In this document: positions 1 to 64,000 of the stretch, piece by piece
Numbering within the stretch: the stretch's first letter is position 1
Layout: the number at the start of each line of letters is the position of its first letter
Source of the DNA: Verrucomicrobiia bacterium
GTDB taxonomy: Bacteria > Verrucomicrobiota > Verrucomicrobiia > Verrucomicrobiales > DEV007
NCBI GenBank assembly: GCA_030427505.1
Contig: JAUICH010000001.1
Coordinates: 1 to 64,000 of the forward strand
Direction: 5' to 3'
DNA length: 64,000 nt
Notes under the pieces: generated by a model
The model's input: the letters and a program-made list of their open reading frames with translations, nothing else
Told to the model about the DNA's origin: nothing
The model's database searches: none
Program-made: the position numbers and the translations under genes

Positions 1-150
1 ATAAAGGGAGGCCAGGTGCTTGAGATCTTCGGCCCGGTTGAAGACCGAAAACTCCTTGAGAATCTTTCCAGCTTGATCCAGCACGCAAACCGCGTGTTTC
101 TTATCACCGAGGTCGATGCCGAGCGTATGGGATGGTATTGATGAGTTCAT
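1..150 (-). CDS. IS110-family transposase, N-terminal 50 codons (runs off the window)
   Basis: The minus strand reads from an ATG at 148-150 through the left edge without a stop. The first residues include the motif GIDLGDKKH followed by a conserved pattern (AVCVLDQAGK), which fits the start of the DEDD RuvC-like domain of IS110-family transposases, where the first acidic residue lies in this strand. Only the first 50 residues are visible, so intactness cannot be judged. IS110 elements usually lack terminal inverted repeats and carry a structured noncoding segment next to the transposase, so part of the sequence right of 150 may belong to this element. Confidence 0.7.
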   Translation of the reverse strand, partial: MNSSIPSHTLGIDLGDKKHAVCVLDQAGKILKEFSVFNRAEDLKHLASLY

Positions 151-432
151 AGACAGCGATTCTATCTCAGACCGCTCGCGCGGCCTCACTGCCTTCTCAT
201 TTAATCTTCGCTTTGCGCGGCCGGCCCTCCAGGCCGGGGACTAAATCCTAACCTGCATTTCTGATCAGTTCTCGTCGCGAGACGGCGCGAGGCCTGTCCT
301 GACAAGGCGCGCGAGATTTTCACGCGGAGCTGTATGAGAACCTACAGCTCAGGGGAAAATCGAGCGGAACGCAGTCAGGGCGGGCCGTGGCAAGTCGCGG
401 CAGAGAACTGGTGAGAGATACTGGCTAATCCG
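151..432. other. Noncoding flank of the IS110-type gene with hairpins
   Basis: No credible gene is seen here. Two clear inverted repeats are visible: CCGGCC at 221-226 with GGCCGG at 232-237, and GAGCTGT at 327-333 with ACAGCTC at 344-350 (10-nt loop). The first resembles hairpins in the arrays near 43-48 kb. The stretch lies 5' of the transposase start, which is where the IS110 subgroup encodes its guide (bridge) RNA; whether this copy does cannot be decided by eye. Confidence 0.4.
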
Positions 433-970
433 AATGGCACTCGGTTAAGCGGGGTGACCGGTCAAGTCGAGCCCTTCAACGGCGGCGACTGGCACTTACA
501 GATCCCCGATGAAATCCGCTTAACCGGGGTCTCAGGGCTGGAGGGCCAACGGCCCGGCGCATACCAGCCTGGGGCGCGAGCCCCAGGAAAACGGGTCCCC
601 ATGAAGATCGAGGGCCGTAGGTCCGGCGCATCCCCCTGGGGATGGCGGCGGAGTCACGGTGCGCCCGCATGCGCCGGGCTTTGACTTCGCTTTGCTCGCC
701 CCCCTGGGCTGCCCTACCGGGCAGTCTACCTGCGCTTCGCTTCGGTTCAGCCCTCGATATTTGTTAATCCGCCTATCCTGGGCCTTCGGCCCAGGCTGGT
801 ATGCGGCGCGCCGTTGGCGCTCATCACCGGCGGAGTATGATCAGCCAGGCCCGTCGCGCGAAACTTTGGGGCGCACCTCCGGCAAGAAGGCCGCGCGATA
901 CCTGTCCGGAAATTGCGTCGCAATTGGATCCCGCAACAGAGCCGGCCACCCCGCTTATCCGAGTGCCATT
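433..970. mobile_element. MITE-like nonautonomous element with 22-bp terminal inverted repeats
   Basis: Positions 433-454 and 949-970 are inverted repeats matching at 21 of 22 positions; each begins AATGGCACTCGG and ends TAAGCGGGG. The element is flanked by a direct repeat CTGGCTAATC at 421-430 and 971-980, a likely target duplication (two extra bases separate it from the left terminus). An 11-bp inverted copy of part of the left end recurs at 516-526. The interior has no convincing gene but holds hairpins such as CCTGGGGC/GCCCCAGG with a GCGA loop (568-587) and CCTGGGCC/GGCCCAGG (777-795). A 10-11 bp duplication is in the range of IS4-type elements, but the parent family is a guess. The right direct repeat contains the tatC stop codon. 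Confidence 0.65.
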
Positions 971-974
971 CTGG

Positions 975-3155
975 CTAATCCTCATACTCATCCGGCGGTT
1001 CCACGGAGAGCCGGTCGATGAGGGCGTTCAGTTTGTCGTCCGTGATGCCGGGCACTTTCAGGAGATCGTCAAAGGAGTTGTAGGGTCGCGCGGCGATGAT
1101 GTTCCGGGCCATGGAGGGGCCGATCCCCGCCAGGGTCTGAAGCTCTTCTTCCGTGGCCGTGTTCACATTGACGATGGGGCCGGACGCCTGGCAGTAGTCG
1201 AGCGGCAGTTCCTCTTCGGTTTCTTCCTTAAACGAAGTAGAGGAGGATTCTTCTTCGCCAGGCGGTTCCGCAGCTTCCGCGTCGCCTGGTTCCGGGGAGG
1301 CGGATTTGGCTGAGCCGGGTTCTCGAGGGACGGTGCCTTCTATATAGGCGCCGCCGGGAGCGTCCGGGTTTTGCTTTGTTTCGTCACGGTCTTGGACCTC
1401 GCCTTCCTCCGTGTCTTCGTGATGTTCGTCAGTTTCACCATGCGGGTGTTGGTCCTTGTAGTGATCCTCCTCGTGCCAGTGGTGATGATCTTCGTCGTAC
1501 CAACTCTCGTCGTGGTCGTGATCGTGATACGGGTCGTGAGCGCCAATGCTGCCGGACGGACCCGTGTCGCCGGACTCGTCGTCCATGTCCTCGTGTTCGT
1601 TCTCGTCTTCGTAGAGATGGGCGTGCTCCCGCTCGTATTGCTCGATTTCGTGGCGGTGGAGTTCTTCCTTCTCATCCTCCGACAGGTCATCCCGGCGTTT
1701 ATCGTAGAGCAGGCGCAGCCGTTCCTTTCGGGCCGCCTCTTCCTCGGCTTCTTGTTTCTCCCGGGACCGTTCGATCATCCAGGCAATCCAGATACACAGC
1801 TCATAGAGGAAAATCATGGGCGCGGCCAGCAGACCCAGGGTCAGAGCGTCCGGCGGTGTGACGACGGCAGAGAAAATGATGATGATGATCCACGCGTATG
1901 AACGCGTCGCCCGCATGGTGCGGGCCGTCAGCATTTCCAACTTGGAAAGGATCATGACCACCAGAGGCATTTGAAAGGCCAGGCCGAAGACGATGGTCAA
2001 TTGCGTGACGAAGCCAAGGTAGTCCCCGATGCGGTACTGAATGCCCGCCAACTGTGTCAGGACCAGTTTGTCCTGTTGCTGGTCGTACTTCAGCTTGATG
2101 TCCGTTCCTTCCTCAATGACGAGGAAATCCAGGAGGTACTCGCGAACTGCCGACTTCATGGCCGGTTCCAGTTCCTTTGGCTTGGCCTGCGTCTCAGCTG
2201 GCTCCGGTCCCGGGGTTGTTTCCGGGGCGGGCGCTGGTTCTGGAGCCGCGGCTGGTTCGGGCGTGGCTGTTGGTTTGGGAGTGGCAACTGGAACCGAGTC
2301 CGGGGCGTTCGCGGAATCTGGATCTGGGACCGTTTCTGGTTTCGGGGCAGGAACCGCGGCCGGAGGTGCTTTGGCGGGGGTCTCTTCCACCTTCGGCCCG
2401 GGTGCGTTTTCCGGAGCCGGGGCGTTCGTGGGGGCCTCTTCGACCTTGTCGTTCCCCTCTTCCTTGGCGTCACCCGTTGTGGCGTTGTCCTTGTCCGCTG
2501 GCTCTTCCCCGGTAATCACCTTGGTCGCTTCTTCGAGGGTGGTGGTGGGAACCTCCGTCCAGTCCCGCAGCACTGGGATGTATTTTCGCTCTTCTACTTG
2601 GGAGGCGGTCGCCGTCTGCGTTCGTTCCAATTGGAAGGCGTAGAAAAATTTCAGGGCGATGGGGATGACCGCGAAGAAAGAAAACGAAGCCCCCACCAGG
2701 AACAGGAAAAACCCCACGCCGATGCCGGGAATGATGTAGCGCTTTTCCTCCTGCTTGAGCCCCGGCATGATGAACTCGCCGGCGAAGTAAACCAGCAGCG
2801 GAAACGCCAGGATGATGCCGGCATAGAATGCCGCCTTGATCGCCAGGACGAAGAATTCCTGCGGACTCAGGCCGACGAATTGGGCCCGTTCGAAAAGCGT
2901 GCTGCCGTCGTCGAACTTCGCGAGTTTCGCCGGGTATTGGATGAATTCGAAGATCTGCTTGTTGAAGACAAAGGTCAGGACGGTCGTGACCAGCAGGGCC
3001 CCGATCATCTTCATCAGCGTGATCCGGAGGTCTTCCAGGTGGTCCAGGAAAGGCTTCTCGTATGGATCGAATCCGTCGTCGGCGCCGGGCCGATGATGTC
3101 GTTTCCCGGCGTCTTCGCGAATCTTGAAAAGCCGTTTGAGGGCGGGTTGCAGCAT
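975..3155 (-). CDS. tatC: TatC translocase subunit with periplasmic insertion, His-rich tail and HhH domain
   Basis: TatC is the signal-peptide receptor of the twin-arginine export system. The protein is 726 residues, against roughly 250 for usual TatC. The cytoplasmic signature FLDHLEDLR lies at 36-44, followed by six membrane segments near 50-72, 103-128, 143-172, 378-403, 420-435 and 438-460. Between segments 3 and 4, in the second periplasmic loop, is an insertion of about 180 residues dominated by Pro, Ala and Glu (about 200-340). After the last segment comes a charged helix, an Asp/Glu/His-rich stretch (about 495-580, with HDHDHD and DHHHW), an acidic linker, and a ComEA-like helix-hairpin-helix domain at about 660-717 (VNVNTATEEELQTL, then GIGPSMARNIIAAR). 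By TatC topology the tail should be cytoplasmic. No tatA/tatB lies in the window. The stop codon sits in a direct repeat flanking the 433-970 element. Confidence 0.92.
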   Translation of the reverse strand: MLQPALKRLFKIREDAGKRHHRPGADDGFDPYEKPFLDHLEDLRITLMKMIGALLVTTVLTFVFNKQIFEFIQYPAKLAKFDDGSTLFERAQFVGLSPQEFFVLAIKAAFYAGIILAFPLLVYFAGEFIMPGLKQEEKRYIIPGIGVGFFLFLVGASFSFFAVIPIALKFFYAFQLERTQTATASQVEERKYIPVLRDWTEVPTTTLEEATKVITGEEPADKDNATTGDAKEEGNDKVEEAPTNAPAPENAPGPKVEETPAKAPPAAVPAPKPETVPDPDSANAPDSVPVATPKPTATPEPAAAPEPAPAPETTPGPEPAETQAKPKELEPAMKSAVREYLLDFLVIEEGTDIKLKYDQQQDKLVLTQLAGIQYRIGDYLGFVTQLTIVFGLAFQMPLVVMILSKLEMLTARTMRATRSYAWIIIIIFSAVVTPPDALTLGLLAAPMIFLYELCIWIAWMIERSREKQEAEEEAARKERLRLLYDKRRDDLSEDEKEELHRHEIEQYEREHAHLYEDENEHEDMDDESGDTGPSGSIGAHDPYHDHDHDESWYDEDHHHWHEEDHYKDQHPHGETDEHHEDTEEGEVQDRDETKQNPDAPGGAYIEGTVPREPGSAKSASPEPGDAEAAEPPGEEESSSTSFKEETEEELPLDYCQASGPIVNVNTATEEELQTLAGIGPSMARNIIAARPYNSFDDLLKVPGITDDKLNALIDRLSVEPPDEYED

Positions 3156-3189
3156 CTTGACGAAAGAAAGAGGATTTAAGGCGGGGAAA

Positions 3190-3795
3190 TTAGCTCACGT
3201 AGCCGTGAGCGCAAAGCCGCGCGAACAGGCCTAACGTATTCGCGTCCCGTATTTCATTGTCCCGGATCATGGCGCGGAGTTCTTCAGGCGTGAAAGGCTG
3301 GCAATCCAGGATGTTCTCGTCCGCGTCAGGAGACCGGCCTTCCGGGAGAAGCTCCACGCCCCGCGCCAGGAAGAGGTAAATGTGCTCGTCCGTAAACCCC
3401 TGGGAACTGAAGTAATAGCCGAGCGGAAAAATCTCTCCACCCGCGCTCAAACCGTGGCCGGTTTCCTCCGCCAACTCGCGATGCACGGTGTTCAAAATGA
3501 CGTCCTGCTCCGTGCGGCGCTCCACCAGGTCGATTTGGCCGGCGGGAAACTCCCACAACACCCGCCGCACCGGGTAGCGCTCCTGCCGGATGAGGAGGAA
3601 GCGTCCGTCCTCCAGCTGAGGGGCCACGCACACGGCGGACTTCCGCAGGGCGATCGTCCACGTCACCGTGTCCGGCCGGTTCGGCGTGTGGTAGTCGATC
3701 TCCTCGATCTTGATGTACGGGTGGTCGAACAGCATGCGCCGGTTGCGCAGCTCCCAGCCTTCCGCGTCCTCCACGTGAAATTTGTCGAATTCCAT
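3190..3795 (-). CDS. Nudix hydrolase (ADP-ribose pyrophosphatase-like)
   Basis: A Nudix-fold protein of 201 residues that probably hydrolyses a nucleoside diphosphate linked to another moiety, such as ADP-ribose or an NDP-sugar. The metal-binding part of the Nudix box is clear (RELAEETGHG) and is preceded by PAGQIDLVE. The spacing between the first Glu and RE is 13 residues instead of the usual 7, so the loop is longer than the consensus. ATG at 3793-3795 is chosen; an in-frame TTG at 3805-3807 would add four residues. The gene follows argH with a gap of only 17 bases and precedes tatC on the same strand, so the three may be cotranscribed. The substrate cannot be read from the sequence. Confidence 0.85.
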   Translation of the reverse strand: MEFDKFHVEDAEGWELRNRRMLFDHPYIKIEEIDYHTPNRPDTVTWTIALRKSAVCVAPQLEDGRFLLIRQERYPVRRVLWEFPAGQIDLVERRTEQDVILNTVHRELAEETGHGLSAGGEIFPLGYYFSSQGFTDEHIYLFLARGVELLPEGRSPDADENILDCQPFTPEELRAMIRDNEIRDANTLGLFARLCAHGYVS

Positions 3796-3812
3796 CGGCC
3801 CAGACAAAACAA

Positions 3813-5192
3813 TCAGGGAATCGAGAGGGTTTCCAGGTGGCGTTTCCAGCGCTTGATCTGCCGGGCCACGTTCGCGGGGGAGGGCGCGCCCGTGGCGCGG
3901 CGGGCTTTGAGGGCCCGTTCCAGGTCGAAGAGGGAATGCACGTCCTCCTCAAACACCGCCGCGTGCTGGCGGAACTCTTCTAGGGTGAAGTCCGGAAAGG
4001 CCACGCCCCGCTCCAGGCTTTCCGCCGTCAGTTTCCCCACGATCTCATGCGCCTGGCGGAAGGGGATGCCCTTCAGCACCAGGTAGTCCGCGATGTCCGT
4101 GGCCAGGAGGAAGGCGTCCTGCGCCGCGGCGCCGGTCTTGTCCGCCCGCACCCGCATGGCGGCCACCATTTCGGCAAAAACCTGGAGCGCCATCTTCGCC
4201 GTGTCGATGGAGTCGAACAGCGGCTCCTTGTCCTCCTGCAGGTCCCGGTTGTAGGTCATGGGCAGCCCCTTCAGGGTGGTCAGCAGCGACATCAGGTTGC
4301 CATAGAGGCGCCCGGTCTTGCCTCGGGTCAGTTCCGCCACATCCGGGTTTTTCTTTTGCGGCATCAGGCTGGAGCCCGTGGTGTGCGCGTCGCTCAGCTC
4401 CACAAAGGCAAACTCCGCCGAGGCCCAGAGAATGATGTCTTCGCTCAGCCGGGACAGGTGCGTGCCCGTCAGCGCCAGGGCAAAGAGGATTTCCGCGATA
4501 AAATCCCGGTCGCTCACCGCGTCCATGCTGTTTTGGGTAACCGCGGGAAAGTCCAGTTGCTCCGCCACCAGCTTCCGGTCCAGAACAATGGTGGAGCCCG
4601 CCAGCGCGCCGGAACCCAGCGGCATGACATTCAGGCGGACGAAGGCGTCCCGCAGCCGTCCGGCGTCCCGCTCCAGCATTTCCACATAGGCCAGGAGGTG
4701 GTGCGCAAACAGCACCGGCTGGCCCCGTTGCAGGTGGGTGTAGCCCGGCACCACGGCGCCGGGGTTTGCGTCCGCCACCATGACCAGCGCTTCCTGTAGC
4801 TGGGCGATGAGGCTCAAGATCTGCCGGATCTCGTCCCGGCAATACATCCGCACGTCCAGCGCCACTTGGTCGTTCCGGCTCCGCGCCGTGTGCAGCTTCG
4901 CTCCCGCCGCGCCGATCTTTTCCGTCAGCGTGGACTCGATGTTCATGTGGATGTCCTCGAGAGACACCTTGAACTGGAACTGACCGCCTTCGATCTCGTT
5001 CTGGATCTCGTGCAGGCCACGGGTGATCTCCCGCAGTTCTTTCTTGGTAATGATGCCCGCCGCCTCCAGCGCCGTGGCATGTGCGATCGACCCCCGGATA
5101 TCATGCCGGTACAGACGCCAGTCGTAAGAGATGCTCTCTCCGTAGCGCTGCACGAGACCGGAGGTCTCCTTTTGAAACCGGCCTTTCCACAT
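3813..5192 (-). CDS. argH: Argininosuccinate lyase
   Basis: Catalyses the last step of arginine synthesis, splitting argininosuccinate into arginine and fumarate in the cytoplasm. The 459-residue length is normal. The N terminus MWKGRFQKETSGLVQRY matches family starts, and the fumarase/aspartase superfamily signature GSSLMPQKKNPD is present, with the catalytic serine in its flexible loop. ATG at 5190-5192 is chosen because the protein then begins at the conserved MWxGRF; a longer frame upstream adds 13 unconserved residues. It is followed closely by the Nudix gene. No other arginine genes are in the window. Confidence 0.96.
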   Translation of the reverse strand: MWKGRFQKETSGLVQRYGESISYDWRLYRHDIRGSIAHATALEAAGIITKKELREITRGLHEIQNEIEGGQFQFKVSLEDIHMNIESTLTEKIGAAGAKLHTARSRNDQVALDVRMYCRDEIRQILSLIAQLQEALVMVADANPGAVVPGYTHLQRGQPVLFAHHLLAYVEMLERDAGRLRDAFVRLNVMPLGSGALAGSTIVLDRKLVAEQLDFPAVTQNSMDAVSDRDFIAEILFALALTGTHLSRLSEDIILWASAEFAFVELSDAHTTGSSLMPQKKNPDVAELTRGKTGRLYGNLMSLLTTLKGLPMTYNRDLQEDKEPLFDSIDTAKMALQVFAEMVAAMRVRADKTGAAAQDAFLLATDIADYLVLKGIPFRQAHEIVGKLTAESLERGVAFPDFTLEEFRQHAAVFEEDVHSLFDLERALKARRATGAPSPANVARQIKRWKRHLETLSIP

Positions 5193-5279
5193 GGTGCCTG
5201 CGGATATACCGCCGAACCCCGCAACACGCAAGGCGCCATCCTTTGCGGGATGGCCGCCGGGTATGGTCCAGATAGCAGG

Positions 5280-5741
5280 TTATTTGTCAGCCCGCTTGCA
5301 GTGGCCGGTGGAGGCCATTTCCTCGCAGTGGGCCTCGATGCGCAGATTCTTCGAACTGGGGCGGAAACCCAGGCGCCGGGTAATACAGTCCTCCAGCACC
5401 TCCATGTGTTCGTCGGAAAATTCCACCACCGAATTGCAGTCCAGGCAGATCAGGTGGTTGTGATTGGGGTGATCCAGGAAGTTCGGATCATAGTATTTCT
5501 GGTCCCGGCCCAAGTCGATTTCCTGGAGGAGCCCGCTTTCCACCAGCAGGGCCAGGGTCCGGTAGAGAGTGGCGCGGGAAGTCGCGGGATCGATCCGGCG
5601 GGACATGTCCCACAGCTCGTCAGCCGTGAAGTGCTCCGTGGTGCCGAAAGCCGCCTCCACGATCACGTCGCGTTGCGCCGTGCGGCGTAGCCCTTTCTTC
5701 CTGATAAATTCGTCAAACCGAGACTGGATAGCCTTGTCCAT
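5280..5741 (-). CDS. fur: Fur-family transcriptional regulator
   Basis: A 153-residue metal-dependent repressor with the N-terminal winged helix (about 1-85, including TSRATLYRTLALLVESGLL) and a C-terminal dimerisation and metal domain. The motif HNHLICLDC supplies a CxxC pair, and two further cysteines lie near the C terminus (HCEEM, GHCK), as in zinc-structured Fur proteins. A strong ribosome binding site (AGGAAAGGG) ends a few bases before the ATG at 5739-5741. It could be Fur, Zur or PerR; the target metal cannot be settled from the motifs. It is upstream of argH on the same strand with an 87-base gap and divergent from the M23 gene. Confidence 0.85.
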   Translation of the reverse strand: MDKAIQSRFDEFIRKKGLRRTAQRDVIVEAAFGTTEHFTADELWDMSRRIDPATSRATLYRTLALLVESGLLQEIDLGRDQKYYDPNFLDHPNHNHLICLDCNSVVEFSDEHMEVLEDCITRRLGFRPSSKNLRIEAHCEEMASTGHCKRADK

Positions 5742-5803
5742 AAGAAACCCTTTCCTAAAATAGCTTCATGGAGCTTCCGGGGTCAATGGTTTGTAAGCAA
5801 ACG

Positions 5804-5825
5804 CCGCATTCCAGGAAGAATGCGG
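5804..5825. promoter_or_regulatory. Perfect dyad between fur and the M23 gene
   Basis: CCGCATTC at 5804-5811 and GAATGCGG at 5818-5825 form a perfect 8-bp inverted repeat with a 6-base spacer in the 120-bp divergent intergenic region. There is no T-run on either side, so a terminator is unlikely; an operator or mRNA leader hairpin is possible. It does not match the classical AT-rich Fur box. Confidence 0.4.
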
Positions 5826-5861
5826 TGGTGGCCGTTCCGGCAACAAGGCTAAGATAGGCTC

Positions 5862-6767
5862 GTGCTGGACTTGGAACGACATCTGAAAACCGCGGTTCGC
5901 GAAGTGCTGCCGATTTTCCTGGCCGTGTCCGTCCTGGTGGCTGGGGCCCTGCTTTGGCTGAATCACCAGCAAGCCGAAGATGCTGGCGCCAGCCTCGGTG
6001 AGGAAAGCGCGGAAACGCTTCGGGTGGCGGGCCTTCTCTCTCCTGACCCACAGGCGCCCCTGGATACCGCGTTCGCCCTGATATCCCCGGCGGAAGCAGC
6101 CGCGGCGCCCGTGGCGGAGCGTTTTGATCTGCCCATGGGCAGCGAGCACGGAGCTTTGACCTACAATGCCCAACCCTTTCTGACCACCCGCCATTTGGGA
6201 GACGATCTCAATGGTATCGGAGGTTGGGACTCGGATCTGGGGGACCCTGTTTACGCGGTGGGAAGTGGGCTGGTCCTCTACGCGGGCTGGCCCGCGGATG
6301 GTTGGGGCCGGGTGGTCATGGTCCAGCACCGGCTCCCTTCAGGGCCCGCGGTGCAGAGCTTTTACGCGCACCTGGAGAGCATGGCCGTGGCGCCGGGGCA
6401 GCTGGTGCGGCGCGGCCAAGTCATCGGCACGGTGGGAAAGGGGAACGGACAGTACCTGGCGCACCTGCATTTCGAACTTAGAGGCCATGTCACCGCCCAC
6501 GCGGGAGCCGGGTACGCGGACGGCCCCATGGGACGCCTGCCGGGAGAGCGGTGGTTGAAACGGTTCAGGGGAGCCCCGGACAACCAGTTGGACCCCGCGC
6601 CCGAGGGCGATTCCGCGGTGGATCGGGAAGCCGTATCCTGGGAAATCAACGGTCCGGCTGGCACTGAGCCCGCGAACTCCGGTTCCGGCGAACTCGCGCC
6701 GGGAGACGCTCCCTCTATGGAGGGAGGCGATTCAGAAAGAGAGGGTGCCAGAGAACTGCGGCAATGA
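5862..6767 (+). CDS. M23-family metallopeptidase, membrane anchored
   Basis: A probable cell-wall endopeptidase or its degenerate relative, 301 residues. An N-terminal membrane segment lies at about 14-33, followed by a linker and a LytM/M23 domain at about 95-225. Zinc ligands are visible: H111 and D115 in HLGDDLNG and the HLHFEL pair (H201, H203), with SFYAH at 166-170 also conserved. The C-terminal 70 residues are low-complexity. The start is a GTG at 5862. The last 21 bases of the frame overlap the minus-strand SRP RNA gene, so the final residues may be poorly constrained by protein function. Confidence 0.82.
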   Translation: MLDLERHLKTAVREVLPIFLAVSVLVAGALLWLNHQQAEDAGASLGEESAETLRVAGLLSPDPQAPLDTAFALISPAEAAAAPVAERFDLPMGSEHGALTYNAQPFLTTRHLGDDLNGIGGWDSDLGDPVYAVGSGLVLYAGWPADGWGRVVMVQHRLPSGPAVQSFYAHLESMAVAPGQLVRRGQVIGTVGKGNGQYLAHLHFELRGHVTAHAGAGYADGPMGRLPGERWLKRFRGAPDNQLDPAPEGDSAVDREAVSWEINGPAGTEPANSGSGELAPGDAPSMEGGDSEREGARELRQ

Positions 6768-6836
6768 CGGACAGACTACCGTTGCTGCATTCCTGCCCTG
6801 GCGGGGTTCGTAAGCCACCATTCCGCAGCCCCTGGC
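6747..6836 (-). ncRNA. ffs: Signal recognition particle RNA, small bacterial (4.5S) type
   Basis: Read on the minus strand, this is a hairpin of about 90 nt. Its ends pair (GCCAG with CTGGC, CTGCGG with CCGCAG, ATG with CAT). The apical part carries the SRP domain IV core: CAGG on one side, a GGAA tetraloop, and AGCA on the other side (CAGGGCAGGAATGCAGCA). This core binds Ffh. A sigma70-like promoter lies just upstream. Termini are set by the base pairing and may be off by a few bases. The 3' end overlaps the end of the convergent M23 gene. Confidence 0.85.
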
Positions 6837-6844
6837 AAGTGGCC

Positions 6845-6873
6845 ACTATAGAACACGCCAGCCGGAATGGCAA
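6845..6873 (-). promoter_or_regulatory. Sigma70-type promoter of the SRP RNA
   Basis: On the minus strand TTGCCA (6868-6873) and TATAGT (6845-6850) are separated by exactly 17 bases. The predicted start falls within a few bases of the 5' end of the SRP RNA helix at about 6836, which supports both calls. Confidence 0.7.
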
Positions 6874-7087
6874 AAAGAGGGAAGGATCCCTGCGAAAACG
6901 AGAATAATGGGCCTAAAGCCGGAGAATCCTGAAAATCAGGCAGATCCGGACTTGCCCTGACCGGACAAAAATTTTAAAAGAACCTCTTCCCGGCGAGAAT
7001 TGAGTTGAGTTGTCGACCTTGAATCGCTAATTTGACAATGGCGCGTGGCGCGATTGGCCTTCGCTAAACCTTTGTTTTCAGTAACCT

Positions 7088-8152
7088 ATGTGGAAAATCT
7101 TGTTGGTCATTTCGGCAATCGTCTTGGGCGGGGCCGCATATTTCAGTTGGGAGAATCGCGGAGCAATTGCGAAGTTGCGAAGCGAGGAAGAAACTCAATC
7201 GTCGCGGCTTGAAGAGCGCCAGAAAGAGTTGTCTGAGAAGAAAAAGGGTCTGGATGACACCAAAAAGGAGACTCAGACCATCCTGGATGAGGTTGAAAAG
7301 CTGAATACAGAGCTGACTCAGGCAGATGCTCAAGTCACCGATGCGGTGACCAAGCTGACCACGCTGAAGAATCAGTTGTCCAACCTGGAAGACCAGATTG
7401 CCAAGACGGTCGATTTCCTGGACGACGTTCCGAACATCGAGCAGAAGGAAAATGAACTCGAAGAGTTGGACATCTCTCTGGCCAAGGTGAAGTCCGACCT
7501 CGCCGCGGTAGAGACCGCCATCGCCAATGCCGCCACGCAGAAGGAGAACCTGGACAAGGCGAACGCGTACTTCAGAGACCTGGAGGACGCCCAGAAGAAA
7601 GGTACGATCCTGGGTGACTTCTCCACCACGGTGAAAAAAGCCTATAACAATTGGGGCTTTGTGGTCTTGGATGCCGGAAACCAGCAAGGCGTCGTGAAAC
7701 GGGCGCAACTGGATGTGAAGCGCGGTGGCCAGCAGATCTGTAAGCTGATTGTGACCAATGTGGAGCCCGGCGAATCCGTGGCGGAAATCATCCCGGGTTC
7801 GATGTCGGCGGGCCAGTCTATTCACGAAGGTGACTCTGTCATTAAGACCGACTCCCCCATCGCGCCCCCTTCCGTGGAAGAATCCGCTCTGCCGCCCCGT
7901 GCGGAGGAAGCCCCTCCAGCCGAGCCCGAACCTGCAATGCCCGCGACGGATCCCGATCCCTTTGGCGGTGGAAGCATGACGCCTTCCCCGGATGCCGATC
8001 CCTTTGGCGGGGGTGGAGATATGTCCCCTTCACCTGACGCGGATCCGTTTGGTGGGGGTGGCAATATGACCCCTCCTCCCGCTCCGGACGCCGATCCTTT
8101 TGGTGGTGGAAACATGACTCCGGAACCGGCCACGCCCGATCCGTTCCAGTAA
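7088..8152 (+). CDS. Membrane-anchored coiled-coil protein with C-terminal DPFGGG repeats
   Basis: Unknown function, 354 residues. A membrane segment at about 3-20 is followed by a long charged coiled coil (about 25-175), then a compact domain with the pattern NNWGFVVLDAGNQQGVVKRA (about 187-258). A Pro-rich tail ends in four imperfect copies of a DADPFGGGxMTPxP unit. The next gene encodes a paralogue with the same anchor, coil and compact domain but no tail. The compact domain sequence (fully beta by its look, with glycine turns) suggests an SH3- or MreC-like fold, which is only an impression. Predicted to sit in the inner membrane with the coil in the periplasm. Confidence 0.8.
   Translation: MWKILLVISAIVLGGAAYFSWENRGAIAKLRSEEETQSSRLEERQKELSEKKKGLDDTKKETQTILDEVEKLNTELTQADAQVTDAVTKLTTLKNQLSNLEDQIAKTVDFLDDVPNIEQKENELEELDISLAKVKSDLAAVETAIANAATQKENLDKANAYFRDLEDAQKKGTILGDFSTTVKKAYNNWGFVVLDAGNQQGVVKRAQLDVKRGGQQICKLIVTNVEPGESVAEIIPGSMSAGQSIHEGDSVIKTDSPIAPPSVEESALPPRAEEAPPAEPEPAMPATDPDPFGGGSMTPSPDADPFGGGGDMSPSPDADPFGGGGNMTPPPAPDADPFGGGNMTPEPATPDPFQ
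7949..8152 (+). repeat. In-frame tandem repeat coding for DPFGGG units
   Basis: Four to five degenerate units encode (D)ADPFGGG followed by xMTPxP or xMSPSP, ending in TPDPFQ. The nucleotide copies have drifted at third positions while the protein motif is kept, so selection on the peptide is likely. Confidence 0.75.
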
Positions 8153-8256
8153 ACCAAGAGAGACCGAGATCCGCCGTTTTACGCATTTAGACATCCCAAG
8201 TGATCTCCACACCCTTTCCGATTCTCTAAACCTTTCTCCAGTATCCTTAGGCTCCT

Positions 8257-9045
8257 ATGAAAAAATTCGTCATGGTTCTGGCCATCCTCTGCATGGGTGG
8301 CGCGATTCTCCTCAGTGTCCTGAACCGAAATGAGGCGCTGGCTCTCAAAGAACGCACTGACGAGATCAAGCAGGAGATCCGTAGCGTCAGCGATCAGATC
8401 ACTGAGACCGAAGCTCAACTCGTGGAAGCCGAGCAAGAGCGGGATAAGGCGACTACCTCCAAGAACGAAACCGGCGCCAAGCTTTCTGAGAAGAAAGAGG
8501 AACTGAAGCGGAATCTGGCCATGATCCAGACCACCCAGGAAGCTCTGGCCGAGGCGGACATCAAAAAGAAAGAGTACGATATCATTCTCAACCGCTTCAA
8601 AGAGAAGGGAATCGACGGCATCGACGACCTGATCGCCCTGGAGGAAGGAAAGAAGAAGGCTGTTGCAGACGCTGAAGCCGATCTTTCCGCCGCCGAAACG
8701 AAGCTGGAAGAAATTCAGCAGAAAACCACGGTTGCGGAAGCCGAGGTTACCGAGCACAAGCAAAACCAGATTCGCTACGCGACCAACGTGGCGCTGAACG
8801 GTCTGGAAGCCACGGTCATCGCGGTCAATCCGGATTGGGGATTCGTGATGGTCAACGTGGGAGAAAACCTCGGCATCACGGAAAGTGTGTCTCTGCTGGT
8901 AAAACGCGGTGAAGAACGTGTCGCCCGCCTTCAGGTTCGCGAAGTGCGGCCTTCCATGTTGGTGGCCGATGTCATTCCCGGTTCCCTCAACGAAGGCGAT
9001 CAAGTGCAGCCCGGTGACAAAGTTATCCTGGAAAGCACCAACTGA
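8257..9045 (+). CDS. Membrane-anchored coiled-coil protein, paralogue of the preceding gene
   Basis: Unknown function, 262 residues. Membrane segment at about 3-20, charged coiled coil at about 24-175, then a C-terminal domain with NPDWGFVMVNVGENLGI and later ADVIPGSLNEGDQVQPGDKV. The first paralogue has the matching AEIIPGSMSAGQSIHEGD. It lacks the Pro-rich repeat tail of its neighbour. The two upstream regions share a CTAAACCTTT motif (7064-7073 and 8226-8235) about 20 bases before the start codons, consistent with tandem duplication including the leader. Confidence 0.8.
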   Translation: MKKFVMVLAILCMGGAILLSVLNRNEALALKERTDEIKQEIRSVSDQITETEAQLVEAEQERDKATTSKNETGAKLSEKKEELKRNLAMIQTTQEALAEADIKKKEYDIILNRFKEKGIDGIDDLIALEEGKKKAVADAEADLSAAETKLEEIQQKTTVAEAEVTEHKQNQIRYATNVALNGLEATVIAVNPDWGFVMVNVGENLGITESVSLLVKRGEERVARLQVREVRPSMLVADVIPGSLNEGDQVQPGDKVILESTN

Positions 9046-9161
9046 TTAGATTTTGCGGTTCCAGCGCGGCTACTTCTTGGAATTCTTGAGATTCGCTCAG
9101 TGGGAGATTGACGCCGTGTGCTGGGAGCGCTTTTCTTAGGCCAACATAGCTCTTCACGAAA

Positions 9162-9347
9162 ATGATTCAGCGCTCTATCTCCTTTTTCGGACTTCTGCTT
9201 CTTGTCGCGGGTTCTCTGGTTCTGGCCAGTTGCGCCACGGATAAAACGCCGAAACCGCCTCGGGAACGCATCAGCACCATTCCCCAATCCATTCCCGAAA
9301 GCTGGGAAGGTACCGGCGGCCTGGGAGGCATGCCGCAGACCTACTAG
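9162..9347 (+). CDS. Small lipoprotein
   Basis: A 61-residue protein with a signal peptide and lipobox (VLASC, Cys near 24), so it should be lipidated and anchored in a membrane. The mature part is about 38 residues, rich in Pro and Gly, with no recognisable domain. It follows the two coiled-coil genes on the same strand and precedes a strong terminator, so it may be the last gene of that unit. Confidence 0.7.
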   Translation: MIQRSISFFGLLLLVAGSLVLASCATDKTPKPPRERISTIPQSIPESWEGTGGLGGMPQTY

Positions 9348-9360
9348 AGATTATTACGAG

Positions 9361-9392
9361 CTGGCGGGTTCGCGAATCGGTGTTCCCGCCAG
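9361..9392. other. Intergenic hairpin
   Basis: CTGGCGGG at 9361-9368 pairs with CCCGCCAG at 9385-9392 (16-nt loop). It lies between the lipoprotein stop and the terminator and has no T-run. Confidence 0.45.
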
Positions 9393-9404
9393 GCCTGAAA
9401 TGAA

Positions 9405-9452
9405 AAACGGGCCTTGGGGAGGTCTTACCTCTTCCCTGGCCCGTTTCTATTT
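9405..9452. terminator. Rho-independent terminator, probably bidirectional
   Basis: AAACGGGCC at 9405-9413 pairs with GGCCCGTTT at 9438-9446, followed by CTATTTT on the plus strand and preceded by A-rich bases that give T's on the minus strand. It separates the plus-strand lipoprotein gene from the convergent DUF1501 gene. Confidence 0.8.
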
Positions 9453-9518
9453 TGCCCGGTAGTTGTTTGGCGCGGGAGATTGTTCCGGTTTTGTCCGCCG
9501 AAACTTTGCTTCCGTTAC

Positions 9519-10823
9519 TCAGGTAAAGAGGGAGGTGATCGGCTTGCCAGAGTCGGCCACGGTAAAGGGCCGCTTGCTGGGCGAGTAGAGCACGTGATCC
9601 AGCGGCAGGCCCAGGGCATAACCGATGGTCGCGTTCAGATCGGGCACCAGCACCTTGTTTTCGACGACCTCGGAACCCGTTTCATCGGTCTTTCCGTAGC
9701 GCTGGCCGCCGCGAACGCCGCCCCCGGCCATCAGGCAGGAGAAGGCTTTTGGGTGGTGGTCGCGGCCTTCGTTCTGGTTGATTTCCGGCGTGCGGCCAAA
9801 CTCCGTGGCCAACACCACCAGGGTGTCGTCCAGGAGGCCCCTTACTTCCAGATCCTGGAGGAGGGCGGAAAGCGCCTGATCCAGAATCTCGGCGCGGTCG
9901 GGCACGTTCAGGAAGTTTCCGCTGTGGGTGTCCCAGCTACCGTAGGAGACCTCGATGAAGCGCACGTCGTGTTCTGCCAGGCGGCGGGCCAGCAGACAGC
10001 CCTGACCGAATGCGTCGTCGCCGTACCGGTCGCGGGTCTGAGCGGTTTCCTCGCTGATGTCGAAGGCCCGCAGGTCGCGGCTGCTCATCAGCTTGATCGC
10101 GTCCTCATACATGTCCGTGTAGGCGCGAACATTCCGCTGGTCATAGGTTTCCAGGAAGGACCGGTCCAGCTTGCCGGCCAGCGTCAGGTGATTTTCGAAT
10201 TCCTTTTCCGAAAACCCGTCGCGTCGGCTGCTGTTTTGCAGACCCTTGGACGGATCGCTGATCATCAGCGGCGAAAACCGCGATTCAAAAAATCCCGAGC
10301 CCGGATGGGAACTGTCGTCCCCGATCATGATGTTGCCTGGCAGGCTTCCGTTCCGTTTGCCCTGGAATTTCAGGAGCCAGGCGCCCATCGCGGGGTGGCG
10401 GATGGAGCTGCGCAGCTCATAGCTGGTATGCATGTAGTAGTTGCCCTGCTTGTGCGCGCCCTGGGTGGAGGACATGGAGTTGATGACCGCTACCTTGTCC
10501 ATCACCTTGGCCATGCGCGGCAGGTAGTCGGACACCATCACGTCATCCGCGCTGGTCTTGACGGCCTTGGTCGGTCCCATCACGTCCTGCCCCGGCTTGG
10601 GGTCGAAAGTGTCCAGGTGGCTCATGCCCCCGGTCATGTAGAGGTAAATGACTCGCTTTGCCGTGGGGATCTGCTTCAGAACGGACCCGCGGCCCGCCGC
10701 CATGGCCTGGCCGGAAAACAGGGAACCTGCCGGCAGCGCGCTGACGCCCAGAAAGGTCTTGGCCGCCCGCGAGATGAATCCCCGGCGGGTGACTTCGTTA
10801 GCCTGATGGAGAAGTGACTTCAT
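9519..10823 (-). CDS. DUF1501 protein, Tat-exported sulfatase-fold partner of DUF1549/DUF1553
   Basis: 434 residues. The N terminus carries a twin-arginine signal (TRRGFISRAAKTFLG, then a hydrophobic stretch ending at AMA), so export through Tat is predicted. The DUF1501 domain belongs to the alkaline-phosphatase/sulfatase-like fold; motifs include YLYMTGGMSHLDTFDPKPG and ATEFGRTPEINQNEGRDHHP. These proteins are almost always encoded after a DUF1549/DUF1553 gene, as here (62-base gap, same strand). A role in polysaccharide or glycoprotein handling at the cell surface is often proposed; no reaction is established. Confidence 0.9.
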   Translation of the reverse strand: MKSLLHQANEVTRRGFISRAAKTFLGVSALPAGSLFSGQAMAAGRGSVLKQIPTAKRVIYLYMTGGMSHLDTFDPKPGQDVMGPTKAVKTSADDVMVSDYLPRMAKVMDKVAVINSMSSTQGAHKQGNYYMHTSYELRSSIRHPAMGAWLLKFQGKRNGSLPGNIMIGDDSSHPGSGFFESRFSPLMISDPSKGLQNSSRRDGFSEKEFENHLTLAGKLDRSFLETYDQRNVRAYTDMYEDAIKLMSSRDLRAFDISEETAQTRDRYGDDAFGQGCLLARRLAEHDVRFIEVSYGSWDTHSGNFLNVPDRAEILDQALSALLQDLEVRGLLDDTLVVLATEFGRTPEINQNEGRDHHPKAFSCLMAGGGVRGGQRYGKTDETGSEVVENKVLVPDLNATIGYALGLPLDHVLYSPSKRPFTVADSGKPITSLFT

Positions 10824-10884
10824 GGCTTGAAAGGTTGGGAGTTGGAAAAGTACAAGAGGTGCGGGAAAACCGTCCGTTCGTCCG

Positions 10885-13140
10885 TTATTCGATGAAGAGG
10901 AACTGCCGGGTATTCAGAAGGGTCCACGTCAGTCCGGCCAGGCCGAGGTTGTCGTCGCTGTCCAGGCTGTCTTTGACCAGGTCGAACTCTTCGTTCGTCG
11001 GGTAGCGGCTCAACATCGTCAGGAAGAGCGAGTCGATTTTTCCTTCGCGGGTTTCTTCCTGCGCAATCTGGCGCGAGAGAAGGGAATAGCGGCTCGTCAT
11101 CGCGCTGATGGCCGGACCGTTCAGAAGAGACAAGGCCTGCGTAATGGCTGCCTGATCGTTTGCGTTGTCCACCACCTCGCGGTCGGATTGGCCGAACTCC
11201 CGCAGGAAGTGGCCTCTCGGCGCGGGGGACTCGATGTCGGACGCCCGGTCCAGTTTCTCGCGTAACTTGGTAAAGGTCTTGTAGGAGCTCTTTTCTTTAG
11301 GGGTATCCACGCTCCAGGCTTCGACTTCCTCCTGTTCGCGCTGGCGCTGCCAGTCTTTTAGAGCTGCCTTGTCTTCCGCCAGCATGGAGTCCACCAGGGA
11401 CCGGACAAAGCCGCGGCGGTCTTCGGCGGCGGCATCCATGCCCTGTTCCGTTTCGCCGTATTCGCGGTTCAGCACGTCCACCAGTTCGCCCAGGAAGGCA
11501 TCGGCTTCTTCGCCAGTGCTGTTGACCGCTACTTCGGCGAACTTTCCTTTCAAACCGTCCTTATACACCACCGTCTCGATCTGATCCGCCAATTGGCCGC
11601 GAATGCGGCTCGCTTCACGAATGGCTGCCTTGACCCCCTTTTCGTCTTTGGCGTCCCGGGCCGCGGCCAGGTTTTCCTGGGTTGCTTGCAGATCGGCGGC
11701 CAGTTTCTGTTGCAGGTTGGCGATCTCGTACCCGTTCTTCAGAAACTGCTCGGGCGACTGGTCATAAACGGACTTGGCGATCAGCTCCACCTCCAGCATC
11801 TGACGCTTCTTGTTCAAAGCGACTTCCAGGTTGGGTGCTTCCGGGTTTTCGACCACCATGGCCACTACGGAGTCCCAGATCTGTTCGGCGGTCATCCGGC
11901 GGAGGATCGGGCCGGGAAAGTAGTAAGTTTCACCCAGGGCGACTTCTTCAGGACTGGCCATGCGCTGGTAGGCCTGGGTGTTGTAGACCATTTTCAGGAA
12001 GGCCTTCATGTCGTAGTTGAAGTCCTTCATCTTCTTTTCCAGGAAGGTCATCAGCTCCGGGTTCATGGCCACCGTGTCTTCCCGCATGTCGTCCAGCGGC
12101 TCGATCAGGGCCAGGCCAAAGGCCTTCTTCCAAAGCCGGTTGGCGATCACGGTGGTGAACCGCGGGTTTTCCGTGGAAGTCAGCCAGTCCGCGAAAGCGT
12201 GCACCGGATGATCCGCGCCGCTCACGGTCGCGTCCGGGCCAAAGGGCACTTGGGGGTCCACCCGATCCTTGGGCTTCGCGTCTTCATACTTGTAGTCGTG
12301 CGGCAGTTGAAGGACGCGCTCCCGTTCCAGCACGTTGTTAAAGCGGACCGGCTTAAGAATCTCGCTGAAGGCGCGGCGCAGGTCGCCCTTGCCGGCGCCC
12401 ATGGTGTCCATGTCGCTCCGCTTGGCCATCTTCATGGCGGCGCCGTCATTGGGCGAGCCATTGGTGCCCTGCATGCCGTAGGTGTAGGCGGACAGGTGGT
12501 AGTAATCCATCTGCGTCCACGTATCGAAGGGATGGTTGTGGCACTGGGCGCATACAATCTGGGTGCCCAGGAAGACCTGGGTGGTGATGGCCAGGTTATC
12601 GAGCGGCATGCCGTAGTCCCGCAGGTAGTAGCCGACTTCCGGATTGTCCCAGGTATTGCCGCTGGCCGATACCATTTGGCGGACAAAGAGGTCGTAAGGC
12701 GTGTTGTCCCGCAGGGAATCCTTGATCCATTCCGAGTAGGCAATGCCCGCCGGCCGGCTGGCGCCAGCCCCATTCAGGCGGGTTTTCGCCCGCAGGATGT
12801 CCGCCCAGTAGTTGTAGTAGTTGCTGACGTAACCCTCCGAATTCAGCAGTTGATTGATCAGGCGGACGCGCTTTCTCGGGTGCTCGGACTCCAGGAACGC
12901 CAGGGTCTCTTGTTCCGTGGGAATGCGGCCGATGATGTCCAGGTAGATGCGGCGGACAAAGACTTCGTCGCTGGCGGGCGGGTTGGCCTGAATGCCTTGC
13001 TCCTCGTATCCCTTCTGCAGGAGCGCGTCGATTTTCCGGGAAGCGGCCAGGACAGGGTCCGGCATCTTTTCCTTGGCGGCGCCCAGGAGGCTGCCGCAGG
13101 TCAGGGCCGAAACGAGGGTAAAGACGAGAAGGGTTCTCAT
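10885..13140 (-). CDS. DUF1549/DUF1553 secreted protein
   Basis: 751 residues with a signal peptide (MRTLLVFTLVSALTCGSLLG). DUF1549 spans about 40-250 and includes a CAQCHNHPFD motif, a CxxCH site able to bind heme c. DUF1553 occupies much of the rest, beginning near FADWLTSTENPRF, interrupted by a charged helical stretch (about 470-620). This copy lacks the N-terminal cytochrome-like domain of its cousin at 15980. ATG at 13138-13140 is chosen because a signal peptide begins there. Predicted to be periplasmic and to work with the adjacent DUF1501 protein. Confidence 0.88.
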   Translation of the reverse strand: MRTLLVFTLVSALTCGSLLGAAKEKMPDPVLAASRKIDALLQKGYEEQGIQANPPASDEVFVRRIYLDIIGRIPTEQETLAFLESEHPRKRVRLINQLLNSEGYVSNYYNYWADILRAKTRLNGAGASRPAGIAYSEWIKDSLRDNTPYDLFVRQMVSASGNTWDNPEVGYYLRDYGMPLDNLAITTQVFLGTQIVCAQCHNHPFDTWTQMDYYHLSAYTYGMQGTNGSPNDGAAMKMAKRSDMDTMGAGKGDLRRAFSEILKPVRFNNVLERERVLQLPHDYKYEDAKPKDRVDPQVPFGPDATVSGADHPVHAFADWLTSTENPRFTTVIANRLWKKAFGLALIEPLDDMREDTVAMNPELMTFLEKKMKDFNYDMKAFLKMVYNTQAYQRMASPEEVALGETYYFPGPILRRMTAEQIWDSVVAMVVENPEAPNLEVALNKKRQMLEVELIAKSVYDQSPEQFLKNGYEIANLQQKLAADLQATQENLAAARDAKDEKGVKAAIREASRIRGQLADQIETVVYKDGLKGKFAEVAVNSTGEEADAFLGELVDVLNREYGETEQGMDAAAEDRRGFVRSLVDSMLAEDKAALKDWQRQREQEEVEAWSVDTPKEKSSYKTFTKLREKLDRASDIESPAPRGHFLREFGQSDREVVDNANDQAAITQALSLLNGPAISAMTSRYSLLSRQIAQEETREGKIDSLFLTMLSRYPTNEEFDLVKDSLDSDDNLGLAGLTWTLLNTRQFLFIE

Positions 13141-13344
13141 GGTAAATGACTCGATCAGAGGTGAGGCGGAGAGCGATTTTTCAGGTTGGCCGGGCACGTT
13201 CCTCCGGCTGGGACATTCAATCTGAAAAACGTCAGAAAGTTTCGTTCTCGCCGTCTTTTCTGACAGGTACGTATTCACGTCCTGAGCCTTGGCTCGGCGG
13301 CTGCCCGGCCCCGAAAGAGGCCGGGCGATGGACTGGATATCCAG

Positions 13345-13376
13345 AAACAAAAGAGCCGGGCGTGGAGACCCGGCTC
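13345..13376 (-). terminator. Rho-independent terminator of glnB
   Basis: GAGCCGGG (13353-13360) and CCCGGCTC (13369-13376) form a perfect 8-bp stem with an 8-nt loop. On the minus strand it is followed by TTTTGTTT (13352-13345). It lies about 95 bases downstream of the PII gene. Confidence 0.8.
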
Positions 13377-13471
13377 AATGTCAGAGGCGAGATGATCCCG
13401 CGAATGGGGTTCTTTCGTCCTCTGGGGGTTAACGAATGTAGAATTCGTTTGGCGTAATGGACGCCAGCCGC

Positions 13472-13855
<384 letters not shown>

Positions 13856-13879
13856 TCAAAAGACTCACTTCTTATTGAG

Positions 13880-13895
13880 TGCAAAAGTCGTGCCA
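13880..13895 (-). promoter_or_regulatory. Sigma54 (-24/-12) promoter of glnB
   Basis: The minus strand reads TGGCAC (13895-13890), five bases, then TTGCA (13884-13880), a full match to the sigma54 consensus with exact spacing. Transcription would start near 13869, giving a leader of about 50 bases before the glnB ATG. Confidence 0.85.
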
Positions 13896-13978
13896 GCACG
13901 GGACCAAAGTCGTAACTGCCTGAGTTTTAGGATTTTATTCTCACATCAAATCTAACGCAAAGGCTTGATTCCGGTAAA

Positions 13979-13998
13979 TTGCATACCAAAGTGCGGTA
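13979..13998. promoter_or_regulatory. Possible enhancer site for a sigma54 activator
   Basis: TTGCAT (13979-13984) and GTGCGG (13991-13996) form an imperfect dyad resembling NtrC half-sites but with a spacing one base off. It lies about 90 bases upstream of the sigma54 promoter, a normal enhancer distance. Weak evidence. Confidence 0.25.
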
Positions 13999-14037
13999 AC
14001 ACAATTATCACTTTGCTCGACTAGATCGTTTTCTTAG

Positions 14038-15492
14038 ATGGTTTTTTCTAATGCTAGATTTCTGCTCGTCGAACCTTCCAAGGCCGACGCCGAAGAAATC
14101 ACGACGTTGCTAACGAAAAACGGAGCGGCTGTCGAGCGGGTTTCCACCACGGACGAAGCCCTCCGCCTTATTCGTCGTTTACGTTTCGAGGTTGTTATTA
14201 CCGATTACGAACCGGGGCCATTGAAGGGTGACCTTTGGGTGATGGAGTTGGTGAAAGAGCTGCCCCGGCTGCCGATTATTGTCACCACACGGAAGAGCAC
14301 CAGTGAAATCGCCATCCGCGCCGTGAAATCCGGTGCCTTCGACTTTTTCCTGAAACCGATCGATGCCCCGGAGTTCAGTGCCTCTGTCGAACAGGCCTTG
14401 GAAGCCACCCGCCGCATGTCCAAGCCCGTGGACATTGGGGGTGCGTCCTTTCGGGCGGAACAGGACAGCCTGATCGGCCAGAGCCGCGCCATGACGGGGG
14501 TGTATAAAGAGCTGGGCCGCCTCTCCGCCACCCCGGTTACCGTTCTCATCCGGGGAGAAACCGGCACGGGGAAGGAGCTCATTGCCCGGGCCCTCTATCA
14601 GCACGGTCACCGGGCCCACAAACCCTTCATTACCGTGAACTGCGCCGCCATTCCGGAGAATCTGCTGGAGAGCGAACTCTTCGGCCACGAGCGGGGCGCC
14701 TTCACCGGCGCGGTGCAGACCCGGATCGGAAAGTTCGAGCAAGCCCACGGCGCGACCCTCTTCCTGGACGAGATTGGGGACCTGGACCTGGCCCTCCAGG
14801 CCAAGCTTCTCCGGGTGCTGCAGGAGCGGCAGATCCAGCGCGTGGGGGGCCGGGAAGACATTCCCGTGGACGTCCGCATCATCGCCGCCACGCACCGGAA
14901 TCTGGAAGCCATGGTCGCGAACGGAGATTTCCGGATCGATCTCTTTTACCGTTTCAACGTGGCCGCCATCACGCTGCCGCCTCTGCGAAAGCGGCGGGAA
15001 GACATCGCGCTGCTGACGGACTATTTCCTGAAGCAGTATGGGGCGGAGATGAATGTCACCGAGCCCGCCATCACGACGCGGGCGGTGCGCTTCCTGGAGG
15101 AACAACCCTGGCCCGGCAACGTGCGCCAGTTGCAGAATGTGCTGCGCAAGGCACTGCTGAAGTCCCGGGGCTACGCCATCGACAGGACGATGATTCGGGA
15201 CGTCCTCCAGGAATCCGAACAGCCCACCCAGTATGCCACCGCCGGTGGCGGTGTGCGCGATCTGGTGATGAACTCTCTCACCCGCGCCCGGGATGGCGAG
15301 TCACCGGATGGCGCCTATAAGGAAACCATCGAGGCGGTGGAAAAAGAGCTCCTCGGCGAAGCCATGGGAATGAGTGACAACAACATTTCCAAGGCCGCCG
15401 GCTGGCTGGGCATCTCTCGCCTCACCCTCCGCAGGAAACTCGTATCCCTCGGACTGCGGGAGGACGAGTCAGGCTCCGATGAGGAGGATTGA
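14038..15492 (+). CDS. Sigma54-dependent response regulator, NtrC type
   Basis: 484 residues in three domains. Receiver at about 6-120 with phospho-acceptor D56 (VVITDYEPG) and Lys106 (FLKPID); the first acidic pocket is VEP rather than the usual DD, so the pocket is slightly atypical. The AAA+ domain at about 145-375 has Walker A GETGTGKE (173-180), the sigma54-contacting GAFTGA loop (220-225) and Walker B LFLDEIGD (241-248). A Fis-type helix-turn-helix closes the protein (NISKAAGWLGISRLTLRRKL). No histidine kinase gene is adjacent. It is divergent from glnB, whose promoter is sigma54-type, so glnB is a likely target. Confidence 0.92.
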   Translation: MVFSNARFLLVEPSKADAEEITTLLTKNGAAVERVSTTDEALRLIRRLRFEVVITDYEPGPLKGDLWVMELVKELPRLPIIVTTRKSTSEIAIRAVKSGAFDFFLKPIDAPEFSASVEQALEATRRMSKPVDIGGASFRAEQDSLIGQSRAMTGVYKELGRLSATPVTVLIRGETGTGKELIARALYQHGHRAHKPFITVNCAAIPENLLESELFGHERGAFTGAVQTRIGKFEQAHGATLFLDEIGDLDLALQAKLLRVLQERQIQRVGGREDIPVDVRIIAATHRNLEAMVANGDFRIDLFYRFNVAAITLPPLRKRREDIALLTDYFLKQYGAEMNVTEPAITTRAVRFLEEQPWPGNVRQLQNVLRKALLKSRGYAIDRTMIRDVLQESEQPTQYATAGGGVRDLVMNSLTRARDGESPDGAYKETIEAVEKELLGEAMGMSDNNISKAAGWLGISRLTLRRKLVSLGLREDESGSDEED

Positions 15493-15504
15493 GGCGATCA
15501 CCTT

Positions 15505-15801
15505 TCAGCCCGGCGAAAGAAAGGGGTTGAAACTGGTCGCCAGCAGCGCGGCGAGGAACAAAGAGATCCAGACCGCGTAAATCAGCCACCGGAGTCTTCG
15601 TTTCGTCAGCCGTCCGCGGAAGGCCAAAGCCGGCGCGCCCGCCAGCAACGGCGCCAAAATGAGGCAAAGGTAGCGAAACGTCGCGCCACCATCCATCGCC
15701 AGAGTGCTGACGGATATGGCCAGGGCCACCTGCAGGAGAAGCAAGATGAGATCGTGGAAACCGGACGGACGGTTCTTCCCTTTTTCCGGCTCGGACTTCA
15801 T
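15505..15801 (-). CDS. Small membrane protein of unknown function
   Basis: 98 residues with three hydrophobic segments at about 18-37, 40-58 and 74-92, separated by a basic turn (GRLTKRRLRW). No family is recognised. ATG at 15799-15801 is chosen; an in-frame GTG at 15822 lacks an obvious ribosome binding site. It is convergent with the response regulator, 12 bases away. Confidence 0.55.
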   Translation of the reverse strand: MKSEPEKGKNRPSGFHDLILLLLQVALAISVSTLAMDGGATFRYLCLILAPLLAGAPALAFRGRLTKRRLRWLIYAVWISLFLAALLATSFNPFLSPG

Positions 15802-15979
15802 CTCTGGAGAAAAGAGTGGCACGTTTCGGTGGCCGGCGGGAACTCCAAGATTCTGAACGCCGAACCGCCTTCCAAGTGTCTACGCAGATACGTGAATTGC
15901 CTGCCACCAGCGGTTCATGGTAGATTCCCCCGCCTGTTTCTTTCCAAACCCCGCGAATCGAACGGAAGCAATTTTCCTC

Positions 15980-18900
15980 ATGCCCGTGCGCCTTTTTCAG
16001 TCCTCTCGTACCCGCCTACTCACCCTGACGGCGGCGGTTCTCGCGTTCCTTGCGCCATCGTCGAAAGCCGCGGACATCGATTTTAACCGGGACATTCAGC
16101 CCATCCTCTCCGACAATTGCTACTTCTGCCACGGTCCCGACTCTCAGACCCGGGAAGCGGGTTTGCGGTTGGATCAGGAAAAGGCCGCAAAAGAAGATCG
16201 CGATGGCGTCATCGCTGTTGCGCCGGGAGACCCGGAGCATAGCGAACTGATTTACCGCGTTTTCACCACGGATGAAAAGGACGTGATGCCCCCGCCGGAC
16301 TCGGAACGTTCCTTGAGCCCGAAAGAACGCGAGCTTCTGAAAGAGTGGATCGCCCAGGGCGCGGAATGGGAGCAGCACTGGTCCTTCGTGCCGCCCACCC
16401 GGCCGGACCTGCCGGAGGTGAAGCAGGAGGATTGGCCGCGAAACGGCATCGACTGGTTTGTGCTGCACCGTCTGGAACAGGAAGGACTGAAGCCGTCGCC
16501 CGAAGCTTCAAAAGAAACCCTCATCCGCCGCGTAACGCAGGACCTCACCGGCTTGCCGCCCACTTACGAGGAGGTCAAAGCCTTTCTGGAAGATGAGTCG
16601 GACACTGCTTACGAAAAAGCCGTCGACCGTCTCCTGCGCTCGGACCGGTATGGAGAAGCCATGGCGCTCCAGTGGCTGGACGCGGCTCGCTACGCGGACA
16701 CGGACGGTTACCAGAATGATGGGCCGCGCGAGATGTGGCGCTGGCGCGACTGGGTGATCGACGCCTACAATAGTGGGAAGACCTTCGACCGCTTCACCAT
16801 CGAACAACTCGCCGGCGATCTGCTGCCGAACGCCACCCTGGATCAAAAGATCGCCACCGGCTTCAACCGGAACAACCGTTATAACTCAGAGGCGGGCCTG
16901 GTCCTCGAAGAGTTTCTCCTGGAGAACGCCGTGGACCGCGTGGATACCACTTCCACGGTGTGGATGGGCCTGACCATGGGCTGCGCCCGGTGTCACGATC
17001 ACAAATACGACCCCATTTCTCAGAAGGAATACTATGAGCTGATCTCCATCTTCGGAAACATCACCGAATGCGGCCGCGCCATTAAGTTTGGTAATTCCGA
17101 ACCCTACATTAAAGCGCCCGCCGCGGACCAGCAGGCGGCCCTTCAGAAAGTCCAGCGCCGCGAAGCGGACGCCCGGAAAGCCTTGGAAGCCAGGGAAGGG
17201 GAAGTCGCCGAAGCGGAAGCCAAGTGGGCGCCGAACTTTGACGGCAAAGCCCCACCGGTGGGCGTGGTCTCCCAAGGACTGACCGCGCATTTCACCTTCG
17301 ACGGCGACACGTCCGGAGTCACCAAAGAGAAAGGGAAGCCCGTTTTCCGCGAAGGCCTGCCGGGCCGGGGAAACGCGGCCACCGTGGGAGGCGGCGGAGT
17401 GTTCGCCCTGGGGGAGGTGGGCGACTTCTCCTGCCAGAAGCGCTTTTCCCTCTCCTTCTGGCTGAAGCCCGAAGAATTGAAAGAGGGCGTCGTCCTCTCC
17501 CGTCAGGGCGGAGATACCCGCCGGCCCGGTCTCGCGGTGGAACTGCGCGACGGCCATCTTCAGTTCTTCATTATCAGCCGCTGGGTGGCTGGCGTGGGCG
17601 CGGTGGAAACCGCGAAGCCGCTTCGCCAGGACGAATGGGTCCACGTCACGCTGACCAATGACGGCAGCCAGACCGTCAGCGGCATGAAGATTTACCTGGA
17701 TGGTCAACCGGCTGCGGCAACGGCGCTCTACAACACGAACAGCAATGCCATGGCGGAGCCGAAGAACACCCCCCTTCGGCTGGGCGGCGGTGTTTATGGC
17801 GCGAACTTCAAAGGCCAGGTGGACGAGTTGCGTATCTACGGCCGCACGCTGTGGGCGGACGAAATTGCCCTGCTCGCGGAGCCCGTTCCTGTCGTCCGGA
17901 TTGCCGCGCTTTCTCCTGACAAACGTACCAAGACTCAGGCCGCGGTCCTTCGGGCTTACTTCCTGGAACAGGCCGCGCCCAAACCGCTTAGCCAGCTCGC
18001 CCAATCCCATTTCGAAGCCCGGGTCGCCACGCTGAGTTACTGGGACAAGCTGCCCACCACCATGGTCATGGAGGAAAAACCGGAAGCGCCTTTTTCGCAT
18101 GTCCGGAATCGGGGCGTTTACAATGACCTGGGAGAAAAAGTCACCCCAGCCGTCCCGGAGATCTTTCCCGCCATGGGACCGGGCCTGCCCCGGAACCGCC
18201 TGGGGTTCGCCCAGTGGCTGGTCAGCGGCGAACATCCCCTGACGGCACGGGTCACTGTGAACCGCTACTGGTTGCAGTACTTCGGCACGGGTCTCGTGAA
18301 GACAGCAGAAGACTTCGGACTTCAGGGTGAGTTGCCGAGTCATCCGGAATTGCTCGACTGGCTGGCCACCGAGTTCGTCCGCGCTGGCTGGGATGTGAAA
18401 GCCATGCAGCGCCTCATCGTCACCAGCGCCACCTACCAGCAGGCGTCAAAGATCACTCCGGAGCTTCAGGAGAAAGATCCCCAGAACCGCCTGCTCGCCC
18501 GCGGCCCCCGGCAGCGCCTCTCCGCCCATGCCCTGCGGGATCAGGCCCTGGCCCTCAGCGGTTTGATGGCCGGCGACATCGGCGGTCCGTCAGTCAGCCC
18601 TTATCAGCCCGACCGCCTGTGGGAAGAGATGAGCAATGCCTCCTACAAGCAGTCGAAGGGCAAAGACCTCTACCGGCGCAGCCTCTACACCATCTGGAAA
18701 CGCACCGTCGCCCCGCCCAGCATGATCGTCATGGACGCGGCGGACCGGGAGTCCTGCTGGATTCGCGCAAAGCGCACCAACACGCCGCTCCAGGCGCTGA
18801 CCCTTCTAAACGAAACCGCCTTCGTCGAAGCGGCCCGGCACCTGGCCGCGCGGATGATGACCGAGGGCGGCGAAGATCCCGTCACCTATGGCTTCCATCT

Positions 18901-19120
18901 GGTGACCGCCCGCCAGCCGGGGGAAAGGGAACTGACTCTACTTCGGCAAGCCTACCAGGAATACCTGGCCGAATACCGGCAGGACCCGAAAGCCGCCAAA
19001 GAGTTGCTTAGCATTGGAGAGTCCCCCCAGGCCAAAGACCTGGACCCCGTGGAACAGGCCGCCCATACCGCCTTGGCCAACGTGCTGCTGAATCTGGACG
19101 AAGCCATCACCAAGGAATAA
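15980..19120 (+). CDS. Cytochrome-type PSCyt1/DUF1549/LamG/DUF1553 secreted protein
   Basis: 1046 residues. A signal peptide (about 1-30) precedes a PSCyt1-type domain with CYFCHGPD, a CxxCH heme c site, at about 45-50. DUF1549 follows at about 130-370 and contains a second CxxCH (GCARCHDHKYD). A short coiled linker leads to a LamG/concanavalin-like domain at about 430-630 (FSLSFWLKPEEL, QVDELRIYGRTL), then DUF1553 to the end (RLGFAQWLVSGEHPLTARVT). ATG at 15980 is chosen as it starts the signal peptide. The DUF1501 gene starts five bases downstream. The LamG domain suggests carbohydrate or glycoprotein binding; the pathway is unknown. Confidence 0.9.
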   Translation: MPVRLFQSSRTRLLTLTAAVLAFLAPSSKAADIDFNRDIQPILSDNCYFCHGPDSQTREAGLRLDQEKAAKEDRDGVIAVAPGDPEHSELIYRVFTTDEKDVMPPPDSERSLSPKERELLKEWIAQGAEWEQHWSFVPPTRPDLPEVKQEDWPRNGIDWFVLHRLEQEGLKPSPEASKETLIRRVTQDLTGLPPTYEEVKAFLEDESDTAYEKAVDRLLRSDRYGEAMALQWLDAARYADTDGYQNDGPREMWRWRDWVIDAYNSGKTFDRFTIEQLAGDLLPNATLDQKIATGFNRNNRYNSEAGLVLEEFLLENAVDRVDTTSTVWMGLTMGCARCHDHKYDPISQKEYYELISIFGNITECGRAIKFGNSEPYIKAPAADQQAALQKVQRREADARKALEAREGEVAEAEAKWAPNFDGKAPPVGVVSQGLTAHFTFDGDTSGVTKEKGKPVFREGLPGRGNAATVGGGGVFALGEVGDFSCQKRFSLSFWLKPEELKEGVVLSRQGGDTRRPGLAVELRDGHLQFFIISRWVAGVGAVETAKPLRQDEWVHVTLTNDGSQTVSGMKIYLDGQPAAATALYNTNSNAMAEPKNTPLRLGGGVYGANFKGQVDELRIYGRTLWADEIALLAEPVPVVRIAALSPDKRTKTQAAVLRAYFLEQAAPKPLSQLAQSHFEARVATLSYWDKLPTTMVMEEKPEAPFSHVRNRGVYNDLGEKVTPAVPEIFPAMGPGLPRNRLGFAQWLVSGEHPLTARVTVNRYWLQYFGTGLVKTAEDFGLQGELPSHPELLDWLATEFVRAGWDVKAMQRLIVTSATYQQASKITPELQEKDPQNRLLARGPRQRLSAHALRDQALALSGLMAGDIGGPSVSPYQPDRLWEEMSNASYKQSKGKDLYRRSLYTIWKRTVAPPSMIVMDAADRESCWIRAKRTNTPLQALTLLNETAFVEAARHLAARMMTEGGEDPVTYGFHLVTARQPGERELTLLRQAYQEYLAEYRQDPKAAKELLSIGESPQAKDLDPVEQAAHTALANVLLNLDEAITKE

Positions 19121-19125
19121 CGCCC

Positions 19126-20583
19126 ATGAATCCCTTTACCGAATCTCGACTACTCGCCACGCGGCGGCATTTCTTCAATCGCTCCGCCAAAGGCTTGGGG
19201 GGCGTGGCTTTGGCGTCCTTGCTGAATCGCGAACTCTCTGCCGCGGGAGCCGCCGGCGCTTCGCCGGAGTCTGAAGCGCGTGCTCATTTCCCGAACTTCG
19301 CGCCCCGGGCCAAGCGGGTGATCTACCTTTTCCAATCGGGCGGTCCGCCGCAGATGGACCTCTTCGACTACAAGCCCTACCTGGACAAAGTCCATAAGCA
19401 GGAGGTACCCGACTCCGTTTTCAACGGCCAGCGCCTCACTGGCATGACGGCGGGGCAGAGTTCCTTCCCCGTGGCGCGGTCCGTTTTCAATTTCGAGCAG
19501 GTGGGCCAGAGTGGCACCTGGTTGAATACCGAGCTGCTGCCCCACCTCGGTCGGGTGGCTGACGAGGTCTGTTTCGTGAAGTCCATGCACACGGACGCTA
19601 TCAATCACGACCCCGCCATTACCTTTTTCCAGACCGGATTCCAGATCGCCGGGCGGCCCAGCATCGGCGCCTGGCTCAGCTACGGGCTTGGCAGCACGAA
19701 CGAAAACCTGCCCGCCTTCGTCGCCATGACATCGAACAGCGGCGGTCAGCCGCTCTATGACCGTCTCTGGGGCGCGGGCTTCCTGCCTTCCCAGCACCAG
19801 GGCGTGCGCTTCCGCTCCGGGAAAGATCCCGTGCTCTACCTGAACAACCCGGCCGGCATGAGCGCCAGCCTGCGGCGGAAGACCCTCGATCACCTGGGCG
19901 CGCTCAACCAGATGCGGCACGAGGAGTTTGGCGATCCCGAGATCCTGACCCGCATTTCCCAATACGAAATGGCCTACCGCATGCAGACTTCCGTCCCGGA
20001 ATTGACGGACGTCTCCTCCGAGCCTGAGTCCACTTTTGAGCTGTATGGGGAAGACGCCCGGAAGCCCGGCACCTATGCCTACAACTGCCTATTGGCCCGC
20101 CGCCTCTCAGAACGCGGCGTGCGCTTCGTGCAGCTCTTCCATCGCGGCTGGGACACCCACGGTGGTTTGCCCAAGCAATTGGCGGCTCGCTGCAAGGAAA
20201 CCGATCAACCCAGCGCGGCTTTGATTACCGACCTCCGCCGCCGGGGACTCCTGGACGACACCCTCATCGTCTGGAGCGGAGAATTTGGCCGCACCGTCTA
20301 CTGCCAGGGCACCCTGACGGAGGCGAATTATGGCCGGGACCATCACCCGCGCTGTTTCACCGTCTGGATGGCGGGTGGCGGCGTGAAGCCCGGCCTGACC
20401 TACGGCGCCACGGACGACTATTCCTACAACATCACCGAAAACCCCGTCAGCGTGCACGACCTGCACGCCACCATTCTGCACCTGTTAGGGGTCGATCACA
20501 AAAAGCTCACCTACAAGTTCCAGGGGCGTTACTACCGGCTGACCGACGTGCACGGAAATCTCGTGAAGCCCTTGCTGGCGTAG
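19126..20583 (+). CDS. DUF1501 protein, Tat-exported
   Basis: 485 residues, paralogous to the protein at 9519. The signal region holds a twin-arginine motif (TRRHFFNRSAKGLGG) followed by a hydrophobic segment. Sulfatase-fold motifs are YLFQSGGPPQMDLFDYKP and GEFGRTVYCQG with NYGRDHHPRCFT. The five-base gap to the upstream gene indicates translational coupling and a shared function. It is longer than the other copy mainly through the middle region (about 90-220). Confidence 0.9.
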   Translation: MNPFTESRLLATRRHFFNRSAKGLGGVALASLLNRELSAAGAAGASPESEARAHFPNFAPRAKRVIYLFQSGGPPQMDLFDYKPYLDKVHKQEVPDSVFNGQRLTGMTAGQSSFPVARSVFNFEQVGQSGTWLNTELLPHLGRVADEVCFVKSMHTDAINHDPAITFFQTGFQIAGRPSIGAWLSYGLGSTNENLPAFVAMTSNSGGQPLYDRLWGAGFLPSQHQGVRFRSGKDPVLYLNNPAGMSASLRRKTLDHLGALNQMRHEEFGDPEILTRISQYEMAYRMQTSVPELTDVSSEPESTFELYGEDARKPGTYAYNCLLARRLSERGVRFVQLFHRGWDTHGGLPKQLAARCKETDQPSAALITDLRRRGLLDDTLIVWSGEFGRTVYCQGTLTEANYGRDHHPRCFTVWMAGGGVKPGLTYGATDDYSYNITENPVSVHDLHATILHLLGVDHKKLTYKFQGRYYRLTDVHGNLVKPLLA

Positions 20584-20625
20584 AAGCCGGTTTACCATCC
20601 ACCTTTTAATTCGCCCTTCCTCCCC

Positions 20626-20667
20626 AAAAACAATCAGCCCAGCGGCGAAAACGCCACCGGGCTGATT
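20626..20667 (-). terminator. Rho-independent terminator of the pyrH-frr unit
   Basis: AATCAGCCC (20632-20640) and GGGCTGATT (20659-20667) form a 9-bp stem with an inner GGCG/CGCC. On the minus strand it is followed by GTTTTTG (A-run at 20626-20630 on plus). It lies between convergent DUF1501 and frr. Confidence 0.75.
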
Positions 20668-20751
20668 CGAGTTTCGGGGAAAGTCGCGGGACGGCGAGCT
20701 TTCTTGCTTTGGTAAATTTAGAAAGAGAGAGGGGGGAGATTCAAAGGTGAA

Positions 20752-21318
20752 CTACACCTTCATGATTTCCGCTTCCTTGTGAGCGACGTGCTCGTCGATG
20801 CTCTTGATGTACTTGTCCGTCAGTTCCTGGACGTCTTTTTCGTAAAGGCGCAGGTCATCTTCCGTGATGGCGCTTTTCTTCTGGGCATCCTTCAGCTTAT
20901 CGATGCCGTCACGCCGGGTGCCACGAATGCGGACGCGGCCAGCTTCCGCCATTTCCTTGACCACTTTTACCAGATCGCGGCGGCGTTCTTCGGAAAGTTC
21001 TGGAATCGGCAGGCGGATCAGTTTGCCGTCCACGGCGGGGTTGATGCCCAGCTTGGACTCCGAAAGCGCCCGCTCAATGTCCCGCGTCGTGCTGGGATCG
21101 AAGGGAGTGACCGTAATGAGCCGCGGCTCCGGCGTGGAGATCATGGCCAACTGCTTCAGCTTCATGCTGGAGCCGTAAGCTTGCACCATCACGTCCATGT
21201 TTTCCACCAGGCTGGGGCTGGCCTTTCCCGTGCGCACGCTGGACATTTCGTGCAGCACATAGTCCACGCTTTTCTGCATGGCGTCTTCCGTTTCCAGCAA
21301 AATCTCGTCCGGGTCCAT
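20752..21318 (-). CDS. frr: Ribosome recycling factor
   Basis: 188 residues. With EF-G it splits the post-termination ribosome. The family pattern is complete: SSVRTGKASPSLVENMDV, then PFDPS, GKLIRLPIPELSEERRRDLVK and a C-terminal three-helix-bundle helix (DVQELTDKYIKSIDEHVAHK). ATG at 21316-21318 is chosen; an upstream in-frame start would add 19 unconserved residues. It follows pyrH, the order common in bacteria. Confidence 0.96.
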   Translation of the reverse strand: MDPDEILLETEDAMQKSVDYVLHEMSSVRTGKASPSLVENMDVMVQAYGSSMKLKQLAMISTPEPRLITVTPFDPSTTRDIERALSESKLGINPAVDGKLIRLPIPELSEERRRDLVKVVKEMAEAGRVRIRGTRRDGIDKLKDAQKKSAITEDDLRLYEKDVQELTDKYIKSIDEHVAHKEAEIMKV

Positions 21319-21386
21319 AGGGTTGAAGGGCTTAAGGATAGGGCAAATTCCGCCTCCGTCGAGCGCGGAATCCACATTATCCGGCC

Positions 21387-22142
21387 TTACCCTACGGAAC
21401 TGAGCACCGTTTGCTCCGGGGGAAGCTTGGCGGAAACCAGGGTGCCCACGTGTTCTCCGATCAGGGCCCGGTGGATGTTCCCCGGTTCTGTCATGTCGAA
21501 AACGATGATGGGCTTATTGTTGTCCCGGCACAGACTGAAAGCCGTGGCGTCCAGTACCTTCAGGCCACGGTTCAGCGCTTCCGTGAAAGTAATGTATTCG
21601 AACCGCCGTGCGTCCTCGTTCTGCATGGGGTCCTTGTCGTAAACCCCGTCCACCTTGGTGGCTTTCAGGATGGCGTCGGCGCCGATCTCGCTGGCGCGCA
21701 GGGCGGCGGTGGTGTCCGTGGAGAAGAAAGGGTTGCCCGTTCCCGCGGCAAAGATGACCACGCGGCCCAGTTCCAGGTGCCGGATGGCCACGCGGCGGAT
21801 GAAAGGCTCCGCCACGTTTTTCATTTCGATGGCGGACTGCACCCGGGTGGGGACTTCCAGGGCTTCCAGCATGCTTTGGATCGCCAGGGCATTCATGACC
21901 GTGGCCAGCATGCCCATGTAGTCCGCCGTGGCGCGTTCCATGCCGCGATTGCTCGCGCTGACGCCTCGCCAGAAATTTCCACCTCCCACTACCAGACCGA
22001 TCTCCAGTCCGCTTTGTTGGGCCTCTTTCACTTCTTCCGCGATTCGTTCGACGATCTCGGGAGAAATATTATCGTGACTGCCAGGCTCTCTGAGGGCCTC
22101 GCCACTGAGTTTTAGGACGACGCGCTTAAACTGTCTCCGCAT
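21387..22142 (-). CDS. pyrH: Uridylate kinase
   Basis: 251 residues. It phosphorylates UMP to UDP in pyrimidine nucleotide synthesis. Amino-acid-kinase-fold motifs are present: [10 protein letters not shown] at the N terminus, [12 protein letters not shown] for the phosphate loop, and [17 protein letters not shown] for UMP and ATP sites. It lies 68 bases upstream of frr on the same strand. Confidence 0.96.
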
Positions 22143-22248
22143 GCGATTGCGTTGGGTTCATCAAGAAAACTACATGCTCTCCAATATGCAAAGCGGAATA
22201 TGATAAATAGAGGAGATTTCCGCCTATAAACGGGCAACCTGCCTAGTT

Positions 22249-23205
22249 TCAGTCATTTGCTTTGCCCAAGCGGGCCCCTGGAGAGATGGCGTGACCGGCG
22301 AGAAACGCGCTCGCGGGCATCCGGCGGCTGCCTTCCGGCTGAACGTCCTTGATCCATAGCGCCCCCTGACCCGTGGCGACCAGAAAGGCGTGCTTCTCCA
22401 CCGCCAGCACGGTCCCCGGTTCGCCGGAAAGTCCGGAAGACGGGTCCACCTCCACCGGGGGAAAAAGCTTCAGCTTCTTCGAATCCTCCAGCCAGGTGTA
22501 GGTCCCCGGCCAGGGATCGTAGGCGCGTATCAAGCGCCCAAGAACCTCCGCGGGCTGGGCCCAGTCGATCTCCCCATCCTCGCGATTCAGTTTGCCGAGG
22601 TAGGTGACTTCGTTCTCTGCCTGCGGAAGGCGTGGCGCCGGCTCTCCGGATTCAAAGAGCGGCAAGGCTTTTTCCAGAGCCACGGGTCCCAGCGCGGCCA
22701 GTTTGTCGTGCAGAGTTCCGCCCGTGTCTTCCGGAGCGATTTCCAGCCGCTCCTGCAGGACAATGTCGCCCGCGTCGAGCTTTCGCACCACGAACATCAC
22801 GGTCATGGCGGTTTCCCGGTCGCCACTGAGGATGGCGGCCTGGATGGGCGACGCCCCCCGGTGCCGGGGCAGCAGCGAGGCATGGAGGTTAATGCAGCCC
22901 AGCGGCGGAATATCGATCAAGGCCTGGGGCAACAGTTGCCCGTAGGCCACCACCAGGATCAGGTCCGGTTCCAGCGCCCGGATGGCTGCCAGATAGTCCG
23001 GATCCCGCACTTTTTCGGGTTGCAGGACCGGCACGCCCTGGGCAATCGCCAGAACTTTTGGGGCTGGGGGCATCAGGGTCTGCTTCCGGCCCACCGGCTT
23101 GTCCGGCTGGGTCACCACGCCCACGATCTCGTGCCCGGACTTTTCCAGCAGCCAGCGCAAGGCTGGCAGACCGATTTCTCCGGTGCCTAGGAAGAGGATT
23201 TTCAT
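22249..23205 (-). CDS. fmt: Methionyl-tRNA formyltransferase
   Basis: 318 residues. It formylates Met on initiator tRNA using 10-formyltetrahydrofolate. The catalytic region shows INLHASLLPRHRGASPIQ with the conserved Asn and His, and the Asp lies in KLDAGDIVLQE. The C-terminal OB-like domain follows from about residue 210. No def gene is adjacent. The gene follows adk by 61 bases on the same strand. Confidence 0.96.
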   Translation of the reverse strand: MKILFLGTGEIGLPALRWLLEKSGHEIVGVVTQPDKPVGRKQTLMPPAPKVLAIAQGVPVLQPEKVRDPDYLAAIRALEPDLILVVAYGQLLPQALIDIPPLGCINLHASLLPRHRGASPIQAAILSGDRETAMTVMFVVRKLDAGDIVLQERLEIAPEDTGGTLHDKLAALGPVALEKALPLFESGEPAPRLPQAENEVTYLGKLNREDGEIDWAQPAEVLGRLIRAYDPWPGTYTWLEDSKKLKLFPPVEVDPSSGLSGEPGTVLAVEKHAFLVATGQGALWIKDVQPEGSRRMPASAFLAGHAISPGARLGKAND

Positions 23206-23266
23206 ATACGGAAACGCGTGGCGGCCAGGAGAAACCGGAGCCTCGCCCGCGCCCCGCGTGGAAGGC

Positions 23267-23902
23267 TTATACCACCTGCTTGGAGAATTCCTGCCAGTCC
23301 GGCAGTTGGATGATGGCTTGGAGCATGTCCGAGAGCACCTTTACGGGGGGCTGATTGGCGTCGATGTCCGTGACGATTTCCGAGGGGTAGTGCTCCAGCA
23401 GTTCTTTGGTTTCCCGCTCGTAGGTTTCGAAGCGCCGCCGGATGACTTCCTCGTTCGCGTCGTCCATGCGCTGTTCCTTCAGGGCCCGCTTGCGCAGGCG
23501 GCGGATCAGCTCTTCCCGGTTGGGGCAGGAAAGGTGAAAGAGCTGAAGGACGTCGATGTGCTCGTCCATCAGTTCCGCCTGGCGGGTGTTCCGGGGAATG
23601 CCGTCCAGGACCAGAAAGTCCACGTCCGCCTTGAAGGCGTGGGCGTCCACCGCGTTGTCCAGCTGAGCGACACAGAATTTTACCACGATTTCGTCCGGCA
23701 CCAGGCGACCTTCGGCGGAATACTTCACAAACTGCTGCCCGATCTCCGTCCGGGTGTCCAGGCGGCGGAATGCGTCGCCCGTGGAAAAATGATAGAACCG
23801 CGGAATCTGTCCGATGATGGAGCCCTGCGTCCCCTTGCCGCTGCCCGGAGCGCCCATGACGATCAGGGTTTTGAATTTTGACGGAGGAGGCGAATCGTTC
23901 AT
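23267..23902 (-). CDS. adk: Adenylate kinase family protein
   Basis: 211 residues. It should interconvert ATP plus AMP with two ADP. The P-loop is GAPGSGKGTQ, the AMP-site motif is LDGIPRNTRQ, and the C-terminal DDANEEVIRRRFETYERET supplies the conserved arginines. The LID is short and has no zinc cysteines. The N terminus has about 12 extra residues before the P-loop strand. Sequence is somewhat divergent from typical Adk (FYHFSTGDAFRRLDTRT in place of ISTGDMLR), so another nucleoside monophosphate kinase is possible. Confidence 0.85.
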   Translation of the reverse strand: MNDSPPPSKFKTLIVMGAPGSGKGTQGSIIGQIPRFYHFSTGDAFRRLDTRTEIGQQFVKYSAEGRLVPDEIVVKFCVAQLDNAVDAHAFKADVDFLVLDGIPRNTRQAELMDEHIDVLQLFHLSCPNREELIRRLRKRALKEQRMDDANEEVIRRRFETYERETKELLEHYPSEIVTDIDANQPPVKVLSDMLQAIIQLPDWQEFSKQVV

Positions 23903-24015
23903 GGAAAGGAAGTTCTGGAGAAATGGGGGCTCGCGAGAGCAAGCTTTATCAGAACTCCTATCGCGGCAGTTTCAACTATCAGATTCGTTATTCTCGGTTA
24001 GTGTAGGCCGCAACT

Positions 24016-25353
24016 TTGAAAGCCGGTCTTTTCAGCAAGCATTTCAGCACCTTTCTAGCGTTCCGTTACCTGAAGCCGGAGCGTAGTGCTGTCTCCTCCA
24101 TTATAACGCTCATTTCCATCTGCGGCGTGGCTCTTGGCGTGACGGTGCTGGTCATTGTGATCGCGGTTTTCTCCGGGTATGAAAAGCGTCTGACGGATAC
24201 CGTCCTGGCCTTCGAGCCGCACCTTGTGGTGGATGCCGGTGGTATTCTGGACGACTGGGACGAAGTTCAGGAGCGTGTCGAAACTCTGCCGGATGTGGAA
24301 TCGACGACCCCTTTTGTCCAGGGCCAGGTGCTGATGGATTTCGCCGGGCGGCGCTATGCCACGGTCATCCGGGCCATCGACCCCCCGCCAAGCGAAGAAC
24401 CCGGCAGCATGCTGAGCCAGCTGGAAAATCTTCTGGCCAAGGACGAAGAGGGCAAACCGATGGGCAAGTTCCTTTTGGACTTCGGCACCGCCGTGATCGG
24501 AGACGACTTGGCGAATTCCATGGGCATCCACCTGGGGGATTACATCACCGTGCACTCCCCCAAGAATATTGAGGAAATCTACAGTGCCGTGGAGCGGGCC
24601 AAGGAGACGGGAGACAATTCCATCCTGGACGATATTACCGAGATGTCCGCTCCCAAAGAGTACGAAGTCGTGGGCATGTTCAACTCCGATAATTACCTCT
24701 TCGATAGTAACTACATCTTCATCTATCTGGCCTCCGGCCAGGAACTTTACAGCCTGCGCGGCGCGGCCCATGGCCTGGCGGTGAATACTCCGGATGGACT
24801 GAAGGCGTCCAAGACGCAGAAGGAAGTGGAAGCGCTGATCGGCCCTCACTACCAGGTGCGAACCTGGATGGACATGCACCGGGACCTTTTCAGTGCCGTC
24901 GCAACGGAGCGCAGCATGATGTACCTCATCCTGTTCATCATCATGATTGTGGCCGGCTTCTGCATCATGAACACGCTTTTCACCGTCACGTTCGAAAAGC
25001 GGGGCGAAATCGGGCTGATGAAAGCCGTCGGGGCCACGGAGGAACAGATCGCGGCGGTATTCATTCTTCATGCCGCCGTGGTGGCCGTGGTAGGAATTCT
25101 ATCCGGTTTGGGATTCGCGTTTCTAATCATTGCCCGCCGGAATGATATCGCCGGTTTCTTTGGGAAGGTCATGAATGTGGAATTCTTCAAATCCGAAATC
25201 TATCAGGTCGAAGGTGGCCTCCCAGCCGACCCGCGGCTCAGTGACATCTCGATCATTTCCCTGGGAGCCTTCGTGGCCTGCGTCCTGGCCGCGTTGGCGC
25301 CTGCTATCATGGCGTCGCTCCGGGACCCGGCGAAGGCCTTGCGTAGCGAGTGA
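24016..25353 (+). CDS. LolC/LolE-type ABC transporter permease
   Basis: 445 residues with four membrane segments: one near the N terminus (about 28-55) and three in the C-terminal half (about 302-325, 348-375, 408-435), framing a large periplasmic domain. This is the MacB/FtsX-like layout of permeases that release lipoproteins to Lol carriers. The FtsX motif FEKRGEIGLMKAVGATEEQI is present. The start is a TTG at 24016, since no in-frame ATG occurs before the first membrane helix. No ATPase (LolD) gene is adjacent. Confidence 0.85.
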   Translation: MKAGLFSKHFSTFLAFRYLKPERSAVSSIITLISICGVALGVTVLVIVIAVFSGYEKRLTDTVLAFEPHLVVDAGGILDDWDEVQERVETLPDVESTTPFVQGQVLMDFAGRRYATVIRAIDPPPSEEPGSMLSQLENLLAKDEEGKPMGKFLLDFGTAVIGDDLANSMGIHLGDYITVHSPKNIEEIYSAVERAKETGDNSILDDITEMSAPKEYEVVGMFNSDNYLFDSNYIFIYLASGQELYSLRGAAHGLAVNTPDGLKASKTQKEVEALIGPHYQVRTWMDMHRDLFSAVATERSMMYLILFIIMIVAGFCIMNTLFTVTFEKRGEIGLMKAVGATEEQIAAVFILHAAVVAVVGILSGLGFAFLIIARRNDIAGFFGKVMNVEFFKSEIYQVEGGLPADPRLSDISIISLGAFVACVLAALAPAIMASLRDPAKALRSE

Positions 25354-25420
25354 AGAGCGGGCACTCTAGCCAATGGCCTCCGAGGCCGCCTTCCAGCCGT
25401 TTCTTTTCCATAACCCAAAC

Positions 25421-26260
25421 ATGCAGTTCTACATCGCGATCCAGGGAGAAAAGCGCGGACCGTTTTCGCTCCACCGGTTAACGGACATGTTAAGAGACAG
25501 GGAGGTCTCTCCCGAGTGCTTGGGCTGGCACCAGGACATGGAGCGCTGGTTGCCCCTCAAAGAGATTCCCGCCCTCACGGAGATCATCCGCGGCGTCGAA
25601 AAGGATTCGGAAAAGAAAGCGGAAGAGGCCGAAGCGGGCGAAAATAAGAAAGACGAATCCGGCCACGAAGAGGCGCCCGTTTTCAACGCGCCCCGCCCCA
25701 AGACAAAGCCCAAACCGCCCGCCGGCGTGGTGGCCATAGAGGTAAAGCCCTTCAGGCGGCTGTGGGCCCGATTCGCGGACCAACTGATCTTCTCGATTCT
25801 GGCCTGGTGGATTTTCGATTTGCCGCCTTTGAGGGAGTTGAGTGAGGCGGGAACCATGACGCCGGAACTTTGGAAGGTGAATATGGTCATGCTGGGCGCC
25901 GCCTTGGTTTCGAACGTGGTGGAGGCGCTGCTGATCGGTTTCTACGGCACCACTCCGGGCAAGTGGCTGTTGGGCATCCGCGTGGTGCGAAATTCCGATG
26001 GCCGGAATCCCGATCTCCGGCGGTCGTTTCTGCGCGCCTTCTTTGTCTGGGTGGCGGGACTGGGTATGGGGCCACCGATTCTTGCTTTGCCCTGCATGAG
26101 CTATTCGTTTTTCCGTCTCCTGGCAAAGGGCGATACCCTCTGGGATAAGTCCCTTGGAACGAACCAGGAATATGAGAATTTGAATGCTCCAAGAATTTTA
26201 GCCATCTTAGCGGCATTCTTGTTACTCTCTCTGGCATTTACTGCTGTCCTTGCTCCGTGA
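25421..26260 (+). CDS. GYF_2-RDD membrane protein
   Basis: 279 residues. An N-terminal GYF_2 domain (about 1-60; GPFSLHRLTDMLRDREV, WHQDMERWLPL) is joined by a Glu/Lys-rich linker to an RDD domain with three to four membrane segments (about 125-275; ARFADQLIF, TTPGKWLLGIRVV). GYF_2 domains are thought to bind proline-rich peptides. The 3' end overlaps the following GH57 start by four bases (GTGA), so the two are translationally coupled. ATG at 25421 is chosen because the GYF_2 fold starts there. Confidence 0.82.
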   Translation: MQFYIAIQGEKRGPFSLHRLTDMLRDREVSPECLGWHQDMERWLPLKEIPALTEIIRGVEKDSEKKAEEAEAGENKKDESGHEEAPVFNAPRPKTKPKPPAGVVAIEVKPFRRLWARFADQLIFSILAWWIFDLPPLRELSEAGTMTPELWKVNMVMLGAALVSNVVEALLIGFYGTTPGKWLLGIRVVRNSDGRNPDLRRSFLRAFFVWVAGLGMGPPILALPCMSYSFFRLLAKGDTLWDKSLGTNQEYENLNAPRILAILAAFLLLSLAFTAVLAP

Positions 26261-27879
26261 ATCGTCGTTGCGTCCTCATTCTCAATGCTCACGTTCCCTG
26301 GGTCCGGCATCCAGACACGGCGGACGCGCCACAGGAAAAGTGGGTCTTTGATTCTCTGCTGGACTGCTACCTGCCCGTGCTGGCCCAGCTCATCAAGCTG
26401 CGGGAGGAAGGCGTGCGCTTCCGCCTGGGTATGGCGCTTTCCCCCACCTTGGGCGCCATGCTGCGCGATCCGGTCATGCGGAAGCGGGCGGACATCTACC
26501 TGGACCGCGCCACCAACTGGGCGCACGCCGTCCTGGAGCGCGGGGGATCGATGGAGGAACGGCGCCTCGCCAGCGACACCGTGGAACACTACGGAGCGGT
26601 TGGGCAATTTTACCGGCGCATCCTGAACCGGGACCTCGTGGGGGCTTTGGAGCTTCTCCAGGAATCGGGCCAATTGGAAATGATGGCCACGGCCGCCACC
26701 CATGGTTTGCTGCCCCTCTTGCTCAAAGTTCCGGAGGCGGTCCGGGCCCAGGTCTTGGCCGGTTGCCGCTGGCATGAGAAAACCTTTGGAGCCAAGCCGC
26801 GGGGCTTCTGGCTGCCGGAGTGCGCCTACTCGCCGCCGCTCGATCCCATTTTGGCGGAGGCTGGCGTGGAGTGGACCGTGCTGGAAGATCACAGCATTCT
26901 GCAATGTAAGAATCCTCCCCGCACTGGCATCAACCGCCCGGTGCGCTCGAAGTCCGGGCTTCGCCTCTTCGGGCGGGAACCAGGCCTGGACGTGCCGATC
27001 CGCGATTACCAAAAGGGTTTTCCCGCCGACCCCCGCTACCGGAAGTTCCGTTTCAATTCCCCGGGAGAACTGCGTCCGCCCGCGCCCAACGACTATGCCC
27101 GGGTGGAAATAGCGGTTTTGTCAGGAAAGAATCGGGCGCCTCAGGATACCCAGGGAAGGCCGGAAGTGGTGCAGCCGGACTACGATCCCGAACAGGCCGC
27201 CAAGGCCGTCAGGGAACACGCCGCCCAGTTTATCGAGACGCTGGCGGCCCACCTGCAACGTCTGGAAGACTTTGGAATTCCCGAGCCCGTGGCCGTGTGC
27301 GCGATGGACATCGATCACTTGGGACGCTGGTGGTTCGAAGGCCCCGAGTTCCTCGCCACGGTGTTTCGGATGGCCGCGGCGCGGAACGATTTCAGCTTCG
27401 TCACGCCCGCCGAGGTGCTGGCGGGCAAGCGTTATGGCGGCGACGATACCATCGAGCCCATCGCTTCTTCCTGGGGTGGCGACGGCTATTTCGGAAAGTG
27501 GCTGGGTGAGGACAATGCCTGGATCTACCCCCACCTCTATCAACGGGCTTCGCAGGTGACCCATTTCCAGTCCATTTTGGATGAAAGCGGGCCGAGCCTT
27601 TTGGAGGAAACGCTGGCTTATCGGGAGGAATGCCTGAGCCAGATGGCTCGCGAGCTTCTCCTGGCGCAGTCCAGCGACTGGGCCGCTCTGATGAACGACG
27701 GCGCCACGCGGGAATTTGCCAATCAGCAGGTCAAAAACTACCTGGGGAATTTTGACCGTGTTTGGAAAATGTTTGCCTCCAACAGTCCCGAGGCAGCGGA
27801 TGCGCTGCGAAAGATCAAAGCCATGAACCCCATCTTTCCGGACTTGGACCCGTCGTGGTATTCTCCGCGGCCCCGCTGA
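26257..27879 (+). CDS. GH57-family glycoside hydrolase (alpha-glucan branching enzyme type, DUF1957)
   Basis: 540 residues, cytoplasmic. The catalytic nucleophile candidate is E188 in GFWLPECAYSPP, and the acid candidate is D351 in AMDIDHLGRWWFEG; both motifs are typical of GH57 branching enzymes with a C-terminal DUF1957 region. The early motif NAHVPWVRHPD fits the first beta strand. Probable role: introducing alpha-1,6 branches in glycogen or another alpha-glucan. It starts at a GTG overlapping the previous stop codon. Branching activity is inferred from family resemblance. Confidence 0.85.
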   Translation: MNRRCVLILNAHVPWVRHPDTADAPQEKWVFDSLLDCYLPVLAQLIKLREEGVRFRLGMALSPTLGAMLRDPVMRKRADIYLDRATNWAHAVLERGGSMEERRLASDTVEHYGAVGQFYRRILNRDLVGALELLQESGQLEMMATAATHGLLPLLLKVPEAVRAQVLAGCRWHEKTFGAKPRGFWLPECAYSPPLDPILAEAGVEWTVLEDHSILQCKNPPRTGINRPVRSKSGLRLFGREPGLDVPIRDYQKGFPADPRYRKFRFNSPGELRPPAPNDYARVEIAVLSGKNRAPQDTQGRPEVVQPDYDPEQAAKAVREHAAQFIETLAAHLQRLEDFGIPEPVAVCAMDIDHLGRWWFEGPEFLATVFRMAAARNDFSFVTPAEVLAGKRYGGDDTIEPIASSWGGDGYFGKWLGEDNAWIYPHLYQRASQVTHFQSILDESGPSLLEETLAYREECLSQMARELLLAQSSDWAALMNDGATREFANQQVKNYLGNFDRVWKMFASNSPEAADALRKIKAMNPIFPDLDPSWYSPRPR

Positions 27880-27917
27880 GTTGAAACGGGTAGGAAACGG
27901 TTGTTTGAAGAAGCGTC

Positions 27918-28490
27918 ATGTCCAAAAACTTTGTCTATTTCGACCTGGAAACACAGAAGTCCGCCAATGACGTTGGCGGCTGGGGCCACAAGGACAAAAT
28001 GCTGATGTCCGTGGGCGTGACCTACAGCACTGCCGAAGGGAAGTACCAGATCTACAGCGAAAAACGGGTTCAGGATCTCATCAAGGAACTGCTGCAGGCC
28101 GACTTGGTCATTGGCTTCAACCACATCCATTTCGACTACGAAGTCCTCATGGGCTACACCGTGCTGGACCTGAAAGGGCAGATTCCCTCCCTGGACCTGA
28201 TGGTGGAAATGGAAACCCACCTCGGCCACCGGCCCAAGCTGGAAGCCGTGGCTGCCGCCTCGCTCGGCGCCGGGAAATCGGCGGACGGTCTTCAGGCCAT
28301 CAAGTGGTGGCGCGAAGGGAAGATCATGGAAATCGCCGAGTACTGCTGCTTTGACGTCAAGGTCACCAAGCTGGTCCACGAATACGGTGTGAAGCATGGG
28401 TTCGTCCGCTACACCAACCGCTTCAATCAGACGCAGGACGTGCCGGTCAACTGGCCTTCCGCGGAAGAAAAAGTGGAAGTAGGAGCTTGA
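27918..28490 (+). CDS. DEDD-type 3'-5' exonuclease-like protein
   Basis: 190 residues of RNase H fold. Acidic residues match the DEDDy set: D9 and E11 in YFDLETQ, D73 in NHIHFDYEVL, and Y142/D146 in YCCFDVK. It resembles the exonuclease-like domain found in some DEAD-box helicases. It could act in DNA or RNA repair or trimming. An SD-like GAAGAAG precedes the ATG. The gene is probably cotranscribed with the GH57 gene. Confidence 0.75.
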   Translation: MSKNFVYFDLETQKSANDVGGWGHKDKMLMSVGVTYSTAEGKYQIYSEKRVQDLIKELLQADLVIGFNHIHFDYEVLMGYTVLDLKGQIPSLDLMVEMETHLGHRPKLEAVAAASLGAGKSADGLQAIKWWREGKIMEIAEYCCFDVKVTKLVHEYGVKHGFVRYTNRFNQTQDVPVNWPSAEEKVEVGA

Positions 28491-28518
28491 GCCGGCCTGC
28501 CTGACATCCGGATCGATA

Positions 28519-29985
28519 CTAACGGCGGCCGTTTGCCTCGATGGCTTCGATCAGGGAAACGAGTTCCGCCACTTTGTCCGGATGCTCGGCAAAAAGGTTG
28601 GTGGTTTCGCCCAGGTCCTCTTTTAGATTGTAGAGCTGTCCGGTGACCGTGGCGCCTTTCTCCGGTTTGACCCGCCTGGGTTCGGAGAAACCGCCGGAAC
28701 CAAGGAAGCGGATCAGTTTCCAGTCGCCTTCGCGCACTTCGGCGTTGGCGCCCGTGCGCAGCATGAGGTGAGTGCGCGGATGCGCCGCCGGATTTCCTAA
28801 CAAGGTCTCCAGGAAGCTGATGCTGTCCTCCGCCACATCTTCCGGCAGCGGGCCGCCTCCCACCACTCCGTTCAGGGTGGCATACACGTCCGTAAAACAG
28901 ATGAGCTGATCGCTGACCGACCCCGGCGCGACTTTCCCCGGCCAGCGAACCAGGAAGGGCATGCGGTGGCCGCCTTCCCAGGCATCCGCTTTCTGGCCGC
29001 GCAGGGGTCCATTGGCGCGGTGGCCGAATTCCTCGATCTCTTCCGGCGTCCAGAAGGCGCCGTTGTCGCTGGAAAAGAAAACCAGGGTGTTGTCCGCCTG
29101 CCCGCTGTCTTCCAGACCTTTCAGGATGCGGCCCACGCAATCGTCCACCTGCATGACCCAGTCTCCATACAGGCCCGCGCCGCTATTGCCCCGGTATTGA
29201 TCCTTCGGCAGCCAGGGCGTGTGCGGAGCGGTCAGGGGTACATAGACAAAAAACGGTTTGGAACTTTCCTGCTCCTTCTGGCTTTTCAGGTAAGCCGCCG
29301 CGCGATCTGTAAAGTTGTCCAGCACCTCTTCAAAGACAAAGTGCTCCGTGGTCAGGCCGGCGCGCCAGAATTCCCCAGCGGCCCAGCGAAGTTCCGGGGA
29401 CTCATGGTCCGCCACTTCCCGGGTTAGCGGCTCCACGGCCATGCCGTTTTCCACATAGACATAGGGTGGGATGTCCAGAGACGCGGGCAGGATGAAAGAG
29501 TCGTCAAAACCGAGCTGCTTCGGCCCCAGCGGAATGGGCTTGGAAAAGTCGGTGGTGGTTCCGGGAAGCCCCAATCCCTGGTGCCACTTTCCGAAAATGG
29601 CCGTCTGGTAGCCGTGAGATTTCATCAAGGTGCCCAGGGTGGGCCGGTCCGCCGCGATCTGGGACGGCGCGTCGCCCTTACCGGCTTTGGGCAGTTCGTT
29701 CCGCCACGGAAGACAACCCGTCAGCAGACCGAAGCGGGACGGCACACAGACCGATCCCGCGGCATGGGCATCCGTGAAGCGCATGCTCTGCGCCGCCAGA
29801 CCGTCCAAGTGAGGGGTGGCGACTTTCGATTCCGGATTGTTGGCGCCCAGGTCGCCATAGCCCATGTCATCGGCCAGGATGAAAAGCACGTTTGGCTTGC
29901 TCTCTCCGGATGGCGCGGCGTGGGCCGAAAGGAATCCGAAGGTGAAGAACAGCAGAAAGCCGAACAGGAAGGGGGTCTGTCTCAT
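28519..29985 (-). CDS. Secreted sulfatase (formylglycine type)
   Basis: 488 residues with a signal peptide (about 1-23). The metal pair DD (39-40) and the sulfatase signature CVPSRFGLLTG are present; C80 is the residue converted to formylglycine. Later motifs are WHQGLGLPGTT, VYVPLTAPHTPWL and FSSDNGAF. This is a type I sulfatase that removes sulfate esters, probably from algal or mucosal polysaccharides. It is convergent with the exonuclease gene. No maturation enzyme is in the window. Confidence 0.92.
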   Translation of the reverse strand: MRQTPFLFGFLLFFTFGFLSAHAAPSGESKPNVLFILADDMGYGDLGANNPESKVATPHLDGLAAQSMRFTDAHAAGSVCVPSRFGLLTGCLPWRNELPKAGKGDAPSQIAADRPTLGTLMKSHGYQTAIFGKWHQGLGLPGTTTDFSKPIPLGPKQLGFDDSFILPASLDIPPYVYVENGMAVEPLTREVADHESPELRWAAGEFWRAGLTTEHFVFEEVLDNFTDRAAAYLKSQKEQESSKPFFVYVPLTAPHTPWLPKDQYRGNSGAGLYGDWVMQVDDCVGRILKGLEDSGQADNTLVFFSSDNGAFWTPEEIEEFGHRANGPLRGQKADAWEGGHRMPFLVRWPGKVAPGSVSDQLICFTDVYATLNGVVGGGPLPEDVAEDSISFLETLLGNPAAHPRTHLMLRTGANAEVREGDWKLIRFLGSGGFSEPRRVKPEKGATVTGQLYNLKEDLGETTNLFAEHPDKVAELVSLIEAIEANGRR

Positions 29986-30112
29986 GCCTCATGGTTCGGG
30001 AAGCCCCTGAAAATTGCAAACTTCCGTGACGGAATCTTCGGTCCAATGAGTCTGACGAAAACTTCCGATATTAGCAGTCTGGAAGGCGATCTGGAACGTT
30101 CCCAGAAAACCC

Positions 30113-32551
30113 ATGAAAACCGTAACCTCCTGTTTTCGTTCCGTAGCGGCCGTTTTCCTGGCGTTCGCCGCTTCCGTTCATCCCCAGGTCTTTGCCCAGC
30201 AGGGTAGCGAACCCGATCCGGGCAAGACCATCATCGTGCTGGACGCTTCGGGCTCCATGTGGGGCGAAGTTCCAGGCGGCGTCAAAATTGACATCGCCAA
30301 GAAAGTCGTCACCGACTTGGTGAAAGACCTGAATCCCAAAATGCAGCTCGGCCTGATGGCCTACGGTCATCGCCAGAAGGGAGACTGCACGGACATCGAA
30401 CTGCTGGTGCCCCCCGCCGCCAACAACCACCAGGACATCTTGGACGCGGTGCAGGCCCTCATTCCCAAGGGCAAAACGCCCCTGAGCGACGCGGTTCTTC
30501 AGGCGGCGGAATTCCTTCAGTATGAAGAACAAAAGGCCTCCGTCATCCTGGTGAGCGACGGGGAGGAAACCTGCGACCGCGACCCTTGTGCCCTGGGCGA
30601 TCTGCTGGCCGCCAAGGGGATCGACTTTGTCTGCCATGTGGTCGGTTTTGACCTGAAGGACGACGAGAAGCGGGACCTCGTCTGCTTGGCGGAAAGCACG
30701 GGCGGCATGTTCCTGGAGGCGAGCGATGCGGACAGTCTCATGAACTCCCTGAACACGGCCGTGGAAACCGTCATGGCGCCCGAAACCAGCCTGGTCCTGG
30801 TGGCGAAGGCCGGAGAGGGGGAAGGGGCCTTGTCCGGGGTGAAGTTCGAAATCTTCCAGAAAAAAGGCGCTGCGGCTCCGCTGCACTTTGGGAACGGCGG
30901 AGCCTTTAAGAAAGCGGTGGACCCGGGCACCTATTTCGTGACCGCCAGCCTCCAGGACCTAAAGGCGGATGCGGAGATAGAGGTGCCGGAGGGAAAGTCC
31001 ACCACGCATGAGTTCATCTTGAAAGCCACCGGGCTCACGGCCCGCGCCGTGTATGTGGAGGGTGGCGAACCCATTGAGAAAGGCCTGAGCTGGAAACTGT
31101 GGGACCAGCCCAAAGGGACCCGCGACCGCAAGACCATTGCCTTCAGCTACCACGCGCAGCCAAAGTTCGTCGTTCCAGGAGGCACCTACTACTTGGGCGT
31201 CGGAAAGGGAGAGACGGAAGTAGAAAAGGAAATCCAGATCGAAGACAACCAGGGCGAGGACGTGACCCTGGTGCTGAACGCCGGATTCCTGGTGGCGATC
31301 GCCAAAATGACCGAAGACAGCGATCCCATCGAGCGCGGGCTCAGTTGGAAACTGCTGCTGCCGCCCAATACCGAAGGCAAACGCGAGCAATACGCCTTTT
31401 CCTACCACGGCGAAACGGACATGATCGTTCCCGAAGGTAGATACCTCCTAAAGGTGGACTACGACAAAAGCTCCGCCGAGCAGGAGGTCGAAGTCCAGGC
31501 TGGCGAAACCACCCGGACCACCCTGATCCTGGGAGCGGGAACGCTGACTTCCTCCGCGTCCCTGACAGAAGGCGGCGAAATCCTCGAAAAGAGTATGAAA
31601 TGGGCTGTCCTGGGACCGCCAAACATCGAGGGCAAGCGGGAGCAGGTCGCGTTCTCCTACGACGGAAAGCCGGTCTTTAAACTTCCCGCGGGCGCCTATC
31701 TGCTACGGGCCCAGTATGGCGAAGCCGAAGCGGAAAAAGAAGTGGAGGTGAAAAGCGGCGAGACCACGGAAATCAGCCTGGTCATGGGAGCGGGCTTTGC
31801 GACCGGAGTCGCTTACTACGCGGAGGCGGGAGGCGATAAGATCGATTCCGGGGGTGTGAAGTGGACCGTCCTTGGCCCTCCGAACATTGAAGGGAAGCGC
31901 GAGACCGTCAGCTACCAGACCGGCCCCACGCCAAAGTTCTCTCTTCCCGGTGGTTCTTACACCATGAAGACCGTGTACGGGTATGGCGAAGTGGAGATGC
32001 CTTTTGAGGTGAAGTCCGGTGAAACGACGGAAGTCGTGGCCGTTTTGGGCGTGGGAAGTTTCAAAGGTGAGGCCCGCCTCGCGGAAAACAGCCCGGATGC
32101 CGTCCAGTCGGGTTCTTTGAAGTGGCACCTCATGGGCGCTCCCGGCATCGAAGGAAAGCGGAAGCAGATCGCCTACGGCACCGGCCCCTCGCCCCAGTGG
32201 ATGGTGCCGCGGGGCGACTATCTGCTGCGCCTGGTACTGGGGGAAGCCTCCACGGAGAAAGACATCACCATCACCGCGGGTCAGATGACACAGGAAAAAC
32301 TGGTGCTGAACGCGGGCCTGGCGCACATCACCGCGCCCGCTGACCTGGGATCGACCTCCTTCTCGGTCTACCCCTTGATCGACACCACCGAACAAAGACG
32401 GCACCTGGCTTATTCCACGTCCAAGGACTACGAGATCTTCCTGCCTGAGGGGAAATACCTGGTGGAACTGAAGCTGAGGCAGGCAAACGAGACCAAGACA
32501 CTGGAATTCGAAATTCAGGCGGGGCAGCGCTCCGAAGTGTCGTTTGAATGA
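30113..32551 (+). CDS. Secreted VWA-domain protein with about seven tandem C-terminal repeats
   Basis: 812 residues with a signal peptide (about 1-29). A von Willebrand factor A domain at about 37-220 has an intact MIDAS (DASGS at 44-48, T122 in GKTPLSD, D149 in LVSDGEE) and several cysteines. From about 226 to the end run tandem repeats of about 85 residues (starts near 226, 307, 392, 477, 562, 649 and 736). Each has an acidic strand, a SWKLLGPP-like segment, the turn motif IEGKRE, a VPxGxYLL strand and an ExxVxAGETTE end. Two copies share NIEGKRE exactly. The repeats look like beta-sandwich modules of a surface adhesin or ligand binder. The function is unknown. Confidence 0.85.
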   Translation: MKTVTSCFRSVAAVFLAFAASVHPQVFAQQGSEPDPGKTIIVLDASGSMWGEVPGGVKIDIAKKVVTDLVKDLNPKMQLGLMAYGHRQKGDCTDIELLVPPAANNHQDILDAVQALIPKGKTPLSDAVLQAAEFLQYEEQKASVILVSDGEETCDRDPCALGDLLAAKGIDFVCHVVGFDLKDDEKRDLVCLAESTGGMFLEASDADSLMNSLNTAVETVMAPETSLVLVAKAGEGEGALSGVKFEIFQKKGAAAPLHFGNGGAFKKAVDPGTYFVTASLQDLKADAEIEVPEGKSTTHEFILKATGLTARAVYVEGGEPIEKGLSWKLWDQPKGTRDRKTIAFSYHAQPKFVVPGGTYYLGVGKGETEVEKEIQIEDNQGEDVTLVLNAGFLVAIAKMTEDSDPIERGLSWKLLLPPNTEGKREQYAFSYHGETDMIVPEGRYLLKVDYDKSSAEQEVEVQAGETTRTTLILGAGTLTSSASLTEGGEILEKSMKWAVLGPPNIEGKREQVAFSYDGKPVFKLPAGAYLLRAQYGEAEAEKEVEVKSGETTEISLVMGAGFATGVAYYAEAGGDKIDSGGVKWTVLGPPNIEGKRETVSYQTGPTPKFSLPGGSYTMKTVYGYGEVEMPFEVKSGETTEVVAVLGVGSFKGEARLAENSPDAVQSGSLKWHLMGAPGIEGKRKQIAYGTGPSPQWMVPRGDYLLRLVLGEASTEKDITITAGQMTQEKLVLNAGLAHITAPADLGSTSFSVYPLIDTTEQRRHLAYSTSKDYEIFLPEGKYLVELKLRQANETKTLEFEIQAGQRSEVSFE

Positions 32552-32628
32552 CCGGGCGAACGTTTCCAGACTTTCGCGGCGTGCCGTGCGCTCGATTTAG
32601 CGGGCGGCGCGCCCTGAAGATTCCGTTC

Positions 32629-32674
32629 GACACCGTCGGGTGTCTCGCTATGATGACCCCTCCCGTTCCGGGAG
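32629..32674. other. Two short hairpins upstream of pntAA
   Basis: GACACC (32629-32634) pairs with GGTGTC (32639-32644), and CTCCCG (32660-32665) pairs with CGGGAG (32669-32674). They may mark the end of the VWA transcript or a leader of pntAA; there is no T-run. Confidence 0.35.
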
Positions 32675-32700
32675 ACTTTCAGTGATGGGGTGATTAGGCA

Positions 32701-33828
32701 ATGAAGATTTTTGCACCTAAAGAAACCGCGGAAATCGAAACCAGGGCAGCTCTGGATCCAGCAGCCGCTAAAAAGCTGGTGGACCTTGGCGCCGTGGTGG
32801 AAGTGGAGTCCGGGCTCGGCCTGAAGTCGGATCATGACGACAAAGACTACGAAGCCGCCGGGGCCCGTGTCGTATCGCGCCGTGACGACGCCCTGCGGGA
32901 AGCCGACATCGTTCTGAGAGTCCGGAAGCCGGAGATCTCCGATGTCTTCAAGCTGAAAGAGGGCTGCATCCACATCAGCTTTCTGGAGCCCTTCTCCGAA
33001 GGAGTGCTCCTGCGCAGCCTGGCGACCCAGGGTGTGACGGCGATTGCTCTGGAAACCGTGCCCCGGACCACGCTGGCCCAGAAGATGGATGCCATCAGCT
33101 CCCAAGCAAACTTGGCGGGTTACGTGGCGGTTACCGTGGCGGCCAACCGCTTGAACAGCATTTTCCCGATGATGATGACACCGGCGGGCACCATTTCACC
33201 CGCCAAAGTGTTCGTCCTGGGCATTGGGGTGGCGGGTCTGCAGGCCATCGCCACCGCGAAGCGCCTGGGCGCCCGGGTTACGGCCTTTGACGTGCGGCCG
33301 GAAGCCCTGGAGCAGGCGGAGTCCCTCGGCGCCAAGGCTTTGCGGATCGACTTGGGTGACACCGCCGGCACGGATGAAGGTTACGCCCGTGAGTTGACTC
33401 GCGATCAGTTGGAAAAACAGCGGCTGGAACAGGCCAAAGTGTGCGCTCAGTCCGACGTCGTGATTACCACCGCCAAAGTGTTCGGCCGGCGTCCGCCCAT
33501 CCTGATTACCAAGGACGTGGTGAAAAGCATGAAGCGTGGCACCGTGGTGGTCGATCTGGCCGCGGAAGTTGGGGGCAACGTGGAAGGCGTTGTGCCGGGC
33601 GAGGAAGTCATCACGGACGAAGGTGTCCGCCTGGTGGGGTTGGCCAACTATGAAGGCATGGTCTCCAAGCACGCCACCCAGGTGTATGCCTCCAATCTGG
33701 CCAACATGATCGAGCATTTCTGGAACTTGGAAGACAAACGCTTCGTGGTCGATCTGGAAGACGAAATCCAGTGCGGCTGCGTGATCACCCATGGGGGAGC
33801 GATCGTGCACGAGCGTTTTAAAAACTAA
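32701..33828 (+). CDS. pntAA: NAD(P) transhydrogenase subunit alpha 1 (soluble dI domain)
   Basis: 375 residues carrying the NAD(H)-binding dI domain of the proton-translocating transhydrogenase. Motifs include KETAEIETRAALDP at the N terminus, GIGVAGLQAIATAKRLGA for the dinucleotide fold, and the mobile-loop sequence (KSMKRGTVVVDLAAEVGG) later. The enzyme uses the proton gradient to reduce NADP with NADH. The alpha chain is split, with the membrane part in the next gene 46 bases downstream. Confidence 0.94.
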   Translation: MKIFAPKETAEIETRAALDPAAAKKLVDLGAVVEVESGLGLKSDHDDKDYEAAGARVVSRRDDALREADIVLRVRKPEISDVFKLKEGCIHISFLEPFSEGVLLRSLATQGVTAIALETVPRTTLAQKMDAISSQANLAGYVAVTVAANRLNSIFPMMMTPAGTISPAKVFVLGIGVAGLQAIATAKRLGARVTAFDVRPEALEQAESLGAKALRIDLGDTAGTDEGYARELTRDQLEKQRLEQAKVCAQSDVVITTAKVFGRRPPILITKDVVKSMKRGTVVVDLAAEVGGNVEGVVPGEEVITDEGVRLVGLANYEGMVSKHATQVYASNLANMIEHFWNLEDKRFVVDLEDEIQCGCVITHGGAIVHERFKN

Positions 33829-33874
33829 GGCCCGGGAGTCCGCCCCATCGCTCGCCTCTTAACGGAGAACATTC

Positions 33875-34156
33875 ATGGAACTCATCTCATTGCTGTTTAC
33901 CTTCGTGCTCGCCGCGTTTCTCGGGTTTGAGCTCATCCAGAAAGTGCCGTCTCAGTTGCACACGCCGCTGATGAGCGGTTCCAACGCCATCTCTGGAATT
34001 ACCATGGTGGGCGCCATTATTGCCGCCGGAGTCGCGGACGGACTTTTTGGAAGCATTCTAGGGTTCCTGGCGCTGGTCCTGGCCACCATCAACGTGGTGG
34101 GGGGGTACATGGTGACGGACCGGATGCTTGGGATGTTCAAGAAGAAGGGTCACTAA
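33875..34156 (+). CDS. pntAB: NAD(P) transhydrogenase subunit alpha 2 (membrane part)
   Basis: 93 residues with three hydrophobic segments (about 3-20, 40-58 and 61-78) forming part of the membrane proton channel. A ribosome binding site (GGAG) precedes the ATG. Split alpha subunits of this size are a known variant in many bacteria. Followed by pntB after 54 bases. Confidence 0.92.
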   Translation: MELISLLFTFVLAAFLGFELIQKVPSQLHTPLMSGSNAISGITMVGAIIAAGVADGLFGSILGFLALVLATINVVGGYMVTDRMLGMFKKKGH

Positions 34157-34210
34157 CAAAGGTGAGCCCCGGCGCGGGCCGGCCCAGACAAAAACCAACC
34201 GGAAATTTTC

Positions 34211-35575
34211 ATGCAAGAGATGCTGATCAACCTGGCTTACATCGTAGCCTCGATCCTGTTCATCTTCGGGATCAAGATGCTGGGATCGGCGGACACGGCC
34301 CGTAAAGGGAACCTGGTATCCGCCATCGGCATGCTCATCGCCGTGGTGGTTACCTTGTTTGAAAAGGGCCTCAGCTACGAATGGATCGTGGCCGGACTGA
34401 TTGTGGGGACCGCCATCGGCGCCATTGCCGCGAAGCGAGTGCAGATGACCGGCATGCCCGAACTGGTGGCGCTGTTCAACGGGTTTGGGGGCCTGGCCTC
34501 CCTCTTGGTGGGCTGGGCGGAATACACCAAGGACGAAGGGCATCTGACGCCTTTCACCGCCACGGTCGTCGTTCTGGCGATCCTGATCGGCGGCATCACC
34601 TTTACCGGCAGCATGATTGCCTACCTGAAGCTGTCCGGAAAAATGGGCGGCACGCCGACCTTGTTCCCGGGACAGAAGGTTTTCAATGCCCTGGTCGTGC
34701 TGGCCATGCTCGGGCTGGGTGGGTATTTCATCGCGACTGGAACGGAATGGGCGCTCTACGCGGTAATCGGCCTGTCCCTGGCGCTGGGTATCTTGGGGGT
34801 CATCCCGATTGGCGGCGGCGACATGCCGGTGGTGATCTCGCTTTTGAACAGTTTTTCCGGTCTGGCGGCTTCAGCGGCGGGCTTCGTGATTTTCAACACC
34901 GTGCTGGTGGTGGCGGGCTGTCTGGTGGGAGCCAGCGGCCTGATCCTGACGGTCATCATGTGCAAGGCCATGAACCGCACCCTGGCCAACGTGCTCTTTG
35001 GCGGCTTCGGCGCCGCCTCGGGCAAGGGAGGCGCGGAAGTAGAGGGCGAAATGAAAGCCATGTCCGTCACGGACGCCTACTACGTTCTGGAAGCGGCAAA
35101 CCGGGTAATCTTCGTGCCGGGCTACGGCATGGCCGTGGCTCAGGCGCAACACGCCGTGAAAGAGCTTGGCGAAGTGCTGGAGAAGAACGGCGCGGAAGTC
35201 AGCTACGCCATCCACCCGGTGGCGGGCCGCATGCCGGGCCACATGAACGTGCTGCTGGCCGAAGCGGACGTGCCCTATGAGCAGCTCACCGAGATGGACG
35301 ACGCGAACGCCATCATGCCCGCCGTGGACGTGGCCATCGTCATCGGCGCCAACGACGTGGTGAACCCCGCCGCCGCCGAAGATCCCAGCAGCCCCATCTA
35401 CGGCATGCCGATCATCAACGTGCACGAAGCCCGCACCGTCTTTGCTCTGAAACGCGGCCAGGGCGCGGGCTTCTCCGGCCTGGTGAACACGCTCTTCTTC
35501 CGCGAAAACACCCGCATGATCTACGGCGACGCCAAAGCCACCGTGAACGCGCTGGTGGGGCAGTTTAAGGATTGA
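34211..35575 (+). CDS. pntB: NAD(P) transhydrogenase subunit beta
   Basis: 454 residues. The N-terminal half has eight or nine membrane helices, and the C-terminal dIII domain (about 280-454) binds NADP(H): YGMAVAQAQHAV, HPVAGRMPGHMNVLLAEA and GANDVVNPAA. Together with pntAA and pntAB it should form a complete enzyme. An SD-like GGAAA precedes the ATG. Confidence 0.95.
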   Translation: MQEMLINLAYIVASILFIFGIKMLGSADTARKGNLVSAIGMLIAVVVTLFEKGLSYEWIVAGLIVGTAIGAIAAKRVQMTGMPELVALFNGFGGLASLLVGWAEYTKDEGHLTPFTATVVVLAILIGGITFTGSMIAYLKLSGKMGGTPTLFPGQKVFNALVVLAMLGLGGYFIATGTEWALYAVIGLSLALGILGVIPIGGGDMPVVISLLNSFSGLAASAAGFVIFNTVLVVAGCLVGASGLILTVIMCKAMNRTLANVLFGGFGAASGKGGAEVEGEMKAMSVTDAYYVLEAANRVIFVPGYGMAVAQAQHAVKELGEVLEKNGAEVSYAIHPVAGRMPGHMNVLLAEADVPYEQLTEMDDANAIMPAVDVAIVIGANDVVNPAAAEDPSSPIYGMPIINVHEARTVFALKRGQGAGFSGLVNTLFFRENTRMIYGDAKATVNALVGQFKD

Positions 35576-35658
35576 TTTGGGTCTGGTCTCAACCACCTGA
35601 TCCTTGCGGCCAGAGCCGGAAGACCGGCATGCCCGTGGCGTAGTGAGATGGGGATGAG

Positions 35659-36174
35659 ATGAGCAAGACCTGATTCATTGTCGCCGGTCCCAACGGGGCC
35701 GGAAAGACGACGTTCGCGGAGTCCTATCTCCCCCAGGAAGCCGGTTGCTACCACTTCATCAACGCGGACCTGATCGCCAAGGGGTAGTCACCCTTTCGGC
35801 CCGAAGCCGCCTCCCTGGAAGCTGGGAAGATTCTGTTCCGCAAGATGGAAGAGTTCATCGAAGCAGGCGCCACCTTCGGCTTTGAATCGACTCTCAGCGG
35901 CATGGGTTACCTGAAGAGAATCCGTCGGATGAAGGAGCGGGGTTACCGGATTGTGCTCTCTTACCTGAAGCTTCCTTCGCCTGACGTTGCGTTGGGACGA
36001 GTGAGATCACGGGTTCTCGAAGGCGGTCACGACATTCCAGAAGAAGACCTTCGGCGCCGCTTCGCAAAAAGCTGGAAGAACTTTGAGTCCGTGTATCAAC
36101 CCATTGCTGATACCTGGATAGTGTTCGACAACAGTGGAGATTCCCGAAATTACTCCAGGAGTCGCAGTGAGTAA
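35659..36174 (+). pseudogene. Zeta-toxin/AAA-type kinase, broken by two in-frame stop codons
   Basis: From ATG at 35659 the frame reads MSKT, then TGA (35671-35673), then [19 protein letters not shown] with an intact P-loop, then TAG (35785-35787) in place of the residue before SPF in [16 protein letters not shown]. The remaining frame runs cleanly to TAA at 36172. It matches zeta-type kinases, with STLSG and later FDNSG. Both lesions are single-codon nonsense changes without frameshift, so decay is recent or the sequence has errors. The intact part from 35845 lacks the P-loop and should not be active. Confidence 0.8.
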
Positions 36175-36376
36175 GAAGTCAGAAGCCGAAGCCGCATTGG
36201 ATGCGATGATCCGCGCTGCTGGTGTTGCCAGAGAGCGCGCGGCGGGTTTTGGTGCTCCTTTGGTGGTCTGGCGAGATGGAGCCGTCACCTATTTGGACCC
36301 GGGAACCGGCGAGGTCATTCGGAGAGATGGTGAGCCCCTGTCTGTACCTTCCAGTTCAGAAGACGAGCAAAGTTAG
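36167..36376 (+). CDS. Small partner of the zeta-type kinase (putative antitoxin)
   Basis: A 69-residue protein from GTG at 36167, overlapping the stop of the kinase pseudogene by eight bases. It has an Ala/Glu-rich helix followed by the pattern APLVVWRDGAVTYLDPGTGEV, a beta hairpin often seen in small proteins encoded next to zeta-like kinases. The antitoxin role is inferred from the position and pattern. The frame is undamaged although its partner is broken. Confidence 0.6.
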   Translation: MSKKSEAEAALDAMIRAAGVARERAAGFGAPLVVWRDGAVTYLDPGTGEVIRRDGEPLSVPSSSEDEQS

Positions 36377-36457
36377 GCTGGTTGGTAGTCTGGATATTGC
36401 TCAGGTCATTGAAACCAAGGGAGATCCCATGGCGAATGTGTTGGAGTCTCCATCAAC

Positions 36458-36493
36458 AAAGAAAAGGGGCTGCATCCTTACCGGATGAGCCCC
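36458..36493 (-). terminator. Rho-independent terminator of the DUF1080 gene
   Basis: GGGGCT with GCATCC (36466-36477) pairs with GGATG and AGCCCC (36483-36493), one base looped out. On the minus strand it is followed by TTTTCTTT (36465-36458). It lies about 55 bases downstream of the DUF1080 gene. Confidence 0.78.
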
Positions 36494-36547
36494 AAAGTGA
36501 GACCTGAAACGGAAGCCCGTTTCGTCTGGTCCTGAAGAAGTCTTGGC

Positions 36548-37291
36548 TTACTTGTCCAGGATCTTCAGGAAGATGTCCTTGTAGTAAACCACGCTGTCAG
36601 GGTCGTGCGCCTGGATGGCGATGGTTCCTTTACCGAGTTTGCGGCCCGGCATTTTGGCGTTCGGCAGGGTGCCGTCTTCCGGTTCCACGTATTCCACCGT
36701 GGTCTTGCCATTCACTTTCAGGGTCACTTTTCCGTCCAGGACCTGGATGTCGTAGTCGAACCACTCGTTGTCTTTGCTGGGCGCTTCGGTCAGGTGCAGG
36801 CTGGCGCCGGTCTTGTTGTCCACCGTGACATAGGGGCCTTTCTTGGCTTCTTCGTCATCGGGAGAGGCAAACATGTTGACCACCGCATAGAGGCTGCCCG
36901 TCTTCTTGGGGTCTTTGTGGGTGGAGTTGACCTGGCATTCGTAGCCCAGGTCCGGCCAGTTTTCTTCCTGGTACTGGGTGTGGAAATACACGCCGGAGTT
37001 GGAGTTCGGCTGGGTCATCGCCTTCAGCTTCAGCTTGAAGTTGGTGAACTCCACGCCCTGGCCGTCTTCACCCATGTAGAACAGGTGGCAGCGCGGGCCG
37101 TCGATGATCAGCATGCCGTCCTTCACGGAGAAGGACGCGGGGTTTTCCGTGCCGGGTTTCCAGCCAGTCAGATCCTTTCCGTTAAAAATAGAAACGAAGC
37201 CTTCGTCGCCGCCTTCGGGTTCGGCCCGGAGGGCGGGAGTAAGGGCCAGGGAAAGGGCCAGCAAGAGAGCGGAGATACGAGCAGTTTTCAT
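36548..37291 (-). CDS. DUF1080 (3-keto-disaccharide hydrolase-like) secreted protein
   Basis: 247 residues with a signal peptide (about 1-23). The concanavalin-like DUF1080 fold is shown by FVSIFNGKDLTGWKP near the N terminus, NSNSGVYFHTQY, and WFDYDIQVLDGKVTLKVNG later. Proteins of this family have been linked to glycoside breakdown via 3-keto intermediates; the substrate here is unknown. It has its own terminator. Confidence 0.88.
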   Translation of the reverse strand: MKTARISALLLALSLALTPALRAEPEGGDEGFVSIFNGKDLTGWKPGTENPASFSVKDGMLIIDGPRCHLFYMGEDGQGVEFTNFKLKLKAMTQPNSNSGVYFHTQYQEENWPDLGYECQVNSTHKDPKKTGSLYAVVNMFASPDDEEAKKGPYVTVDNKTGASLHLTEAPSKDNEWFDYDIQVLDGKVTLKVNGKTTVEYVEPEDGTLPNAKMPGRKLGKGTIAIQAHDPDSVVYYKDIFLKILDK

Positions 37292-37520
37292 GAATTGGAA
37301 ATGACGCGGGGTTGAGTTGGCAAAATTCCCGGCCTTGCTACCGTGGCCGGGGGGAGTAGTCTGGCGCGACTTTCCGCGATGTCGAACCTAATTCGGCTGG
37401 CGCAATCAAGTCCGGGAGTGTGGAATTCTTCAGGAAATTCGGAGTCCGAACCTGTAGTAGTATCCGGCCGGTTATGTGGTTCCGGTTTCCTTTAGTTGAC
37501 CCTTTCCCCGCCCGCAGCCC
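37292..37520. other. Intergenic region with no recognised feature
   Basis: About 230 bases between divergent DUF1080 and the ion channel. I see no gene, strong hairpin or consensus promoter. Confidence 0.4.
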
Positions 37521-38231
37521 ATGCTGTCGCCCCATTTGAAACGTGTGAGGAGAATCCCGACCTGGAAGTCGCTGGAACTGCGCTCGCTGACCCTTTTGGT
37601 GACGTTGCTGATTCTGATCCTGACGACGCCATTGACCAAGTCCGAGGGCGCGCTGGCCTCTCCTTTGGGGCTGGTTTACACCGTTCTGTTCTGTTTCAGC
37701 GGGTATCTCCTGGCGCCCAGCCGCCGCTGGCTGTTCTGGTATGGCGGCATGGTGGCGCTGGCGGTGATCTTTGGGGTGACCCATTCCGTGATGCCGCGTT
37801 TCTACTGGCTGGCGCTGGCGCGGGACAGCTTTCTGCTGGGCCTCCAGGTGCTGCTGGTGGGAACCGTTCTCCAGTATTCCCTGCTCAATCCGAAGGCAAA
37901 CAAGTTGGACCGCATCCTGGCCGGCATCTGCGGATACCTGATCCTCGGGCTGCTGTGGGCGAACCTCTATGCCATGATGGAGCTCATCCACCCCGGAAGC
38001 TTTGCCTTTACGAACAACGGAACGGAAGAGCCTCGGGATGGCGACCTGTTTTATTTCAGCTTCGTCACGCTCAGCACCCTGGGCTATGGAGACGTTCTGC
38101 CGACCAACATCTTTGCCCGCATCCTGTCCAGCATGGAGGCGGTGGCCGGAACCCTCTACCTGGCGGTGTTTATCTCGTCCCTGGTCGGCGGCGCGGGCGG
38201 CCGGTTTCGGCGGGGCAAACCGGTCAGGTAG
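37521..38231 (+). CDS. Two-pore-helix type potassium channel protein
   Basis: 236 residues. Several membrane segments (about 22-38, 45-64, 70-90, 104-122, 132-152) precede a pore loop with the potassium selectivity filter TLGYGD (186-191) and a last helix (199-221). This is an Ion_trans_2-type channel without a recognisable RCK or other regulatory domain. It lies immediately upstream of the beta-helix gene on the same strand. Confidence 0.82.
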   Translation: MLSPHLKRVRRIPTWKSLELRSLTLLVTLLILILTTPLTKSEGALASPLGLVYTVLFCFSGYLLAPSRRWLFWYGGMVALAVIFGVTHSVMPRFYWLALARDSFLLGLQVLLVGTVLQYSLLNPKANKLDRILAGICGYLILGLLWANLYAMMELIHPGSFAFTNNGTEEPRDGDLFYFSFVTLSTLGYGDVLPTNIFARILSSMEAVAGTLYLAVFISSLVGGAGGRFRRGKPVR

Positions 38232-38307
38232 GTATGGGAACAAGAGGTCTCAAGAATTCTCCAAGATTTCCGGTGGCATCCCCAAGATCTCTGGCGACCT
38301 TTTTCCC

Positions 38308-39024
38308 ATGCCTGAACCGTCTTTCGCGCCCGAAGCCTACCTGGATTTTTCTCACACGGAACATGCCGCGCTGTTTGCGGCGGGCGAACCGGTGTGGTCG
38401 GCGCTGAAGGGTATCGGGGACTACCTGGCGAAGAAGTTCGAAGAGATCGAACCTAGCGCCCGCTGTAAGGGCTACGTGGACGAGAGCGCCTCACTGGGCA
38501 AAGACGTCTTCATCGGTGAGGGCGCCGTGGTCGAGGCACACGCCACCATCAAGGGTCCCGCCTGGATCGGGCCCGGCTGCACCGTGCGCGCCGGAGCCTA
38601 CGTGCGGGAGAACGTCATCACCGGAGCCAAGGTCATGCTGGGGAATTCTTCGGAGTTTAAGAACTGCCTCATCTTCGACAACGCGGAGATCCCGCACTTC
38701 AACTACGTGGGGGATTCCATCCTGGGCTACAAAGCCCACCTCGGCGCCGGCGTCATTCTGTCCAACGTGCGGCTGGACCGGAACGAAGTGACCGTGCGCA
38801 CCCGCGAAGGAGGCAAACTACCCACCGGGCTGAGAAAGTTCGGCGCCATCATCGGCGACCGCACGGAAATCGGCTGCAACAGCGTCATCAGCCCTGGCGG
38901 AGTGCTGGGCCGCGGCTGCATTGTCTATCCCTGCACCCATTTCCTGGGCGTGCTGAAGGATGGGGAGATTGTGAAGAACCTCCAGCCAATCGAGATCGTG
39001 CCCGGTGGGAGGTCAGTGCACTAA
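38308..39024 (+). CDS. Left-handed beta-helix protein, nucleotidyltransferase-like
   Basis: 238 residues dominated by hexapeptide repeats (IGEGAVVEAHATIKGPAWIG, ITGAKVMLGNSSEFKN). The pattern NSSEFKNCLIFDNAEIPHFN and NYVGDSILG resembles the acyltransferase half of GlmU-type proteins. There is no sugar-nucleotide pyrophosphorylase domain. It could acetylate a UDP-sugar amine or serve as a separate trimeric scaffold; the substrate is unknown. ATG at 38308 is used; the frame is also open upstream but that sequence belongs to the channel gene. Confidence 0.78.
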   Translation: MPEPSFAPEAYLDFSHTEHAALFAAGEPVWSALKGIGDYLAKKFEEIEPSARCKGYVDESASLGKDVFIGEGAVVEAHATIKGPAWIGPGCTVRAGAYVRENVITGAKVMLGNSSEFKNCLIFDNAEIPHFNYVGDSILGYKAHLGAGVILSNVRLDRNEVTVRTREGGKLPTGLRKFGAIIGDRTEIGCNSVISPGGVLGRGCIVYPCTHFLGVLKDGEIVKNLQPIEIVPGGRSVH

Positions 39025-39742
39025 CGGGTCCTTCTGGATCGAGGGTGGCTGTTCCGCACGTCTCAATTTGTTCTTCTCGAAAAGCAAATTGGAAAGGTTG
39101 TCAGTAACCGGATCAAAGATCAGACGATTTGAATCCAATCTCTCTGGTAGATCTTGAGGCGATTTGTTGAAGGCTCCAAAAAAATGGTTCTTTGTTGTGA
39201 CCATTGCCACAACGTCATTCGCCGCCCTACCACCCCTGTCCGACGAAGAGCGCGAAAAACAAGCGGCACGGATCGTCACCGGGACGGTAGATAAGGTTGC
39301 GGCTTCGATGGCGCGGAAGGGGTGGAGGATTCGAACGGCACTTATCTCCTGGCTGTCCGGGGCGGGAGGTCGGGAAAGATCAGCAGGGCGCCGCGGAGTT
39401 CAGGTACTCTCCGAAAAAACGCCATAAGGCATCTCCGCCGGCTGCACTAACAAACGGCTAGAGCAAGCCGGGCGGCTACTATCACAGGTCCGCCTGAGAA
39501 ATGGGAAAGCGGACCCGTCCGCCGCCGAAGGAGATGTGGCGGGAAGGCGTCCGGACCGCGATCCTTGGCCGGCCTGCATCCCGCCAACCCATGCCTCAGA
39601 TCCGTCTGGGGTTTGCTGGGCATTTTTCGAGCCGTTATTCCCTTCTTCTTGCGGCTTGTCTTGGACTTTGGTTCTTTTTGCGGTCAGGAAATATTGGCTT
39701 TAAAGCTCTTTTTCATTAGGGCCCATCGTAACGGCATTCGAA
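39025..39742. other. Gap with a gene remnant only
   Basis: This 718-base gap contains the secreted-protein remnant at 39164-39427. Outside it I see no gene or clear repeat; the stretch just before 39743 (about 39640-39720) is richer in A and T than its surroundings. Confidence 0.4.
39164..39427 (+). pseudogene. Remnant of a secreted protein (5' end)
   Basis: The frame begins with a signal peptide (KKWFFVVTIATTSFAA) and a conserved-looking stretch LPPLSDEEREKQAARIVTG. The protein then degenerates into Arg-rich sequence. A different frame reads more naturally further on (EDSNGTYLLAV), so a frameshift near 39295-39330 is likely. No complete gene can be reconstructed by eye. Confidence 0.4.
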
Positions 39743-40888
39743 ATGAGTAATCGATTTCAGCGGGTGATTCTCCTGCCCGGAATCCACAAGACCGGTAGCA
39801 CGGCGATTCAAGAGCACTTGGGGAGTCAGAAAGAAAAACTGGTAAGCGAGCAGTCTCTGCTGCCGGTGGTGGTTCAACGTGAGATCACAACAGCGCTGGC
39901 AGCCGCGGAACTGGTGGCGCCCGAAGCCAGGAAAGAAGCCTTTTTCGCCGCGTTGTTGGATTTCAGAAGCGAAGAGGAGCAGCAAGTAGAGACGCTACTG
40001 CTTTCTTGGGAAGGATTTGCCGGAGGAATGACCGGCGGCTATTCCGAAGCCAGAGAGCGAACTCAATTCTTGGTCGAATGTTTAGGGGATGAGCCTGTCG
40101 AGGTTTTTCTCTTTCTCAGGAGGCAGGATGAATATGTGGAATCTCTCTACCTGCACCTGATCAAAAACGCCCGGGCGGAAGAATTCGGCCGGTTTTACGA
40201 CGAGCATGTCAGAGGGGTGAATCTGGATTGGAATTTGCTGTGCGACTCCTGGGAAGCAGCCTTTGGAGCGGGTAACCTTTTTGTTCGTCTCTATGAAAAG
40301 GATGTGGATGGCGATGCTTTCCTCTCTGGCGTGATGAGTTGGCTGTCCATTGATCAGACCGGCGAGATTCCGGCCGTGAGGAAACGCGAGAATCCCACCC
40401 TCAATAAGAAGGGCCTGGAACTGATGCTGGAAATAGCCCGCCAGACTGAAAGCCGAGAGGAGATCCGGCAGTGCCGGATGGTGGTGGAGTCACTTTTTCC
40501 GCGCCTCCCAGGGGAGAATTTTTGCCTGCTATCAAAGGATCAACGGGCGGAACTTCACGAGAAATACGACGGGGCCAATCGGGCACTGATGGAAAGACTC
40601 GGCGAAAAAAGCGACCGGTTTGTCATACCACTGGAGCTTCCCGAGTCTTCTTTGGGAGAGCCGGAGGGGGGTGAGGATGAAGTCTCCACCCTAAAGCTGG
40701 TCCAACTGCTGGGCGCGGAACGCATCCGGCGCCTCGAATTTGAAGGCCGAATCAAGAGACTGGAGCGGCACGTTCACAATATGAACCGCGAAGCAGTGGA
40801 AGGAGGAGGATTTGTGACGAACAACCTGTTCTGGGAAAAGTACAAAAGCCTTTCAAAAAAATTGAAAGACTTGAAGTCGAGGTTTTGA
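39743..40888 (+). CDS. Sulfotransferase-like protein
   Basis: 381 residues. The PAPS 5'-phosphosulfate loop is seen in LPGIHKTGSTAIQEHL, and the 3'-phosphate site in FLRRQDEYVESLY. The C terminus ends in a coiled segment with a basic tail (KYKSLSKKLKDLKSRF). Such enzymes sulfate polysaccharides, lipids or proteins. The flanking gaps lack genes on both sides and contain remnants, so acquisition by transfer is possible but not shown. Confidence 0.75.
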   Translation: MSNRFQRVILLPGIHKTGSTAIQEHLGSQKEKLVSEQSLLPVVVQREITTALAAAELVAPEARKEAFFAALLDFRSEEEQQVETLLLSWEGFAGGMTGGYSEARERTQFLVECLGDEPVEVFLFLRRQDEYVESLYLHLIKNARAEEFGRFYDEHVRGVNLDWNLLCDSWEAAFGAGNLFVRLYEKDVDGDAFLSGVMSWLSIDQTGEIPAVRKRENPTLNKKGLELMLEIARQTESREEIRQCRMVVESLFPRLPGENFCLLSKDQRAELHEKYDGANRALMERLGEKSDRFVIPLELPESSLGEPEGGEDEVSTLKLVQLLGAERIRRLEFEGRIKRLERHVHNMNREAVEGGGFVTNNLFWEKYKSLSKKLKDLKSRF

Positions 40889-41208
40889 GTTCAGGGGACA
40901 GATACCTGGGAAAAGATTCGCCGATCTCCCCACCTCGCCACCGGCTGCCATCCCCAAAAGCACCGATTCTGACCGGCGCACTCCAGGGACGCTTCGCTTC
41001 CCCGTTGGCCCAAGTTCGACAGTATTGGAGAAAAAGCGGAGGGAATTGGGTGGAGTTTGCCGTTGAGTGTTGATTGCCCCGGGGATTCGGATTGGCTTGC
41101 GGTGTTGTGGTAAAGACCACTTCGCACGCAGAGCGTGCGGCCGGGCGGCACCTTCGGACAAGCTTCTGAAACGAAACCGGCTTGAGCCTCTCAGTTGTCG
41201 AACTTCGG
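40889..41208. other. Intergenic region with short hairpin
   Basis: About 320 bases with no gene. A short GCACGC/GCGTGC hairpin with AGA loop lies near 41127-41141. The rest has no clear function. Confidence 0.35.
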
Positions 41209-41571
41209 TTAGATCGGCAATTTTTCTGGCCACTGAAACTCCAAGGCAGGGCTTCCAGCGGCTTTTCTCGTTTTATGGAAGGCTTCCATCAGTTGGTCAG
41301 AAGGGGTTTCCAGATAGGTGATGACGCGTTGGCAAACATCCTCCGTGGGAATGCCGAGTTCCGACACGCCTCCGGGTGTAACGATGGGGGCATAGAGGAC
41401 CCATGAAGGGTCAGCCCATGTCAGGTAGAAGAGCCCGTCCAAGGCGTCCAGCTCCCCTTGCCGGGTGACGCCTCGGGATGCCATAATGGTGTTGGCCATA
41501 CTCCCTTCTCTTTGCCTCACCCAGTAGCCCTGGCTGGATAATCTGGAGATGATTTCCTCGTGAGGGGACAT
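41209..41571 (-). CDS. Hypothetical protein
   Basis: A 120-residue soluble protein from ATG at 41569-41571, beginning MSPHEEIISRLSSQGYWVRQ. An in-frame start at 41700 would add 43 less compact residues. Composition looks like a real globular protein (balanced charges, aromatic patches such as WADPSWVLYAPIV). No family is recognised. It lies between the sulfotransferase and alcohol dehydrogenase genes. Confidence 0.5.
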   Translation of the reverse strand: MSPHEEIISRLSSQGYWVRQREGSMANTIMASRGVTRQGELDALDGLFYLTWADPSWVLYAPIVTPGGVSELGIPTEDVCQRVITYLETPSDQLMEAFHKTRKAAGSPALEFQWPEKLPI

Positions 41572-41740
41572 GAGGGCGAAGGGCTGAGATGAGTTTGTCG
41601 AGGGAGTGGCTGCGTTGGGACGCCTCCGAAGTAGATCGGAGTTGGCTCGCAGAATGTAAGATACAGGTGCTTGATAGCGTGGAAAACCTATCACGTCCAA
41701 ACATGAAGAAGAGCCGCATACAGGGTGAGTCGTGAACGCG

Positions 41741-41764
41741 CCCGTCGCCTCGACCCGATCCTTC
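41741..41764 (+). repeat. 24-bp fragment of the 48288-48662 element
   Basis: The 24 bases from 41741 are identical to 48532-48555, inside the larger repeat element. This suggests a worn copy or fragment of the same dispersed family. Confidence 0.5.
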
Positions 41765-41814
41765 TGTATCGACCTCGTCTCGGATCAAATTGGGTTCCTT
41801 GTCTCCTTGTCTGG

Positions 41815-42924
41815 CTAGAGCACTAAGACACCCTTCGCGATCCGGCCCCCGTGCATGTCTTCAAACGCCGTGTTCAGTTCGTCCAGGGCGTAGGTCTTGG
41901 ACACCATCTCGTCCAGCATCAGGTCGCCGCGGGCGTAGAGGTGGAAGAGGCGGGGGAAGTCGACGGTAGGATTGCACTTCCCGTAGAGGGGATTGAGGTA
42001 GACCTTGTCCCACTCGAAAAGGTTCATGTCGATGGTGAGGTCCTGTTCGATGCCGCTGACCTGGATGGCGGTGCCGCCATGACGGATCATGGCCAGGGGC
42101 GCCGCGCCGAGGGCGGGGACGGCGGTGGCTTCAAAGGCGTAGTCCGCGCCGCGTCCGTCCGTGAGTTCGCGGACTTTTTCCGCCATCTGGAGCAGGCCAG
42201 TGTCCGCGCGATCCGCCTGGAGGGTGTGGGTCGCGCCGAAATCCCGCGCCATCTTCAAGCGATCCGGGCTCAGGTCCAGGGCGATGATCTTGAGCGCTCC
42301 GGCGATGCGGGCGCCCTGAATGCAGTTCAGGCCCACGCCGCCGCAGCCGATGACGGCAACAGACGCGCCGGGCTCCACCTTTGCCGCGTTGATGACAGAG
42401 CCGTAGCCCGTCATTACCCCGCAGCCGAGAATGCAGGCGGACTCCAGCGGCAGGCTGACTTCGTCGGGTATGCGGACGACGGCTTCCCGCCGGACCAGGG
42501 TGAGTTCCGACATGGTGCCGATGTTGAAGGAACGTTCGATAGGGGTTCCGCCGAGCGTGGTGCCTTCCGGGTGGGCGTGACCCTTCAGCGGGTCGCGGCC
42601 GGCGACGGGCGAATGGGTCTCGCAGATGGCGTGGTTTCCCCGCACGCACTGGAAACAAGTGCCGCAGGAAATCGCCCAGTTGAGCAACACACGGTCGCCG
42701 GGAGCCACGTGGGTAATACTGGAACCGACAGCAACGACGAGGCCCGCGCCTTCGTGTCCGAGCACAATGGGTTTGCCCCAGGAAAGCGAGTCGTAGTCCG
42801 TGTGGCACACCCCGGCGGCTTTGACCTGGACGAGCACTTCGTCCGGCGCGGGATCGCCGACCTGGATTTCGCGGACGCTGAAGACGCCGTCTCCGGTACT
42901 GGTGATGGCTTTGGCGGGTGTCAT
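41815..42924 (-). CDS. Zinc-dependent alcohol dehydrogenase
   Basis: 369 residues of the class III/medium-chain type. The catalytic zinc motif is GVCHTDY with GHEGAG, and the structural zinc set is CGTCFQCVRGNHAIC. The NAD site is GCGGVGLNCIQGA. It oxidises alcohols or formaldehyde-type substrates with NAD; the actual substrate is unknown. It is on the minus strand, separated by a hairpin array from the ferritin-like gene. Confidence 0.93.
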   Translation of the reverse strand: MTPAKAITSTGDGVFSVREIQVGDPAPDEVLVQVKAAGVCHTDYDSLSWGKPIVLGHEGAGLVVAVGSSITHVAPGDRVLLNWAISCGTCFQCVRGNHAICETHSPVAGRDPLKGHAHPEGTTLGGTPIERSFNIGTMSELTLVRREAVVRIPDEVSLPLESACILGCGVMTGYGSVINAAKVEPGASVAVIGCGGVGLNCIQGARIAGALKIIALDLSPDRLKMARDFGATHTLQADRADTGLLQMAEKVRELTDGRGADYAFEATAVPALGAAPLAMIRHGGTAIQVSGIEQDLTIDMNLFEWDKVYLNPLYGKCNPTVDFPRLFHLYARGDLMLDEMVSKTYALDELNTAFEDMHGGRIAKGVLVL

Positions 42925-43028
42925 GGAAGAGCTTGGTGGTGAGAGAATGATGGAATCCGAAACCGTTTAGGAGGCCATTGCAAAAGTGAATTGGGTGCGG
43001 GAATCTGAAACCGAACGCAGGTTTTCTT
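42925..43028. other. Intergenic leader of the alcohol dehydrogenase
   Basis: No clear promoter or gene. The hairpin array begins at 43029. Confidence 0.35.
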
Positions 43029-43267
43029 CGGGCTGAAAGCCCGAGAGCGCAAAGCCCAGGCCTTTTAGGCCTGGGTAAAGGGTCTCCGAGAATTTTGCGG
43101 GCTGTAAGTCCGCGTGAGAGCGCTCCCTTTTTGATTCGGTTTTTCAATGGTCGTTGTCCGCTCCTTCCGTCCTTTCAGGGCGGATATTCCTTTGGCCGGG
43201 TGACCCAGGGCTTAGCGCCTTGGAAGGCGCCTGCCCTGGGCTATCACCTGGCACGCCGTCGGCGTGC
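43029..43267. repeat. Array of at least seven short hairpins
   Basis: Successive inverted repeats with mostly 3-base loops: CGGGCT-GAA-AGCCCG (43029-43043), CCCAGGCCT-TTT-AGGCCTGGG (43055-43075), a GCGGGCT/AGTCCGC pair near 43097, TCCGTCCT/AGGGCGGA near 43166, a CCCAGGGC/GCCCTGGG pair (43204-43240) enclosing GCGCCT/AGGCGC, and GCACGCC-GTC-GGCGTGC (43251-43267). There is no CRISPR-like regular spacing. Similar hairpins recur at 48037-48253 and in 151-970, so this is a dispersed family. Confidence 0.75.
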
Positions 43268-43403
43268 TTCCGTGGACGACCGGTATCAAACTATTGAAAA
43301 CAGGCTTTTTAAGGTAGGCAAACTCGTCCGAGTGGTCCACAAAGACGGCGCTGTTCGTCGTACCGGTAGGGTTTGAATTTGTCTTGAAGACCTAACACTC
43401 CCC

Positions 43404-44852
43404 TTACCCCGACACCGCCAGCTTTTCCAGGTCCGCGCGGGATTCGGAATAGTTGACGTGGTAGGCCAGCACCTCCGGGTCCGGTTCTTCGCCCCGGGCT
43501 TTGCAGGCGGTGGTGTAGAGGTCCGGCCACCAGTTGCGGTGTTCGGTCAGGCCCTGGTCTTTCCATTCCTGCCAGCCGCTGAGGACCTTGTCCCAACACT
43601 GGCTGCCGTAGGCCACGCCTTCCTTGGCGGTGTCGAACCCGCTCAGGTACCAGTCCCGGCCGATGCGGGCGTGGAGCACTTCGTCCGCCCAGTCGAAGTC
43701 CTGGAAGAGTTCCGCCAGCTTGTTGCCGGACTCCGTGCCGACTTCCCATTCAAAGCGCTTGCCGGTCTTCGTCATGAGACCTTGCTCGATGAAGTAAAGC
43801 ACCGCGTGGCGTTCCTTTGGCGTGAGCTGGGTATTCAGACCCAGTGCCCAAGTGTGGTTGATCATCACGCTTTCCGGCCAGGAGATACCCGACTCCACGA
43901 AGCCGATTTCGCCCATCATGGCGTGGCGTGCCTCGTCCCAGAGTTGGCGCGTCAGGTCGCGGTAGAAATTCCACGGCTTGTCTTCCGTTTCTTCGATGAT
44001 GGAGGCCATCATCTCCGGCACGTCGATTTCCCGCAGGCGCTTGTAGAACATCATGAGCACCTTGTCGCGCGGGGAGAATTTGTCGGAGTAAAGAAACTCC
44101 TCCGCGTGCACGCCCATGTTGTAGGGGTCCGGGAAACGTTCGTCACGCTGGGGCACGCCGTCGAATTTCCAGGGCTGGGTGGAGAACAGGGGCACGTCGG
44201 CTTCGCCGCGCGGTTTTTCTTCAGAGGTGCCGTCCAGTCCGCCCGCGGCCGCCAGCGCGGCGTGGAGGAGCTGCGTCCACGGCTTCAGTTCCTCCCGCTT
44301 CTCGGCGGTGACGAGTTTCTCGATGCAGGCCGCGCCCCAGGCGATCATGTCCTCGATTTCCAAAAGGGCGAAGCGGCAGAGGCGCTTGCTGGGGTGATCC
44401 GCCAGCGGGTGGGTGTCCCGCATGAAATGCTCCATGCCCTCGCGCAAGGAGGGGAGGACGATCTCGTAGAGACCCACCAGCACTTCCTCCGCGCCAGGGG
44501 AGGCCAGGATTTCGTCGAAGACCAGTTCCAGCTCCTTGTGCGGCACCACGTCCAGCCGCAGGGGCGGCTCGCGCATTTCGGCCACGCGCAGGCGGATGGC
44601 GGTGACGTGTTCCGCGCAAAGGTGGGCGTGCAGGCTGTAGCCCATTTTCAGCTCGTAGATCGGCTCGGCGGTTAACCGGGCGTTCAGGATCTGGAAGGTC
44701 CGCTTCAGCGCGTAGTGAAAGCGTTTCAGGCGGCGCACGGATTCGTCCACGGACAGGCCCCCGGAAAAGGCTTCCTCCATCGTGCAGACTCCCGCCAGCA
44801 TGGGGAGGTCCTTGTAGGAATGGTAATTGGGCAGCGCGGTTGGGGAGTTCAT
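43404..44852 (-). CDS. Ferritin-like fold protein
   Basis: 482 residues. Metal-ligand-like ExxH pairs occur in both halves: CAEHVTAIR early, and EARHAMMGE and DEVLHARIG in the C-terminal half. The C-terminal half resembles DUF455-type ferritin-like proteins. An iron or oxygen-related role is possible, but the family is not certain. ATG at 44850-44852 is chosen (MNSPTALPNYHSYKDL); the open frame continues upstream. It is divergent from the AraC gene, with the regulatory palindromes between them. Confidence 0.65.
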   Translation of the reverse strand: MNSPTALPNYHSYKDLPMLAGVCTMEEAFSGGLSVDESVRRLKRFHYALKRTFQILNARLTAEPIYELKMGYSLHAHLCAEHVTAIRLRVAEMREPPLRLDVVPHKELELVFDEILASPGAEEVLVGLYEIVLPSLREGMEHFMRDTHPLADHPSKRLCRFALLEIEDMIAWGAACIEKLVTAEKREELKPWTQLLHAALAAAGGLDGTSEEKPRGEADVPLFSTQPWKFDGVPQRDERFPDPYNMGVHAEEFLYSDKFSPRDKVLMMFYKRLREIDVPEMMASIIEETEDKPWNFYRDLTRQLWDEARHAMMGEIGFVESGISWPESVMINHTWALGLNTQLTPKERHAVLYFIEQGLMTKTGKRFEWEVGTESGNKLAELFQDFDWADEVLHARIGRDWYLSGFDTAKEGVAYGSQCWDKVLSGWQEWKDQGLTEHRNWWPDLYTTACKARGEEPDPEVLAYHVNYSESRADLEKLAVSG

Positions 44853-44943
44853 GTTCCGCTCAGCATAGCGAAAAACGCAGGCGGCCTCTACCGCGCCCTT
44901 GACGCAGTATTGCCAGGATATTGACAATTTGGGGCGAAAATGG

Positions 44944-44984
44944 CCGGAATTCCGGTAAATTGGTCAGTAGTATCTCCTAGGAGA
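44944..44984. promoter_or_regulatory. Two perfect palindromes in the divergent region
   Basis: CCGGAATTCCGG (44944-44955) and TCTCCTAGGAGA (44973-44984) are perfect 12-bp palindromes. The second overlaps the Shine-Dalgarno sequence (AGGAG) of the AraC gene, so it could act as an operator or leader structure. The roles are inferred. Confidence 0.4.
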
Positions 44985-44994
44985 AGACCGAAAC

Positions 44995-45969
44995 ATGCAG
45001 GCCGTTTTAGAGACCGTTCGCCTGGGCGAGTTCCAGTCCCTCGCGGTGCGCGCCTACACCCAACCTGCCTTTGACGCGCCCTGGCATTTCCACCCGGAGC
45101 TGGAACTGACCCTTATCCGGGAGGGCGTGGGGGAGCGGTTCGTGGGGGACAGCATCGAGCCCTATGGGCCGGGCGACCTTGTACTGCTGGGAGCGAATTT
45201 GCCTCACTACTGGCGCAGCCGCTTGTCCACGCCGGGTAAGAAGGGAGGGGACAGAGCAAGCGGAGCCGCTACGCCCTCCAGCGCCGTGGTGGTCCACTTC
45301 CGGGAATCTCTCCTCGGGGGCGATTCGAAAAGTTCCTCGTTGCCACCGGTACCGGAGTTTGCCGGCATTCGCGCCCTGCTGGCCCGTGCGCCGCGGGGCG
45401 TCGCCTTTACCCGGCCGGATAAGACGGACCTCGTCGCCGCCATGGAATCCCTGGCGGATATGGAATCGGAGGAGGACGGCGTTGGCGCGGGGCGGGTCAT
45501 TCGATTCTATGAAATCCTACACCGGCTCAGCCGGGAAGCGGAACACCACCAGCGGGAACTGGCCAGCCCGGCTCACCTCAGTCTGCGGAATGAAAAAAGC
45601 GTGCGGCGGCTCAACCAGGCGGCGAACTTCGTCTTTGCCCACCTCGGCGGCCCCATCCGGCTGGAGGATGTCGCTAGCGCCGCCGGCATGGGCGAGGCGG
45701 CGTTTTGCCGCTACTTCAAGCGTACCACGGGCCGTACCCTTACTCAGTTCATTGCCGAGCTACGGGTGAGCGAAGCCTGCAAACGCCTCGTGGAGAGTGG
45801 TGACACGAGCATTGCAGAGATCGCATTCGAGGCCGGGTTCGGTTCGCTCTCCAGCTTCAACAAGATTTTCCGCGAGCAAAAAGGGATGAGCCCGCGGGAA
45901 TACCGGGCGATGCGGGGGAGTCGCGCCGGGCGTAAAGGAAGGGGGAGCTCGTTTGTCCCCGCGCCTTGA
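44995..45969 (+). CDS. AraC-family transcriptional regulator
   Basis: 324 residues: an N-terminal cupin-like sensor (WHFHPELELTLI, YGPGDLVLLGANLPHYW) and a C-terminal double helix-turn-helix (GMGEAAFCRYFKRTTGRTL, IAEIAFEAGFGSLSSFNKIF). It should sense a small ligand, perhaps a sugar acid, and regulate the adjacent enolase-superfamily and gluconokinase genes. AGGAG precedes the ATG. Confidence 0.88.
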   Translation: MQAVLETVRLGEFQSLAVRAYTQPAFDAPWHFHPELELTLIREGVGERFVGDSIEPYGPGDLVLLGANLPHYWRSRLSTPGKKGGDRASGAATPSSAVVVHFRESLLGGDSKSSSLPPVPEFAGIRALLARAPRGVAFTRPDKTDLVAAMESLADMESEEDGVGAGRVIRFYEILHRLSREAEHHQRELASPAHLSLRNEKSVRRLNQAANFVFAHLGGPIRLEDVASAAGMGEAAFCRYFKRTTGRTLTQFIAELRVSEACKRLVESGDTSIAEIAFEAGFGSLSSFNKIFREQKGMSPREYRAMRGSRAGRKGRGSSFVPAP

Positions 45970-46004
45970 CGCACGCCCCGCCTGCCCGTAACAACAGACT
46001 TATC

Positions 46005-47432
46005 ATGCCAAACCCCGCCGATAGCGCCGTGCAGGTCGTCGATGCCGCCCTGTGGTTCCTGCCCGTGACAATGCGGATGCCGCTGAAATTCGGCAGCCAG
46101 GTGCTGGACAGCGTTACCTGCGCCCGCGCCTGCGTGAAAGTAAAGGCCGCCGATGGCCGCGAAGCCGAGGGATGGGGCGAGACGCCGCTCAGCGTGGGCT
46201 GGGTGTGGCCGTCCTCCATCGGCTACGAAGACCGGCACCAGGCGCTGAAGGATTTCACGATCCAGCTGGGCGAAGCCTTGCGCGAGTTCTCCGAGACCGG
46301 GCATGCGCTGGAGATTGGGCACGCCTTTATCGAAGGCCGCCTCTTCGAACTTCAGGACGCGTTTAACGCGAATCGCGCGCCCGAAGCCGCCCTGCCACAC
46401 CTGGCGGCACTGGTGTGTTTTTCCCTCTACGACATCGCGGTTCACGATGCCTATGGGCGCCTGCATGGGAAGCCCGTATATGAAACCTACAACGCGGACT
46501 GGCTGAGCCGGGACCTTTCCACATACCTGGAGCCCTCCGCGGATGCCGCAGTGTCGTTCGAAGGGAAATACCCCGCCGATTTCCTCGATGCCGATCCGCC
46601 GGCGCAACTGCCCGTCTGGCACCTCGTGGGCGGGCTGGACCCGATTTGGAGCGACGACCTGACTGGCAGCGAGCCGGACGACGGTTACCCCGTGCTCCTC
46701 CGGGACTGGATTCGCCGGGACGGTCTGGATTGCCTGAAGATCAAGCTGCGCGGCAACGACGCGGCCTGGGACTACGAGCGCCTCATCCGCATCGGCGAGA
46801 TCGCGGAGGAAGAAAACGTCAACTGGCTGACCGCGGACTTCAACTGCACCGTCACCGATCCCGCCTACGTAAACGACATCCTGGACCGGCTGAAGGACGA
46901 AGCGCCGCGCACCTATCAGCGGATTCTTTATGTGGAGCAGCCCTTTCCCTACGACTTGGAGAAGAACCGGATCGACGTGCATAGCGTGAGCGCGCGTAAG
47001 CCGCTTTTCATGGACGAAAGCGCGCACGACTGGCGTTTTGTCCGGATGGGGCGGGAACTCGGCTGGACCGGCGTGGCCTTGAAGACCTGCAAGACCCAGA
47101 CCGGTGCCCTGCTCAGCCTGTGCTGGGCCAAGGCCCATGGCATGACGCTGATGGTCCAGGACCTGACGAACCCCATGCTGGCGCAGGTGCCGCACGTCCA
47201 GCTCGCCGCGCACGCGGGCACCATCATGGGCGTGGAGAGCAATGGCATGCAGTTCTACCCGGCGGCCTCGCTGCCCGAGCAGGCGGTGCATCCGGGGCTT
47301 TACCAGCGGCGGGGTGGTGTGCTGGACCGGAGCACTCTGAATGGACCGGGCTTTGGCTATCGCCTGGATGAAGTGGAGCGCACCTTGCCCGAGCCCGCGC
47401 TGGAGTTTCATACGGCTGTTTCCGCCTCGTGA
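46005..47432 (+). CDS. Enolase-superfamily enzyme (mandelate racemase/muconate lactonizing type)
   Basis: 475 residues. The first catalytic Lys region (CLKIKLRGNDAAWDYERL), metal ligands in WLTADFNCTV, YVEQPFPYD and FMDESAHDW, and a late Lys in VALKTCKTQTG fit the superfamily. Substrates are usually sugar acids or N-succinyl amino acids. ATG at 46005 is used rather than an upstream TTG. Its end overlaps the gluconokinase start by four bases. Placement with AraC and gluconokinase suggests sugar-acid breakdown. Confidence 0.82.
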   Translation: MPNPADSAVQVVDAALWFLPVTMRMPLKFGSQVLDSVTCARACVKVKAADGREAEGWGETPLSVGWVWPSSIGYEDRHQALKDFTIQLGEALREFSETGHALEIGHAFIEGRLFELQDAFNANRAPEAALPHLAALVCFSLYDIAVHDAYGRLHGKPVYETYNADWLSRDLSTYLEPSADAAVSFEGKYPADFLDADPPAQLPVWHLVGGLDPIWSDDLTGSEPDDGYPVLLRDWIRRDGLDCLKIKLRGNDAAWDYERLIRIGEIAEEENVNWLTADFNCTVTDPAYVNDILDRLKDEAPRTYQRILYVEQPFPYDLEKNRIDVHSVSARKPLFMDESAHDWRFVRMGRELGWTGVALKTCKTQTGALLSLCWAKAHGMTLMVQDLTNPMLAQVPHVQLAAHAGTIMGVESNGMQFYPAASLPEQAVHPGLYQRRGGVLDRSTLNGPGFGYRLDEVERTLPEPALEFHTAVSAS

Positions 47433-47938
47433 GCGCGCGGCGGGTCATCATTCTCATGGGTGTGTCCGGCTGTGGGAAAACCACGGTGGGCGAAATGCTG
47501 GCGGAACGTACCGGCGGCGTGTTCCTGGATGGCGATAGCCTGCATCCGCCGGAAAACAAAGCCAAGATGGGCAAGGGTACTCCCCTGACGGACGAAGACC
47601 GCTGGCCGTGGTTCGACCGCATTCGTGCCGCCGTGGATGAAGCGGAAAAGGAACCGGTCTTCGTGGCCTGCTCCGCCCTGAAGCGGGCCTACCGGGACTA
47701 TCTAAGAAAAGGGATTCCTGGCGTGCGGGTGGTCTACATGAAGGGCAGCTACGATCTCATCCACAGCCGCATCGCGGACCGCGTGCACGAATACATGCCC
47801 GCCTCTCTGCTGGAGAGTCAGTTCAAGACCCTGGAAGAACCCGTGCCGGACGAAGGCGTGCTGGAGGTGGGGATCGGGGGCGAGCCGGGGGAGATCGTGG
47901 AAAGAATCTTGGAGCGGTGCGGCTCGATTTTGGGGTAG
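47429..47938 (+). CDS. gntK: Gluconokinase
   Basis: 169 residues. The P-loop is GVSGCGKTT, with GDSLHPPENKAKMGKGTPLT and RWPWF typical of gluconokinases that make 6-phosphogluconate. The gene overlaps the enolase-superfamily gene (GTGA), so they are translationally coupled. The product would feed the pentose phosphate or Entner-Doudoroff route. Confidence 0.9.
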   Translation: MSARRVIILMGVSGCGKTTVGEMLAERTGGVFLDGDSLHPPENKAKMGKGTPLTDEDRWPWFDRIRAAVDEAEKEPVFVACSALKRAYRDYLRKGIPGVRVVYMKGSYDLIHSRIADRVHEYMPASLLESQFKTLEEPVPDEGVLEVGIGGEPGEIVERILERCGSILG

Positions 47939-48036
47939 AGATAGAAGTTTTTGGAACTCCGCATAGGAATTTAGGTGAAGCTCTTGGAGGCCCGAAAGGT
48001 CTGTTTCTATGCGGCGTCCATCGGAACCGGGCTGGA
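47939..48036. other. Short gap before the hairpin array
   Basis: No gene seen. A weak GGCCCG-AAAGGTC-type hairpin lies near 47989. Confidence 0.3.
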
Positions 48037-48253
48037 AGGCCTTCAGGCCTGGAATACGCGGACAAAAAGGGATTGCGGCCTGGAAGGCCGCTCGCGAGTC
48101 TCTGAATGTTTTCCAAGCGCGACCATTGCAGCTGATGCCAAACGGAAACGGGCTACGCAAGTTCGCGAGCGGCCCTCCAGGCCGCATTTCATTACCGCGA
48201 GAACTAACCAGGGCTAAAGCCCCTGGGTTTGTGCGACCGGCCTTTCAGGCCGG
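48037..48253. repeat. Second array of short hairpins
   Basis: At least five hairpins: AGGCC/GGCCT near 48037-48050, GCGGCCT-GGA-AGGCCGC (48075-48091), GCGGCC-CTCCA-GGCCGC (48169-48185), a CCAGGG/CCCTGG pair (48208-48226), and CCGGCCT-TTC-AGGCCGG (48237-48253). The third has the same CTCCA loop as a hairpin at 221-237. The family resemblance to 43029-43267 is clear; copies differ in stem sequence but keep the loop type. Confidence 0.72.
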
Positions 48254-48287
48254 ACGTGGCCTTGGCGAGCGGCGGCGTTGTCTTTTT

Positions 48288-48662
48288 CTAGAGCATTTTA
48301 AACTGAATCGTAGCCGCTCTTATCAGAGCTTGGCGCCGATGAAGATCATCTGGAGTCGCCGAGAGGCAAAGGTGGAACGCGATCTCCGAGCGCGTTCGCG
48401 AAAGTAGAACCAGCAGACCTTTCATCTTTGTTTGGACATCGATTCCATCGGCAGAGGACCGCCGGGGACGCTGTATCACTTCGCGAGTCCCTCGCCGCCA
48501 CCAATCGGTAGCCCGGTTTGCGAGTTCCTCGCCCGTCGCCTCGACCCGATCCTTCCAGCATCTCATGCTCCCGGTAATTCCGCCGGTAGCCGAGACTTCC
48601 GCCACATTTGGTGGTCATAGCGGATACAATTTCCGGCTACAGTTTTTCGAAAACTGCTCTAG
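48288..48662. mobile_element. 375-bp repeat element with imperfect inverted ends
   Basis: The left end reads CTAGAGCATTTTAAACTG and the right end, inverted, reads CTAGAGCAGTTTTCGAAAAA; both continue into TAGCCG. The interior holds a GAACGCG/CGCGTTC hairpin at 48373-48397 and the 24-bp sequence found again at 41741. No gene is visible and no target duplication is seen. It looks like a nonautonomous element or a composite structured repeat. Confidence 0.55.
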
Positions 48663-48707
48663 GAGCCGCTGAAGCGCATTTGCAACCAGCCAGAGCAGCC
48701 TAGTTTT

Positions 48708-49433
48708 CTACTGAGCAATCCGCGCGTACTCCCGCTGCACGCGGCTGATGAACCAGTTCCAGGTGGCTCCGGGCTTACCATTTTCGAGCAGGAAATGAGG
48801 GCAGTTTTTGTTCGGCGGGTCGTACTTGTAGCGGGGCCAGTGGTAGTGTGGCACCACGTTGGAAATGGGGATGTGGTGATAGTACATTAGGGAGGCCGTG
48901 AGCTTGGCCGTGCGGTCCATGGTGCGTAGCATGTCATTGCCCCGGTGCTCGCACATTTCGATACCGATGGAGTAGTTGTTCCCTGGTCCGTCAAAGTCCG
49001 CGTGTTCACCCTGTTCGTTGGTGGGCATGTGCTGGATGACCACGTCTTCCTGCACCGTGAAATGCCAGATCAGGTAGCCGGTGCGCCCGCCGCGGAGGGC
49101 GCCGCGGTGCAGGGCCTTGGCGTGGTCCCAGGCGTCTCCCGTGGGGTTCTGGGTGCTGTGGATGGTAATATAGCGCGGCGTCATGGGCCGGTTGTATTTC
49201 CGGCCATAGCGGCCCTTGGGCACGAAGGATTGCCTCAGGTTGATCTCCCGCGTCAATTGCGCCGCCGGGATGCGGTGGGTGGATACGGGGCCCATGGCGG
49301 CCTCCCAGGAACTGGCTCGAGACGAGGAACCCGTGCCGGCGCAGCCGGTTAGGAGATAAGCCAAACCACAGAGGGCAAGCAGCTTGACAACTCGTTGGCG
49401 AAGAACGGCGCGGAGCACGCGGGTAAGAAGCAT
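48708..49433 (-). CDS. N-acetylmuramoyl-L-alanine amidase, lipoprotein
   Basis: 241 residues with a signal peptide and lipobox at C31 (LLTGCAG). The amidase_2 domain has zinc-ligand-like histidines: ITIHSTQNP, WHFTVQED and NKNCPHF. It would cleave the amide bond between muramic acid and the peptide in peptidoglycan. It sits on the minus strand opposite the hydrolase gene. Confidence 0.85.
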   Translation of the reverse strand: MLLTRVLRAVLRQRVVKLLALCGLAYLLTGCAGTGSSSRASSWEAAMGPVSTHRIPAAQLTREINLRQSFVPKGRYGRKYNRPMTPRYITIHSTQNPTGDAWDHAKALHRGALRGGRTGYLIWHFTVQEDVVIQHMPTNEQGEHADFDGPGNNYSIGIEMCEHRGNDMLRTMDRTAKLTASLMYYHHIPISNVVPHYHWPRYKYDPPNKNCPHFLLENGKPGATWNWFISRVQREYARIAQ

Positions 49434-49617
49434 GGAGCAACGTAGCCGGTCAAGCGGGAAAGGCGTCCGTGAAATCGTCTCCCCCCCTGACCGGCCGCCT
49501 TTTTGGCCACAGTCCCCCCAAGTTGCCCGATTGGAAAAACCTCTGGCTTCGAAAGGGCAGTCTCTCTATGAAAGAGGTGAATCATCAACGGCTCCAACAC
49601 CTGACCCCTACGCTTCC

Positions 49618-51873
49618 ATGCACCCACGGCTCTGCCATTGTTTCGTTGGCCTCCTTGCCGCCTTTCTTTCATCCGCAACCGGCCAAGCCGCCCCGCGCGC
49701 GTTACCTGAAGGCGTCCTGCCCGCCGATTCCCGTTTGGGAGAACTGACCACGCTGAATGACTACCACCCCTTCCGGCCGGTGGCTTCCGCCGCGGACTGG
49801 GAGATCCGGCGGGAAGAAATCGTCCGCCGCGTCCAAGTGGGGGCGGGGCTGTGGCCCATGCCAGAAAAAACGCCGCTGAACGCCGTGATTCACGGCGCCA
49901 TCGACATGGGGGACTACACCGTGGAGAAAGTGTATTTCGAATCTCTGCCCGGTCACTTGGTGACGGGCAATCTCTACCGGCCCAAGGGGAAGAAACCGGG
50001 GCCGGAAGGTTACCCCGGAGTGTTGTGCCCGCACGGGCACTGGGCGAACTCCCGTTTTTACGATCTGGAGGCCAGCGGCGGAGAGAAAGCGGTAAAGGAA
50101 CTCCTCGCCATCGGCGCGGAGCGATTCTGGAACGGCGCCCGCAACCACATCCAGGCGCGTTGCGTGCAACTCGCCCGCATGGGCTGCGTGGTCTTTCACT
50201 ATGATATGATCGGCTACTCGGATTCGCTGCAATTTCCCGAGCACCGCGAAGGCCCTCGCGACAAAATGAACGATCCCGGTTGGGGAAAATGGGGCCTGGT
50301 CAGTCCCCGGGCCGGTGCGTGGCTGCAGACCCACTTTGGGCTTCAGACCTGGAACAGCGAGCGCTCCCTGGACTTTCTGTTGGAGCAGCCGGAGGTGGAT
50401 AAGGACAGGATACTGGTTACTGGCGCCAGCGGCGGAGCCACTCAGACGATGATGCTCACCGCCATTGATTCCCGGGTGGACGCGGCCTTCCCCGCCGTCA
50501 TGACCTCCACCGCCATGCAGGGTGGCTGCACCTGCGAGAACACTTTCTACCTCCGCATCGGCCAGGGAAACGTGGACATCGCCGCCACCACCGCGCCGCG
50601 CCCGCTGGGGATCACTTCAGCGGACGACTGGACCATTGAGTTGGAGGAGAAGGGCTACCCGGACTTGTTTAATCTCTTCGCCATGGTGGGCGCGAAAAAC
50701 CATTTCGAGGCGCATTTTAATACGCAGTTCAAGCATAACTACAATTATGTGTCTCGCGAGCAAATGTATCAATTCGTGAACCAGCATTTCGGTCTGGGTC
50801 TTGAAGAACCGGTGCTGGAAAGCGACTTCGAATACCTCGGCGAAGAACAGCTCACCGTGTTTGACGAGGCGCACCCCCGGCCCTCCGGCGATCAAACAGG
50901 CGATGCTCACGAACGGCACGTCTGCGAATGGTGGGCGGCGGACGCCCGCAAACAAATCGCGCCGCTCCTGGCGCCGGAAGATGCTGAAACGCTCGTCAAA
51001 GCGCGGGACGTGCTGGGCGGAGCCGTGTCGGTCATGATCGGCCGGACCGTGCCGCTGGCGGCGGACGTGAGTTTCGATCTTTCGGAAAAGGAAGAGAAAC
51101 CCGGTTACACCCTCCTGACCGGCCTGGTAAGAAACGACAAACACGGAGAAGAAATTCCCGCCGCTTTCGCCCACCCGGCAAACTGGAGCGGCCAGGTGGT
51201 TCTGTGGATCTTCCCGGAGGGAAAAGCCGGGATGTTCGAAGGCGGTGGCGCACTGATACCCGCAGTGCAAAAGCTGGTGGACCAGGGAGTGGCGGTGATG
51301 GGAGCGGACCTGCTCTACCAGGGAGAGTTTCTGAACCCTGGGGAAGAGGTGACCGAAAACCGCCGGGTGTCCTACCCTGGTAGTGCGGACAAACCCGGCC
51401 AGTCCTGGCGGGCTTCTTCCGTTTACCGCTATGGCTACAACGACGCCGTGTTTGCCCAGCGGGTGCATGATATTCTGACCTGCATCAGCTTTGTCCGGAA
51501 TCACGAAAAGTGGGACGTGAAGCGTCTTTCCGTGGTGGGGCTGGAAGGCGCGGGGCATTGGGTGGCCGCCGCCCGGGCCGTTGCGGGCAGCGACATCGAC
51601 CGGGCCGCCATCCGCACGGAAGACTTCCGCTTCGCGAACCTAAGCTCTGACTGGGACATCGATTTCCTTCCCGGCGCCGTGAAGTATGGCGACGTGGCGG
51701 GCTTTCTGGTTCTCTCAGCGCCGGACTCCCTCTGGCTGGCTGACAATGACGAAACCCTCCGCTCCCACCTGACCGCCACCTACCAGACCGCGGGCAGCCC
51801 GGACGCGCTGCATTTTTACGGCGGTACCCCGGGCGACCTGACTCAGTCCGTGGTGGACTACCTGACAAAGTAA
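49618..51873 (+). CDS. Secreted alpha/beta hydrolase (acetylxylan esterase-like)
   Basis: 751 residues with a signal peptide (about 1-25). The esterase domain has the nucleophile elbow GASGGATQT (S271) and region LCPHGHWANSRFYD. A long C-terminal region may be a second hydrolase-like domain (GLEGAGHWVAAARAVAG). The ATG at 49618 is chosen because a signal peptide begins there. It may deacetylate polysaccharides; no substrate is known. The next gene starts 27 bases downstream. Confidence 0.75.
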   Translation: MHPRLCHCFVGLLAAFLSSATGQAAPRALPEGVLPADSRLGELTTLNDYHPFRPVASAADWEIRREEIVRRVQVGAGLWPMPEKTPLNAVIHGAIDMGDYTVEKVYFESLPGHLVTGNLYRPKGKKPGPEGYPGVLCPHGHWANSRFYDLEASGGEKAVKELLAIGAERFWNGARNHIQARCVQLARMGCVVFHYDMIGYSDSLQFPEHREGPRDKMNDPGWGKWGLVSPRAGAWLQTHFGLQTWNSERSLDFLLEQPEVDKDRILVTGASGGATQTMMLTAIDSRVDAAFPAVMTSTAMQGGCTCENTFYLRIGQGNVDIAATTAPRPLGITSADDWTIELEEKGYPDLFNLFAMVGAKNHFEAHFNTQFKHNYNYVSREQMYQFVNQHFGLGLEEPVLESDFEYLGEEQLTVFDEAHPRPSGDQTGDAHERHVCEWWAADARKQIAPLLAPEDAETLVKARDVLGGAVSVMIGRTVPLAADVSFDLSEKEEKPGYTLLTGLVRNDKHGEEIPAAFAHPANWSGQVVLWIFPEGKAGMFEGGGALIPAVQKLVDQGVAVMGADLLYQGEFLNPGEEVTENRRVSYPGSADKPGQSWRASSVYRYGYNDAVFAQRVHDILTCISFVRNHEKWDVKRLSVVGLEGAGHWVAAARAVAGSDIDRAAIRTEDFRFANLSSDWDIDFLPGAVKYGDVAGFLVLSAPDSLWLADNDETLRSHLTATYQTAGSPDALHFYGGTPGDLTQSVVDYLTK

Positions 51874-51900
51874 GAAATAACCCCGAATATTCTGTTTGCC

Positions 51901-53313
51901 ATGACGGACTCCCCCCATCCGGCATCGCGTCCGGTCCTGCAAAGAGCCGCTCTTGCCGCTCTATCGAGCCTGGTGTTGATCCTGTCCGGAACCGGCGTCG
52001 CCCAAGAAGCTCATGATGCTCAGGAAGAAACCCCGTGGAAAGCCGGCGCGGCAAAGGTGGAGATCACGCCGGAGGAGCTTATGTGGATGGCGGGCTACGG
52101 CTCCCGGAAGGCACCGGCGGAGGGAAAGCTGACACCCCTCTGGGCCAAAGCGCTGGCGCTGGAAGATGCCGAGGGAAATCGGGGCGTCATTGTTACGCTG
52201 GACCTGGTCGGCATCGGGAGAGAGCTGTCACGGAAAGTCTGCCAGACGCTGGAATCGGAATACGGGCTTGCCCGGCATCAGGTAGCGCTCTGCGTTTCCC
52301 ATACCCACAGTGGGCCGGTGGTGGGAAAAAATCTCGGACCGCTGCACTACTGGGTGGTGGATGACACTCAGAAACATCTCATCGAGGCCTATGCTGAAAG
52401 CCTGCACGGAAAGATCGTCCAAGTGGCGGGAGAGGCGTTGGCCCATCTTCAACCGGCCCGGGTGCAGTGGGGGAGCGGGAAGTGTACCTTCGCGGTGAAC
52501 CGGCGGGAAAACAAACCTTACACCTCCGTTCCGGAATGGCGGGAGAAAGGCACCCTGAAGGGTCCCGTGGATCACGACGTCCCCGTGCTCACGCTTCGTG
52601 ACGAAGCAGGCGCCGTTCAGGCGGTGTTGTTTGGCTATGCCTGTCACGCGACCGTGCTGAACGGAAACCAGTGGTGCGCTGACTATCCGGGTTATGCGCA
52701 GACAGCGCTGGAAGAAGCCTATCCCGGGGCCGTGGCACTTTTCTGGGCCGGATGCGGTGGCGACCAGAACCCGCTTCCCCGCCAGGAGATTCCCCTGGCC
52801 ATGGCTTATGGAGAGGAACTGGCTGCCGCCGTGGAAGATGTGATCAACGCCCCCATGGCGGTGCTCCCACCCATCTTGACCGGCGACTATGAAGAAATCG
52901 CCCTGCCGCTGGCCCAATTGCCTACGGGTGAGGAACTGAGGAAGACAATCCTCTCGGAAAATCGATTTGAAGCCGCCCGCGCGAAGCTCCTCATCGGCGA
53001 ACTCGAAGAAACGGGGGGGCTTGAGGCGGAGTATCCCTATCCCGTGCAGCGTTGGCGATTGGGCGGAGAAATTGATTTTGTGTTTCTCGGTGGCGAAGTG
53101 GTGGTGGACTATGCGCTCCGGCTTAAAAAAGAACGGCACGGACTCCGCACCTGGGTGGCGGGCTACAGCAATGACGTGATGGCATACATCCCCTCTCTCC
53201 GTGTCTTGAAGGAAGGCGGATACGAGGGCGGCGATTCCAATACCTACTACGGCCTGCCCGGCCTCTGGGCGCCGGAGGTGGAGGAAACCATTGTGAAAAC
53301 CGTCAACCGCTGA
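51901..53313 (+). CDS. Neutral/alkaline ceramidase-like secreted hydrolase
   Basis: 470 residues with a signal peptide (about 1-38). Metal-site motifs of the neutral ceramidase N-terminal domain are seen: CVSHTHSGPVVGK and later AGCGGDQNPLPR. These proteins are common in PVC bacteria and often have unknown substrates rather than ceramide. It is probably cotranscribed with the upstream hydrolase. Confidence 0.82.
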   Translation: MTDSPHPASRPVLQRAALAALSSLVLILSGTGVAQEAHDAQEETPWKAGAAKVEITPEELMWMAGYGSRKAPAEGKLTPLWAKALALEDAEGNRGVIVTLDLVGIGRELSRKVCQTLESEYGLARHQVALCVSHTHSGPVVGKNLGPLHYWVVDDTQKHLIEAYAESLHGKIVQVAGEALAHLQPARVQWGSGKCTFAVNRRENKPYTSVPEWREKGTLKGPVDHDVPVLTLRDEAGAVQAVLFGYACHATVLNGNQWCADYPGYAQTALEEAYPGAVALFWAGCGGDQNPLPRQEIPLAMAYGEELAAAVEDVINAPMAVLPPILTGDYEEIALPLAQLPTGEELRKTILSENRFEAARAKLLIGELEETGGLEAEYPYPVQRWRLGGEIDFVFLGGEVVVDYALRLKKERHGLRTWVAGYSNDVMAYIPSLRVLKEGGYEGGDSNTYYGLPGLWAPEVEETIVKTVNR

Positions 53314-53446
53314 CGGGCTCCGCGGCGAGAGTCCCGCTCAGAAAGTTTTCGTTCCGGTTCGGGAAGAAAGTACCCCCATCCGGCACCGCTCCCGCTTTCA
53401 TTTGACTCGCGATCCCGCGTCCACTAAAGGGTTTCGCTTGAACGCT
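53314..53446. other. Upstream region of the antiporter cluster
   Basis: An AAAGGG sequence (53426-53431) lies 6 bases before an in-frame TTG (53438). No consensus promoter is obvious. Confidence 0.35.
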
Positions 53447-53968
53447 ATGCTGTATCGCGTCCTCATCTTCTGCCTGCTTTTTGGCACCTGGATGGTGTTC
53501 AGCGGGATTTATGACGTCTTCCATCTGACCCTGGGAGTCATTTCGGCGGCGTGCGTTACCTGGATGTCCTCGGACATGCTCTTCGAGCATCGTGATTTTT
53601 CCCTGGGACAGAGGATCCGCCAGGGGGTGGGGCTGATCGGCTACTTGGTCTGGCTCCTTTACCAGATCGTACTGTCGAATATCGACGTTTTGAAAGTGGT
53701 GCTTTTTCCAGGAGGCATGAAGGACGTGGAACCCAGCATCGTGAAATTCCGGACAGGGCTGAAATCGGAGTTCGGAAAGTTTCTTCTCGCCAATTCCATC
53801 ACGCTGACGCCTGGCACCGTGACGGTGCGGATTGTGGGCGAAGACTTTTACGTGCATGCTCTGAATGAAAAAGCCGCCGCGGGATTGAATGGAGAAATGG
53901 AGCGGCGCATCGCCCGCGTCTTCGAGCCGGATAACGCGTTTGATTCCCTGGGCTCACGACATTCGTAG
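53447..53968 (+). CDS. mrpE: Mrp-type antiporter subunit E
   Basis: 173 residues. Two membrane helices near the N terminus, then a cytoplasmic domain with NSITLTPGTVTVRI, a signature of MrpE/MnhE. It is the first gene of an 11-gene antiporter cluster. ATG at 53447 is used; TTG at 53438, spaced well from AAAGGG, is an alternative. Confidence 0.88.
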   Translation: MLYRVLIFCLLFGTWMVFSGIYDVFHLTLGVISAACVTWMSSDMLFEHRDFSLGQRIRQGVGLIGYLVWLLYQIVLSNIDVLKVVLFPGGMKDVEPSIVKFRTGLKSEFGKFLLANSITLTPGTVTVRIVGEDFYVHALNEKAAAGLNGEMERRIARVFEPDNAFDSLGSRHS

Positions 53969-53994
53969 GATTGATTCGGCTTGCTTCAAGCACC

Positions 53995-54327
53995 ATGGAA
54001 ACCTTCTTCATCATTGCCGGGATCGTGCTCTTCACCACCATGTGGGCGGAGATCTACCGCGTGATGGCGGGCCCCACGGCAATCGACCGGATCGTGGCGG
54101 TGAACGTGATTGGCACAAAGACCACCGTTCTCCTGGTCTTTATCGGCACCATCTTTGGGCGGGTGGACATGTTTGTGGACTTTGCCTTGGCCTACGGCTT
54201 GCTGAACTTCGTCGGCTCCTTGGCTGCGTCCCGCTATTTTCACCGGTGTCTGCCTTACACCACCCCGATTGATGCTCCCGAAAAGCGGAAGAAAACCTCC
54301 GGCGGAAACCGCACGGAAATCTCCTGA
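53995..54327 (+). CDS. mrpF: Mrp-type antiporter subunit F
   Basis: 110 residues with three membrane segments. Typical features are YRVMAGPTAIDRIVAVNVIG and VDFALAYGLLNFVGS. It is a small subunit of the cation/proton antiporter. It lies 4 bases before mrpG. ATG at 53995 is used rather than the upstream in-frame start. Confidence 0.9.
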   Translation: METFFIIAGIVLFTTMWAEIYRVMAGPTAIDRIVAVNVIGTKTTVLLVFIGTIFGRVDMFVDFALAYGLLNFVGSLAASRYFHRCLPYTTPIDAPEKRKKTSGGNRTEIS

Positions 54328-54331
54328 TTCG

Positions 54332-54748
54332 ATGACCATTGCCATCAACATCCTCAGCATTCTCCTGATCGTGACCGGGCTTTTCCTGTTCTTGGGCGCG
54401 TCGGTGGGCTTGGTGCGGCTGCCGGATTTTTACACCCGTATGCATGCCGCCGGGATGGGGGACACCTTGTCCGCGTTGCTCGTGGTGCTGGGGTTCGCGG
54501 TATATCAGTTGCACGGCTTTCACGACATCCGTCACGACTGGCCGGTCCTCCTGGTCATCCTGAAGCTCCTGGCCATCTGCGTTTTCATCATGGTGACCAG
54601 CCCGGCGAGTACTCATGCCCTGATGGACGCGGGCTATGAGGAAGGCTGCGAACCCCTGACCAAGGAAGGCGGCAACGCTTTGAAAGAAGACCTGGCTCGC
54701 ACCCGAGGTGAGGACACTCACGACTCCGAAGAAGATTCGCTCTCATGA
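54332..54748 (+). CDS. mrpG: Mrp-type antiporter subunit G
   Basis: 138 residues with three membrane helices and the MrpG pattern GLVRLPDFYTRMHAAGMGDT. The C-terminal tail is acidic and extends beyond the usual family end. Overlaps the next gene by four bases (ATGA). Confidence 0.9.
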   Translation: MTIAINILSILLIVTGLFLFLGASVGLVRLPDFYTRMHAAGMGDTLSALLVVLGFAVYQLHGFHDIRHDWPVLLVILKLLAICVFIMVTSPASTHALMDAGYEEGCEPLTKEGGNALKEDLARTRGEDTHDSEEDSLS

Positions 54749-54990
54749 TCTGGCAATTCGACATCATCATCCTGATCTTCCTGGTCATCACCGCGGTCAT
54801 CTCTCTGCGGGTGCGTGACCTGCTCAGCGCCTCCATGATTTTTGGCGTTTACAGCTTTCTCATCTGTCTGTTGTGGGCGGAGATGGGCGCGGTGGACGTG
54901 GCGTTTACCGAGGCCGCCGTGGGCGCCGGTGTCAGCGCGGTGTTTCTCATTGCCACGGTGTTCAATACCAACCGGAGATCCTCGGACTGA
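54745..54990 (+). CDS. mbhD: MbhD-like subunit (DUF4040)
   Basis: 81 residues with three hydrophobic segments and the signature EMGAVDVAFTEAAVGAG, as in the DUF4040/MbhD domain that normally forms part of the MrpA C terminus. It is a separate gene here. Overlaps mrpG by four bases. Confidence 0.82.
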   Translation: MIWQFDIIILIFLVITAVISLRVRDLLSASMIFGVYSFLICLLWAEMGAVDVAFTEAAVGAGVSAVFLIATVFNTNRRSSD

Positions 54991-54991
54991 T

Positions 54992-55762
54992 ATGGGCATG
55001 CGCATTCTCGGATTTATCGCCGTGTTTGTGACCGGCGCGTTGCTGACCTACGGAGTCGCGGACTTCCCGAAATGGGGGGACCCGCATTCCCCGGCCAATG
55101 CCGGGGAGGTGTCCACCTATTTCATTCAGAATACCAAGGCGGATACCCATGTCCCTAACATTGTAACCGCGGTCCTGGCGGACTACCGTGGTTACGACAC
55201 CATGTTCGAAACCGTGGTGATCTTCATTGCTGGGGTCGCCATCATGGCCATCCTGCGGGTTCTCGCCACCATTCCGCCTGGGCACCAGCCGGTACAGTAC
55301 GATCCCCGGAAGAAAATCGCTTACGACCCCATCATCTCGGTGACGTGCCGGCTAATCGTTCCGGTTATTCAATTATTTGCCCTCTACGTCGTCGCGCATG
55401 GCCACCACAGTCCGGGGGGCGGATTCCAGGGCGGCGTCATCTTGGGCGCCAGCTTCATCCTCATCGCCATTACCAGCAATCTCCGGAGCGCTCTGCGGCG
55501 TTTCTCGGAGAAACGGTTCATCTTCATTGCCTGCGCGGGAGCGCTCATCTACAGCGGTTTTGGCCTGACCACGCTCCTCTTTGGCCGGAACTTTCTGGAC
55601 TACGGCGTTCTCTCCAAGATCATGTTCGACACGGACGAAGTCATGGCGCGTTCCCACAGCATGCTGGGGGTTGAAATTGGCGTCATGCTCACGGTGACCG
55701 CCATCATGTTCGCCATCTACGCCAACCTCTCGTCACGGGGCGCTCTCCGGGGAGGTCTCTGA
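54992..55762 (+). CDS. mrpB: MbhE-MrpB fusion subunit
   Basis: 256 residues. The N-terminal half carries the MbhE-type signature VTAVLADYRGYDTMFET, and the C-terminal half is MrpB/MnhB (VVAHGHHSPGGGFQGGVILG). Fusion of these two is a known variation in Mrp and Mbh complexes. ATG at 54992 directly follows the mbhD stop. Confidence 0.85.
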   Translation: MGMRILGFIAVFVTGALLTYGVADFPKWGDPHSPANAGEVSTYFIQNTKADTHVPNIVTAVLADYRGYDTMFETVVIFIAGVAIMAILRVLATIPPGHQPVQYDPRKKIAYDPIISVTCRLIVPVIQLFALYVVAHGHHSPGGGFQGGVILGASFILIAITSNLRSALRRFSEKRFIFIACAGALIYSGFGLTTLLFGRNFLDYGVLSKIMFDTDEVMARSHSMLGVEIGVMLTVTAIMFAIYANLSSRGALRGGL

Positions 55763-55799
55763 ACGCCATCCGACCGTCCCGCCCCCTTCCTTTTCCACA

Positions 55800-56354
55800 A
55801 TGCGAGAGTTCTTCGAAAGCTACATCGTCCCCTACTTCAACTTCTGGGTCTATGTGATCCTGATGATGATCGGGATGTTCGCGATGATCACCAAGAACAA
55901 CCTGATCAAGAAACTGATCGGGATGTCCATCTTCCAGACGGCCATCATTCTCTTTTATGTGTCCCTGGGTGTGAAAGACGGGGCGACCATCCCGATCTAT
56001 TTTCACGAGCACAAGGAGGAGTCTCACGCGGAAGGGACTTCGGAAGACGCCCATCACAAAGAGGAAGAGTCCTCCCACGAATCCGTGGGGCCTGGCATCC
56101 TGACCGATGCGGAGCGGAAGCAGGCCCATCTCGAAGCCGGAGACCACACCCCCCATGGGGAAGCGGCGGGCCATGCCGTCAATCCTGACGAATTTACCAA
56201 CCCTCTGCCTCATGTGCTGATGCTGACGGCCATTGTCGTGGGCGTGGCCACTCTGGGCGTGGCGCTGGCGGTGTGCCAGCTCATCTACCGGGAGTTTGGC
56301 ACCCTGGAGGAAAGCGAAATCCTGACCCAGATAAAGCAATCCAACCATGGCTGA
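55800..56354 (+). CDS. mrpC: Mrp-type antiporter subunit C with His/Glu-rich insertion
   Basis: 184 residues, longer than the usual MrpC of about 110. NuoK-like helices (about 14-33, 43-58, 133-160) are interrupted by a His/Glu-rich loop of about 65 residues (about 70-130: HEHKEESHAEGTSEDAHHK, EHSHESVG-like). The end NPLPHVLMLTAIVVGVATLG matches MrpC. It overlaps mrpD by eight bases. Confidence 0.85.
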   Translation: MREFFESYIVPYFNFWVYVILMMIGMFAMITKNNLIKKLIGMSIFQTAIILFYVSLGVKDGATIPIYFHEHKEESHAEGTSEDAHHKEEESSHESVGPGILTDAERKQAHLEAGDHTPHGEAAGHAVNPDEFTNPLPHVLMLTAIVVGVATLGVALAVCQLIYREFGTLEESEILTQIKQSNHG

Positions 56355-57915
56355 TCAGTCCCCCGTCATCGTCGTGGTTGCGCCGCTGTTCGCGGCCTTG
56401 CTGGCCGGCCTCATTGGCATGCGGGAGAAGCGTGCCTGCCTGCCCCTGACCCTGCTGGGGCTGGTCGTGTCTCTGTCCGCTGCTATTGTGCTCTTCCGCC
56501 GCGTTCTGGCGGAGGGAGAGGTTCGCTATTTCCTGGGGGGCTGGGACAAGCCCTTGGGTATCGGCATTGAGTTGCGGATCGATACGGTCAACGGCCTGGT
56601 CCTGATCGTCATCGCGATCGTTTCCCTGATCTCCGCCATCTTCTCCTTCCGGCCCCATGGCCAGCGCGACACGGAGAAGAACATGCATTTCTACATCTTG
56701 TTCCTGCTCCTCTGCGCGGGGCTGTTTGGCATTACCGCCACGGCGGACGCCTTTAACCTCTATGTGCTGGTGGAGGTGTCCTCCCTGACCAGCTATGCCC
56801 TGGTGGCCATGGGCTCCCTGCGGCGCGGCACGGTGGCGGCCTTTAACTACATCATCATGGGCACCATCGGGGCGTCCTTTTACCTCCTGGGGGTCGGCTA
56901 TCTCTACATGCAGACGGGCGCCCTGAACATGGAAGGCATCCGAGTGGTGGTGAACCAACCCGATGTGCTGGCTTCCAAAGCCGTGCTGGTGGCGTTCGTC
57001 TTCATCCTGACCGGGGTGTGGATCAAGACCGCGTTCTTCCCGCTGCATGGCTGGTTGCCGAATGCGTATGCCTACGCGCCCACCACCTCCAGCACCCTCC
57101 TGGCCCCGCTCATGACGAAAGTCTTCGTCTATGTCATGATCCGTATCATGCTCAGCGTGTTCGGCCTGGTCTGGGTCTTCGAACACCTCAGCTGGAGCCA
57201 CATCGTGGTCTGGCTGTCCGTGATTGCCATTTTGGCGGGTTCCATCATCGCGCTCACGCAGACAGAGCTGAAGAAGATGCTTGGCTTCCTGATCATCGCG
57301 GAGGTTGGCTACATGGTGGGAGGCGCCTGGCTGGCGGACGAAGGCCTGTGGGGCTTTAAAGGGGCCATCTATCACATCGTCAGCGATGCCTTCATGACGT
57401 CCTGCCTGTTCATTGCGGCGGGCATCTTTTACCGCCGCCACGACTGTCATGACATCGCCAGCCTGGACGGCGCTTTTAAGCGAATGCCGCTGACCATGAC
57501 CGGCCTGCTTGTCGGCGGGCTCGCCATGATCGGGGTCCCGCCCACCTGTGGCTTTTTCAGCAAGTGGTATCTCATCCGTGGCGGGATCGACTCCGGTCAT
57601 TGGGGCTATGTGGTGGCCTTGATCATCTCCAGCCTCGTCAATGCCGTGCTCTTCTTCCGGATTTTCGAGATCGCCTTCTTCGGCAAGAAACCCGTGGAAC
57701 ATGCCGATCACGGAGACAGTCACGGCCACGGCGAGGAGCACGCGCCGGCTCCGGCCGAGCCCACCGGGCAGGCGCCCATGCCGACGGCCTTGGTGGCCCT
57801 GATGCTCTCCGCGGGATTCATCCTGCTCATCGGCATCTTTAACGGCCAGATCATGGAATGGATCAGCCTGACGGTGGACCCGCTGAACCCCTTCACGAAG
57901 ACGCCGCCGCTATAA
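56347..57915 (+). CDS. mrpD: Mrp-type antiporter subunit D, first copy
   Basis: 522 residues with about 14 membrane helices. The NuoL/M/N core shows PLHGWLPNAYAYAPTTSS, and Lys/Glu residues on the central helices are placed as usual. Near the C terminus is a His-rich loop HADHGDSHGHGEEHAPA (about 457-473). It probably forms part of the ion path. Confidence 0.9.
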   Translation: MADQSPVIVVVAPLFAALLAGLIGMREKRACLPLTLLGLVVSLSAAIVLFRRVLAEGEVRYFLGGWDKPLGIGIELRIDTVNGLVLIVIAIVSLISAIFSFRPHGQRDTEKNMHFYILFLLLCAGLFGITATADAFNLYVLVEVSSLTSYALVAMGSLRRGTVAAFNYIIMGTIGASFYLLGVGYLYMQTGALNMEGIRVVVNQPDVLASKAVLVAFVFILTGVWIKTAFFPLHGWLPNAYAYAPTTSSTLLAPLMTKVFVYVMIRIMLSVFGLVWVFEHLSWSHIVVWLSVIAILAGSIIALTQTELKKMLGFLIIAEVGYMVGGAWLADEGLWGFKGAIYHIVSDAFMTSCLFIAAGIFYRRHDCHDIASLDGAFKRMPLTMTGLLVGGLAMIGVPPTCGFFSKWYLIRGGIDSGHWGYVVALIISSLVNAVLFFRIFEIAFFGKKPVEHADHGDSHGHGEEHAPAPAEPTGQAPMPTALVALMLSAGFILLIGIFNGQIMEWISLTVDPLNPFTKTPPL

Positions 57916-57922
57916 GACTTTG

Positions 57923-59416
57923 ATGGAAACAAGCGTTCACAGTTGGATTCCTCTCTGGGCCTGCCTGGCGTCGCTGCTGGCGGTGATCCCCATCGTGGTG
58001 TTGCGGAAAGAACCTTTCCTGAGAGAGGGCGCTACCTTCGTGGCGGGAGCCGTGAAGCTGGTCCTGGTCTTGTCCATGCTGCCGCTGGTCTTGGGCAAGA
58101 AAACGGCCATCGAATGCACGCTGTTCCAGATCACGGATCAGCTTTCCATCTCCTTCCGGGTGGACGGCTTGGGACTGCTTTTCGCCCTGGTTGCTTCCAG
58201 CCTGTGGATCGTGACCTCGCTCTACAGCATCGGTTACATGCGGGGGTTGAACGAGCATTCCCAGACCCGCTTCTTCGCTTTCTTCGCGGTCTCCCTCTCC
58301 GCCACGCTGGGGGTGGCGTTTTCGGCGAATTTGCTCACGCTCTATCTCTTTTACGAGATGCTGTCGCTGTCCACATATCCGCTGGTCACGCACCATCAGG
58401 ACAAGGAAGCCCGCACCGGGGGGCGCACCTATCTTTGCTATCTGCTGGGCACGTCCATAGCCTTCGCCCTTCCGGCACTGATTTTTTGCTACGCGAAGAC
58501 GGGCGGAAGCCTGCAATTTGCCCCGGAAGGGTTCCTGGCCGGTCATGTGGGCCATGTCGCGGCGCTCTGCCTGCTGCTGCTCTTGACCTTCGGTTTTTCG
58601 AAAGCGGGTCTCATGCCCTTTCACTCCTGGCTTCCGGCGGCCATGGTGGCGCCGACTCCGGTGTCCGCCCTGCTCCACGCCGTGGCCGTGGTGAAGGTGG
58701 GTGTCTTCTGCATCCTGCGGGTATTCACCGGGGTGTTCGGCCTGGAGTTCCTGAAGGAATTGGACATCGCGTCCGTCATTTCCTGGGTGGCGGCCTTTAC
58801 CGTGGTGGTGTCTTCGCTCATTGCCATGTCGCAGGACAACCTGAAGCGGCGGCTCGCCTTTTCCACCATCGGCCAGCTTTCCTACATTGTGCTGGGGGTG
58901 TCGCTGCTGTCCTACCATGCCGTGGCCGGCAGCATGATGCACATTGCCATGCACGCCTTTGGCAAGATCACGCTGTTCTTCTGCGCGGGCGCCATCTTCG
59001 TGGCCACCGGGAAGAAATACATTTCCCAGTTAAACGGCCTCGGAAAGAAAATGCCTTTCACCATGGGGGCCTTTGCCATTGGCGCCATGAGCGTGACGGG
59101 CCTGCCGCCCACGGGCGGACTGTGGAGCAAGTTTTACCTCATCTGGGGCGCGGCGGAGGCGGGCCAGATTGTCCTCATGTGTGTCTATCTGGTTAGCTCC
59201 GTCCTGAATGGCGTGTACTTCTTCCCCATTGTGTACCGGGCGTTTTTCAAACCGCTGCCAGAGGGTGAAATGCCCGGCCTGAAAGAAGCGCCCACCGCCT
59301 GCGTCATTCCGCTCACCGTGACCGCCGTGGGTTCGGTGCTGCTCTTCTTTGTGCCCGGTCTGCTGCTGGACCTGGCGAACCTGATGTTTGTTTCCACCCC
59401 TCCCGTCACGCCATGA
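57923..59416 (+). CDS. MrpD/NuoN-like antiporter subunit, second copy
   Basis: 497 residues, about 14 helices. The signature MPFHSWLPAAMVAPTPVSA and the lysine helix LLHAVAVVKVGVF are intact. The first copy is closer to classical MrpD. It starts seven bases after the first copy ends. Confidence 0.88.
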   Translation: METSVHSWIPLWACLASLLAVIPIVVLRKEPFLREGATFVAGAVKLVLVLSMLPLVLGKKTAIECTLFQITDQLSISFRVDGLGLLFALVASSLWIVTSLYSIGYMRGLNEHSQTRFFAFFAVSLSATLGVAFSANLLTLYLFYEMLSLSTYPLVTHHQDKEARTGGRTYLCYLLGTSIAFALPALIFCYAKTGGSLQFAPEGFLAGHVGHVAALCLLLLLTFGFSKAGLMPFHSWLPAAMVAPTPVSALLHAVAVVKVGVFCILRVFTGVFGLEFLKELDIASVISWVAAFTVVVSSLIAMSQDNLKRRLAFSTIGQLSYIVLGVSLLSYHAVAGSMMHIAMHAFGKITLFFCAGAIFVATGKKYISQLNGLGKKMPFTMGAFAIGAMSVTGLPPTGGLWSKFYLIWGAAEAGQIVLMCVYLVSSVLNGVYFFPIVYRAFFKPLPEGEMPGLKEAPTACVIPLTVTAVGSVLLFFVPGLLLDLANLMFVSTPPVTP

Positions 59417-59646
59417 GATCAGGTCAGCCTTCATCCTCCTCCGCCGATGTGCTGAAACACGAACCCGTGCCCGGATTCCGGCGGGTGTTTCTCATTGCCG
59501 TGACTGTGATGGGCCTCTATCTGGCCGTCATCTTGCTCGGGTCTCCCGGTAAGGTGGAACACCACGGCGATCATGGCTCTTCTCACGAAGAGAAAGCGGA
59601 AGAAAGCGGACACGGCACCTCAGGCGAACCCGCGCACCATCCCTGA
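59413..59646 (+). CDS. Small His-rich membrane protein in the antiporter cluster
   Basis: 77 residues. One membrane segment at about 25-42 is followed by a His/Glu/Ser-rich tail (KVEHHGDHGSSHEEKAEESG). Overlaps the previous stop by four bases. Unknown role, probably part of the complex. Confidence 0.6.
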   Translation: MRSGQPSSSSADVLKHEPVPGFRRVFLIAVTVMGLYLAVILLGSPGKVEHHGDHGSSHEEKAEESGHGTSGEPAHHP

Positions 59647-59703
59647 AACCGGCGGAACCGGCAACGGCGGTTAGAACTCGACAACCCACACACTTTCCAA
59701 TCC

Positions 59704-60015
59704 ATGGCCCAGGAATCTTATTCAGGTAAAGGCTCGAAAGGCGGCTGGTACGGGCGTCCGGGGACCGTGCGTAAGGTCGTGGTGGGGCTGTGCATCGTCT
59801 GCGGTTTGTTCCTGGGAATCGACCTGGTTTTTTGGATCACCGGCTTTGACAAGCACCCTTACTTCAAATGGCAAACCTGGCCTGGCTTTCAGGCAGCCTT
59901 CGGGTTCGTGGCCTGCGTGCTGCTGGTGCTGGTGGCGAAACACGTTCTGCGGCCGCTCGTGATGCGGGGGGAAGACTACTACGAAAAAGACGAGCGCGGC
60001 CCGGAGGAGAAATAA
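59704..60015 (+). CDS. Small two-helix membrane protein in the antiporter cluster
   Basis: 103 residues with hydrophobic segments at about 25-47 and 63-81 and a charged C terminus. No family recognised. It lies seven bases before the third antiporter-like gene. Confidence 0.6.
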   Translation: MAQESYSGKGSKGGWYGRPGTVRKVVVGLCIVCGLFLGIDLVFWITGFDKHPYFKWQTWPGFQAAFGFVACVLLVLVAKHVLRPLVMRGEDYYEKDERGPEEK

Positions 60016-60022
60016 TCGGAAC

Positions 60023-61843
60023 ATGGAAGCGGCTATCCCACCATCCCTGATCTACTTTATTGGCGCGTTGCTTGTGCCCTTGTTTCGCGGGCGCGCGCGG
60101 CAGGTGTTCGCGGTGCTGGTCCCCTTGGTGGGGTTCTTGTATTATTTTTCACTGAACGCCGCCCTCAAGGCGGACGGCGTGATCAATCCCGTCACCGGTG
60201 CCAAGGAGTTGTTCCTCTGGACCCACCAGTTGCTGGACTTTCAGCTTGTCCTGGGGCGCATCGATGGGTGGAGCCTCATCTTCTACAATATCTTCGCCCT
60301 GCTGGGGATCATCGGGATCATCTACAATTTGAAGGGCAACTCCGCGCTGGAACTGTCCGCCGGCCTGCTCTACGCGGGCGCGGCCCTCGGCGCGGTGATG
60401 GCGGGTGACCTGATCACCATGTTCGTCTTTTGGGAACTGCTGACCGTCGGAGCGATTCTGCTCATTCTCTCGCGGAACACCGCCCGCGCCAATCGCGCCG
60501 CTTACCGCTATTTCCTCATCCATGTCCTGGGCGGCGTGATTCTCCTGGCCGGCTTGGGACTCCACATCCAGGAAACGGGCAGCATCGCGTTTGGAAAGAT
60601 TGGCCTCAGTGGCATGGGCAGTTGGCTGATTTTCATCGGCCTGGGGATCAACTGCGCGTGGCCCGTGGTGGGCGCCTGGTTGACCGATACCTATCCGGAA
60701 GCCTCCGTGGGCGGCCTCATTTTCATGGCTACTTTCACCACGAAGACGGCGGTCTTCGTTCTGGCCCGCACTTTTCCTGGAGAAGAAGCCCTCATTTGGA
60801 TCGGCATTGTCATGGCGGTGGTGCCGCTGTTCTATGCCGTCATTTCCAACGACCTGCGCCGGGTGCTCGCCTACTGCCTGATCAACCAAGTCGGCTTCAT
60901 GGTCATCGGCATCGGGATCGGTACCGCCTTGTCTCTGAATGGCACGGCGGCGCATGCCTACTGCCACATCCTGTATAAAGCGCTGCTGTTCATGTCCATC
61001 GGCGCCGTGATGTATCGGACCGGCACATCGCGCGCCACGGACCTGGGCGGTCTGGTCCGGAGCATGCCCTTTACCTGTGCGTGCTGCGCCATCGGGGCTC
61101 TCAGCACGTCCTTCCCGTTCTTCTGTGGTTTTGTCAGTAAGGCTATGATCCTTTCCGCCGCCGCGAAAGGTGGGGAAGTGGCCGCCTGGCTGGCCATGAT
61201 GTTTGGCGCGGCAGCGGTCTTTCACCAGGCTGGGCTGAAGGTGACCTACTTCGCGTTCTTTTCGCGGGACTCCGGCATTCGCTGCCAGGACGCCCCGGGC
61301 AATATGAAAATCGCCATGGGTCTGACCGCGCTGGTTTCCATCGTTGTCGGCACCTTCCCCCATGCCACGCTTTATAAGATGTTGCCGGAAGCCGCGAGTT
61401 ACGAACCCTACACGGTCGGTCACGTGACCGACCAGATCACTCTGCTGGCCTTTGCGTCTCTGGCTTTTGCCCTCATGATCCTCGCCGGCGTGTATCCGGC
61501 CGAGGTTCGTTCCGTGAATCTGGATGCCGGCTGGATTTACCGCAAAGGCGGCCGGGGATTTTACTGGGTGATGGACAAGTCCCTCAATGCCATCAACCGC
61601 GGCGCTCACGCCACTTTCATCGGTGGCTTCGCCAAGTGGCTGACCCGCACCTTGAACGCGGCCCCCACGGAACTGCTCTGCTGGCTCCTGACTCCGTATT
61701 GGAAACTCCGGGGGCTCTCGGCCACCGAGATGAAGCAACACCAGGATCAACTGCGGTTGAAGAGTCAGTTTGGTGCCTTCCCCATCGGCGTGACGGCTTG
61801 CCTGGCGGTCTTTCTTCTGGCTCTGTTAATTTTGCTGGCCTGA
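60023..61843 (+). CDS. MrpD/NuoL-like antiporter subunit, third copy
   Basis: 606 residues with about 16 helices. The conserved pattern is present in divergent form: PVVGAWLTDTYPEASVGG followed by a lysine helix (ATFTTKTAVFVLA). The C terminus has an extra amphipathic region and helix (about 530-606). It closes the antiporter cluster and probably represents the third ion-translocating subunit. Confidence 0.85.
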   Translation: MEAAIPPSLIYFIGALLVPLFRGRARQVFAVLVPLVGFLYYFSLNAALKADGVINPVTGAKELFLWTHQLLDFQLVLGRIDGWSLIFYNIFALLGIIGIIYNLKGNSALELSAGLLYAGAALGAVMAGDLITMFVFWELLTVGAILLILSRNTARANRAAYRYFLIHVLGGVILLAGLGLHIQETGSIAFGKIGLSGMGSWLIFIGLGINCAWPVVGAWLTDTYPEASVGGLIFMATFTTKTAVFVLARTFPGEEALIWIGIVMAVVPLFYAVISNDLRRVLAYCLINQVGFMVIGIGIGTALSLNGTAAHAYCHILYKALLFMSIGAVMYRTGTSRATDLGGLVRSMPFTCACCAIGALSTSFPFFCGFVSKAMILSAAAKGGEVAAWLAMMFGAAAVFHQAGLKVTYFAFFSRDSGIRCQDAPGNMKIAMGLTALVSIVVGTFPHATLYKMLPEAASYEPYTVGHVTDQITLLAFASLAFALMILAGVYPAEVRSVNLDAGWIYRKGGRGFYWVMDKSLNAINRGAHATFIGGFAKWLTRTLNAAPTELLCWLLTPYWKLRGLSATEMKQHQDQLRLKSQFGAFPIGVTACLAVFLLALLILLA

Positions 61844-61898
61844 CCTCGAATGGGGTAGCTAGGCTGGAGACAGGCGAGGGCAGATTGCAGGCAGGCTT

Positions 61899-62498
61899 AT
61901 GTTTACGGGAATAGTGGAAGAGACCGGGCGAGTGACCGCCCATGAAGCCGTCGAGACTGGGGCGCGCTTGAAGGTGGCGGCTTCCTTCGCGGGGGAGTTG
62001 ACCCTGGGCGAAAGCGTGGCGGTTAACGGCTGCTGCCTGACCGTGGCGGAATTGGGCGACACGGACGTGGCCTTCGATCTCCTGGCCGAGACCCTGCGCC
62101 TGACCAACTTGGGCGACTTGAAGGAAGGCAGCCTGGTCAACCTGGAGCGGGCGCTCCAGGTAGGCGCCCGGCTCAGCGGTCACTTCGTGCAGGGTCATGT
62201 GGATACCTGCAGCGAGATCGTGGCCTTTGAAAAAGTGGGGCAGGATCACCGCTTGGAGATCCAGCTGCCGGCGGACTTCAAACGCTACCTCATCTACAAA
62301 GGCTCCATCTGCGTGGATGGCATGAGCCTGACCGCCGCCGAAGTGACGGAGGAAAGTTTCACCATCTGGATCACGCCTCACACCTGGAAGGTGACCAACC
62401 TGCAACAGGCTGCGGCCGGCACCCGGGTGAACCTGGAGTTCGACATGCTGGCGAAGTACCTGGAAGCCCTGGCCGTCCGGCCCACGGGGATGGGGTGA
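61899..62498 (+). CDS. ribE: Riboflavin synthase alpha chain
   Basis: 199 residues made of two similar lumazine-binding barrels. MFTGIVEETGRV begins the first, and GHFVQGHVDTCSEIV begins the second. It converts two 6,7-dimethyl-8-ribityllumazine molecules into riboflavin. No FMN riboswitch is seen in the 55-base gap upstream. Confidence 0.94.
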   Translation: MFTGIVEETGRVTAHEAVETGARLKVAASFAGELTLGESVAVNGCCLTVAELGDTDVAFDLLAETLRLTNLGDLKEGSLVNLERALQVGARLSGHFVQGHVDTCSEIVAFEKVGQDHRLEIQLPADFKRYLIYKGSICVDGMSLTAAEVTEESFTIWITPHTWKVTNLQQAAAGTRVNLEFDMLAKYLEALAVRPTGMG

Positions 62499-62519
62499 GG
62501 AAAGGCGAGCGTTGTGGAA

Positions 62520-62715
62520 GGTGGAACGCGATCTCCGAGCGCGTTCAGCGACTGGTCCCAGTGGCTGCTTCTCGCCTGGGTGGGAGAAGCGGGAACCGAG
62601 GCAGGCTGATTTCCTCTCATTTTCGTACTTTTCGAGAGGGCCTGTTTGTCGGCGATTTCGCCGCTTAAGATTCTTTCACCCGGCCCGCGAGGTCCTCGCC
62701 CGGAGGTCGAGGACC
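62520..62715. repeat. Hairpin repeat region with inverted copies
   Basis: GAACGCG (62524-62530) pairs with CGCGTTC (62540-62546) around a 9-base loop; the 27 bases from 62520 are identical to 48371-48397. Further right, GGTCCTCG (62691-62698) and CGAGGACC (62708-62715) form a hairpin with a 9-base loop; read on the minus strand it has the same GGTGG prefix and a nearly identical loop. A third hairpin GCTTCTC/GAGAAGC lies at 62567-62590. No gene here. Confidence 0.65.
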
Positions 62716-62738
62716 ACCTTTCGCGTTCGGGAACCGCG

Positions 62739-64000
62739 CTACACTTCCACCGGTTCCGATTCCGCAATTAGCGACGTGCGGCTGAGGGTGGCGTATTTGC
62801 CGCCTTGGGCGACGAGGCTTTCGTGGTCTCCGGACTCCACCACCTTGCCGTGATCCATTACGTAGATGCGGCTGGCGTTTCGGACGGTGGAGAGGCGGTG
62901 GGCGATGACGAAGGCGGTGCGGTCGCGCATCAACTCGTCCAAAGCTTTCTGGATCAGCCGTTCCGTGCGGGTGTCCACGCTGGCGGTGGCTTCGTCCAGG
63001 AGCAGGATGGGCGGGTTTTTCAGAATGACGCGGGCGATGGCGATGCGTTGTTTTTCGCCGACGCTCAGCTTCACACCGCGCTCGCCGACATTCGTGTCCA
63101 GCTTCTGGGGCAGGTCTTCCACAAAGGTATCCGCGCTGGCGGCGGTGAGAGCGTCCCAGAGTTCCGAATCCGTGGCGTCCGGTTTGGCGAGCAGGAGATT
63201 CTCCCGCACGCTGCCGTTGAAGAGGAAGCTCTCCTGCGTCACGTAGCCCACCGCGGCGCGGAGGGATTCCTTGCTCAGGTCGAGAATGTCGATCCCGTCG
63301 ACGGTGATGGATCCGCCGTCGTATTCGTAGAAACGGGTCAGCAGATTGATGATCGTGGACTTGCCCGCCCCCGTGTGGCCCACCAGCGCGACCGTTTCGC
63401 CGGGCTTGGCCTCGAGGGTCACGTCCGAAAGGGTGGCCAGTTTGCCCGTGTAGGAGAAGTTTACCCGGTCGAACACCACATGCCCTTGGACCGGCAGCGG
63501 CAGGTCCCGGCCGCTGTCCACGTCCGGTTCTTCTTCCGCGTCCACGATTTCGAAGACGCGCTCCCCGGCGGCACGTCCCTGCTGGACGATCTGGTTGAGC
63601 TGGTGCAGGCGGTTCACCGGCTCGTAGAACAGGCTCAGGATCACCAGAAACGCGACGAACTCTCCACCGCTGAGCGTGTCATTCATCACCATGTGGCCGC
63701 CGAAGCCGACCACCAGCACGTAGCCGAGGTTCCGGAAAAACTCCATGCTGGGGCTGTAGATGGCCCAGATGCGCATGACGTTCAGGGTCGCCTGGCGGAG
63801 TTTTTCGCTGGCTTCATTGAAACGGGCGTGTTCGGACTCCTCGCGGGTGTAGGCCTTGATCTGCTGAATGCCGTCCACATTGTCGTGGAGCAGGGAATTC
63901 ATCTCGCTGGTGGCGGTCCGCGTGCGGCGGTAGCGCTCCGGCGCCGTCACGGTGTAGGCAAAGGCTCCGGCGAAGAGAAAGGGAATCGGGATGGTCGCGA
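62739..64000 (-). CDS. ABC exporter (MsbA type), C-terminal part
   Basis: The visible 420 residues contain the end of the transmembrane domain and a full nucleotide-binding domain. Walker A is LVGHTGAGKST, the signature is LSVGEKQRIAIAR, and Walker B is ILLLDEATASVD. The gene runs off the right edge, so the start is outside the window. A fused half-transporter for lipid or drug export is likely. Confidence 0.88.
   Translation of the reverse strand, partial: ATIPIPFLFAGAFAYTVTAPERYRRTRTATSEMNSLLHDNVDGIQQIKAYTREESEHARFNEASEKLRQATLNVMRIWAIYSPSMEFFRNLGYVLVVGFGGHMVMNDTLSGGEFVAFLVILSLFYEPVNRLHQLNQIVQQGRAAGERVFEIVDAEEEPDVDSGRDLPLPVQGHVVFDRVNFSYTGKLATLSDVTLEAKPGETVALVGHTGAGKSTIINLLTRFYEYDGGSITVDGIDILDLSKESLRAAVGYVTQESFLFNGSVRENLLLAKPDATDSELWDALTAASADTFVEDLPQKLDTNVGERGVKLSVGEKQRIAIARVILKNPPILLLDEATASVDTRTERLIQKALDELMRDRTAFVIAHRLSTVRNASRIYVMDHGKVVESGDHESLVAQGGKYATLSRTSLIAESEPVEV

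Follow-up and report, generated by a model that had tools for sequence, protein, structure and literature searches.

Knowledge of Tat structures and mechanisms rests, in our impression, mostly on TatC proteins with short tails. The Tat mechanism has been reviewed (PMC13186574), TatBC is trimeric (PMC13323110), and a flexible cytoplasmic tail has been drawn for each Tat protein (PMC10092561). Enlarged TatC proteins are known from M. xanthus (9E03) and N. salsuginis (9E02). Their periplasmic inserts are large and unrelated; they are ordered and trimeric in M. xanthus and disordered in N. salsuginis (PMC13323110). The 9E02 and 9E03 chains end about 31 and about 14 residues, respectively, after the stretch matched by our protein, and the sections of that report consulted here do not mention a helix-hairpin-helix (HhH) tail. 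For the HhH domain itself, the closest described counterpart is ComEA (2duy, 8dss), in which the K166A substitution abolishes DNA binding (PMC9747964). The HhH pair of Pasteurella ComE1 binds both fibronectin and DNA, so that protein binding by HhH domains has a precedent, albeit one that is not exclusive of DNA (PMC2601033). Similar small folds are found inside protein complexes in PsbU (photosystem II) and GspK (type II secretion). PsbU and GspK are extracytoplasmic proteins, in a context unrelated to that of a TatC.

The protein considered here, a TatC with an acidic His-rich arm and an HhH cap, is found in one family of the Verrucomicrobiales. In agreement with the sequence-only reading, to which a DNA- or metal-linked translocase was not a known Tat architecture, no TatC-HhH protein appeared among the matches listed in the open-licence PMC literature, subscription journals lying outside this scope. 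The gene is located at the start of contig C6, within the window, that is the whole stretch of 64,000 nucleotides analysed, and consists of a single open frame from ATG to TAG (Table 1). Its product scores above the cut-offs of both Pfam PF00902 (E 1.1e-54, 185.8 bits for a cut-off of 25.1, in two stretches) and NCBIfam TIGR00945 (165.7 bits for 132.7), and it is the sole PF00902 match of the 6.4-Mb assembly (96.5% complete). TatA/B partners are present as two adjacent PF02416 genes on contig C43; two tatA/B genes at a separate locus are also what a study of TatC diversity tabled for Verrucomicrobia (PMC3827258).

The two halves of the core keep several TatC hallmarks. In the alignment with A. 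aeolicus TatC (4b4a), the loop Phe and Glu fall on F128 and E137, and the PPD motif of the TM5-6 region is retained (P434-D436, read from the sequence). We take these two loop positions to be those of E. coli F94 and E103, with the functional roles generally attributed to the latter. The TM4 Glu of A. aeolicus TatC is replaced by Q395; since this is a single residue, and one that is not invariant in TatC, membership of the family is left standing. In E. coli, F94 and E103 are named TatC mutants, and E170 is the equivalent of the A. aeolicus TM4 residue E165 (PMC10092561). The PF00902 match is in two pieces because about 189 residues sit in periplasmic loop P2. This insert, together with the 261-residue HhH tail and the TM4 Gln, sets the protein apart from described TatC. 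The identification of a TatC carrying a composite tail, as proposed in the sequence-only reading, is borne out by matches above cut-off in one intact frame of 726 residues, whereas the core that it took to be complete is interrupted by an insert that it had missed. Upstream of the core, the predicted helix of the N-terminal extension is followed by a conserved GAD.GFDP.EKPFLDHLEDLR leading into TatC. The full-length AF2 model has a mean pLDDT of 43, with 530 of the 726 residues below 50; it contains long helices in places that fit transmembrane segments.

Table 1. Parts of the HhH-tailed TatC and neighbouring FUR-family gene, in window coordinates
Feature	Position	Strand	Basis
tatC-HhH gene, 726 aa, single open frame	975..3155	-	ORF and profile matches
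N-terminal extension, aa 1-32	3060..3155	-	helix 2-18 predicted (low confidence)
TatC core, first half, aa 38-181	2613..3044	-	PF00902
P2 insert, about 189 aa, aa ~182-370, Pro/Ala/Glu-rich	2046..2612	-	gap between PF00902 pieces
Conserved end of P2 insert, aa 331-368	2052..2165	-	helix and beta-hairpin predicted (low confidence)
TatC core, second half, aa 371-446	1818..2045	-	PF00902
Acidic tail helix, aa 466-516, consensus LSEEEKAELHRHEIEQYEREHAHLY	1608..1760	-	conserved in orthologues
His/Asp/Glu-rich linker, aa 517-600, HDESW at 548-552	1356..1607	-	alignment, composition
Pro/Glu/Ser acidic spacer, aa 601-654	1194..1355	-	composition
Cys655	1191..1193	-	alignment
HhH_3 (ComEA-fold) domain, Pfam match aa 661-715	1008..1175	-	PF12836, fold search
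FUR-family gene	5280-5741		domain match

After TM6, from residue 466 onwards, the tail has a net charge of -58 and contains 18 His. Considering the known topology of TatC, which we take to be six transmembrane segments with both ends inside, it would face the cytoplasm, as the sequence-only reading had placed it. The composition was compared with that of 49 long frames of the window, picked mechanically and some of them surely not genes. The maximal content in His, Asp and Glu per 60 residues is 37 in the focal frame and lies between 14 and 26 in the seven frames listed after it. For His per 60 residues the focal frame also ranks at the top of the 49, yet with 14 against 13 for the runner-up, so that the His count alone is unremarkable. 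The real support for the tail is homology, the orthologue alignment covering it along its length. Within it, EHAH[LWYF] is present in 25 of 41 TatC-HhH frames. A QY.REHAHL[YF]-like motif is common to the f1 HhH tails and to four tails of family f3 (L074, L087, L090, L093; IYRREHAHLF in L090), and the exact pattern QY.REHAHL occurs in the focal genome in tatC only.

In a set of 57 genomes, the HhH domain is in frame with the C-terminal half of TatC in 17, the focal one and 16 relatives, all of family f1; in G029 a contig end truncates the HhH-tailed TatC, and the in-frame HhH domain is absent from all 21 genomes of families f2-f6. How many TatC homologues carry the tail, a question raised by the sequence-only reading, was answered at a larger scale with a model of the tail: at least 42 of 386 genomes of the order have a match in a frame of at least 429 residues, all in f1 among the matches listed, and 210 genomes are without a match. 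When 387 genomes from across the phylum were searched with a threshold of E 1e-17, which would miss unrelated TatC-HhH fusions, the tail was recovered in the focal genome only; G406 matched by its HhH part alone, in a 300-residue frame. It is hardly credible, in these conditions, that an assembly or fusion artefact made the TatC-HhH protein. The end of tatC does lie less than 1 kb from the contig end and adjoins a repeated element. However, the focal frame is open and homologous along its tail, the tail recurs in frame in those at least 42 genomes, and the 16 HhH-tailed proteins in the TatC tree lie to one side of a supported branch. Frameshift, gene fusion and absence from close relatives, any of which would have undone the sequence-only reading, are thus all set aside.

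The tree, rooted at midpoint, contains 53 rows from the 57 genomes, G019 (no TatC match), G029 (split), G052 and G055 being left out. It has 16 HhH and 35 non-HhH rows, with two rows inside left unscored (G013 and G020, with matching pieces on other contigs). A single branch (support 95/94, recovered in 94% of 200 bootstrap trees) has all HhH-tailed TatC to one side. On this tree, long P2 inserts correspond to one change and long P1 inserts to four. Because three genomes have the HhH domain with a P1 insert and without a P2 insert (G017, G025, G032), and a fourth has it with neither (G008), gain of the HhH domain and of the P2 insert look like separate events. A neighbouring clade joins the HhH clade at weak support (80/69). 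In its TatC tails (L039, L041, L045, L048-L050, L057, L064, L065), a long charged helix replaces the HhH domain, following YYSGP in eight of nine cases and often with leucines every four residues. The end of the TatC tail of G002 (L036) gives a SAP-like match of 18.4 bits, under the cut-off of 26.3, and may be another borrowed small domain. That a ComEA encoded in the focal genome gave rise to the HhH domain was considered and set aside, as there is no other PF12836 match above cut-off in the genome and one below it. Finally, dN/dS of the HhH domain was estimated for 17 greedily chosen pairs, none from the focal genus. The eight pairs within a genus, which all belong to g2, have values of 0.07-0.38, so that the domain is under purifying selection there. 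The nine between-genus pairs give 0.31-1.04, dS being unreliable at this distance.

The cap matches PF12836 (HHH_3) with E 2.9e-15 and 56.6 bits for a cut-off of 27. Structure prediction of the cap alone, unlike the poor full-length model, agrees with the ComEA-like domain seen in the sequence-only reading: the cap model has a pLDDT of 76.8, and Foldseek and VIA-align both return a ComEA fold (Z 12.0, rmsd 2.2 Å over 63 aligned residues with 2duy; Z 11.7 with 8dss). Further down the list are, in this order, Tex (Z 9.3), which binds nucleic acid, PsbU (Z 7.5) and GspK (Z 6.4), the last two being weak likenesses, as Z values under 8 may mean little. The domain shares with ComEA the N.NTA.EEL..L.GIG start as well as the fold; it differs in being acidic, in having lost most of the Lys positions and in being fused to TatC. 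The ComEA models score below their cut-offs (TIGR01259, 43.3 for 152.35 bits; TIGR00426, 35.7 for 53.1), and the two PsbU models disagree, NF002708 being below (29.7 for 85 bits) and Pfam PF06514 above (29.5 for 24.5); at L044 the Pfam PsbU model even scores above HHH_3.

Could the cap bind DNA, as the sequence-only reading suggested in proposing a link between export and DNA? For the cap set, identical domains were collapsed, which left 41 in-frame domains for 42 genomes, TatC being assigned by a loose motif test and length; two HhH ends of split TatC genes (L070, L071) bring the set to 43, and the truncated focal copy L001 was excluded. The controls were 20 chosen free-standing HhH domains of mixed protein types, 19 from f1 and one from G406, for which DNA binding is not established. 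The median net charge is -6 in the caps (-14 to 0, n=43) against +1 in the controls (-8 to 4, n=20; Mann-Whitney p 5.6e-7). The second hairpin V[KNSR]GIG is found in 0 of 43 caps and 16 of 20 controls, and its G-h-G in 18 of 43 and 19 of 20. Four ComEA lysines, in G. stearothermophilus numbering, were mapped by the analyst from alignments and scored in full-length domains (41 of the 43 caps, all 20 controls). Basic residues at K201 (0/41 against 15/20) and K199 (17/41 against 18/20) distinguish the two groups, whereas those at K166 (0/41 against 1/20; M or L in 38/41 caps) and K195 (2/41 against 2/20) do not. One basic residue of the four is kept in 19 of 41 caps; the focal cap has M682, D707, A711 and I713 at these positions. 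DNA binding by the TatC caps thus appears unlikely on sequence grounds. A model in which the HhH domain would bind DNA non-specifically and anchor the sites of Tat export on the nucleoid, or couple them to the transcription of substrate genes, can draw on the fold and on hairpin 1, whose G-h-G is retained in 34 of 43 caps. Moreover, because the controls are basic at K166 in just one case out of 20, loss of that residue is weak evidence when taken alone. However, the acidic cap sits on an acidic arm, the second Gly of hairpin 1 is missing in 7 of 41 caps, K166 and K201 are never basic, the second hairpin motif is lost, and in ComEA itself the single K166A change suffices to kill DNA binding (PMC9747964). 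We regard such a DNA-tethered translocon as very unlikely, and the HhH domain has here probably left DNA binding.

The arm and its cap may rather represent the usual acidic tail of TatC in overgrown form, a flexible arm for docking with an HhH domain that would bind protein, and we hold this reading with about as much confidence as doubt. It is suggested by three observations: all 56 scored tails, drawn from 55 relatives within the order, are acidic regardless of how they end, from -1 (a tail of seven residues) to -79; the N. salsuginis TatC (9E02) likewise becomes acidic where its aligned part ends; and Tat tails are drawn as flexible (PMC10092561). The acidic arm would therefore be the constant element and the cap the variable one. 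The architecture, its place in one clade, the selection seen on the cap between members of one genus, its acidity and the lost DNA-binding features form the observed basis; the trimer of arms, their cytoplasmic side, the docking role and any partner are what we infer from it. TatC would probably be a working translocase component in which a short acidic tail was lengthened into a flexible arm ending in HhH, and, as TatC forms trimers, the signal-peptide receptor would have three arms hanging beneath it. The acidic helix and the His/Asp linker might act as a tether and as a landing zone that would attract twin-arginine precursors electrostatically, by their basic n-regions, or the chaperones of these precursors, while the cap might bind a protein partner or other caps, somewhat as PsbU and GspK folds do in their complexes. 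The focal genome has 43 DUF1501 matches above cut-off, one of them partial, and four of five examined, two of these in the window, carry a twin-arginine (RR) signal, so that the Tat load is probably high. Against docking, the focal cap keeps GIG in hairpin 1, between-genus dN/dS reaches 1.04, and some controls are as acidic as -8. No partner of the arm was found: searched against the focal genome, the tail helix gave, after itself, best matches at E 0.109 and 0.455. Conservation of an accessory receptor arm across several genera suggests that some bacteria with many Tat substrates add a cytoplasmic layer of docking or control.

Whether the arm has any specific job may also be asked. Growth of low-complexity sequence could have left arm and cap as lineage baggage. 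The linker varies widely in length and order, the between-genus dN/dS values point in the same direction, dS being unreliable there, and in family f2 the tails are of 7-24 residues only, so that the arm is not required for every TatC. However, different genera share the helix, HD...W, Cys and HhH as conserved cores, and the eight same-genus g2 pairs are under constraint; we consider neutral growth rather unlikely. A further view concerns the histidines and the cysteine, through which metal binding by the tail is plausible from composition. The linker and Cys would then bind Zn, Ni, Cu or Fe, and the arm would serve folded metalloproteins ahead of their export by storing metal, handing it on or sensing it. 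In its favor, His makes up 5.4-11.4% (median 8.8%) of 16 f1 HhH tails, the focal one (6.9%) being left out; 39 of 43 domains have a Cys at most three residues ahead of the HhH window, HD...W is found in 35 of 43, and a FUR-family gene lies in the window, with a match at 24 of 35 family loci (L035-L069). Against it, His positions move between species, only the composition being kept; two other families of the order, f4 and f6, have tails poor in His (medians 0%, n=6, and 1.2%); and the Cys is displaced or missing in g9 and g18 (4/43). Fur matches also adjoin TatC proteins without HhH and almost without His (L076, L082), and none was found at six HhH loci of g2/g11 (L035, L044, L052, L055, L059, L067). 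A metal-handling arm is, to our mind, possible but somewhat doubtful. Its elaboration into a metal- and redox-responsive gate, in which the His clusters and Cys655 would bind metal, the linker would fold, the HhH cap would move on or off the TatBC receptor and export of folded metalloproteins would follow cytoplasmic metal status, seems quite unlikely. Tails of f3 are His-rich (median 6.5%, n=5) without HhH, from which it follows that the two features are separable.

A link to Fur through gene order was tried and is weakened, argH and fur matches occurring at loci with and without HhH. For comparison with fur, argH has a match at 27 of the 35 family loci; these are hand counts of hits at E 1e-8, wherever in the locus they fall, and contig ends cut some of the loci.

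Several features surround the gene in the window. A 540-bp repeated element (432-971) has 30-bp inverted ends, 93% paired, and is flanked by a perfect 10-bp duplication, TGGCTAATCC, at 422-431 and 972-981. The duplication overlaps the tatC stop codon (975-977), leaving the end of tatC intact. Five other near full-length copies of the element (85-94% identity) and many partial ones exist in the genome. At 49384-51870, a frame of 829 residues without a Pfam match at E 1e-5 is a putative gene. The frame at 1-189, cut by the contig end, presumably belongs to an IS110-type transposase. Between 9519 and 20583 are two DUF1501 genes, both encoding RR signal peptides, as well as a pair of DUF1549/DUF1553 genes; one of this pair carries planctomycete cytochrome c and lectin-like domains.
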